Shown: positions 1 through 30,567 of the stretch, one piece after another | Layout of the letters: every line of letters starts with the position of its first letter | How positions within the stretch are numbered: the stretch's first letter is position 1 | DNA from: a virus | Direction: 5' to 3' (one strand) | Virus record (IMG/VR): IMGVR_UViG_3300029989_000116 | Location: 1-30,567 of that record | DNA: 30,567 nucleotides | Position numbers and translations under genes: made by a program | The notes under the pieces: model-generated | What the model saw: only the letters and a program-made list of their open reading frames with translations | Database searches by the model: none | What the model was told of the DNA's origin: nothing

Positions 1-43
1 ACCATACGTTGTAAAATGAAATCTGCCTCGTGCTGTCATATAG

Positions 44-1018
44 TTACCTTCTACGATTAAGTGCTGCGGCTACTTTAGCTTCGGCTGCTTTTTTAGCATC
101 GGACTTGGATTTACTCCAAGCGCCGCCTTTGCCACCTGCCATACCACCACCAGATGTACCGGATGTAGTATCAGAGATATGTCTAAGTCTTGCTTTTTCT
201 TTAGCTGCCTTTGCTGCTTTATCTGCTTTGGCCTTAGCATCTGCCTTGGCTTTAGCTGCTTTAGTTGCGGCTGCCTTTTTTTCAGCAGCAATTTGTGTTG
301 CAGACTTACCTGGTTTAGTGTTGTTAACAGGTTTAGTTGTAACCTTAGTACCTGTTTTAGTACCACTGGATCCAGACCCGGAACCGCCACTACCAGAGTT
401 ACCAGAGCCACCTGCTTTTGAACCATCGTATCCGGGCCAGAATAGGCTGGCTAAGGCCTGTAAACCTGTCGAAGCATAAGTTGCATCAGATGCATACTTC
501 TCCCCGGCTAAGGTGGATTGCTGGCCTTTGGCCGCGTTAGATGTAGTAATGGCTGTTGAACCATTTAATGATCTAGCTGCTTGTTCTTGCAAGGCGATAT
601 TTTGTAGGTTCTGCAAACCAGCATTTAGATTATTGTCTTGTTGCATTCCCAAACCAAGAGCTGCTTGTAATGCTGTAGCATTTGCCGCACCTTCAGTTGC
701 ACCGTTTTGTACGTTACCTGCTAGGGTATTTCGCATACCTCCAACAATCGCATTACGATCGCCAATCAGTGAGTTCTCAACTCGTGCTTGGTCTTGCAAA
801 CCCTGGCGTCTTTGTATTTTAAAAGCGTCATTGGTTGCTTGATCCAATAGTGTCTTAATGTCTGCACGACTTGTTAAGAATCCCATCGGATTGCTCGTAT
901 CTATTTTGGGAGCTTGTGCCGCTTTCGCAACTGCATTTCGTCCTTGGTTTACATTGACTCCTTTGCTGGAGTTTTTGTAAAGGTTGGCGAATGCATCATT
1001 AACGCCAGTGTATGTCAT
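44..1018 (-). CDS. Ala/Gly/Lys-rich putative internal virion or ejection protein
   Basis: A 324-aa protein that I do not recognise by family. Residues 1-190 are polar, Gln/Asn/Ala-rich and look helical. About 198-215 is a Gly/Ser linker, about 236-280 is a run of Ala and Lys with AKA-type repeats, and the end is Gly/Lys-rich, closing with NRRR. It starts after a good AGGAGG site. It is the last visible gene of the minus-strand structural block, beyond the lysis genes. Such basic low-complexity proteins in podoviruses are often internal virion proteins that leave with the DNA, but that role is inferred only from composition and position. The low complexity also produces long shadow frames on both strands. 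Confidence 0.75.
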   Translation of the reverse strand: MTYTGVNDAFANLYKNSSKGVNVNQGRNAVAKAAQAPKIDTSNPMGFLTSRADIKTLLDQATNDAFKIQRRQGLQDQARVENSLIGDRNAIVGGMRNTLAGNVQNGATEGAANATALQAALGLGMQQDNNLNAGLQNLQNIALQEQAARSLNGSTAITTSNAAKGQQSTLAGEKYASDATYASTGLQALASLFWPGYDGSKAGGSGNSGSGGSGSGSSGTKTGTKVTTKPVNNTKPGKSATQIAAEKKAAATKAAKAKADAKAKADKAAKAAKEKARLRHISDTTSGTSGGGMAGGKGGAWSKSKSDAKKAAEAKVAAALNRRR

Positions 1019-1032
1019 ATCAGACCTCCTCT

Positions 1033-1049
1033 ATTGATATTGTATCAAT
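1033..1049 (-). repeat. Perfect inverted repeat just upstream of the ribosome site of the 44-1018 gene
   Basis: ATTGATA and TATCAAT, 7 bp each, are separated by 3 nt in the short gap between two minus-strand genes. There is no T-run after it, so it is not a classic terminator. It could be an RNA processing or operator site, or chance in AT-rich DNA. Confidence 0.35.
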
Positions 1050-1071
1050 ATTGTAATTTAATTGCAAGTTC

Positions 1072-1677
1072 TTAATCCTCCATAAAAACGATATCTATAA
1101 TATGATTTGAAGAGTTAACGAATATTATTTTAAAATCATATTTGGTGTAAGCCTCTTCAGTACTGAAAATGAATTGAGCAGTATCTGATTTAGCTGAGTT
1201 CCATGTTCGTTCACCCATATAAACCCAGGCATCTGCGCCCAATGTACTTCGTACTTGCGCATCAGGTGCTCGGAAGAAGTATAATTTTGTGCCATTGGCT
1301 ATACTTCGTTTTGGGTCGAATCTGAACTTAGTGGGAATTGTTCCGATCTTAACTATCTCAAAAGCATAATCATTAGTCCATACATTTGTAGTATACAGTT
1401 GATGTTCTGCCCCATTTGAGAAATTAAGGGAACATAGAATATCGTAATGTGTATTTGGTTTTAAATGTGGTCGGCTATTAAACCACTTCGTAGTAATAGC
1501 GAGGGATCCAATAGGCAATGTCGTTAAACTATCAGAAAAGAATATCCAAGATTCTGTTCCGTGAATACGATAATACCAACGAAATGTATGAATCGTTTTA
1601 GGATTAGGCGTTAACCCAATCAATCGAGTATACAATCCATCATGATATACGTTTCCGATTTCTATACTAATTGCCAT
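1072..1677 (-). CDS. Beta-rich hypothetical protein, possibly with fibronectin III-like fold
   Basis: A 201-aa protein with alternating hydrophobic residues and many aromatic residues, as expected for beta structure. The stretch around residues 70-95 (LKPNTHYDI followed by a short strand) resembles the Leu...Pro-x-Thr-x-Tyr strand of fibronectin III domains, which phages often carry on surface proteins. The start was moved to MAISIEIG at 1677, which has AAGGAG eight bases upstream; the longer frame opening lacks a site. It lies between a membrane protein and the Ala-rich protein at the end of the lysis and tail block. Function is unknown; a virion surface or adhesion role is a weak inference. 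Confidence 0.7.
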   Translation of the reverse strand: MAISIEIGNVYHDGLYTRLIGLTPNPKTIHTFRWYYRIHGTESWIFFSDSLTTLPIGSLAITTKWFNSRPHLKPNTHYDILCSLNFSNGAEHQLYTTNVWTNDYAFEIVKIGTIPTKFRFDPKRSIANGTKLYFFRAPDAQVRSTLGADAWVYMGERTWNSAKSDTAQFIFSTEEAYTKYDFKIIFVNSSNHIIDIVFMED

Positions 1678-1687
1678 ATCGATCTCC

Positions 1688-2101
1688 TTATGTGATATGT
1701 CGGCCGTAATCGGCTTCATCATTTAAACGATTTTGAGTTTCTTCGTAGGTGGGCTCTAATGGTAGATCAATGGTTCTGTCATATCGATCTTTAACTACAC
1801 CATTCCATCTTCGAACTTCTTGGTATTCGTGCATTAATTTAATTAACCATTCACGTTCTTGTTCTGGTAGACAACGGTTTATCTGAGCAATCTCGCAACG
1901 ATGTATAATTGAGTTACCTAGGATAACACACATTGTACTATCGTTTCGGCACCCAAGATGGAACCAACGTATAAGTGCAAGTTTCATCCTCTTACTATAT
2001 TTAATAAGTAAAAGTATTGATCCGAAGAATCCTGTAAGTGCGACAACAACAGATATAATAATTTGACCTATTTGAGTGACGTCTAGTGTTGTTGGTTCCA
2101 T
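1688..2101 (-). CDS. Small membrane protein next to holin
   Basis: A 137-aa protein with one strong transmembrane segment near residues 10-35, followed by a basic stretch (KYSKRMK) and a charged soluble domain. By the positive-inside rule the C-terminus is probably cytoplasmic. The start is taken at MEPTTL (2101) because GGAGGG sits about eight bases upstream; the earlier ATG lies inside that site. It follows the holin and endolysin genes closely, so it may assist lysis. It shows no recognisable spanin or antiholin signature, and I cannot name a family. Confidence 0.7.
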   Translation of the reverse strand: MEPTTLDVTQIGQIIISVVVALTGFFGSILLLIKYSKRMKLALIRWFHLGCRNDSTMCVILGNSIIHRCEIAQINRCLPEQEREWLIKLMHEYQEVRRWNGVVKDRYDRTIDLPLEPTYEETQNRLNDEADYGRHIT

Positions 2102-2122
2102 ATCTCTGCCCTCCATTGATGC

Positions 2123-2329
2123 TTAGATTGTACCCCGGCTATTGGGATTATTGACGATACCTAATAGGATCAAAATTCCAAACAGTGATGTTAGGATATC
2201 ATTGAGCTGGTCACCAATATCAAAACCCCAAAACTGTTGAACGATCAAAGCAACGAAGGATGCGATGGCAGCCCATAGTGGCCATGACTTAAATTTTTTT
2301 AACCAGTTAATTTTAGTTGATTCTTTCAT
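2123..2329 (-). CDS. Putative holin (phi LC3-like small holin)
   Basis: A 68-aa protein with two hydrophobic segments, about residues 15-32 and 45-62, joined by a short acidic turn with GFDIGDQLNDIL. The basic N-terminus (KINWLKKFKSWPLW) and overall size match the phi LC3 holin family, small membrane proteins of Gram-positive phages that let endolysin reach the wall. It lies directly downstream of the M23 endolysin gene in the same transcript and has an AAGGAGG site. Family assignment is from pattern and context. Confidence 0.8.
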   Translation of the reverse strand: MKESTKINWLKKFKSWPLWAAIASFVALIVQQFWGFDIGDQLNDILTSLFGILILLGIVNNPNSRGTI

Positions 2330-2340
2330 AATAGACCTCC

Positions 2341-3003
2341 TTATTTTGCGTAAACTTTTTTACCATCAGTTGATCTGAGGGCTATCCACTGATCTAACAC
2401 CCAGTCAATTCGTCCCCAGACATAACCATCTTGGACATACTGCTCAAAGATTTCTATGGGGCCGAGGTCTATATAACCAAGGGCTTTGCCTTTGACACTA
2501 TGGCCTTGACGTATATGTAGATCAGAAACAATAACTTTTTTTGTGGGATACTTAGGTGGGATAAATGTTAGATAAAGGCCGTACACTGGATTGAGCGCAA
2601 TTCGTCTTGGATCTCCCATAGGATAATTCGAAACTTCGAAATGCATGTGAGATTTATATGAACCAAGTGCTTTACCGGAACCACCTTGAACACCAAATTG
2701 TTTACCAGCAGCAATTCGCTGACCTTCGGTTACACTACAACTAGAGAGATGTTGGAACCAGAAATATTTCTTACCTATTTTGATTTCAACTTCTCTACCT
2801 CGGTCATTCAACATAGATGTCTGGGCGTGTGTAACAATACCATTCCATGGTGAATAGACTTTAGGAGACTCTGTTCCGGCAATGTCCCAATCTTCACCAG
2901 CATGTTTTCGAGCACCACCATCTCTGGGTGTGCCATATGCTGAGGTGAGGACACCTCCAGTTCGTTTATAAACTTTATCAATTAATGTTTTTCGTGTGAT
3001 CAT
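2341..3003 (-). CDS. M23-family peptidase endolysin
   Basis: A 220-aa peptidoglycan hydrolase. The zinc-binding motifs of M23 peptidases are visible: HAGED with His34 and Asp38, His85 in FQHL, and HMH with His119 and His121. The fold-typical segments VYSPWNGIVTHA and GQRIAAGKQFGV are also present. The last 60 residues, starting near ILVSDLHIRQGHSVKGKA-like sequence, look like a small SH3-type wall-binding module. M23 enzymes cut peptide cross-bridges of peptidoglycan. It lies between fibre-like genes and the holin, so it is either the lysis enzyme or a virion-associated one; the holin next door favours lysis. A GAAAGGAG site precedes the start. Confidence 0.88.
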   Translation of the reverse strand: MITRKTLIDKVYKRTGGVLTSAYGTPRDGGARKHAGEDWDIAGTESPKVYSPWNGIVTHAQTSMLNDRGREVEIKIGKKYFWFQHLSSCSVTEGQRIAAGKQFGVQGGSGKALGSYKSHMHFEVSNYPMGDPRRIALNPVYGLYLTFIPPKYPTKKVIVSDLHIRQGHSVKGKALGYIDLGPIEIFEQYVQDGYVWGRIDWVLDQWIALRSTDGKKVYAK

Positions 3004-3016
3004 ATTGATCTCCTTT

Positions 3017-3598
3017 CTAAACTATTTGAAATACACCAGCAATATAGACATTATATGCTGACCCAGCCGCAATAATCTTTGGTTGGACTTTTAAATCTGC
3101 TCCTGCTGTTGTCGTTACAAAATAAGCATCTATAAGTCCTGTATATGCGGATGGTCTAGTAGCTTTAAGCGGTTGCGTTGGTATTGTGTGTCCAGTAGGC
3201 TTAACAATAGAACCTATTGTGTACTCGGTATTAACGGTCCATCCAGCTGTTCCAACCTCTAAAAAGAGTTTGATATACCCAATATTCAATGCCGGCCAAT
3301 AATAAACAACTCGTGTTTTTGTCGCCTGAACTACTATAGTCGCGGTTGACACGAAAGTAAAAACAGGGGCGATATCAGTAAGTTTCGATAAAATAAAATT
3401 GACCAGATCAATAAGAAATATCCTTTTGGTTTTATTAATTGGAATGCCATTGACTGTTTCTAGATCCGTTGAGTCACCAATTACAATATTATCTCCGTCA
3501 TGGGGGGAAGCTAATGCTGGTGCCCCTGATTGCATAAATACTTTGATATCTGTCCACAGTCTTGTTATTTGTACTAATTCAATAAATTTCTTAGCCAT
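3017..3598 (-). CDS. Tail fibre or appendage protein, N-terminus shared with its neighbour
   Basis: A 193-aa protein that begins with a helical stretch and then GDSTDLETVNG...TKRIFLIDL, closely matching DAADTETING...IKRVTFAEL in the 300-aa neighbour at 3608-4510. This shared segment is probably the part that docks on the virion. The rest is Thr/Val/Ala-rich beta sequence, as in trimeric fibre tips. The start has GGAGTAACAC upstream. The gene sits in a cluster of tail and lysis genes. Receptor binding is inferred; no enzymatic motif is visible. Confidence 0.7.
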   Translation of the reverse strand: MAKKFIELVQITRLWTDIKVFMQSGAPALASPHDGDNIVIGDSTDLETVNGIPINKTKRIFLIDLVNFILSKLTDIAPVFTFVSTATIVVQATKTRVVYYWPALNIGYIKLFLEVGTAGWTVNTEYTIGSIVKPTGHTIPTQPLKATRPSAYTGLIDAYFVTTTAGADLKVQPKIIAAGSAYNVYIAGVFQIV

Positions 3599-3607
3599 GT
3601 GTTACTC

Positions 3608-4510
3608 CTATATTACAAGTGCGTCGATGTCAGCATTAGTCGCCCAAGCACCTGCAATCATTACACCTGCGGTGTCGGTGATAATTGGTAAATCAATAGT
3701 TGTTCCAATTGCACCAACACTGGTGACATTACCATGAGCATGTGTGTTTGGTGCATAAGTACCTGTATGAAGATGGTCTCCTGCGGCAACCGTACCTGCT
3801 ATGGTGCCAACTGCTAACCACGCGGCAGCTCCTAGATCCGTGAACCATTTCAGAATCTTACCAAGTGATACCGCTAAGGTTTCACCAGTTACAAGATTCG
3901 TTGTATGGTTGGCTGCTGCTGAAAATGTATTAACTACGTTGGAACCGTCTCCAGTTTTAACTAAGATATTAGCGGCAGCAATTCCAGAATCTTCGATAGA
4001 TTTACCTGTGATTCCGTTGAATTGAACTAGGTTGTGGTCTACTGACGAAGCAGGACCAGCAATAGCACCATCAATGTTGGTCTGAACAAATGTCCAGTCA
4101 CCATTCAAATTACCGGTTCCGGTTCTTGCGACAATAGCGATAATCAGATCGCCCGGCTCGAGTACGGCTCCGGCCCATGTTCCGGCTGTAATCACTTTGT
4201 AGGTGTCGCCAACCGCATAGGTTGTCGGAACTGCTGTGACTGTCCCGGCTGTGCCAAGTGTACCTTTATAAACCATTCCGTTAGCGGCTGAGAAAAAACC
4301 ACTAAGATATGTTTTTAATTCAGCAAAGGTAACTCGTTTAATCTTTTTGACAGATGCTGTGCCATTAATCGTTTCCGTATCAGCAGCATCTATGATTAAG
4401 AATGAGTCAGTGTCTGTGAGAGCTCCACTGAGTTTAACGGCTTTTGTAGCAAGATCAATTCTGATCTTTCCAAAGGCTCTAGTTAAATTGTCTAAACTTA
4501 CGAATTTCAT
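3608..4510 (-). CDS. Tail fibre protein
   Basis: A 300-aa Gly/Ala/Thr-rich protein. After a short N-terminal helix it has the DAADTETING motif shared with the next gene. It then has a segment like those in many phage fibres (NGMVYKGTL, TYAVGDTYKVI, PGDLIIAI, GDWTFVQTN), and a C-terminal collar with the HLHTGTYAPNTHAHGNV pattern. His-x-His motifs of this kind in phage fibres often bind metal and stabilise the trimer. It ends NADIDALVI, similar to the end of the adjacent 53-aa protein. The AGGAGG site overlaps the stop codon of the upstream 53-aa gene, so the two are translationally coupled. Confidence 0.78.
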   Translation of the reverse strand: MKFVSLDNLTRAFGKIRIDLATKAVKLSGALTDTDSFLIIDAADTETINGTASVKKIKRVTFAELKTYLSGFFSAANGMVYKGTLGTAGTVTAVPTTYAVGDTYKVITAGTWAGAVLEPGDLIIAIVARTGTGNLNGDWTFVQTNIDGAIAGPASSVDHNLVQFNGITGKSIEDSGIAAANILVKTGDGSNVVNTFSAAANHTTNLVTGETLAVSLGKILKWFTDLGAAAWLAVGTIAGTVAAGDHLHTGTYAPNTHAHGNVTSVGAIGTTIDLPIITDTAGVMIAGAWATNADIDALVI

Positions 4511-4522
4511 TTGATATACCTC

Positions 4523-4684
4523 CTAAAATTCTATGGTATCGATCTCTGCATTTGAGTATGCATAATCGACTTCGCCTGTACCTGGTGGAACTTCATCCAA
4601 TACATTATTAATGAGTTCCTGGATTGTAAGTTCCTGTTCACCATCAGGTTGGGCACGGTTGACTATTTTTAATGTTCGTGCCAT
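4523..4684 (-). CDS. Small 53-aa tail-region protein
   Basis: A short gene in the gap between a fibre gene and a 106-aa gene. It reads MARTLKIVNRAQ..., continues with an acidic helix (ELTIQELINNVLDEV), and ends SNAEIDTIEF. GGAGGG lies just before the ATG, and its stop codon overlaps the AGGAGG of the fibre gene. The C-terminal NAEID pattern matches NADID at the end of that fibre, which suggests a common assembly or registration motif. Function unknown; probably a minor tail component. Confidence 0.75.
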   Translation of the reverse strand: MARTLKIVNRAQPDGEQELTIQELINNVLDEVPPGTGEVDYAYSNAEIDTIEF

Positions 4685-4694
4685 AATGCCCTCC

Positions 4695-5015
4695 TTATAG
4701 ACCGCCCCAACTTTCTGTTGCGAAACGTCTCCATGTGTTTGTTAAAACACAGATATAGATATAGCCATAATCAAAACAGATCTCACCAACGGTTCCCGGA
4801 TCAAAGGAATTTTCAATGGTCTTAAAAGGAATAATCGGAGGACTTAATTCAAGTTGATTGAATGCATCAACAATGGCCAGGATTGTTTCAGAGTTTTTGT
4901 CACCCTGAGTAACGAGTAGATTATGAACTGCGTTCCATTTTTCGGCTGAGATCTTTTCGCCAGCTTTCATATCTTCGGCGGATCTTATAAAGTTAGGAAT
5001 ATATGTGATAGACAT
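4695..5015 (-). CDS. Small hypothetical tail protein
   Basis: A 106-aa protein with an N-terminal part rich in charged and aliphatic residues (RSAEDMKAGEKISAEKWNAVHNLL). That pattern recurs at the start of small phage baseplate or fibre-attachment proteins. A C-terminal beta stretch follows with TVGEICFDYGYIYIC and WRRFATESW. AGGAGG precedes the start. It lies directly downstream of the 1106-aa tail protein and upstream of the fibres, so a linking role is plausible. The family is not recognised. Confidence 0.7.
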   Translation of the reverse strand: MSITYIPNFIRSAEDMKAGEKISAEKWNAVHNLLVTQGDKNSETILAIVDAFNQLELSPPIIPFKTIENSFDPGTVGEICFDYGYIYICVLTNTWRRFATESWGGL

Positions 5016-5024
5016 TACGACCTC

Positions 5025-8000
5025 CTATCTTAGGTACATTGTTCGATGTACCCAGGTATAACTCATGATTGTATAATCAGTTTGATTTCTGGAAATGATT
5101 TTAAATCTTGGAGAGTAACCTTTACCACCAACCGGCATACGCAATTTCCAAAGACTGAGTTCGGGGAACAATGACGCATCAAGTCCCCAAGTATTTAATC
5201 GAACTTCAGAATCAACATGTAGTTCGGGTTGGTAAACGGGATTAGGTGTAATATATAGTAGACCATATTTGGGGTCATCGGGGTCTGTTATTTGTTCTAC
5301 AACATATTCGTACATCCCCATCTTTTCTACGTCGTCTACAGTAAAGGACATACTGAAATCAAGTGGGGAGCCTCCAAGATTGTTTATAAATATCTGCAAT
5401 TCCCGATATCTCTTTTTATGCTCTTGGTTATATTCCCTGTTTCCGGTATCTAGAAACTGCCAATTCTGGAATGTAATCCCATCTTCTACGTCTTGAACAG
5501 ATGCTTCAATGGTACTGGATAGGGATTTGGCAATTCTGCCTAACTGTTCGATTTTCTCCGGAAGTAACATATCCGTTAGGTTGTCTGCACATTGAATGGT
5601 AATATTATTCGGAACATAATAATCATGTTTGGTAAACGGATTATATTTGAAAAATTGAATACATCTTCCTGTAACAGTGCCTCCTATGGATTCATCTAAT
5701 ACAAATGTTTTAATGACAGGAGCATCATTATCTGGAAGGTCGTAATCAAAGATAAATTGATATTGATTTCCTCTAACCCATTTAATTAGTAAATCATCAC
5801 CATTTCTTGTGGTATCTCGATACTCATCGCCTTGAATTGAGTTGATGATATATGTACGATCTAGGATCTTGAGTACTGTTCCGGAAGTGATAGGCGCAGA
5901 TAAATTATATCTGAATGTCCTATCTTTTAAAGGCCACACTGTTTTACCGGAAGTAACATTTACCCAGTAGCCTTCAACTTCTTTTTCAAGTTGCCAGGAC
6001 TCGGTAAGGGCCATATCTTTATTTACAAGATCTTGATAACGAATACCATAGGTATCATCTTTTTCCACTGGAATAACGATTCGTCTATCTGGGTTGAAAA
6101 TGTATATGATACGGTTATGTGTTGCGGAATATTCTATTCCATCGGAGTATGTATAGACTCTTGCACCAGGATTAGCAAGATCGGGTCGAGAATAACGAAG
6201 TCGTTCTATGCCTCGGACATCTATTGTGCTTGTTCGTAAAATCATTTCATCTACAACTTTTTCATCAGAACCATCTACGTTAGTTGTAACCAGTTCTGTA
6301 AAGGTTTGAACTTCCAGGTTGTCAAAGAATGTAGAAGCCATCAACTCACCTTTTTGTGTAGCGTTATGTTTATAAGGTTTAATCAAATCTTGTCCTTCAT
6401 AAACATATATTTTCCAAGTTCTAGAAACATAGTTGTATTGAAGGTCGATATGGATAAAACGTTCTTCGTATTTATAAACGTAAACATTATGGATATCTTC
6501 GTAATCCAAATAATTGTAATACGTTGCAAGTCTAAGAGACTCACTTAGATTTTGTTCTTTCAAAGCGGGGTATATCTGATCCAGATATTCGAAGACACGC
6601 TCTTGGAAATTATCCAGGAAATCTGTAATGGGTATAGATACGGGAGCCATGGTTAATTCACCTGTCATAGATATGGCTTTGGGAACCACCATATAATAGT
6701 AATTACCGGATTTGAAGAATACCATATTCTTAACCGGTTGAATTAAATGTCGATCCCATGGATCAATTGATAAATTATCTTGGACAATTGCTTTGTTCCA
6801 AGTCATACCATCTGGATTTGCTGTAATCATTACGATTTGTTTTGTAGTGAATACAAGCAATTTGCCCATATACTCTACTGCATGAATTACAGGAAAATCG
6901 AAGTTAATTGCGTTAGTAGGGTACGGGAAGTAACCAGGGTCATTTAAATCGCTCAGGAAGAGTATTTTGGGGTCTCTGGGTACTCCATAAATGTACAGTC
7001 GATTACGCCAGTAACCTAAACCAGTCGCTGTCTTCAGATCATAGTTAATGATTTCTGTATTCTCAAGAGACTTTTCAACAACTCTGTCCAGGAAAAATCC
7101 AACGAGTGTGGACGCTGTTACGGCAATCGCAAACGAATGCCCCGATCGGGTAAAGTAATCGACGCCCACATGATCGTCGGATCCAGGAGAAATTTGTTTA
7201 TATATCTCGGCACGAATCATGATATCTTTCGATGGAAAGACTAGTGCTTTTTCCACAATGGGTAAGTCTGAACCATCGGCTCGACCAGTCATATCTATAT
7301 ATTGCGCATGAAATTCATTCCAACTGACGTCGGCTTGTTCACGCCACAATAGTTTAACTAACCATTTGTCATCACTAGGAATTGCGGTATAGTTTAAACG
7401 AACCTTATAAGACTTGTTCTTTCTGGGGTAAAGTTCGATATGCTCTGCTGCAACTCTGGTATCATACAGTAGTATTCCATTACAATCAATTTCAGTTACA
7501 GTAGAATCAACTTTGTTTACAAAAGTTTCAGGGTTATCCAATAACATATTCAAACCGTATGTTGCAGCTTCAGAGGCGTTGGGTTGCTTAATAGTGATTG
7601 GAGTCAATTCATATTGTCCTGATGTTTCGTCATACTTTGTTTTATATATGCAGATATTTTTATCAGTCAGTTCTGTTTTATCCTTCGTTAAGAAATAATA
7701 GGAACTACCAAAACCCCAACAACCGATTAACTCCGCTATGGATTCATTATCGCCCATGCCTAAGTGTTCTGAAATCTGAATAGGCACATTATGAATTTTA
7801 GCTTCAACCGGCTTATTAAATAAACAACCAGCTTGCACAGGATGATCGATATCTAATGTGTTCAGCATTGTGTACCCCAGTGAGATATTATCTTCTGGGA
7901 TATCTTTGCGTACGCTCATTTTAAATGACTGAGCATCTCGTGCGTTAGAATTTAAAGCATCAGCACCAGATGCTACATAAAGATGTCCTGTATTATCTTC

Positions 8001-8345
8001 CTTGTTACAGCGAGCAACAATGAATTGATAGTGGGTCTTACCATCACTTTCGACAGTTTCGATTGCAGCATTTAACAGATACCCCGCATTAGCATCGTGA
8101 TAATCAGATTCTGTAGATTCCGCAGCAATATTTGGAATGAATAACTTCGAAGATCTTAAACCTGGTCGAGGTTGTAGATTCTGACCATCATTGATGATAT
8201 CAAAATTAACGATCGTTTTTACTTGGCCATCCGGCAGAGCGCCAAGAGTATCAGACATCCCTAACATGAAGTTGGATTCTGTGTTGTATCCTCTGGGTAA
8301 ACGAGCGTTATATTTAAATGAGTTGGTTGTAATTTGTATTGCCAT
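5025..8345 (-). CDS. Large tail hub/nozzle-like structural protein
   Basis: A 1106-aa protein, the largest in the window. The N-terminal region (LPDGQVKTIVNFDI, then QPRPGLRSSK) resembles the start of podovirus hub and stabilisation proteins of the T7 gp12 or P22 gp10 type, in which a short beta domain ends in an Arg-Pro-Gly turn. The rest is beta-rich with repeated aromatic strands (WRNRLYIYGVPRDPKILFLSD, MGKLLVFTTKQIVMI), as expected of a beta-propeller-like tail nozzle. It follows the head-tail connector gene by 2 bp and precedes fibres. No sheath, tube or tape-measure genes are seen, which supports a short tail. The exact family needs a structural comparison. Confidence 0.75.
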   Translation of the reverse strand: MAIQITTNSFKYNARLPRGYNTESNFMLGMSDTLGALPDGQVKTIVNFDIINDGQNLQPRPGLRSSKLFIPNIAAESTESDYHDANAGYLLNAAIETVESDGKTHYQFIVARCNKEDNTGHLYVASGADALNSNARDAQSFKMSVRKDIPEDNISLGYTMLNTLDIDHPVQAGCLFNKPVEAKIHNVPIQISEHLGMGDNESIAELIGCWGFGSSYYFLTKDKTELTDKNICIYKTKYDETSGQYELTPITIKQPNASEAATYGLNMLLDNPETFVNKVDSTVTEIDCNGILLYDTRVAAEHIELYPRKNKSYKVRLNYTAIPSDDKWLVKLLWREQADVSWNEFHAQYIDMTGRADGSDLPIVEKALVFPSKDIMIRAEIYKQISPGSDDHVGVDYFTRSGHSFAIAVTASTLVGFFLDRVVEKSLENTEIINYDLKTATGLGYWRNRLYIYGVPRDPKILFLSDLNDPGYFPYPTNAINFDFPVIHAVEYMGKLLVFTTKQIVMITANPDGMTWNKAIVQDNLSIDPWDRHLIQPVKNMVFFKSGNYYYMVVPKAISMTGELTMAPVSIPITDFLDNFQERVFEYLDQIYPALKEQNLSESLRLATYYNYLDYEDIHNVYVYKYEERFIHIDLQYNYVSRTWKIYVYEGQDLIKPYKHNATQKGELMASTFFDNLEVQTFTELVTTNVDGSDEKVVDEMILRTSTIDVRGIERLRYSRPDLANPGARVYTYSDGIEYSATHNRIIYIFNPDRRIVIPVEKDDTYGIRYQDLVNKDMALTESWQLEKEVEGYWVNVTSGKTVWPLKDRTFRYNLSAPITSGTVLKILDRTYIINSIQGDEYRDTTRNGDDLLIKWVRGNQYQFIFDYDLPDNDAPVIKTFVLDESIGGTVTGRCIQFFKYNPFTKHDYYVPNNITIQCADNLTDMLLPEKIEQLGRIAKSLSSTIEASVQDVEDGITFQNWQFLDTGNREYNQEHKKRYRELQIFINNLGGSPLDFSMSFTVDDVEKMGMYEYVVEQITDPDDPKYGLLYITPNPVYQPELHVDSEVRLNTWGLDASLFPELSLWKLRMPVGGKGYSPRFKIISRNQTDYTIMSYTWVHRTMYLR

Positions 8346-8347
8346 CG

Positions 8348-8809
8348 TTATTCTCCAAACTGGTTAAATGAGAACGGCATATTACCAGCACGGTAGTATT
8401 CGTCTTTAACCACACTTGCAGTAGTGTCTTTTTGGAACTCTTCAGGAACTTTGGCTAGGAAGTCTCGTTCCATTGTAAAAAGGGCATCTTTATATTCATA
8501 ACCATACTTGTCGGCTGTGATAATACCCTCTTCATCTTGAATGTAGAATTTATACGCGGCGCCTTTGCATAAGACTCCACGGACATATTCGTCTGGAAAA
8601 TACGGATAATCAATAACAGCCAGTGAAACAGGTTCACCAGCTTCAACTTGTGCTAAATCAAAAGCCTCGGAGACTGTTGGAAAAGTAGAGCAAAGTTTAG
8701 CATTTATTTCGTCACCTACCTCGTCAAGGTAAGTTATCATTCGTGTGTAACTAAGAGTTTCACCAGCTAACATTCCGTTAACTTTGTTCACAATCTTATT
8801 GATAAACAT
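8348..8809 (-). CDS. Putative head-tail connector/adaptor protein
   Basis: A 153-aa, mainly helical protein with two N-terminal helices (residues 1-35), a Tyr-Pro-Tyr-Phe-Pro-Asp-Glu turn, and a long helix (VLCKGAAYKFYIQDEEG). The pattern is typical of small ring-forming adaptors that sit below the portal in podoviruses (P22 gp4-like class). It lies between the capsid-associated gene and the tail hub gene, the usual place for adaptors. AGGAGG precedes the start. The role comes from pattern and position. Confidence 0.68.
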   Translation of the reverse strand: MFINKIVNKVNGMLAGETLSYTRMITYLDEVGDEINAKLCSTFPTVSEAFDLAQVEAGEPVSLAVIDYPYFPDEYVRGVLCKGAAYKFYIQDEEGIITADKYGYEYKDALFTMERDFLAKVPEEFQKDTTASVVKDEYYRAGNMPFSFNQFGE

Positions 8810-8823
8810 TGTTTCCTCCTAAA

Positions 8824-8855
8824 AAGATAAAGGGGAGGTTGCCCTCCCCTATCTT
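8824..8855 (-). terminator. Strong hairpin between capsid-associated and connector genes (minus-strand terminator-like)
   Basis: An 8-bp perfect GC-rich stem (AGGGGAGG/CCTCCCCT) with a 4-nt loop is extended by AAGAT/ATCTT. On the minus strand it is followed by TTTTT just before the AGGAGG of the next gene. It overlaps the stop codon of the 8854-9273 gene. It may act as a partial terminator that lowers tail gene expression relative to capsid, or as an mRNA-stabilising 3' end. Confidence 0.7.
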
Positions 8856-9273
8856 AGATAAGTCGTAAATCGCCGGGCGTAGTTTCTACGTTATTCTGGA
8901 TATCGGACCGTCTCTCCTTCTTCAGGAGGAAGTTATCGATTTCTCGAATTTTGCGGAAGCCTTCCGCGGCGAAGCTTTTTGGAATGGATCTTGATCTTCC
9001 ATCTAGCGGAACGAAGATTGCGAATCCATTTATCATGATTTTCATGTTCTCACCGAAATATGGTTTATACATAGGTGATGCTGAGAACATTACTTTGCCC
9101 TGTTCGAGGTAACTCTTTTTGAGAGCACGTCGTTGTCCTTCTGCCTGAACCAATGTTTTGGCCTTTACTGGTTTGGACGAGATTATCTCTACAGGTTGTT
9201 TTGCTTTTTCTAGAGCTTCCGCTTCATCTCTTTCCAGAGCTTCAACTTCAGACTCAATTCGGGTTTTAGCCAT
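8854..9273 (-). CDS. Capsid-associated hypothetical protein
   Basis: A 139-aa protein. Residues 1-50 are a highly charged helix (ESEVEALERDEAEALEKAK). The middle holds a compact beta segment with NGFAIFVPLDGRSRSIPKSFA, followed by a charged helical end. It lies immediately downstream of the major capsid gene with a good AGGAGG site. Position and size would suit a head decoration, completion or small connector protein; nothing in the sequence settles which. Confidence 0.68.
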   Translation of the reverse strand: MAKTRIESEVEALERDEAEALEKAKQPVEIISSKPVKAKTLVQAEGQRRALKKSYLEQGKVMFSASPMYKPYFGENMKIMINGFAIFVPLDGRSRSIPKSFAAEGFRKIREIDNFLLKKERRSDIQNNVETTPGDLRLI

Positions 9274-9301
9274 TTGGTATCCTCCTAACTAAAAGCCCCG
9301 T

Positions 9302-10612
9302 TTAGATGTTGCACTGAGTAGGCACGCAGATATAGTCTACGATTGCGTCAGTTCTGGTTGAGCCGAAGCCTACAGAATTGATCTTGAAACCGATTGACTG
9401 TCTCTGATCGATAGGATCCAAGACTCCGGATGAACCCTTTTGTTTAACGTACATCTTGGCTTGACCTTCGCCGGACAAACCTGTTCTGGTCAAGGCTTCT
9501 TTACCTACGATCAGTACATGCTGTACTTTGAATTCGGCCCAGTCAGAATGACCGTCATAGGTCAATCCTTCAATGTCCCAAACTTCCAGGTCTGGAATGA
9601 ATGAGGCGTCTTTGCCAGTCAGACCATCAGTTACATAACCATCTGCGATGGTACATACTGTGGCTGTGGTTCCAACTTGGGTGTCGATCTTTGTATCCTG
9701 ATAGATGGTAGCGAACTCTGGAGTTGCGCCATTCATTCTATAGATTCTCTTTGCAGGAGTAGCTACTTCGGAACCGGGTGCGCCTACCATGTCAACATAG
9801 TTGCCATGAGTCGGGCAGACCAGGGTTTCGTCAAAGCTGAATCCGAACATCGGGAACAGGATTGAACCACTATACATATCTTTGGTGTCTCGGTTGATGG
9901 TCATGTAATCTTTTACGGTTGCGTCAGACAGCATATCGTAGAAGAATTCCGGACCTGCGATAACCTGGAACATGCTATTGGCTCTGGGTTTTACCAACTG
10001 TCTTTTGAAGGACAGCCCGATCATTCTCAGATCAGTGATGTTGGGGATGCTATCGAAATCGAGTGCTTCGAAGCCTACGGCACTAGCAGCATACCATGGT
10101 TGAGCGATTGAGAACAAGCACTCTCTGGCAAGCATATCCAGTGTTTCGAGAACTACGATTGAGTACTCTTTACTGTAATGAGCAACAACGGGGTCAACTA
10201 CTTCGAAATCTACTTTGTCAGTAAATTCCATAAATCGGCCATACTGGTAAGCGGTGATCTCGTATTTCTTTACGGATCCCTTATCAGATTTGGGAGGCAC
10301 ACCTTCCTCAAGCGGGGTAGTGTGAGCCTGTAAAGGAGCCCAACGTCTGAGTACCAATTTTTCGGCCTGGTTTTGGATTGGGGATTCGTCTGCAAGCTTG
10401 TAGTATTTAAACTCGCCTGCATCGATTCGGATGGTATCAAGCAATTGCTTTGAATAGAAGACTTCTGGACGAATCAGGTTAACCTGTTTGTTACCGTCTG
10501 TCAAACTACCTGAGCCATTGGATACCGCCCAGTTGGCACTGTTAGCTAACTCTACGACTGTGTTCAGATCGTATGTTGCGTTTAGTGCGTTTAGGGTTAC
10601 ACTGTTAGCCAT
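9302..10612 (-). CDS. Major capsid protein (N4-gp56-like family)
   Basis: A 436-aa protein that forms the capsid shell. Recognisable segments of the N4-gp56 capsid family are LVLRRWAPLQAHTTPLEEGV, ITAYQYGRFMEFTDKV and HYSKEYSIVVLETLDMLARE, in the expected N-terminal half. The start is MANSVTL at 10612, with GGAGGAACC upstream; the longer frame begins inside the ribosome site. Neighbours fit: scaffold upstream, head-tail genes downstream. Its codons look more GC-rich and uniform than those of the early genes, consistent with very high expression. Family assignment is from memory of motifs. Confidence 0.85.
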   Translation of the reverse strand: MANSVTLNALNATYDLNTVVELANSANWAVSNGSGSLTDGNKQVNLIRPEVFYSKQLLDTIRIDAGEFKYYKLADESPIQNQAEKLVLRRWAPLQAHTTPLEEGVPPKSDKGSVKKYEITAYQYGRFMEFTDKVDFEVVDPVVAHYSKEYSIVVLETLDMLARECLFSIAQPWYAASAVGFEALDFDSIPNITDLRMIGLSFKRQLVKPRANSMFQVIAGPEFFYDMLSDATVKDYMTINRDTKDMYSGSILFPMFGFSFDETLVCPTHGNYVDMVGAPGSEVATPAKRIYRMNGATPEFATIYQDTKIDTQVGTTATVCTIADGYVTDGLTGKDASFIPDLEVWDIEGLTYDGHSDWAEFKVQHVLIVGKEALTRTGLSGEGQAKMYVKQKGSSGVLDPIDQRQSIGFKINSVGFGSTRTDAIVDYICVPTQCNI

Positions 10613-10637
10613 AATAGGTTCCTCCATTTAGCTTTAG

Positions 10638-11453
10638 TTATAATTCAATGGTTTTAAAAAGTGCGTCTAGGTCTGCGACCGTTTCAATTCGCTTGGATGT
10701 GTCCACTTGCTTGCCTTTTCCGGGAAGCGTACCTGGGGCACGATTGTTCTTATCTGTTAAGACTTTTGCATCGGCAAGAGCTTTTGCCACCGCATTCTCA
10801 GTGATTTCTTTTTGGTGTCTCCGTAGATATTCCATTTCGAAATCGACATCAACTTCACGGGGATCTAAGTCTGCTTCAAGCAGTTCGTCTAAGAATGTGG
10901 GTAGGTCATCATCAGGAATCGAATATTTGTCTTGAAGTGCCAGTAGACTATCTTTCGATTTGGTATATCTGGTAACTTTCTGAGATTCAAGTCGATCTGC
11001 TCTGAGTCCTTCCAATTCAGCTAGGACTTCCGGAGAAGTTCCTTGTGATTTGGCTTTGGCCTGTAACACAACATTCTGGATTGTCGCGAGCAGAGTCTCC
11101 TGATCAACATTGACGTCTAAGTTTAGCTGTTCGGCTATTCCTTTGAGTGCTGCGCTGAACTGAGTATTCTGTATTCGCATTTTGGCGAAGGCTGCTGCAT
11201 CTTTCGATTGCAGTCCCTTCATGGGATCTTTTGCTGCTGCAGGTTTTGCCGGTTGTTCCGGTTCATCTGCAGGTGGCTCTGCGTTGTCGTCCTCTTCGGT
11301 TGCATCTACGTCTGCTTCGTCGTTGGGTGCATCCTCATCGATTTCGTCTTCAGCAGGTGGGTCAGTTTCGGGTGGATCTTCGTCCATTTCTGCTGTTGGA
11401 ACTTGAATCCCAAAGCTGGACATTAGATCTTCCTTTGTTAAGACTTCTGACAT
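10638..11453 (-). CDS. Putative scaffolding protein
   Basis: A 271-aa, highly acidic protein. Residues about 15-75 are a stretch of Asp, Glu and Pro (for example DPPETDPPAEDEIDEDAP). A long predicted helical region follows with many Leu, Gln and Lys. A basic tail (NRAPGTLPGKGKQ) may bind the capsid. This layout and the position between portal and major capsid genes match phage scaffolding proteins, which guide procapsid assembly and are then lost. The start is MSEVLTKE at 11453 because GAAAGGAG sits just upstream; the longer frame has no such site. A promoter-like sequence lies about 100 bases upstream. Confidence 0.78.
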   Translation of the reverse strand: MSEVLTKEDLMSSFGIQVPTAEMDEDPPETDPPAEDEIDEDAPNDEADVDATEEDDNAEPPADEPEQPAKPAAAKDPMKGLQSKDAAAFAKMRIQNTQFSAALKGIAEQLNLDVNVDQETLLATIQNVVLQAKAKSQGTSPEVLAELEGLRADRLESQKVTRYTKSKDSLLALQDKYSIPDDDLPTFLDELLEADLDPREVDVDFEMEYLRRHQKEITENAVAKALADAKVLTDKNNRAPGTLPGKGKQVDTSKRIETVADLDALFKTIEL

Positions 11454-11550
11454 AGAACTCCTTTCTGTATAACGCGCCGACATTATACGGAGTCGCAAAT
11501 CTTTTTACACACTTTTTATAGGGCGGAACCTAAACTTATTTGCTAAACAT

Positions 11551-11579
11551 ACATTACCATAAATGTCATAAAATGTCAA
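11551..11579 (-). promoter_or_regulatory. Sigma-70-type promoter for scaffold/capsid genes
   Basis: On the minus strand TTGACA (11574-11579) is followed after 17 bp by TAATGT (11551-11556). It closely resembles the promoter at 15856-15884, with the same CTTGACATTT opening. It lies just after the terminator at 11583-11609 and before the scaffold gene, so scaffold and capsid may have their own transcript. Confidence 0.62.
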
Positions 11580-11582
11580 GCA

Positions 11583-11609
11583 AAAACACCCACATATAGT
11601 AGGTGTTTT
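11583..11609 (-). terminator. Terminator downstream of the portal gene
   Basis: An 8-bp stem AAAACACC/GGTGTTTT with an 11-nt loop is followed on the minus strand by a T-run within GTGTTTTTGC. It sits between the portal gene and the scaffold/capsid promoter. The plus-strand side also has T residues, so it may work in both directions. Confidence 0.68.
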
Positions 11610-11626
11610 GCCGAAAGGAGCTGTCA

Positions 11627-11659
11627 ATGTCTAGCGGGGGAGATACCGCTTTTTTATAA
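11627..11659 (+). other. 10-codon plus-strand leader-like ORF that spans a terminator hairpin
   Basis: AAAGGAG at 11614-11620 is followed six bases later by an ATG and the reading frame MSSGGDTAFL, then stop. The frame runs through a hairpin, AGCGG (11633-11637) with CCGCT (11646-11650), and ends in the T-run 11650-11655. The layout is that of a transcription attenuator or of an antisense terminator against the minus-strand portal gene. It could be chance; no plus-strand gene follows. Confidence 0.35.
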
Positions 11660-13570
11660 GCCTTGGGATGGCATCATGCCACCACTCGCCATACCGCCTC
11701 CGGCTGGTTGCTGCATCATCTGTTCGAAAGGAGTTACAGCTCCCTGCCGTTTGGCGTCGAGTCCTTGAGAAGCCATGACTAACGCTTGGTTAGGATCCAT
11801 GCCTTGTTCAAGTGCTCCGGCGTATTCGTAAACTACTTGGTTGGCGATGTCCAAAGAATCTTGCGCACGTTGTACGCCCATTCGTTTAAGCATCTGTTCT
11901 TTGTATGGGACATCCTGGTAACTAATCCATTCCTCTTCAGTAATGAGATCGATAGTGGAACCCTGTTCACGATACTGGATTTGTTTTTCCATCATGTTGT
12001 TGGCCCACATTTCAACTCGTTGTTTATTTTTGGGTAACTCTGAGGAGATCTGTAAGGAATAGTTGAAGAGGATGTCGTCGTCGATTTCTGGGAAGTCGAA
12101 TTCTTTTGTGATCCAGGCGGGTGTCATTGGATCGGATTCGATTCCTTTTATATCTCTGAGATAGTAGGTTCGCTTTGGAGAATGACAGATCATATTCTTC
12201 AAAATCAACTTAGCGAGTCTACACGCGTATTCCTCATAGAGGATAATTTTAGGTGTGTCAATTAAGGTTACACGGTTGAACATTTCTTGTGTTCCACCGG
12301 TAGTGATAATTGAACCTGTGTCTCTGCCGGTATATCTACCATCAACTCCAGAAGAATCTTTGATGTTGTATCCGAGAGACTGCATTGCCATGGGTAGGGT
12401 ATTGCTGGGGAATGGGAATTGATGGTAATGCACAGCTTTGGTTGCGTCGCCATTTACAATGAAGGTTCGATCTGCGTCATCACCGTGTTTGGTAAATGCT
12501 GCGATGTTCAATCCTGCCTGGCTGGAAACGAACTTGGGCGGTCTCTGGTTTTTGTACTCGGCTGTTAACTGAATACTTTGCATCATGTTATATGCCATGT
12601 TGTCCGCAAAAATCTTTGCAGGTTCGCTGACTCCAATGAGCCCGGATCCTGGTGTATTGCAGTACAGTTCAGCAAACGGATATTCATTTGGCAGAATCTC
12701 ATCGATCTCATGCAAAATGTATTTGTTGTCTAAGGTGTGGACCTCACGAATTTTACCATTGGGTTTTCTGTACCACCAAATGATTAAATTGTAATGATCA
12801 TTTGAAGAGGCTGTATTTGGTGAGTCCAATGCTTTTGGTAAATCCGTATTTGCCATACCTGCTTTGAAAGTAAATGCTTTAAACTTATCACGATATAAAT
12901 CATTGGCAAGGAATATGGATTTATGATAACGATCATAGGTGCAAACCCAACCTGCGTTATCCAGGGTATCTGCAAACGGGTCTCTTCGATACTTCATCGG
13001 ATCTATGTTTCGAATGAATACATTTCCTTTGACGTTGTCTTTGGTCATATCGAAACCGGGCATCTCTTTTGACCAACCTACTTGAGTGACGCCTAGGTTG
13101 AGAAGTGATGCTCGTTCACCTGCAAGGAATTGCTGGAAGCCAACTCTGGAAACATCCCAGAAATGATTCAGCAATGACGACAGATCAAGACATAAGTCTT
13201 TGTCTGACTCTCTGGTTGGAACGACGTCTGCTGATTTCGCAACTGTATATATGGAAGCCATGATGTTGTTCTTCACATATGATACCCAGTTGGTATCTGG
13301 CAGAATCTGATACACTGGAAACTTGGCGCCCAGTGCTCTCCAGATATCGCCTTTGTCAGTTGCATCTAACAGGACCATTTTCTTCTGGTCGCGCGAATAG
13401 TACGTTGTCGCAATATTCCAGAAGTCCTGTAGTTTAGATAAGACTTGTTCATCTCTGAATCTGCTATCGTCTATTTTAGGTTTACCGCCTTCACTGATTC
13501 CAGATCCAACACTGAGGACGTTGCCTCTGGCCTTATCTGTTTTGAACTTCGGTTCGAATTTATTTGCCAT
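11654..13570 (-). CDS. Portal protein
   Basis: A 638-aa protein that forms the ring through which DNA enters and leaves the capsid. Evidence is its size, its place between terminase and scaffold, and portal-like features. The N-terminal part describes tyrosine-rich crown or clip segments. A middle stretch has IFADNMAYNMMQSIQLTAEYKNQ, the long stem-type helix. A C-terminal helical part ends in a Gly/Met-rich tail (GGGMASGGMMP). The start has GGGAGGACAC upstream and overlaps the preceding 90-aa membrane gene by 11 bases. No motif is absolutely diagnostic, but context is strong. Confidence 0.82.
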   Translation of the reverse strand: MANKFEPKFKTDKARGNVLSVGSGISEGGKPKIDDSRFRDEQVLSKLQDFWNIATTYYSRDQKKMVLLDATDKGDIWRALGAKFPVYQILPDTNWVSYVKNNIMASIYTVAKSADVVPTRESDKDLCLDLSSLLNHFWDVSRVGFQQFLAGERASLLNLGVTQVGWSKEMPGFDMTKDNVKGNVFIRNIDPMKYRRDPFADTLDNAGWVCTYDRYHKSIFLANDLYRDKFKAFTFKAGMANTDLPKALDSPNTASSNDHYNLIIWWYRKPNGKIREVHTLDNKYILHEIDEILPNEYPFAELYCNTPGSGLIGVSEPAKIFADNMAYNMMQSIQLTAEYKNQRPPKFVSSQAGLNIAAFTKHGDDADRTFIVNGDATKAVHYHQFPFPSNTLPMAMQSLGYNIKDSSGVDGRYTGRDTGSIITTGGTQEMFNRVTLIDTPKIILYEEYACRLAKLILKNMICHSPKRTYYLRDIKGIESDPMTPAWITKEFDFPEIDDDILFNYSLQISSELPKNKQRVEMWANNMMEKQIQYREQGSTIDLITEEEWISYQDVPYKEQMLKRMGVQRAQDSLDIANQVVYEYAGALEQGMDPNQALVMASQGLDAKRQGAVTPFEQMMQQPAGGGMASGGMMPSQGL

Positions 13571-13832
13571 TGTTTGTGTCCTCCCTATCTAACATAATAT
13601 CCTGCATGGCTTGTGTCATGCTGGTGAAAGTTTTTTCTAAATCTTTATCTCGAAGATCGCCCTTTTCGTCATACTGCGAATCTGAACCAGGGCTCACAGG
13701 TGTCTGGTACACCGGAGGATCTGCTTTCGGTATGTTGTAAACAACGTTGATACTAATGCCTTTACTTGCATAGACAATCAAACCGAATGCGATAATCAAC
13801 ATTGTAAATGCTATTAGAAATATATAGTCCAT
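13560..13832 (-). CDS. Small single-pass membrane protein in the packaging module
   Basis: A 90-aa protein with one N-terminal transmembrane helix (residues 4-24, FLIAFTMLIIAFGLIVYA). A Pro-rich linker and a charged C-terminus (DEKGDLRDKDLEKTF) follow, which would face out or in depending on topology. It lies between terminase and portal genes and overlaps the portal start. Membrane proteins at this place are unusual among packaging genes. Function unknown. AGGAGG precedes its ATG. Confidence 0.7.
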   Translation of the reverse strand: MDYIFLIAFTMLIIAFGLIVYASKGISINVVYNIPKADPPVYQTPVSPGSDSQYDEKGDLRDKDLEKTFTSMTQAMQDIMLDREDTNNGK

Positions 13833-13841
13833 GGGTACCTC

Positions 13842-15461
13842 CTACCAACCGTAGTTGTAATCGACTTCCATTTCAAAGGGCATCTCTCGATGTTCTTGAT
13901 AGTCGTCGTCATCAGATAATGCGTGAATCGCAAATTTTTTAATTGGGTCATATTCGCGGGATATGTCAACCCCGTATTTATTGTAGATTCCATAAATTAG
14001 ATTCTTAGGATCTGAGGGAAGTTCCATGGTAATCCATTCCAGGGCATTGACACCATGGTTGTCTTTATCAACCGGTTTACCTGTAAATCCTGACAGGACA
14101 CTTTCATCTGCAGCAAACTTGTAGTTTGCCATCTCGCGGTTGAGTCCAACGCAGGATCGGAAAATTCTTAACTTGCCCGATTCGATATATGTGTTAAGTC
14201 TGAAGACTCGCGCATCAACGTTCACTTGTCCGGGAACGAAGCTAATGCCGTAGTCAATGAAATGGTCTGCTAACGTCTTCTTATCATAGTCCCGTTTGGA
14301 ACCGGACTTGGGATCTATGATTGGAGCGCCCAGTAATCCACCTATCGGAATGTCTTCCATTCCCTGTTTTAAAATGTTGGCTAACTCCTCAACGTTTTTA
14401 TTGTTGGTTCGGATTTCTTTATAAAGGTAGACAATAGATTTCTGTTCGTCTATTGCTGCGAATAGGAAAACCGCATCATCTGCAAGACCGTAGTCAAAGG
14501 ACACCATTCGTTTCCATTCCTTTGAGATGTCAAAATCATCCACAACGACTTTCATCGCACCAGGGTACACAAGCCCCTCGGCGTAAAGGAAACTGCCATA
14601 AATGAAACGGTTAACCCACCACAGCGGTTTATTTTTCGTATTCTGTTCAATGAAGTTCGGTGGTAAAAACTCATTGGCAGAAGTACTTGTGACATGAGTG
14701 GAAATATGTTTGTCTGCTCGCATGGGGTCAACTTCGAAAATGTCTATGACCTCACCATGCTTGAAAATGTCATCTGAATTAAGGAGGACGTTATCTCTAA
14801 TCCACCCAGCGGACGGATTGGATTCGATGATTCCTTTAATCCAGTTGTGTTCGATTACAGGAATCAATACTCCATTGGCTGCCATTTTGCAGATTGGTTG
14901 GTTGGTGTTGGCATCCATAAGAGGTGAAGTTGCAGCAAGATTTCTAGCTCGTGTCTTGAGCTGTGTGAAACTCTGCTCCTTCACCTCGGATGCCTCAACA
15001 ATCAGAAAGGACGTAAGATTATAGGATCTGAGCTTATCCGGGTCGTCGTACGGGCGGTACATAATCCGATGTCCATTCTGAAGGTCATAGTACTGTTTCT
15101 GTGTGTTGATCTTTCGTATGAATGCGATTGGCATATCCGCTTCGATTTCTCGTTTAATCGTCTGTTCATACTGGGATGCAACATTGGCGCCAATAAGTGT
15201 GTTACCGGCAGGGGTAATGAGGACGTGCTTATAAATTTCCTCGCGTGAGGTTAGAGTCTTACCGGAACCGTAACCCCCGAAATTACCAACGAACATATGT
15301 GGGTCTTCGTGGAATGCATGTTGGTGGGCTTGCGGAATGTAAGTATTGTAATAGGAATTACAATTCTTATTGGAACACTCTTTCCAGAACTCGGAAGGAC
15401 CGGTGTTCATTGCTGTAGTGGGTTGCCACTTTTGTCCGCAACGGGGGCATCGTTCTAGCAT
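13842..15461 (-). CDS. terL: Terminase large subunit
   Basis: A 539-aa ATPase-nuclease that cuts phage DNA and pumps it into the procapsid. The Walker A motif is GGYGSGKT at residues 62-69, and the Walker B region is SFLIVEASE near residue 155. The C-terminal nuclease domain opens with MVSFDYGLADD, where the first Asp is a likely metal ligand, and the helix near the end has NHGVNALEW. Unusually, the N-terminus carries a zinc ribbon (Cys5, Cys8, Cys29, Cys34) ahead of the ATPase. The start codon overlaps the stop of the preceding 124-aa gene and has no strong ribosome site, so translation is probably coupled. Confidence 0.93.
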   Translation of the reverse strand: MLERCPRCGQKWQPTTAMNTGPSEFWKECSNKNCNSYYNTYIPQAHQHAFHEDPHMFVGNFGGYGSGKTLTSREEIYKHVLITPAGNTLIGANVASQYEQTIKREIEADMPIAFIRKINTQKQYYDLQNGHRIMYRPYDDPDKLRSYNLTSFLIVEASEVKEQSFTQLKTRARNLAATSPLMDANTNQPICKMAANGVLIPVIEHNWIKGIIESNPSAGWIRDNVLLNSDDIFKHGEVIDIFEVDPMRADKHISTHVTSTSANEFLPPNFIEQNTKNKPLWWVNRFIYGSFLYAEGLVYPGAMKVVVDDFDISKEWKRMVSFDYGLADDAVFLFAAIDEQKSIVYLYKEIRTNNKNVEELANILKQGMEDIPIGGLLGAPIIDPKSGSKRDYDKKTLADHFIDYGISFVPGQVNVDARVFRLNTYIESGKLRIFRSCVGLNREMANYKFAADESVLSGFTGKPVDKDNHGVNALEWITMELPSDPKNLIYGIYNKYGVDISREYDPIKKFAIHALSDDDDYQEHREMPFEMEVDYNYGW

Positions 15462-15829
15462 GGTTTTCGGTTAGCCTGTTGTTTCTTGAGATACTCGGTT
15501 AATTGCATACCTGAAGTAGCGGCATCCTTAATGATTTTATTCTCAGCTTCAAGAATAGCCTCTTCAGTTAAATCTGGGATTTCTGAGGATGGGATGATGC
15601 CTTCCAGGATATTGGTGAATGCGATATTCATACGGTCGTACATATCGGTATTCATCATATCTTTTTGGGATTGGGGCACATTCTTGAGTATCATAGAAAT
15701 GACCTTCACCAGCGCAGTTAATAACATATCAATTATTAATTGAGCAGGAAGGCCCTCGGAAAAGTCCAGTGCGAACTGACTGGTCTTTTGATTGTATGAG
15801 ATTGTCATGTGTTTGGTAAATTTTGCCAT
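15455..15829 (-). CDS. First gene of the structural operon, possible small terminase subunit
   Basis: A 124-aa protein. The start is MAKFTKHMT at 15829, where AAAGGAG lies eight bases upstream; the frame opens 12 codons earlier without a site. It is mainly helical, with a hydrophobic helix (IIDMLLTALVKVISMIL) and an acidic C-terminal helix. It overlaps the terminase large subunit by seven bases and is the first gene after the late promoter, the usual position of terS. No clear helix-turn-helix is visible, so the small terminase role is only inferred from position. Confidence 0.68.
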   Translation of the reverse strand: MAKFTKHMTISYNQKTSQFALDFSEGLPAQLIIDMLLTALVKVISMILKNVPQSQKDMMNTDMYDRMNIAFTNILEGIIPSSEIPDLTEEAILEAENKIIKDAATSGMQLTEYLKKQQANRKPC

Positions 15830-15855
15830 ATTGATGATCTCCTTTCGATATTTTG

Positions 15856-15884
15856 AGTTTAGCAAATATTTACAAAAATGTCAA
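15856..15884 (-). promoter_or_regulatory. Main promoter of the minus-strand structural operon
   Basis: On the minus strand TTGACA (15879-15884) and TAAACT (15856-15861) are separated by exactly 17 bp. The predicted start of transcription lies about 20 bases ahead of the ribosome site of the first gene. The -35 region and following TTT match the promoter at 11551-11579. Confidence 0.68.
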
Positions 15885-15944
15885 GTGTTAGGGGTACCCC
15901 CCGTCTTCTATATACGGATTATTTTTCGGGTGTTTATTTGTTAG

Positions 15945-16029
15945 TTTATTGAACAACAAAAAGAATTAGGTATCCGATGGTTCTATATTTTGAGTAGGCA
16001 TATTTTGTAAGTTTTATTGAACAACAAAA
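15945..16029 (+). repeat. Two 17-bp direct repeats in the divergent control region
   Basis: TTTATTGAACAACAAAA occurs at 15945-15961 and again, identical, at 16013-16029, a spacing of 68 bp. The flanks are also alike (GTTAG and GTAAG before). They lie between the leftward late promoter and the rightward early genes. Paired sites of this kind are good candidates for a regulator that switches between the two directions. Confidence 0.7.
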
Positions 16030-16037
16030 TATATAAG

Positions 16038-16061
16038 TATTCTATATATGTATATAGAGTA
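16038..16061. repeat. Imperfect palindrome in the divergent control region
   Basis: TATTCTATATA and TATATAGAGTA pair at 10 of 11 positions around a 2-nt centre, next to the second 17-bp repeat. It is a possible operator, or part of an AT-rich opening region. Confidence 0.45.
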
Positions 16062-16101
16062 TAAGTGAAAATAGTAAATTTTAAACCCCACCCCTATGCC
16101 T

Positions 16102-16113
16102 AATAACGTTATT
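16102..16113. repeat. Perfect 12-bp palindrome upstream of the early genes
   Basis: AATAACGTTATT is a perfect palindrome about 65 bases ahead of the first rightward gene. GATAAT at 16129-16134 could be a -10 box, which would put the palindrome over the -35 region, as for a repressor site. I cannot define a convincing -35. Confidence 0.42.
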
Positions 16114-16178
16114 GTAAACAGTAACTAAGATAATCATGTCTTGGTTTATTTATTATTATTGTAGAAGGAGAAACAATA

Positions 16179-16421
16179 ATGAAGATCAGAAAGTCAGAAG
16201 CTGTAACACAGCAAGTAGTTAATGTAGCATACGAAAATGCAAGAGTAGCATACTATGAATCAAAGATAGTAAATAGACAGTTTGCTGAACTCATGTTTAG
16301 AGCAGAGACATGCATCTATGCAGACACAGACTGTTATTGGGCAACATGTACATTCAACAACAAGAACATTCCACATGCTTGTATGTATTGTAAAGAGTTT
16401 GAAAGAAAGGCAGGTAAGTAA
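16179..16421 (+). CDS. Small Cys-rich early protein
   Basis: An 80-aa protein that starts after AGAAGGAG. The N-terminal half is a charged helix with many Ala, Val and Tyr. The C-terminal half has cysteines spaced as CIYADTDC, ATC and ACMYC, which could bind a zinc ion. It is the first gene of the rightward transcription unit. No family is recognised; small early phage proteins of this sort often bind host proteins. Confidence 0.72.
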   Translation: MKIRKSEAVTQQVVNVAYENARVAYYESKIVNRQFAELMFRAETCIYADTDCYWATCTFNNKNIPHACMYCKEFERKAGK

Positions 16422-16422
16422 C

Positions 16423-16521
16423 ATGATGTATATTTATGAAGGCAATGCAATAAACATACTAATATACGTTATAGTAACAGTCGTTGTAGCAATAGCAGTT
16501 ATAAAAGGAGAAATCAAATGA
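16423..16521 (+). CDS. 32-aa membrane micropeptide
   Basis: A short frame MMYIYEGNAI... with a nearly uninterrupted hydrophobic helix (NILIYVIVTVVVAIAVI) and a charged end KGEIK. It starts two bases after the stop of the preceding gene and overlaps the next gene by ATGA, which argues for real, coupled translation. The ribosome site (GGCAGG) is weaker than that of its neighbours. Probably a single-pass membrane peptide; role unknown. Confidence 0.6.
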   Translation: MMYIYEGNAINILIYVIVTVVVAIAVIKGEIK

Positions 16522-16712
16522 ACAGATGTAAAGCAGGTTTAGTAGAAACAACATACATCAACAGTTATAAAGAAGTATTTATGCATGATGAGAATCAGTA
16601 TGAGCCAGAACCTGCATGGATACGTAAGTCTTGGTTTGATGACTATGTTCATAACTTCGGACGTGGACAGGATTTCGGTATTGCTAATAGTATTAAAAGA
16701 TTGGAGAAATAA
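16518..16712 (+). CDS. Small hypothetical early protein
   Basis: A 64-aa protein with a strong AAAAGGAG site and an ATGA overlap with the micropeptide gene. It is rich in aromatic and charged residues (EPAWIRKSWFDDYVHNFGRG) and has no transmembrane segment. No family is recognised. It belongs to the early cluster of small genes at 16179-17567. Confidence 0.68.
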   Translation: MNRCKAGLVETTYINSYKEVFMHDENQYEPEPAWIRKSWFDDYVHNFGRGQDFGIANSIKRLEK

Positions 16713-16713
16713 A

Positions 16714-16884
16714 ATGAATAAGAAAATATCATATGAACAACATCTACAGAATATCGCTACAGAATGTGGTGATCAGTACTACAACTGTAAATGTATTGTT
16801 GAAAATCTAGAACGTGCCTGTATTGAATCAGGTTTAATTAAATCTACATTATTGTTAGAAGAATACGCTGAAGATATTATGTAA
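16714..16884 (+). CDS. Small helical early protein
   Basis: A 56-aa protein starting MNKKISYEQH at 16714 with GGAG nine bases upstream; the longer frame that opens at 16585 overlaps the previous gene and is not favoured. It is helical with Cys at 18, 25, 27 and 36. It starts one base after the preceding stop codon, in the same transcript. Function unknown. Confidence 0.65.
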   Translation: MNKKISYEQHLQNIATECGDQYYNCKCIVENLERACIESGLIKSTLLLEEYAEDIM

Positions 16885-16901
16885 GTGAAAGGAGAATCAC
16901 T

Positions 16902-17567
16902 ATGAAATTAATTCAAATCGTTAGAGTAAACGGAAATGCTCATGTAATTCCTGTAACAATTCCAGCCAAGGAAAAGCCTGTTGACTACCAATCAGTATTG
17001 TTCACTCACCCAGAGCTGGACAAGACAACTAATCAGTTCACTAACTATCTTGAAGAAGAAGCTAAGCTTACTGGCTTATCTACAGACTCAATGACATTCT
17101 GGGAAACAGGATACCTCAAATCTAACATATCAGATGAGATTGTACCAAGAAAAGAATTGGAAAGGAAATTGTTGGATACAGACTCTGGATTCTATAGTGA
17201 GGAGTTAACACACGCTTGGCGTTTGTTCTTAATGCAGAACCCAAGTAACATGATGCATTTCTTTGCTCCAAACTGGAACAGATGCACATGCGTCAAACCG
17301 GCTGTATGGCACAGTCAAGCTTTTTGTCCTATATGCGGAGCTGCAAACTTTCACTATGAAGGATATGTTGCAACCTATCATGGAAAATTGATAACTACAC
17401 AAGACATTGTAGCCTTTAGCATTCCGGCTGAAGACTATGAACTACTGGAAGAAGTAACTGAGGAATACCTCGCCAGTGAACATCGTATGTTTGATACAAT
17501 ATCAGATGATCAGATAGCAGATCAGGATACAGTCATAAAGATTGTATTCAATAACAACTCTTACTAA
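16902..17567 (+). CDS. Zinc-binding hypothetical protein
   Basis: A 221-aa protein with GAAAGGAG upstream. The N-terminal 130 residues are mixed helix and strand with no known motif. Around residues 127-145 there is a Cys cluster, CTC followed by FCPICGAANFH, which is a zinc ribbon-like site. The C-terminal part is acidic. It ends the first rightward transcription unit just before a clear terminator. Function unknown; the zinc site suggests nucleic acid or protein binding. Confidence 0.75.
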   Translation: MKLIQIVRVNGNAHVIPVTIPAKEKPVDYQSVLFTHPELDKTTNQFTNYLEEEAKLTGLSTDSMTFWETGYLKSNISDEIVPRKELERKLLDTDSGFYSEELTHAWRLFLMQNPSNMMHFFAPNWNRCTCVKPAVWHSQAFCPICGAANFHYEGYVATYHGKLITTQDIVAFSIPAEDYELLEEVTEEYLASEHRMFDTISDDQIADQDTVIKIVFNNNSY

Positions 17568-17582
17568 ACTATAATAGAAATC

Positions 17583-17608
17583 AGCCTCTACGATGTGGAG
17601 GCTTTTTT
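17583..17608 (+). terminator. Rho-independent terminator after the early unit
   Basis: AGCCTC (17583-17588) pairs with GAGGCT (17598-17603), followed by six T. It lies 16 bases after the stop of the 221-aa gene. Confidence 0.88.
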
Positions 17609-17860
17609 CTTGGCCTAGCCACAACTTACAGATCTACCTCCGTGTAGCAGTACTTAATTCTACTTCGGGAGTTTGAACACTTCGAATGTTTAAATGCAAT
17701 AGTTTGAATTGTTTGTTCAATTGCTCGCTTCTGTCTGTCTTTCGCTGAAATTGCAAGTTTCAGTCCGTTTTTCCATTTTTTTCCATGGAAGTTTTTCACT
17801 TTGACTTTTTTTTTCGATTTTTTTTTTTTCGATTTTTGTCGTATTTTAATTACAATATAT

Positions 17861-18011
17861 ACATATATTTACAAACAATAAATGAATATATGTAAATATA
17901 TGTAAGTAATGTAAATTAACTGGATAAATTGTAATAAAAAAGTGACAAAATGACTACTTTTCTAAAATTAAAAAACTTTCCAAAAGTAAAATCTCCTGAC
18001 ATATATTTACA
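17861..18011. repeat. Iteron-like 13-bp repeats (two direct, one inverted)
   Basis: ACATATATTTACA is at 17861-17873 and 17999-18011; its exact reverse complement is at 17891-17903. The first and the inverted copy can form a hairpin or bind a dimer. Related half-copies (TATGTAAGTAATGTAAA) follow the inverted copy. Confidence 0.7.
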
Positions 18012-18047
18012 TTTCTGGAAACACCATTTTGTCAATCTTTGACACAA

Positions 18048-18056
18048 TTATCCACC
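18048..18056 (+). promoter_or_regulatory. Near-consensus DnaA box
   Basis: TTATCCACC matches the bacterial DnaA box TTATCCACA at 8 of 9 positions and lies next to iteron-like repeats, which suggests use of host DnaA. Confidence 0.5.
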
Positions 18057-18062
18057 TCGGTC

Positions 18063-18078
18063 GCCCCAAGGATGGGGC
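18063..18078 (+). other. GC-rich hairpin in the leader of the 96-aa gene
   Basis: GCCCC and GGGGC pair around a 6-nt loop inside a short GC-rich island (18055-18090, flanked by two CCTCGG). It has no T-run. The island resembles the one at 18430-18457 and sits at a similar distance from the next start codon. Confidence 0.5.
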
Positions 18079-18123
18079 TCGCTCCCTCGGTTTATATTTA
18101 TATACTACACAAAGGAGAATAAA

Positions 18124-18414
18124 ATGATTAAATATGACATCAATAACTTATGTAAGGATATCGAAACTGTTATGCTTGCCAAAGGACATGTTATTGAAAT
18201 TGAAGACCGTGACAGCACTAGACGTTTTCAAGCAACATTCTTTACTATCATAATTGACGCTACCACTGATAAACTTGCCATTTCAGTTGCCATACCTACT
18301 GCAGACATTGTTAATCTTTGTTCTGTCTTAGAGCAAGATGAATTGGAAGTTATCTCAATTGTCTTCGCTATGGTTAAAGTGTTTAATGATAATACGTCTG
18401 AACCTGTTCGTTAG
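18124..18414 (+). CDS. Small hypothetical protein downstream of the putative origin
   Basis: A 96-aa protein with AAAGGAG upstream. It has an N-terminal helix, a central pair of beta strands (RFQATFFTIIIDA, KLAISVAI) and a C-terminal helix with EQDELEVISIVFAMV. It has no cysteine cluster and no transmembrane segment. It sits between the origin-like gap and a DUF669-like ssDNA-binding protein, each with its own hairpin leader. Not recognised. Confidence 0.7.
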   Translation: MIKYDINNLCKDIETVMLAKGHVIEIEDRDSTRRFQATFFTIIIDATTDKLAISVAIPTADIVNLCSVLEQDELEVISIVFAMVKVFNDNTSEPVR

Positions 18415-18429
18415 TTGTCGGGCTTCCGC

Positions 18430-18457
18430 CCCCTTGGACGGGGACGGGCGTTCGCCC
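18430..18457 (+). other. Twin GC-rich hairpins in the leader of the ssDNA-binding gene
   Basis: CCCC (18430-18433) pairs with GGGG (18440-18443), and GGGC (18446-18449) with GCCC (18454-18457) around a GTTC tetraloop. They lie just after the stop of the 96-aa gene and about 55 bases before the next start. With no T-run they are more likely RNA structure than a terminator. Confidence 0.55.
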
Positions 18458-18511
18458 TCTGGCTTTCGTTTATTCCCTATTTTTTATATTAATATTACAA
18501 AGGAGCTTAAA

Positions 18512-18961
18512 ATGTTTGATTTTACAAAATTCGATGGTAAAAAGCCATCACTGGAAATCGCTGAAGGAATCCATGAATGTTCACTGGAAAAGACTGAAAT
18601 GAAGACCGATAAAAATGGCAATCAGTACTTATCCCTATGGTGGAGACTTACAGGCACCAGACAGGTTGTTTTCGACCTTGTAGTTGAACCTGATGACAAG
18701 AACAAACTGAATCTTTTCAAGATTTGGCGTCTTGCTCAGATTTTCAAGTTTGCATTAGGCAAAAAGGACACTCTAACCACTCTTCAGGCTAAACTGAATA
18801 AGTGCATTGGAGAAATCGTCCTAGTTGACGTTGCAATCAAGCAGAACGGCGAGTATACTAATAACACAGTATCAGCCAAAAAAGAAATGTTCTATGCTTT
18901 GGACGCATCTCCAGCCGAAGTTGCAGAAGACACTGACGAACCTGAGAGTGTTTTGGATTAA
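18512..18961 (+). CDS. DUF669-like single-stranded DNA-binding protein
   Basis: A 149-aa protein that begins MFDFTKFDGK, followed by EGIHECSLEKTEMKTDKNGNQYLSLWWRL, the characteristic opening of the phage DUF669 family. That family is thought to be OB-fold, ssDNA-binding-like. The C-terminus is acidic (EVAEDTDEPESVLD), as in many SSBs, where such a tail recruits replication partners. The start is chosen at AAAGGAGCTTAAAATG; a longer frame opening upstream overlaps the previous gene. It lies just downstream of the putative origin, which fits a replication role. Confidence 0.72.
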   Translation: MFDFTKFDGKKPSLEIAEGIHECSLEKTEMKTDKNGNQYLSLWWRLTGTRQVVFDLVVEPDDKNKLNLFKIWRLAQIFKFALGKKDTLTTLQAKLNKCIGEIVLVDVAIKQNGEYTNNTVSAKKEMFYALDASPAEVAEDTDEPESVLD

Positions 18962-18980
18962 TTTCCTATCTCAGGCAATT

Positions 18981-19016
18981 GGGGCATCTGATATCTCAGG
19001 TGTCCCATATATTTTT
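18981..19016 (+). terminator. Terminator-like hairpin after the ssDNA-binding gene
   Basis: GGGGCATCTGA (18981-18991) pairs with TCAGGTGTCCC (18996-19006), an 11-bp stem with two wobble pairs and a 4-nt loop, then ATATATTTTT. The T-run is slightly displaced, so termination may be partial. Confidence 0.6.
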
Positions 19017-19085
19017 AATGGATATCAGTTGCTGTACAAGCAATATGACAAGAAATTAGGGTATGGAACGAAAGGAGCAAGAAAA

Positions 19086-19454
19086 ATGATTAAGATGCCA
19101 GATGAAGTTTTTGAAGCTATGTTAGAAAAAGATGCAGCAAAAAATCCTAAACTTTGCAAAGAACTATCTATACATATGCACCATACATTCAAAGATAGGT
19201 TAGAACAGTTCTCGACTCAAGAAGGTTTTTTAGCTGCTGTTGGGAAAGACTGTACAAATAAATTCCTAGACTTCTGTCACGATTTAGACGATAAACTAAC
19301 GCCGGAACGTAAAGACGTTGTACTGACTCTAATGAAAGACATGTACGAGGAACAACGCAAATATAAAATTGAACATAATCTACCTGTCGGTAACAGCGCT
19401 GCCATGCTGGACATGATAATGAACATGATGGGGGATATCGGAGGCCTAATATAA
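19086..19454 (+). CDS. Hypothetical helical protein
   Basis: A 122-aa protein. The start MIKMPDEVFE at 19086 has GAAAGGAGC nine bases upstream; the open frame extends back into the ssDNA-binding gene but that part has no site. It is mostly helical and charged and ends in a Met-rich segment (MLDMIMNMMGDIGG). No membrane helix or catalytic motif. Function unknown. It lies in the same direction as the replication-type genes. Confidence 0.68.
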   Translation: MIKMPDEVFEAMLEKDAAKNPKLCKELSIHMHHTFKDRLEQFSTQEGFLAAVGKDCTNKFLDFCHDLDDKLTPERKDVVLTLMKDMYEEQRKYKIEHNLPVGNSAAMLDMIMNMMGDIGGLI

Positions 19455-19508
19455 TTATAGCTATTGTAGCTGTACACTTTACACTTAAAATGATTGTAGG
19501 TGAATAAT

Positions 19509-19730
19509 ATGAAACATTTATTCTTTAAAAAACAAAAACCTCAAATAGATCCTTGTAACTCTATGGTTGTATTCACAGACAAAGAACAATACACTGTATG
19601 TAACTTTCATGACACACCAACATGGTGGGCCGAAAAACACATCCAAGAAGTTATCCATACTAATATATCATTCGAAAAAGCTTGTGACGTAGCTTATCAA
19701 CTCAATCAAGAGCTGGAAAGGAGTATGTGA
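19509..19730 (+). CDS. Small hypothetical protein
   Basis: A 73-aa protein. The ATG at 19509 is used because AGGTGA lies five bases upstream; a GTG at 19500 in the same frame is possible but lacks a site. Basic N-terminus (KHLFFKKQK), then a compact domain with TWWAEKHIQEV. Its last codons contain the ribosome site of the next gene, and the stop overlaps the next ATG (TGATG). Not recognised. Confidence 0.62.
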   Translation: MKHLFFKKQKPQIDPCNSMVVFTDKEQYTVCNFHDTPTWWAEKHIQEVIHTNISFEKACDVAYQLNQELERSM

Positions 19731-19882
19731 TGTATCAGTTAGTACTAGCTACATGTGAAAATTGTAAGTATGGCACTATGAAAACACTACATAAGAACGT
19801 ACACTGTAGAATCTATCACAAACAATATGAAACAAAACATTACTGCCAACGTCATAAATTACGAAAGGAGTCACCAAAATGA
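19730..19882 (+). CDS. 50-aa zinc-ribbon-like microprotein
   Basis: A short gene starting MYQLVLATCENCKYG, with further Cys at 26 and 39 and several His. The arrangement C-x2-C...C...C looks like a small zinc ribbon. GGAAAGGAG precedes the ATG, and both ends overlap neighbours (TGATG before, ATGA after), which strongly supports translation. Function unknown. Confidence 0.68.
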   Translation: MYQLVLATCENCKYGTMKTLHKNVHCRIYHKQYETKHYCQRHKLRKESPK

Positions 19883-20256
19883 AAGAAACTGTAGAAGAAT
19901 ATCTCAAAGAACAAACCAAAGAAAAAGTTATAGACTTCTGTATGCTTCAACGTGACCAAATTGCTGACCTCGAACGCTCCTTGACAGCTCTGCAACAATC
20001 CAAAGAAATCTGGATCAAAGACATGCTCGAACAAATCAACTACACTTCATCACTTATCTGCGACTCAATACAAATGGCCGGCGTGGTCAGAATCATTGTA
20101 GACGATAATTCAGATGAAGTAGAAATTCATGTACCTGAATGCGATTACCGTAAAGAGCAAAAGTTTATGTCTAATAAAAAAGTTGTAGCATACGCACCTA
20201 ACTGTACATCAGTTCCACTTATGGCTGAACGTTTTGGGTGGGATCTAAAGGAGTAA
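19879..20256 (+). CDS. Hypothetical protein with N-terminal coiled coil
   Basis: A 125-aa protein with an ATGA overlap with the preceding gene and a GAAAGGAG site. Residues 1-50 form a charged helix of coiled-coil type; residues 65-90 hold two strands (VVRIIVDDNSDEVEIHV). The C-terminus reads LMAERFGWDLKE. No known motif. It is the third of a run of coupled small genes. Confidence 0.68.
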   Translation: MKETVEEYLKEQTKEKVIDFCMLQRDQIADLERSLTALQQSKEIWIKDMLEQINYTSSLICDSIQMAGVVRIIVDDNSDEVEIHVPECDYRKEQKFMSNKKVVAYAPNCTSVPLMAERFGWDLKE

Positions 20257-20261
20257 ATCTT

Positions 20262-21041
20262 ATGAATAAAGACACCATATGCCTATTCGCTAAAATAAGC
20301 GAACTTAAAACAGACATCCATAAAGTTGATTCTAAAGTCAATTGCCTGGATAAAAACCTACAACACCACATTGACTATCATGAGATAGGAGTCGAACCTG
20401 AACCTCAAAAAGATGAGTTAACAAAGAAACAAAGAATTATCAATGTGCTTCAATGTAAACTTACTCAACTTAACTTTGAGTTAGATCGCAGAGACGCTCA
20501 ACTCAAAACATTCCAAGATCAAATTGAAAGAAATTATATCGAGATCAACAAACTCAAAGAAAAACCACCCCTCATTATTTATCAACAAGCATCTGATGCT
20601 GTACGAAAATGTGCAGAAGTCTACAATAAAAAGACAGCAATCAAAAAAGCTAGAATTGAAGAACTTGAATCTGATAATTACAGCTACAAAAACAGAATCC
20701 AAAAATGTTGTGATGAAAATCTCAATCTAAAATCCAAAATCAAAGAACTGAAACGAATCAATAAATCTAATGAAAAAAATCAGATGATTCAAGGAGAGAC
20801 AATAAGAAATCTCAGAGAAAAGAATCAACTTCTAAAAGCCACCACCGTAGACATCAACGCTCGTTGTGAACGATACTTAGCTAGAATCAATCAACTTGAA
20901 TCAGAAGGCTGTTGTATTATGTCTGAAAAGAGAAAACCTAATGAAATGAAACTCGACAGAGTAAGATTCAATGAACTTCTGCAAACTGAAAAGAAATACA
21001 ATACATTAGTATCTGCTATATTAAAATCTAAGGAGGATTAA
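20262..21041 (+). CDS. Long coiled-coil protein
   Basis: A 259-aa protein starting MNKDTICLF at 20262, where AAAGGAG is nine bases upstream; the frame opens eight codons earlier inside the previous gene. Nearly the whole sequence is charged heptad-like helix, for example KKQRIINVLQCKLTQLNFEL and NLKSKIKELKRINKSN, with a short Cys-containing break near residue 220. No enzyme motif is visible. Likely a structural or scaffold coiled coil; role unknown. Confidence 0.72.
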   Translation: MNKDTICLFAKISELKTDIHKVDSKVNCLDKNLQHHIDYHEIGVEPEPQKDELTKKQRIINVLQCKLTQLNFELDRRDAQLKTFQDQIERNYIEINKLKEKPPLIIYQQASDAVRKCAEVYNKKTAIKKARIEELESDNYSYKNRIQKCCDENLNLKSKIKELKRINKSNEKNQMIQGETIRNLREKNQLLKATTVDINARCERYLARINQLESEGCCIMSEKRKPNEMKLDRVRFNELLQTEKKYNTLVSAILKSKED

Positions 21042-21042
21042 A

Positions 21043-21219
21043 ATGCATGGAAAACCTAAAAAGACCTTGGCTGTTAAGTCTACTCGTCCTAATAGTTTTA
21101 TTGAGTTCGATGTTGATCCTAGCATTCTCACTAAACCATCACCCGCTACAGCAAGAATCAAAGCAGAACGTGAACGTGACAGAGCCAGTCGCAATCTCAC
21201 CCGAACCTGGAAAGGCTGA
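21043..21219 (+). CDS. 58-aa basic protein encoded in a frame overlapping the next gene
   Basis: The first ATG after AAGGAGGATTAAA opens a frame of 58 codons: MHGKPKKTLAVKSTRPNSF, then FDVDPSILTKPSP, then a charged helix with KAERERDRASRNLTR. It lies wholly inside the 21047-21619 gene but in another frame, with the two start codons four bases apart. Its composition looks like a real soluble basic protein, and its ribosome spacing is the better of the two. Which frame is the main product cannot be settled by eye. Confidence 0.5.
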   Translation: MHGKPKKTLAVKSTRPNSFIEFDVDPSILTKPSPATARIKAERERDRASRNLTRTWKG

Positions 21220-21619
21220 ATTTAAATCCTTCATGGATTACAGAACAATAAGCTCTCAAACATCAGACCAGTCCCAATTACAACGATTCTCCCAAACCGG
21301 CGAATACGGCATAAGAATTTACAATTACGCATATATGATTGCTGTAGGATCCGGTTGGGGATTTTCTGTAGGAGATTACGTTATTATCTTATTCGATCAA
21401 GCCTCACCTATAGGCTGCGTTGTTGGAGATATTAAATCTGACTCTGACACTGATAAACTTACACATACTAAAGACAAAGTGAACGGATCCATAATTGAAT
21501 TTATTGTACAAACGGAAAAAATACCTAAAAAAGTACAAATATCTGGATCCTTCAATTCTGTACCAATATTTAACCATAAAATATTAGCGATATACGCGGA
21601 GGAAATGCCTTATGACTGA
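21047..21619 (+). CDS. Membrane-anchored protein with soluble beta domain
   Basis: A 190-aa protein with an N-terminal membrane segment (WLLSLLVLIVLLSSMLILAF, residues 8-27) after a basic MENLKR. A Pro-rich spacer follows, then a soluble domain at about residues 60-185 with SGWGFSVGDYVIILF, CVVGDIKSDSDTD and SIIEFIVQ. The VGDIK...DT...IEFIV pattern recurs in uncharacterised phage proteins I have seen, but I know no function. The soluble domain is probably extracellular. Its start lies four bases after that of the overlapping 58-aa frame. Confidence 0.72.
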   Translation: MENLKRPWLLSLLVLIVLLSSMLILAFSLNHHPLQQESKQNVNVTEPVAISPEPGKAEFKSFMDYRTISSQTSDQSQLQRFSQTGEYGIRIYNYAYMIAVGSGWGFSVGDYVIILFDQASPIGCVVGDIKSDSDTDKLTHTKDKVNGSIIEFIVQTEKIPKKVQISGSFNSVPIFNHKILAIYAEEMPYD

Positions 21620-22079
21620 TCAATATAAAACCATCCTTGATGATGAACTTTGCGAAGACTGTAAACATAGGACAATGAACTTCTGCGCAAAGATTGGTGA
21701 CAGAAAAATAACTGTTAACCAAAAAGATGGACACCCTGATTACCACTGTGATAAAAAATGGACAATTGCAACTACACCGGAACCAGTCGAAAAACCAAGA
21801 GTAGACTTCAACTCACTAAAGATTTGTATTGCGGCTTTGAAGCAAAATTGTCGTGATACTGATAAGTGCGAAAACTGCTTATTGATTGGTAGAAACATCC
21901 CACACATGTTTGATGAAAATGTACTATCGCCCAAAGGTGGTGTAGAGCCATCAGATGTTTGTCCATTTAATTACATGACAGAAGTGCCCCCGCAAGATTG
22001 GGATATCTCCAAAAAACCAGATGAGATATTTCCAGACTATCTTGCCGAACTTGCAATGATGTGCAGTCCAATCGAATGA
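21612..22079 (+). CDS. Cys-rich hypothetical protein
   Basis: A 155-aa protein with GGAGGAAAT upstream and an 8-base overlap with the preceding gene. Cysteines occur in two groups: CEDCKHRTMNFC and C46 near the N-terminus, and CIAALKQNC, CENC and C118 further on. This is consistent with two zinc sites. The remainder is Pro-rich and acidic. No family is recognised. Confidence 0.7.
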   Translation: MTDQYKTILDDELCEDCKHRTMNFCAKIGDRKITVNQKDGHPDYHCDKKWTIATTPEPVEKPRVDFNSLKICIAALKQNCRDTDKCENCLLIGRNIPHMFDENVLSPKGGVEPSDVCPFNYMTEVPPQDWDISKKPDEIFPDYLAELAMMCSPIE

Positions 22080-22399
22080 AAATGAAACTGCTTGCCTTGT
22101 TGCAAGAAAAACATATCACAGTTATTACCGCAGCCACAGCGCTTGGCGTAGCCACATCACAGATACACCGATGGGATAGACAGGGTATTAACCCAAACAA
22201 TCCACACTATGCTGCTCTAATAAAATTACTTGGCAAAAAGCTGGAGACGGTGGAACCATCCAATAAAGCAAAAATCAGACGTTTCCCCAAGCAACTGAAT
22301 TTAGTAGAAACCGATCTCCAACTCAAGCCAACAAAAGCAAGACCAACAGGATTACCTCATGTGGTGATTCGTCCAAAAGCTAATCCAATTAAGCCCTGA
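22076..22399 (+). CDS. Small helix-turn-helix DNA-binding protein
   Basis: A 107-aa protein. Residues about 5-40 look like a Cro/DicC-type helix-turn-helix: LLALLQEKHI, then AATALGVATSQIHRWDRQGI, in which the second helix would read DNA. The C-terminal half is basic and Pro-rich. The start is taken at the ATG at 22076 that overlaps the previous stop (ATGA); a GTG at 22061 in frame is possible. It lies just upstream of the promoter-like sequence of the ubiquitin-like cassette and may regulate it. Confidence 0.66.
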   Translation: MKMKLLALLQEKHITVITAATALGVATSQIHRWDRQGINPNNPHYAALIKLLGKKLETVEPSNKAKIRRFPKQLNLVETDLQLKPTKARPTGLPHVVIRPKANPIKP

Positions 22400-22411
22400 T
22401 CTTAATTGTAT

Positions 22412-22417
22412 TATAAT
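22412..22417 (+). promoter_or_regulatory. Consensus -10 box ahead of the ubiquitin-like cassette
   Basis: TATAAT in a short AT-rich gap, 42 bases before the start of the 138-aa gene. The -35 position (22389-22394, TTAAGC) is weak, so activation or an extended element would be needed. Confidence 0.42.
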
Positions 22418-22458
22418 TATTTATGTTTGTTAATGTATAACTGAAAGGAGCCAAAGCC

Positions 22459-22875
22459 ATGGCAACATTAACTCTGAACGGGTCTGCAGCAACCCTAACG
22501 TCTGCACTGAAATTAGCAACTCTGAAGAGAGTAGCAAAACTTCGACCGGAAGCCCTTGTCGTCAGAAATGACAAAGACCAGGAAATCTTCAAGATCGAAG
22601 TAGCCAAGAATGGTAGCCAGTCCAAGTACGGTGTATCCTTCGACAAGAAAGACAGAAATGGTTACGCAATCGTTACCACAATGTCCGACAAGAACTTCGA
22701 AGAAATGTCTCCAGAAGAAGCAGCAGAAATGTTTATGGAAATTCTCATTCCGCTGACTAAGTTGGAAACCGAAATCGCAACTGTGGTTATCCCTGGCTTG
22801 TCCGCAGACGTCGCTGCTGTCGCTGATGCTATCCACTTCGTAACTGAAGTAGAAGCTGAAACGGAAGCAGAATAA
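22459..22875 (+). CDS. 138-aa abundant-looking protein at the head of the ubiquitin-like cassette
   Basis: Starts after GAAAGGAGC. The N-terminal half is Ala/Thr/Leu-rich with RVAKLRPEALVVRN and KIEVAKNGSQSKYGVSF, likely a small alpha/beta fold. The C-terminal half is acidic, with FEEMSPEEAAEMFMEIL and the tail EVEAETEAE. Codons are more GC-rich and uniform than in neighbouring genes, like those of the capsid gene, which suggests high expression. It occupies the place of protein E in PRTRC (ParB-related, ThiF-related) cassettes, just before the ubiquitin-like gene, but I cannot confirm homology. It could be a partner or target of the modifier. Confidence 0.72.
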   Translation: MATLTLNGSAATLTSALKLATLKRVAKLRPEALVVRNDKDQEIFKIEVAKNGSQSKYGVSFDKKDRNGYAIVTTMSDKNFEEMSPEEAAEMFMEILIPLTKLETEIATVVIPGLSADVAAVADAIHFVTEVEAETEAE

Positions 22876-22889
22876 GAAAGGAGCTCAAC

Positions 22890-23120
22890 ATGATCCAAGT
22901 TACTGTCGGTACAAACACCGAGAAAAAGACCATTACGGTCAATCCAAGTAAGACACTGAAAGAAGTGTTGGTCTCGGAACACATTGACTTCGCTAAAGGC
23001 GATGTATATCTTGATGGAGAAAAACTGACTGCTGAGAAAATCAACAAGACTTTCACAGACGCTGGTATCACTTCAGATTGTTACCTCATCAGCGTAGTCA
23101 AAGCTAACGGCGGTTTCTAG
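22890..23120 (+). CDS. Ubiquitin-fold modifier ending Gly-Gly-Phe (PRTRC protein C-like)
   Basis: A 76-aa protein with the expected beta-grasp pattern. It has two N-terminal strands (MIQVTVGTNTEKKTITV), a helix (KTLKEVLVSEHI), a strand pair (GDVYLDGEKL) and a final strand (CYLISVVKANGGF). Gly74-Gly75 precede a single Phe76, so removal of one residue would expose the Gly-Gly end used in adenylation and conjugation. It resembles the PRTRC protein C family. The genes for a JAMM peptidase and a ThiF/E1 enzyme lie downstream, which supports a modifier role. AGAAAGGAGC precedes the start, and a terminator follows directly, so it can be made in excess over the enzymes. Confidence 0.85.
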   Translation: MIQVTVGTNTEKKTITVNPSKTLKEVLVSEHIDFAKGDVYLDGEKLTAEKINKTFTDAGITSDCYLISVVKANGGF

Positions 23121-23143
23121 ATCGTCGCAGCGCATTAACAAAT

Positions 23144-23170
23144 AAGCCCTGACAACAGTTGGGGCTTTTT
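23144..23170 (+). terminator. Rho-independent terminator after the ubiquitin-like gene
   Basis: AAGCCC (23144-23149) pairs with GGGCTT (23162-23167), followed by a T-run to 23170. It separates the highly expressed first two genes from the tRNA-like element and the enzyme genes. Confidence 0.82.
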
Positions 23171-23172
23171 AT

Positions 23173-23243
23173 GCCAGTTTAGCTCAAGGTAGAGCACCTA
23201 CGAAGACGTAGGATTATATCAGTTCGATAGCTGATAACTGGCC
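23173..23243 (+). ncRNA. tRNA-like element with shortened anticodon loop
   Basis: A near-complete cloverleaf. The acceptor stem is GCCAGTT/AACTGGC, 7 perfect pairs. The D arm is GCTC/GAGC with loop AAGGTA, the anticodon stem CCTAC/GTAGG with a 6-nt loop GAAGAC, and the T arm ATCAG/CTGAT with TTCGATAG. A normal anticodon loop has 7 nt with U at position 33; here the loop is one short and has no U, and the T loop is one long. It may therefore be a tRNA mimic, a degenerate tRNA, or a processing signal rather than a decoding tRNA. It directly follows the terminator. Confidence 0.6.
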
Positions 23244-23298
23244 CAACACAGGTTGGCAACACCCCTGTCATATGAAATTGTTGCATCGCTCAATACAG

Positions 23299-23387
23299 CT
23301 ACACCCAGTATGGTACCGGCAGACTTTATGGATATCCATATTGCCTAAAGACACAGATAAAATTAGCCGCTGAGTTTCTGGGTGTAG
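23299..23387 (+). ncRNA. Structured leader RNA upstream of the 615-aa gene
   Basis: A 10-bp perfect inverted repeat, CTACACCCAG (23299-23308) and CTGGGTGTAG (23378-23387), closes an 89-nt domain. Inside is the 14-bp perfect palindrome TATGGATATCCATA (23327-23340) flanked by GGC/GCC. The closing helix ends about 30 bases before the start codon of the 615-aa gene. No T-run follows. It may be a cis-regulatory RNA or a stable small RNA; no known riboswitch class is recognised. Confidence 0.55.
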
Positions 23388-23417
23388 TATTTATTTTTAT
23401 TTGAAAGGAGCAAACCA

Positions 23418-25265
23418 ATGAGTATTTTTCCAACATATAAAGAAGCCACATTTGGAGATCGAAATGAACGTTCCACTAAACTACTAACACTTCAGAAATT
23501 AATCCCAGGAACAGAAAGAAAATTATCTGTTCAATTAAGAGGCTCAACCAATAACAATATGTTATATGATCTGAGCACAGTTATAGAACTTATAAAAACT
23601 ATTGCAGCTCTGTTGACTAAGCCAAGTAGCAATAACAGAATGATCTTTGACATTGATAGACATCTTGTAGACCGTAATGAAAAAAGGATTCCATTCACAA
23701 CCTTTAACTATGAAACCAATGACGATCTTGCTAGAATTAGAATCAGACCCAACACATCAGACCAATCCATAGATGGGATTACTTTACAAGATTTAGAGTT
23801 TACTGAGGAATATGGTAGCCGACGAAACATCAAAGAACTGACCTCATTGAATGCACTCCTAAAAACAAATGATAAACATGCTGTACGAGTTTTCACTATG
23901 AATCAACATATTGAAATCTATTCAAACGTTTTGACATGGGAAATTATTTATACTGCATTAACCTTTCCAATGATAAAAAATCTTGATGCAAATGAAGCTA
24001 AGAACTTCCCAGAAATCAAAGACATTCTAAGCTACTTAGCAATGGGAAAAATTCCTCTAGCTGAAGCAAAACTGAAAGAGATTTTATCTGGGGATCGTCT
24101 CAAACAATATTGTGTGCTCCAAGTCAAAAATCAACTATATCAAAATAGTGACGCAGTTGAAAAGAGACACGTAGAGTCAATCAATATGTATGAAAATGAG
24201 GCTTCGAACGCATACACATCATACATTCGTTCATTACAGAATATTGAAAATGAAAAAGTCGCATTAGAAGCTGCAAGAGCACAATGCAGCGATAAAGATA
24301 CAACTGAAGAAATCATCAACTTCTTGATGAAAAACAAATACATTAAATACATTCTACCTATGCCTAATGAACCGTACACCAACAACGATGCTTGGAAATA
24401 CCAAATCATTTTATTAATTAACTCACCATTGACTGATTTTGATGATGCTGCATATCGTAGAACAATCATAAGTACACTCAACAGTAAACTTCCCGAGAAC
24501 CACAGCAATGACCTCATCAGAACTTTTATGCTTATGGCTTTCGATGCAGTCTTCCAAAAACAAACATATAGAGCCTGGACTCATGCTGCAATTAAAATGG
24601 ACACAGCTACATATGCTGTAGAAAACCTTATTGGCTCAGGAATAATCAATAATCCTATAGAAGGTTTCCCACAAAAAAGTGAATGGCAATTTGGTTTACC
24701 ACAACCACATATTTCCAAACACAGTTGCTGGGGCAGCTACCGCGAACAAATTACAAAATGGTTACGTTCTCCAGATTACCTTGGTGTATTTAATCAAATT
24801 GTACAAGCAACTACAAACATCAACTTCACTGACTCAACTGTTGCCAGAACGCTAGTAGGTACTTGGTTAGATGAACCTTATAAAGTCGCTTTCGAAAACA
24901 TGAAAGATGGTACTTTTGTAAGTCTGATAGATATGATTAAAAACATTGTTCCAGTTGATCTTCTAGAAAGTTTACGTCCTTCATATGAACGACATGATGA
25001 TACATATGATCGTCTGCTTAGTAAGATATTTGAACCAAAAGCTGAAGCCCCAATGTGGGACTTAGATTTAACTACTATCACTGACGTTGATCCTATCATG
25101 CAAACAATTGTAGATGGGGAAATCACACGAATAACAGACAATGTACTGGGTACTGAATTTGGAATCCAGTTCCGACAAACTACACAACCTGGACACGACG
25201 ATGCCGTAAATGCTTTAGCCTTTGCCTTTGACAATATCCAAGGCAGACCAAACAATCACGAATAA
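23418..25265 (+). CDS. 615-aa protein of the ubiquitin-like cassette, possible E2
   Basis: A large protein with GAAAGGAGC upstream. The N-terminal 240 residues are mixed alpha/beta. About 245-295 is a charged coiled-coil-like helix, and about 300-615 is a second mixed domain. In that domain residues 430-439 read P-H-I-S-K-H-S-C-W-G, with Cys437. A Pro-His...Cys-x-Gly arrangement of this kind marks the catalytic cysteine in many prokaryotic E2-like (UBC-fold) domains. Placed between ubiquitin-like gene and JAMM/E1 genes, it is the best candidate for the E2 or ligase of the system, or for a PRTRC F/B-type component. The overall family is not recognised and the E2 reading is inference. Confidence 0.65.
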   Translation: MSIFPTYKEATFGDRNERSTKLLTLQKLIPGTERKLSVQLRGSTNNNMLYDLSTVIELIKTIAALLTKPSSNNRMIFDIDRHLVDRNEKRIPFTTFNYETNDDLARIRIRPNTSDQSIDGITLQDLEFTEEYGSRRNIKELTSLNALLKTNDKHAVRVFTMNQHIEIYSNVLTWEIIYTALTFPMIKNLDANEAKNFPEIKDILSYLAMGKIPLAEAKLKEILSGDRLKQYCVLQVKNQLYQNSDAVEKRHVESINMYENEASNAYTSYIRSLQNIENEKVALEAARAQCSDKDTTEEIINFLMKNKYIKYILPMPNEPYTNNDAWKYQIILLINSPLTDFDDAAYRRTIISTLNSKLPENHSNDLIRTFMLMAFDAVFQKQTYRAWTHAAIKMDTATYAVENLIGSGIINNPIEGFPQKSEWQFGLPQPHISKHSCWGSYREQITKWLRSPDYLGVFNQIVQATTNINFTDSTVARTLVGTWLDEPYKVAFENMKDGTFVSLIDMIKNIVPVDLLESLRPSYERHDDTYDRLLSKIFEPKAEAPMWDLDLTTITDVDPIMQTIVDGEITRITDNVLGTEFGIQFRQTTQPGHDDAVNALAFAFDNIQGRPNNHE

Positions 25266-25280
25266 TGAAAGGAGCACATT

Positions 25281-26087
25281 ATGAAATTAATAACCTTTTC
25301 CAGCAAACAGAAAAAGGAAATAATCAAACGTATGACGAACGACATTCAAAACGCAAAGAATGTTAAAGACATCGAGGATTATAAACTTCGTCTGTTCAGC
25401 AACTTAGACAAAATCATTGCACCCACCATTTTATACAGCCCAAAAGCATGGCTTAAAATGTGTGAATTAATCGAAGATTGTACTGTTGAAATTCAGTGGC
25501 ACGGAGTCGTATCCAGAAATGAAGAAACCAATACATTCTACGTTGAGGACATTTTAGTTTTCCATCAGATTGTATCCGGTGCAGGCTGCGATGTTGATGA
25601 AGAGGAATATGCAAAGTTTCTCATGGCACTAATGATGGATCCAAATTTCGATTATAATAAACTTCGATACCACGGTCACAGTCATGTCAACATGCAAGTT
25701 TACTCATCCGGCGTGGATGATAAATACCAGTCAGACATGCTACCCAATATCCAAGATTATTATATCTTCGCAATTGGAAACAAAAAAGGCGCACTTGTAC
25801 ATTTTGTATATGATACCAAAAACAACCGAATCTTCGAACCTAATGATGTCCAGCAAGGCTTATCATACGATGGCGTAACTCTGGATAAAACCTGGGGCAA
25901 AGATATGGTTGCAAAATATACCAAATCACCAACACCAATCGTTAAATCCTACAGCGCCGCATATCCGACAAATCCATTATTACCTGGAACAGCAACTGCT
26001 GAAGCAGACCCATTTGAATTTGTAGGATTCCCAAAGGAGCAAATTGACGGACAAATAGATTGGAGAAGTATATATGGACTTGAATAA
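25281..26087 (+). CDS. JAMM/MPN+ metallopeptidase (PRTRC protein A-like)
   Basis: A 268-aa protein with an intact JAMM zinc site: Glu70 in VEIQWHG, then HSH at 133-135, seven residues, Ser143, two residues and Asp146, in HGHSHVNMQVYSSGVD. JAMM enzymes cut after the C-terminal glycine of ubiquitin-like proteins or isopeptide bonds. Here the likely substrate is the 76-aa modifier with its extra Phe, or its conjugates. GAAAGGAGC precedes the start, and the end overlaps the ThiF gene by 14 bases, so the two enzymes are co-translated. The N-terminal 60 residues are a charged helix; the C-terminal tail is Pro-rich. Confidence 0.85.
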   Translation: MKLITFSSKQKKEIIKRMTNDIQNAKNVKDIEDYKLRLFSNLDKIIAPTILYSPKAWLKMCELIEDCTVEIQWHGVVSRNEETNTFYVEDILVFHQIVSGAGCDVDEEEYAKFLMALMMDPNFDYNKLRYHGHSHVNMQVYSSGVDDKYQSDMLPNIQDYYIFAIGNKKGALVHFVYDTKNNRIFEPNDVQQGLSYDGVTLDKTWGKDMVAKYTKSPTPIVKSYSAAYPTNPLLPGTATAEADPFEFVGFPKEQIDGQIDWRSIYGLE

Positions 26088-26736
26088 AAGTAGGGAATAT
26101 TTTGACCCTGCTAAAATTACTAAATCTTGCCACATAATCGGTTGTGGGGCGATAGGCTCTAGTCTTGCTGAGCTCCTGGCAAGACAAGGAGTTTCGCTGA
26201 TTCATCTTTGGGATTATGATGTTGTGGAATCTCACAATCTTGTAAACCAAATGTACCGAGTCAACCAAATCAATAAACCAAAAACTGAGGCACTAGCTGA
26301 GTTGATTCTGGAAATAAATCCAGATGCTGAATTAGTATTACATGGTAAATATACCATGCAAAATTTAAGCGGCTTCGTGTTTATTGCTACCGATTCTATA
26401 GCCAGTCGTAGAACTGTTGTAGAACAAAACTGGAACAGTAAAAACATCGAAGTCATGTTTGATTTCAGAATGACCTTACTTGAAGGACAACATTATGCCT
26501 ACAAATGGGACACAGAAATCAACAGACAAAAACTACTTGATTCTATGGACTTTACTGACGATGAAGCAAAAACTAACAACCCTGTTAGCGCGTGTGGATT
26601 TGATTTGTCGGTAGCACCAACAGTAAGAGCAATTACAGCTCTCGGTGTTTCCAACTTCATGAGTTATGTTAATACAGGCTCCATGAAGAAACTAATCTTA
26701 TCTGCACCTTTTTCATTCGTAGTAGATTCTTATTAG
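26074..26736 (+). CDS. ThiF/E1-like activating enzyme
   Basis: A 220-aa protein with the E1 Rossmann nucleotide-binding loop GCGAIG at 23-28. The acidic turn LWDYDVVESHN follows with Asp47 and Asp49, then NQMYR and KTEAL (Lys70), and FIATDS at 103-108, all in the order of the ThiF/MoeB/E1 adenylation domain. Cys174 in SACGF is the likely acceptor of the activated modifier. It is short for the superfamily and lacks the Cys-x2-Cys zinc pairs of MoeB/ThiF, as in PRTRC-type ThiF proteins. It overlaps the JAMM gene. Expected reaction: ATP-dependent adenylation, then thioester or transfer, of the Gly-Gly end of the 76-aa modifier. Confidence 0.86.
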   Translation: MDLNKSREYFDPAKITKSCHIIGCGAIGSSLAELLARQGVSLIHLWDYDVVESHNLVNQMYRVNQINKPKTEALAELILEINPDAELVLHGKYTMQNLSGFVFIATDSIASRRTVVEQNWNSKNIEVMFDFRMTLLEGQHYAYKWDTEINRQKLLDSMDFTDDEAKTNNPVSACGFDLSVAPTVRAITALGVSNFMSYVNTGSMKKLILSAPFSFVVDSY

Positions 26737-26745
26737 ATAAACTTC

Positions 26746-27155
26746 TAACAAAATGGATACCCTAACAGGGCATTACGTTTAAAACTAATGTATTTCATAG
26801 TCACGGAAGAGGAACCCGCAGGACCTTCCTGGAAGAGACCGGAGCTCAGCTTCTTCACGGGCTACGACCGTTGCAATTTCAACAATCACCCCAGCAGTCG
26901 CCGACTCTGCCGTCATCCGGATTAGTTCAGACGACTTCCAGAAGGCTGCATCTTCGACAAAGTAGATCTTCGTTAACATATAACACTGAACAAATCTCAT
27001 GTCAACCAATTTCTACAAGACTACAAACGTTGAAATTCCAACACCCAGTAACAACTTTTATGAGTACCAAACGCCTTCAAGTCAATAATTTGGCTTACAC
27101 GTTTAGTAACTGATCAAGAGTTCATCGCAACACATCTCTATTTTAGATTTTGTTA
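26746..27155 (+). ncRNA. Retron-like ncRNA 1 (msr-msd), upstream of the reverse transcriptase
   Basis: a1 is TAACAAAAT (26746-26754) and a2 is ATTTTGTTA (27147-27155), 9 perfect pairs. G26755, directly after a1, is the candidate branching residue. The msr-like core 26757-26795 has the hairpins CCCTAACAGGG and CATTA...TAATG. The following 350-nt part is unusually long for an msd and more GC-rich at 26810-26960. It contains GTTGCAATTTCAAC (26870-26883) able to pair with GTTGAAATTCCAAC (27029-27042) at 13 of 14 positions. a2 runs straight into the AAAAGGAG of the RT gene. The class follows from architecture; the transcript is not shown. Confidence 0.75.
26757..26795 (+). repeat. 39-nt msr-like core, copy 1
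   Basis: 37 of 39 bases are identical to 28476-28514. Both copies keep the hairpin CCCT-aac-AGGG and a second hairpin closed by CATTA/TAATG; the two differences fall in the bulge and loop of the second hairpin. Confidence 0.9.
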
Positions 27156-27168
27156 AAAGGAGAACATT

Positions 27169-28338
27169 ATGTATATTACATTTTATCAGCCAGTAAAACA
27201 TACACCCATCCCCGCATCAGAATTATCACCAGATGATTTTCTGCGTATGTTGGAAGGCGAACATGTGGAAATCCCACAAGAAATCCCACAAGAAATCGTA
27301 CCAAGAAAAAAGATAACAGTTGATGTTGAATCTTCAAAACTACTCGACATCACAATTAAAAACAACATTGCCGGAAAGTTCTTAAACATGGCACGAATTG
27401 ATTTTGAACCTGGTACAGATGACCAACGTTATTCTACGTTTCAAATTCCCAAGAAATCTGACCCAACAAAAATGAGATCCATCCAGGCGCCAGATGAAAT
27501 GTTAAAAGCACAACAAAAAGCATTTGCAGTATTTCTGGAAACTTACTGCAGATGCCTTTGTCACGAAGCTGCTCACGCCTATGTAAAAGGTAGAGGAACA
27601 ACAACTGCTTTAAAACTTCATCAAGCTAATGAATCAAAATGGTTTATTAAAATAGACTTAAAAGATTTCTTTCCATCATTCACCTATGAAAGCATAATGG
27701 CTGGATTAAATAACATCTATCCATTTGGAATGCTTTTACCGGAGTCCACAGCTTATCACAACCTAGAAAACAATATCAAAGGTTGCTTATACAAGAATCA
27801 TCTACCACAAGGCACACCTGTCAGCCCAATGCTTACAAACATTCTAATGATGCCTTTTGATAATGCTATCCAAACCAAATTCTCGAACTTTAACAAAAAA
27901 CATTTCGTGTACACTAGATATGCAGATGATATTCTGCTATCATGTAAATACGACTTCAATCCCAGCGAAGTTGTCAGACATATCAGACAAATCTTCAAAG
28001 CTGGACACGCACCATTTACAATCAATAATGCAAAGACCAGATATGGGAGTAGCTCTGGTAGAAATTGGAACCTAGGTATGATGCTAAACAAAGACAATCG
28101 TATCACCATAGGACATGAAAAAAATCAAAAAATGAGAGCAATGATATTCCAATTTATCCAAGCAAACAAAGAACAAGTTACCACACCCCTAGACGAAGCA
28201 CAACGCGTCCAAGGATTGCTAAGTTATTACAAAAGTATCGATCCGGTTTATACCAATCTTGTAATAGAACGGTATGAGCGTAAATTTCGAACTAACTTAG
28301 ATGATCTAATGCGTCGTGTACTTTCACAAACCTTATAA
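27169..28338 (+). CDS. Retron-type reverse transcriptase
   Basis: A 389-aa RNA-dependent DNA polymerase. The catalytic aspartates are Asp163 in FIKIDLKDFF and Asp253-Asp254 in YADD; QGTPVSP and NWNLGMML are the other palm motifs. QGxxxSP, not the SQ of diversity-generating RTs, argues for a retron-like enzyme. The retron signatures are divergent: ALKLH where NAxxH is usual and NLG where VTG is usual. Residues 1-75 hold an added region with a repeat QEIPQEI. It lies between two ncRNAs that share a core and is expected to prime on a 2'-OH of G26755 and G28473. AAAAGGAG before the ATG touches a2 of ncRNA 1. Confidence 0.9.
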   Translation: MYITFYQPVKHTPIPASELSPDDFLRMLEGEHVEIPQEIPQEIVPRKKITVDVESSKLLDITIKNNIAGKFLNMARIDFEPGTDDQRYSTFQIPKKSDPTKMRSIQAPDEMLKAQQKAFAVFLETYCRCLCHEAAHAYVKGRGTTTALKLHQANESKWFIKIDLKDFFPSFTYESIMAGLNNIYPFGMLLPESTAYHNLENNIKGCLYKNHLPQGTPVSPMLTNILMMPFDNAIQTKFSNFNKKHFVYTRYADDILLSCKYDFNPSEVVRHIRQIFKAGHAPFTINNAKTRYGSSSGRNWNLGMMLNKDNRITIGHEKNQKMRAMIFQFIQANKEQVTTPLDEAQRVQGLLSYYKSIDPVYTNLVIERYERKFRTNLDDLMRRVLSQTL

Positions 28339-28460
28339 GTTGTGAGACCAGTCCATAACGGACATGTTCCAGGAATCCTGAACATCGTATCAACCACCTA
28401 CAAATCTACGAAAGCGGCGTAAACAAATCCCCGAATTGTTTCCACCCCTAAAGTCACAAC
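28339..28460 (+). ncRNA. Structured RNA element between RT stop codon and ncRNA 2
   Basis: GTTGTGA (28339-28345), immediately after the stop codon, pairs with TCACAAC (28454-28460). Within it are two neat hairpins: GTCC/GGAC (28351-28363) and ATGTTC...GAACAT (28364-28385), the latter extended by AGG/CCT. It ends two bases before ncRNA 2. It lacks the 39-nt core, so it is not simply a third retron RNA; it may be a 3' UTR fold or a processing signal. Confidence 0.5.
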
Positions 28461-28463
28461 GAT

Positions 28464-28675
28464 TAACACTTAGCAATACCCTAACAGGGCATTAAGTTAA
28501 AAACTAATGTATTTTAATTCCAAACATCGTCGTGCACGTTTACTGTAACGGGATCCCTACGCAAAACATATTAAACCGTTCAGGTTCATTACATTCACCT
28601 GAATGCTTTAATATTTTCGCTACCGGATCCCTCTACAGCAAAGTCCACCACCAATCTATGATTAAGTAAGTGTTA
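28464..28675 (+). ncRNA. Retron-like ncRNA 2 (msr-msd), downstream of the reverse transcriptase
   Basis: a1 is TAACACTTA (28464-28472) and a2 TAAGTGTTA (28667-28675), 9 perfect pairs. G28473 follows a1 in the context TTAGC, the usual retron branching context. The msr-like core is 28476-28514. The msd-like part is a long hairpin: GGGATCC (28550-28556) with GGATCCC (28625-28631), ATATTAAA (28568-28575) with TTTAATAT (28607-28614), and TTCAGGT (28579-28585) with ACCTGAA (28597-28603), around an 11-nt loop. Size and layout match classic retron RNAs. a2 leads into the ribosome site of the AbrB-like gene. Confidence 0.8.
28476..28514 (+). repeat. 39-nt msr-like core, copy 2
   Basis: 37 of 39 bases match copy 1 at 26757-26795, while sequence on either side has diverged except for the base-paired ends. 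This pattern fits selection for recognition by one RT. Confidence 0.9.
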
Positions 28676-28690
28676 GAAAAGGAGAAAATT

Positions 28691-28945
28691 ATGAACAAAG
28701 CATTTGATTATCTAGGTAGAGTTACAATACCTAAAGAATTTCGAGATCGACTTGGAATTAGTCCAGAGGATAAAGTCAGAGTAACCTGCGCTAATGGGAA
28801 AATAATCTTAGAACCTGTGAAAAACTTTTGTGCGCTATGCGGAACCTCTGACAGCCTCATCTACACACTATACGACAAAAGAAATATCAACTTATGCGAC
28901 GAATGTTTGAAAGTGGTCCAAAACTATGTTGCAAACAGAAGGTGA
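28691..28945 (+). CDS. AbrB-like DNA-binding protein with zinc finger
   Basis: An 84-aa protein. Residues 1-45 are the swapped-hairpin AbrB/SpoVT DNA-binding domain: YLGRVTIPKEFRDRLGI, then DKVRVTCANGKIILEPV. Residues 51-75 contain CALC and CDEC, a zinc ribbon found at the C-terminus of many Bacillota AbrB-type regulators. The start ATG at 28691 has AAAAGGAG upstream, directly after a2 of ncRNA 2, in the same arrangement as the RT gene. It may regulate the module or bind msDNA; that is inference. Confidence 0.82.
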   Translation: MNKAFDYLGRVTIPKEFRDRLGISPEDKVRVTCANGKIILEPVKNFCALCGTSDSLIYTLYDKRNINLCDECLKVVQNYVANRR

Positions 28946-29327
28946 TCGATGGGAAGAAATTCGCTTCTATTATTTCTGTCTGCATATGTATCACATTCGA
29001 AACAATATGATGGATCTGATGTACGCAATTGAGACTATCTCTCAAATAGGAGACATTTCAGTCCAACGTATAAAAGCAATAGCCGGAAGTACTATCAGCG
29101 AAATTGGTAATACCCCAACCAAAGATGAAATCCTATATCTCGCCAGCGTAAACAAAGCGTCACCAAAAGATATCAAACGAGTATTTGGATTCACATACCG
29201 ACAAATGAACTATAATGTAAATGCGCATATTGAACAATATTACACACCAAAGAACAACCAAAAAGACCTCGCAACAATTAAACAATTTATGAAAATTGTA
29301 GATCAGTTTAAAGGAGGAATAATATGA
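28926..29327 (+). CDS. Hypothetical protein, possible helix-turn-helix
   Basis: A 133-aa protein overlapping the AbrB-like gene by 20 bases, with only a weak ribosome site (GAAAGTGG), so translation is probably coupled. The N-terminal half is helical with aromatic and Met residues (FYYFCLHMYHIRNNMMDLMY). The C-terminal half has LASVNKASPKDIKRVFGFTYRQMNYNV, which could be a helix-turn-helix. Function unknown. Confidence 0.66.
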   Translation: MLQTEGDRWEEIRFYYFCLHMYHIRNNMMDLMYAIETISQIGDISVQRIKAIAGSTISEIGNTPTKDEILYLASVNKASPKDIKRVFGFTYRQMNYNVNAHIEQYYTPKNNQKDLATIKQFMKIVDQFKGGII

Positions 29328-29746
29328 CCCAAGAACAATTAACGTACCTCTGGGGAGAATTTAAATCTCTCGGAGCAGACGCACTAGGTTATAGTCATTA
29401 CGACTTAGCCACTAAAACAGACGAACATAGTCAAGTACTCTGGAAGGAATTTTTAATGCATCCAGATGTAGTAGACTATATTATCTCAGAAATGACAATC
29501 ATAAGAAACGCAGCCATAAATCAAATGATTCAATCCTCACCAGAATCAAGATCAGTCGGACAATCTCAATTGCTCAACTCTCTTCAGAAATACGGTGAAG
29601 AAGAATCAAAACGAGAAGGCCCTGCGTTTATCTATTGTCATGTACCCCTAAACTCTGAACAAAAATATGCGAAAACTGTACGAGAATGCGACGCCTCTGG
29701 AATTGAAATTACAAACGAGGGAGTGTGCATTATAGATGAATCTTAG
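29324..29746 (+). CDS. Hypothetical protein
   Basis: A 140-aa protein with AAAGGAGG upstream and an ATGA overlap with the previous gene. It is mainly helical, with WKEFLMHPDVVDYIISEM and a Ser/Gln-rich centre; the C-terminus is a small beta segment with CDASGIEITNEGVCIIDES. It overlaps the start of the helicase gene by 11 bases. Not recognised; its coupling to a helicase suggests a replication or recombination partner. Confidence 0.68.
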   Translation: MTQEQLTYLWGEFKSLGADALGYSHYDLATKTDEHSQVLWKEFLMHPDVVDYIISEMTIIRNAAINQMIQSSPESRSVGQSQLLNSLQKYGEEESKREGPAFIYCHVPLNSEQKYAKTVRECDASGIEITNEGVCIIDES

Positions 29747-30567
29747 ACCATACCAAGAAGAAGATGCAAAAATTCTAGCATCAAAACCTTGTATGGCATG
29801 TTTCAACGAACAACGTACAGGAAAAACTCCAACAGCACTCGCAACAGTTAAACTTAAAGGACTTGAAGACCAGAAGATTTTAATCGTAACCACAGCTTCT
29901 ACAATTTACCAGTGGACCAAAGAATATGAACGTTGGCTCGGTAAACCTTGTGTCGCTTGTGCTGGGTTAAAACCACAGAAGTTAAAGGCCATCGAAAAAT
30001 GGACTCACGGCCTTGTTATTTCTATAGACAGTTTTAAGACAACTGCCTCTTCAGACGGGTTAATAAAACCTATCCTAGAAAGACATCCGGCTATGATCAT
30101 TTTAGATGAAGCACACCGGATTAAATCTCCAAAATCTCTTAATGCGAAAGCACTCTTCAAAACAAACAAAATCCCACATCGATTAGCCCTCACAGCAACA
30201 CCTGCTGCAGGAAAACCTTATGATGTATTCTCCATTCTCAAATTCTTGGAGCCAGACAAATGGACATCATTTTGGAATTTCCAAAACGAATATTTTGAAC
30301 GCAAAGTTGAAAAAATAACACGTTTCTATAATGGTATTCGCACCCTCGCAGAGTACAGTACTTTTGAAGGATTCTTACCTGGAAAAGATATTGAACTGCA
30401 AGAAACTCTGGAACAAATATCCATACAACGAAAACGTAAGGACGTAATGCCTTGGTTGCCGGATAAATTTTATGAACGAGTACCTCTGAAACCAACAGTT
30501 GAACAAGCGCGATATTTAGCAGAATTGAACAAGACTTTTACCACAGAGCATATCGATGCCAATGGTG
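29736..30567 (+). CDS. SNF2-type DEAH helicase (partial, runs off the window)
   Basis: The first 277 residues of a superfamily 2 ATPase. Visible motifs: MNLRPYQEEDA (Q-motif-like start), Walker A EQRTGKT (residues 25-31), LIVTTAS (motif Ia), DEAH at 124-127 followed by RIKSPKS as in SNF2 proteins, and LALTATPA (motif III). The second RecA domain lies beyond the window. Phage SNF2 helicases act in replication or recombination. The start overlaps the preceding gene; GAGGGAG lies 9-15 bases upstream. Confidence 0.88.
   Translation, partial: MNLRPYQEEDAKILASKPCMACFNEQRTGKTPTALATVKLKGLEDQKILIVTTASTIYQWTKEYERWLGKPCVACAGLKPQKLKAIEKWTHGLVISIDSFKTTASSDGLIKPILERHPAMIILDEAHRIKSPKSLNAKALFKTNKIPHRLALTATPAAGKPYDVFSILKFLEPDKWTSFWNFQNEYFERKVEKITRFYNGIRTLAEYSTFEGFLPGKDIELQETLEQISIQRKRKDVMPWLPDKFYERVPLKPTVEQARYLAELNKTFTTEHIDANG

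Follow-up and report, generated by a model that had tools for sequence, protein, structure and literature searches.

The 190-aa gene described here is real, and we lean towards reading its beginning as one real gene with an ambiguous start, at which both of the frames that open there are probably initiated. The window, by which we mean the whole stretch of 30,567 bases that was analysed, is a complete IMG/VR virus record and is possibly a fragment of a larger phage genome. An earlier note on this DNA had pointed to two ATG codons lying four bases apart after an AAGGAGG site, the one at 21043 opening 58 codons and the one at 21047 opening 190 codons in another register, and the arrangement is present in the sequence as described: TCTAAGGAGGATTAAAATGCATGGAA, at window positions 21027-21052, contains both start codons and the AAGGAGG. 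The upstream 267-aa frame stops at a TAA (21039-21041) that lies 1 nt before the first start codon (ATG1) and 5 nt before the second (ATG2). The features of the site are as follows.

20262..21041, plus strand: upstream coiled-coil-rich gene, with the Shine-Dalgarno (SD) sequence inside its end; the listed ORF starts from GTG 20238.
21029..21036, plus strand: SD UAAGGAGG, 8 nt complementary to the 16S 3' end, with AAGGAGG at 21030-21036.
21043..21219, plus strand: orphan 58-aa ORF from ATG1, 58 codons, basic.
21047..21619, plus strand: 190-aa gene from ATG2, encoding a signal anchor and then an exported C-terminal domain, as indicated by homologues and a structural model.
21065..21133, plus strand: predicted signal-anchor helix, residues 7-29 of the long protein; a helix in the AlphaFold model, with a hydrophobic N-terminus following K/R in most homologues.
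21194..21616, plus strand: predicted exported domain, residues 50-190 of the long protein, double-psi beta-barrel (DPBB)-like according to the model, structure matches and conserved motifs.
21612..22079, plus strand: downstream 155-aa gene, overlapping the end of the 190-aa gene by 8 nt.

Two start codons thus lie within reach of one SD, with 6 nt between AAGGAGG and ATG1 and 10 nt between AAGGAGG and ATG2. In this genome the spacer is 5-7 for most genes led by an SD. Among 161 AAGGAGG-led ORFs in the window and the fetched loci the modal spacer is 7, a spacer of at least 10 occurs in nine, and at this site alone does a competing out-of-frame ORF reach 30 codons. In E. coli, the best distance-to-start is near 14 and starts that lie close together can yield both frames (PMC9841429); by that measure the distance is 14 for ATG1 and 18 for ATG2, although the rules of E. 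coli may not be those of the host. The RNA around the site is weakly structured, as 194 of 200 shuffled sequences fold at least as well. By the geometry of the SD, initiation of the 58-aa frame is predicted, and it may even exceed that of the long frame. In the mechanism that we propose, the strong SD, which lies within the last codons of the upstream gene, would be placed for ATG1, so that a large part of initiation should go to the 58-aa peptide. ATG2 would receive a smaller part, or would be used by ribosomes that re-initiate beyond the upstream stop codon 5 nt away. On this prediction from SD geometry, we consider it likely that the 58-aa peptide is translated.

The product of the long frame belongs to a family of about 50 exported proteins of phages and Clostridia that share a conserved C-terminal DPBB-like domain. 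Relatives of residues 46-190 were found in phage records by tblastn, whereas a single-query look-up of the 190-aa protein in viral contigs and genome contigs gave no match. Scanning with a three-sequence alignment of the domain, a six-homologue profile being too divergent for that purpose, recovered 47 loci, 19 of them in viral contigs and 28 in bacterial or archaeal contigs, most labelled Clostridia. In nearly all 47, a signal peptide or anchor precedes the same domain. The homologues are 25-36% identical, have unrelated N-termini and conserve the motifs FK[TS]YMDYR, GDxKxDxxTD and EFIV. No Pfam, PHROGs or NCBIfam family covers the exported domain, and these motifs (the first read here as FKTYMDYR) mark a separate, unnamed family common to phages and Clostridia-genome contigs.

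An AlphaFold model built from 32 sequences has a helix at residues 7-29 and a beta-rich domain from about residue 58, with pLDDT >90 over most of the domain. The earlier note had placed the whole of the short gene within the signal-anchor part of the long one. The short ORF does overlap residues 1-57 of the long protein, but the anchor helix takes up only residues 7-29 and the rest of the overlap encodes linker. The best matches to the model among viral structures (BFVD) were uncharacterised phage proteins, down to E 9e-13, with RlpA-like DPBB proteins weaker. In the PDB the structure matches were to the DPBB domains of expansin, kiwellin, barwin, GH45 and p97-N at Z 4.5-5.7 (5.0-5.7 for expansin, kiwellin and GH45), middling values that, by the tool's own warning, can mean merely a common arrangement. 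Taken together, these Foldseek and VIA matches agree with the DPBB fold at middling scores, and the sequence match to kiwellin is weak (E 0.26). The exported domain probably has a DPBB fold. The 190-aa protein would insert by its N-terminal anchor and leave the RlpA/expansin-like domain exposed outside the membrane, where, if the fold is a guide to its role, it probably acts on or binds cell-wall glycan. We infer an exported, membrane-tethered, cell-wall-related domain. A cell-wall role is supported by two architectures seen elsewhere: L008 (1528-3465) encodes a phage protein that opens LytM-like (HLHFEIR), has a late-control/hub-like middle and ends in this same domain, and in Eggerthella phage LE1-1 the domain lies within an annotated tail lysin. 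In the Clostridia-associated phage loci L014 (2689-3393) and L031 (2821-3393) the DPBB-like gene comes directly after a gene for an SNF2-type helicase-like protein, in what looks like an early phage operon, and the members in L014, L015, L018, L028 and L034 share a further cysteine-containing cytoplasmic N-terminus.

The phage itself has a terminase and capsid related to those of Paenibacillus phages API480 and SV21, at 36% and 31% identity. Relatives of the terminase were found in 57 further IMG/VR contigs beyond four near-identical ones. None of the near-identical contigs, L002-L005, extends over the locus (L004 stops near window position 20519), and the closer terminase-linked relatives carry a ubiquitin-like operon without this locus. 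With the adjacent 155-aa and 267-aa genes as queries the cassette was not found a second time, a DNA-level search in phages gave no match, no Rfam family was matched in the window, and the collections searched contain no relative of the locus at moderate distance. The ubiquitin-like operon occupies 22459-26736 of the window. It encodes a 76-aa ubiquitin-like protein at 22890 that ends in NGGF (its match to TUG-UBL1, at E 0.012, is below the cut-off), a 615-aa protein, a JAMM/JAB-type protein at 25281 with an exact HxHx7SxxD motif and a ThiF/E1 protein at 26074; homologues of the ubiquitin-like, JAB and E1 proteins occur in 16, 14 and 11 related phage loci, respectively. Directly after it lies a retron-St85/RT_II-A-like reverse transcriptase (27169-28338), and the same adjacency is found in L066, L096, L075 and L069. 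An early gene at 18512-18961 has 77% protein identity to its counterpart in L003 (153-611) although the L003 terminase is identical, which suggests local recombination between close phages.

The 58-aa peptide is basic and hydrophilic (pI 11.0; 14 K/R and 6 D/E; GRAVY -1.0). It has zero homologues in IMG/VR, in phage or plasmid records, in Pfam, PHROGs or NCBIfam, or among PDB sequences, and no match in any frame of the fetched loci. A single-sequence AlphaFold model of the peptide is a hairpin plus a helix, with a mean pLDDT of 77 and a pTM of 0.31, values that we do not take as proof, and nothing better than E 0.88 was found for this model among viral structures in BFVD. None of the 47 homologues of the long gene has an ATG-paired frame at its start, although with unrelated N-termini this is not a fair comparison.

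How readily such a frame would arise by chance was estimated by holding the long protein fixed and either redrawing its synonymous codons by phage usage or shuffling the gene's own codons. The short frame stayed open for at least 58 codons in 4.6% of the redraws and in 9.7% of the shuffles; a stop can appear in its register only if AAx, AGx or GAx comes after a long-frame codon with T in third position. The openness of 58 codons is thus expected by chance at 5-10% and goes only weakly beyond it. In 1.1 Mb made up of the window and the fetched loci, 579 SD-led ATG ORFs have 80 codons or more, and 3 of these (about 0.5%, or one in 200) have a comparable double start, counted as an out-of-frame ATG at most 9 nt away opening at least 50 codons. 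The layout is uncommon but expected occasionally. A further ATGNATG double start behind AAGGAG lies at 2318-2330 of L027, where a 148-codon ORF is accompanied at +4 by one of 52 codons in another frame. In its codon score the short frame exceeded synonymous resamplings of the long gene that left it open, with P 0.005-0.007 against the off-frame null and 0.035-0.04 against base composition, P values that are uncorrected and drawn from several scores tried. A third score, pure synonymous preference in the short frame, was not above the null (P 0.63-0.76). Within the overlap, the synonymous codons chosen in the long gene fall in the lowest 4% of 57-codon segments. The earlier claim that two proteins are encoded here can therefore be kept for the 190-aa membrane-anchored protein, on the strength of its homologues, its fold and the shared N-terminal export signal, whereas the 58-aa gene is possible, with modest support from the SD and the codons, no homologue and an openness near chance.

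Three accounts of the short frame have to be set against these data. The one to which we give most weight, though we would put it at somewhat under even, is that the second ATG arose by chance, that the short frame amounts to no more than translational noise and that the 190-aa protein alone matters. The openness expected by chance, the three comparable double starts among the SD-led ORFs and the ATGNATG start in L027 all fit this account, as does the finding in M. tuberculosis that short ORFs not under selection are pervasively translated (PMC9094748). However, the favoured SD spacing belongs to ATG1 and not to ATG2, so that an idle short frame would cost the long gene much initiation, and the site is the sole one among the AAGGAGG-led ORFs with such a competing frame. 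True overprinting would make the 58-aa frame a young, functional phage gene, its small basic protein expressed together with the anchored one through a shared ribosome-binding site. In its favour are the modal SD spacing of ATG1, a short-frame codon score above the resamplings, the unusual synonymous codons of the long gene in the overlap and a peptide that models as a hairpin and helix. Against it are the missing homologues, in the sequence collections and the fetched loci alike, the near-chance openness and the synonymous-preference score, and the supporting numbers are themselves tempered by the low pTM of the model, its poor best match in BFVD and P values left uncorrected over several scores. 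We regard overprinting as a tentative reading. The same caution applies to its fuller form, a de novo overprinted gene in which ATG1, as the preferred start of the one SD, would give the new basic protein, ATG2 would secondarily give the exported DPBB-like protein and the SD spacing would fix the ratio of the two products; and it is doubtful that the 58-aa peptide has a selected function.

A quite different use of the same geometry would be a translational throttle, with ATG1 as a decoy that keeps an exported membrane protein low and a peptide whose sequence is irrelevant. The alignment of the SD to ATG1, with ATG2 the more distant start, and the membrane insertion of the long protein in the model are both in keeping with this. 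However, no such ATG pair occurs at the start of any homologue examined, hence throttling is not a feature of the family, and a short decoy frame would serve as well as 58 codons; we consider the throttle improbable. The reading that we prefer, one real gene with an ambiguous start and both frames probably initiated, fits both a chance ATG and overprinting, two accounts that disagree about whether the peptide is functional, and for this reason the confidences attached to the several readings do not sum to one.

The closest parallel to such a start is the ambiguous AUGUG and GUGUG sites of E. coli, where SD spacing sets the choice between starts (Kohl et al. 2022, PMC9841429). In both cases two starts lie within a few nucleotides behind one SD, and at the E. 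coli sites both frames are translatable. Those sites have an offset of 2 nt, whereas here it is 4 nt (ATGCATG), each start is AUG and the alternative frame runs for 58 codons. The nesting of a second gene out of frame in the gene for a membrane-anchored envelope protein also recalls the embedded Rz/Rz1 spanins of phages (PMC6139136). However, the short product here is basic, shows neither a signal sequence nor a lipobox and lies over the N-terminal end of the long gene, and the long protein has a DPBB-like domain where Rz is a coiled-coil spanin. A two-component spanin pair was accordingly considered and rejected: the 58-aa peptide is hydrophilic and has no lipoprotein character, and the long protein models as DPBB-like. 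The predicted fold of the 190-aa exported domain resembles the double-psi beta-barrels of RlpA, expansin, kiwellin and GH45, whereas the domain has its own motifs and stands outside the Pfam, PHROGs and NCBIfam families.

If both frames are used, the site would offer a small natural experiment on how SD spacing apportions ribosomes to two out-of-frame AUGs. It would also be a case of gene birth by overprinting, of a kind that tends to escape standard gene callers.

Follow-up and report, generated by a model that had tools for sequence, protein, structure and literature searches.

One reverse transcriptase flanked by several retron-like RNAs: a probable multi-template array in phages of gut Clostridia

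Can one reverse transcriptase (RT) be served in nature by more than one template RNA? The question is raised by a phage locus in which a single RT gene lies between two RNAs of the same plan. The locus belongs to an IMG/VR virus record that was analysed as a whole (30,567 bases, hereafter the window), and for which an original prediction had proposed one RT with two retron-like RNAs sharing an msr and carrying unrelated msds. This arrangement holds in the window and recurs in a large family, and the reading that we favour with considerable confidence is that of a phage-borne retron-like system, in which a single RT works on an array of template RNAs and should make a separate msDNA from each. 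The RNAs and the RT of the window are the following:

26742..27159, + strand, upstream retron-like RNA (418 nt, long msd; a1 26742-26754, a2 27147-27159)
26755, + strand, presumed branching G of the upstream RNA, directly 3' of a1 (GGATA), read from the sequence
26760..26790, + strand, msr hairpins of the upstream RNA, read from the sequence; the plan recurs in relatives, and hp1 and hp2 covary in the family
26760-26770, + strand, upstream hp1, CCCT AAC AGGG
26771-26790, + strand, upstream hp2, CATTACGTTTAAAACTAATG
27169..28338, + strand, retron-type reverse transcriptase (389 aa, YADD); no other RT is present in the record
28464..28675, + strand, downstream retron-like RNA (212 nt, hairpin msd; a1 28464-28472, a2 28667-28675)
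28473, + strand, presumed branching G of the downstream RNA, read from the sequence, at a family-like position relative to a1
28479..28509, + strand, msr hairpins of the downstream RNA (hp1 28479-28489, hp2 28490-28509), placed from the 37/39 core repeat
28543..28638, + strand, long msd hairpin of the downstream RNA, CTGTAACGGGATCCC...GGATCCCTCTACAG, from the MFE fold

Both window copies follow the retron plan of an a1/a2 helix, a G directly after a1 (26755 and 28473, as had been claimed), two msr hairpins and an msd. The 39-nt core at 26757-26795 and 28476-28514, said to be identical at 37 of 39 positions on both sides of the single RT gene, is indeed so (95%), and local alignment of the two flanks gave a same-strand score of 68, far above the 23 obtained on the reverse strand and the values of 26 or less obtained in 10 shuffles. 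The a1/a2 arms are TAACAAAAT/ATTTTGTTA upstream (26746-26754/27147-27155) and TAACACTTA/TAAGTGTTA downstream (28464-28472/28667-28675), all positions predicted for core, helices and G being correct, and both helices are present in MFE folds. Compared with shuffled sequences, the downstream RNA with its long msd hairpin reached a z of -6.2 and the upstream one a moderate -2.7, the downstream msd folded alone gave -11.8, and a search of 24000-30567 with the structural plan returned the upstream window RNA as its best match. Each helix, when searched for freely over ~400 nt, stayed within chance (22 and 20.5 versus control 95th percentiles of 23 and 22), so that the window alone leaves the pairing open; the helices are made credible by their position adjoining the core and by the conservation of the plan in relatives. 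In this regard, the evidence for the compensatory change initially read from the two a1/a2 helices comes from relatives, where most copies retain the pairing with differing sequences; the window by itself, with its two paralogous copies, is thin ground for it. A search of Rfam gave nothing above threshold.

The RT of the window matches RVT_1 with 86.7 bits and, as best PADLOC model, RT_II-A with 180 bits; solved retron RTs in the PDB match it as well, and the NCBIfam model for the retron St85 RT gives 194 bits, below its cut-off of 235. Two motifs are unusual. Region Y reads NLG and not VTG, in the window as in the family, with the G kept, and region X reads TALKLH in the window, with A and H kept, and DAxKRH in the family, and not NAxxH. 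Some motif substitutions are tolerated in validated retrons (PMC6868368). In a tree of the phage RTs together with 30 bacterial RTs recovered by the same search, the phage family forms one side of a branch with an SH-aLRT of 99, and the window RT groups with those of L006, L007, L008, L009, L011 and L014 (support 95).

How general the arrangement is was revealed by relatives. In GenBank the nearest record is MT835544, obtained from human faeces, whose RT is 35% identical to that of the window. It has the same neighbours and two retron-like RNAs, one on each side of the RT, of which the downstream one folds with a z of -6.0. A single-sequence RT query of viral and genome contigs found no relatives, but alignment queries did recover them, with at least 365 RT relatives (80 kept) and 39 ThiF relatives in IMG/VR. 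A scan of viral contigs for the exact core had as sole match an unrelated coding sequence, in L001, and a stricter msr pattern over viral contigs hit two contigs, both already in the set. Roughly half of the loci have an msr-like core common to both flanks of the RT and on the same strand, and the scores between both cores reached 40-146 in dozens of loci versus 21-33 in controls.

Since MAFFT alone misaligned hp1, a first msr covariance model (R1) was built from a subset of 13 sequences with a hand-set structure, and it found 118 matches among 91 non-redundant loci, none of them on the strand opposite to the RT. Rebuilt from these matches, the model (R2) found 166 in 91 related phage loci. 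Of these, 164 share the strand of the RT, and the remaining two, in L039, overlap plus-strand matches; such modelling on homologous phages had been advanced as a check of the original prediction, which it bears out. Applied to loci kept out of training, R2 gave 31 matches; all fell in the 12 loci of the family that come from Clostridia MAGs, whereas 68 ordinary retron-RT loci had none. A third model (R3), trained on the window's own subclade with the window left out, gave three to four matches per subclade locus. The window copies themselves score weakly with R2 (18.7 bits upstream, 12.5 bits downstream) and with R3 (13.6 and 13.5 bits), and both cores are among the top three matches of the window with either model; the best R2 match of the window (19.5 bits) is found at 17184-17255, inside an ORF, probably by chance. 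The check on homologues that could have refuted the original prediction came out in its favour: they conserve the structure of the core and the a1/a2 pairing, although the literal 39-nt sequence is replaced by family-specific versions. A coding repeat was rejected as an explanation of the core. That the repeats would reflect chance or faulty assembly has a negligible probability: a perfect 372-bp repeat in L082 could be an assembly effect, but core scores far above shuffles, a strand bias of 164:2 and an independent set of matches with clean negatives refute a chance repeat for the family.

Whole phage records gave the copy number. A match at E 0.1 or better is present in 49 of 50, two or more copies in 44 of 50 (maximum eight), clustered near the RT, and a single RT is encoded in 40 of them, a second one lying far off in the other ten. 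This further RT, perhaps of a diversity-generating retroelement (DGR), is located ~50-65 kb away on the opposite strand in related phages G004, G005, G012, G013, G024, G025, G029, G035, G041 and G045. Judging from MAG titles, the hosts are Oscillospiraceae, Lachnospiraceae and other Clostridia. The family is one of phages of gut Clostridia where one RT is accompanied by two to eight RNAs, a wider range than the pair that had been proposed, and that the window does hold, with two kinds of msd and with msd turnover. The largest array, in L026, counts eight RNAs, each about 280-310 nt long, and an RNase HI gene is interspersed with them (L026:6540-7007). Such a gene is also found inside or beside the array in L018, L059, L071 and L095, although near the array in 5 of 103 loci only; RNase HI is a plausible partner for msDNA processing. 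One studied retron is reported to require host RNase H1 for termination (PMC8989520).

A detailed view of the family RNAs (median length 306 nt) shows that the msr stem-loops are conserved by covariation. In an alignment fitted to the model, 98% of the cells over hp1 and hp2 are paired, with 538 two-sided changes versus ~60 in slid controls, and each of the six pairs predicted for hp2 already shows two-sided changes in the unfitted MAFFT alignment. The a1/a2 helix of 149 copies has a mean score of 20.4, compared with 14.0 when 3' arms were swapped between loci; 64% of the copies exceed the control 95th percentile and about a third do not. The copies of L040 keep the pairing with different arms, ATATCTGTAAT/ATTACAGATAT and TCATCTGTAAT/ATTACAGATGA. 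In 88 of the 95 strong copies the conserved G comes immediately after the end of a1, and the context of this presumed priming G is UAAUG or UGG, not AGC. Between the end of the upstream a2 and the start codon of the RT the median distance is 20 nt.

The hp2 sequence appears to connect these RNAs to their RT. Its identity is 0.815 within a genome and 0.507 between genomes, with a permutation maximum of 0.568, and its similarity tracks that of the RT (Mantel r 0.43, 0 of 500 permutations). Because hp2 is 82% identical within and 51% between genomes, the copies all seem to be templates for one and the same RT. The choice of the cognate msr in known retrons is made by region Y of the enzyme (PMC6868368). 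Recent duplication could explain part of the sharing within genomes, although these very copies have unrelated msds.

It might instead be supposed that only the upstream RNA is a template, with the downstream copies binding the RT through their msr as regulators or decoys, or simply decaying after duplication. Classic retrons have a single upstream RNA (PMC6868368), and the downstream copies stand at variable distances from the RT, 23 of 57 starting within 100 nt of its stop codon. We regard this as improbable, given that a1/a2, the G and the two hairpins are preserved in downstream copies, that the downstream msd of the window is the better hairpin of the two, and that eight copies are maintained in L026. 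Lower still is the likelihood that the RNAs act without reverse transcription as regulatory leaders of the genes that follow them, the RT and an AbrB-like gene, as a ribosome-binding site just after each window a2 (27155-27170 and 28677-28692) could suggest. Copies 2 and 3 of L026 lie back to back with no intervening gene, in the loci searched the RNA family accompanies no other RT clade, and hp2 follows RT identity, all of which argue against leaders. The AbrB/MazE-like protein directly behind the downstream RNA (28688-28945) carries CxxC...CxxC in its C-terminal half, and a relative of it lies near the array in L014.

The msd behaves differently from the msr. Among 121 copies there is no detectable msd similarity within genomes, except for a perfect duplicate in L082, and between genomes there are three short matches only. 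In L082 the whole ncRNA is present as a perfect 372-bp duplication around the RT (L082:4203-4574 and 5952-6324), which may be a recent duplication or an assembly effect. Sister copies in L131, L123 and L017 have nearly the same 75-nt msr, past which their sequences abruptly cease to match. Moreover, L081 and L085, from phages that are 95-96% identical, have the msr and the 3' flank in common and unrelated msds of ~150 nt, the wholesale replacement spanning about 4555-4710. Turnover is not constant, since the pair L097/L054 retains its msd. Two kinds of msd are found, long and weakly folded as in the upstream copy of the window, or a short hairpin as in the downstream copy. Hairpin msds with a z below -4 amount to about a dozen copies, several hairpin copies showing a G-N-A-G/A-A-T-T/C signature after a1, and most of the msds are weakly folded, many upstream ones hardly at all, as opposed to the msd hairpins of classic retrons.

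Variable sequence adjoining an RT in a phage is also what is seen in DGRs, and the msd could in principle be the template for a variable gene in such an element or in another template/target system. We rejected this reading, which has in our view a slight probability, below that of leaders: the RT is of retron type, the msds match nothing else in the loci barring duplicate contigs, self-complementary hairpins and one 28-nt match, and two of the five msds of L131 were tested against its host MAG without any match elsewhere. No pair of template repeat and variable copy was found in the loci searched or in that MAG.

Upstream of the RT lies a set of genes that accompanies it nearly everywhere:

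22890..23120, + strand, 76-aa ubiquitin-like protein ending ...KANGGF (relatives in 65/103 loci, aligned)
23418..25265, + strand, 615-aa protein, cassette member (relatives in 57/103 loci; no Pfam match)
25281..26087, + strand, JAB-peptidase-like gene (assigned from the motif GHSHVN...SGVD in an alignment; no Pfam match)
26074..26736, + strand, ThiF/E1-like gene upstream of the RT (Pfam ThiF, 73 bits)

The 76-aa protein has a weak ubiquitin-like Pfam match (E 0.012) and, like several of its relatives, terminates in GG followed by a single residue. Neither Pfam nor NCBIfam suggested an informative name for the JAB-like or the 615-aa protein. Of the 92 family loci whose sequence extends far enough upstream, 89 have JAB-like and ThiF genes directly before the RT, whereas none of 57 control retron loci does. 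The whole stretch (22890-26736) makes up a ubiquitin-like/615-aa/JAB-like/ThiF-E1 phage cassette, which nearly always adjoins this RT clade. None of the linked genes was identified as a known retron effector.

Altogether, a mechanism can be proposed for the template array. Each RNA would be ordered a1-G-hp1-hp2-msd-a2, and the RT would recognise the common msr, hp2 above all, start at the G positioned by the a1/a2 helix and then copy the msd. We infer that msDNA is synthesised from each RNA as a separate branched molecule and, for the window, that its RT makes two msDNAs as originally claimed, one a long weakly folded product and the other a short hairpin. The RT would keep the msr constant while the msd diverges or gets replaced. 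The msDNAs might act in conflict together with the adjoining ubiquitin-like/JAB/E1 cassette. A role in conflict or counter-defence, against host defences or rival phages, is suggested by the rapid turnover of the msd, the constant handle and the phage setting; we offer it as a guess, and a rather doubtful one. Slightly better placed, but still tentative, is the broader picture of a natural array with exchangeable payloads, where one RT would yield several msDNAs per infected cell from msds swapped between fixed msr and a2 ends, in partnership with a cassette for ubiquitin-like conjugation and deconjugation. If the array is real, a natural multi-template enzyme would show specificity (hp2) separated from payload (msd), would offer arrays ready for use in multiplexed editing and ssDNA production, and would raise the question of why phages produce several different msDNAs. 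Moreover, the ubiquitin-like/JAB/E1 cassette that is almost always adjacent suggests that retrons may have a partner yet to be explored.

Compared with bacterial retrons whose RTs are of type II-A or St85-like, the phage system is alike in the homology of the RT and in the a1/a2 helix, the G right after a1, the msr stem-loops and the msd. It differs in having two to eight RNAs per RT, both upstream and downstream, whereas known retrons have one (a usual trait of retrons, if not a strictly defining one), in the turnover of the msd, in the X and Y motifs of the RT, and in the ubiquitin-like/JAB/E1 cassette in place of a known toxin effector. As judged from sequence, the system would work like a retron with several templates and appears to be a novel retron-like variant in the form of a natural array of several RNAs; formal membership of the retrons is withheld for now because two RT motifs and the context of the G differ from those of classic retrons. 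Classic retrons on phages, such as those of Klebsiella phage 4LV2017, the Pseudomonas Pf phages and Vibrio phage PE001, likewise carry a retron RT, which is 24-29% identical to that of the window in a comparison made by RT alone. In the literature searched, largely outside subscription journals, we found no natural multi-RNA retron, only engineered arrays. Man-made retron arrays were reportedly described by Gonzalez-Delgado et al. 2024 (Nat Chem Biol 20:1482), as cited in PMC12405507. Like these constructs, the phage loci combine one RT with several msr-msd units, but here the array is natural and conserved in phages.
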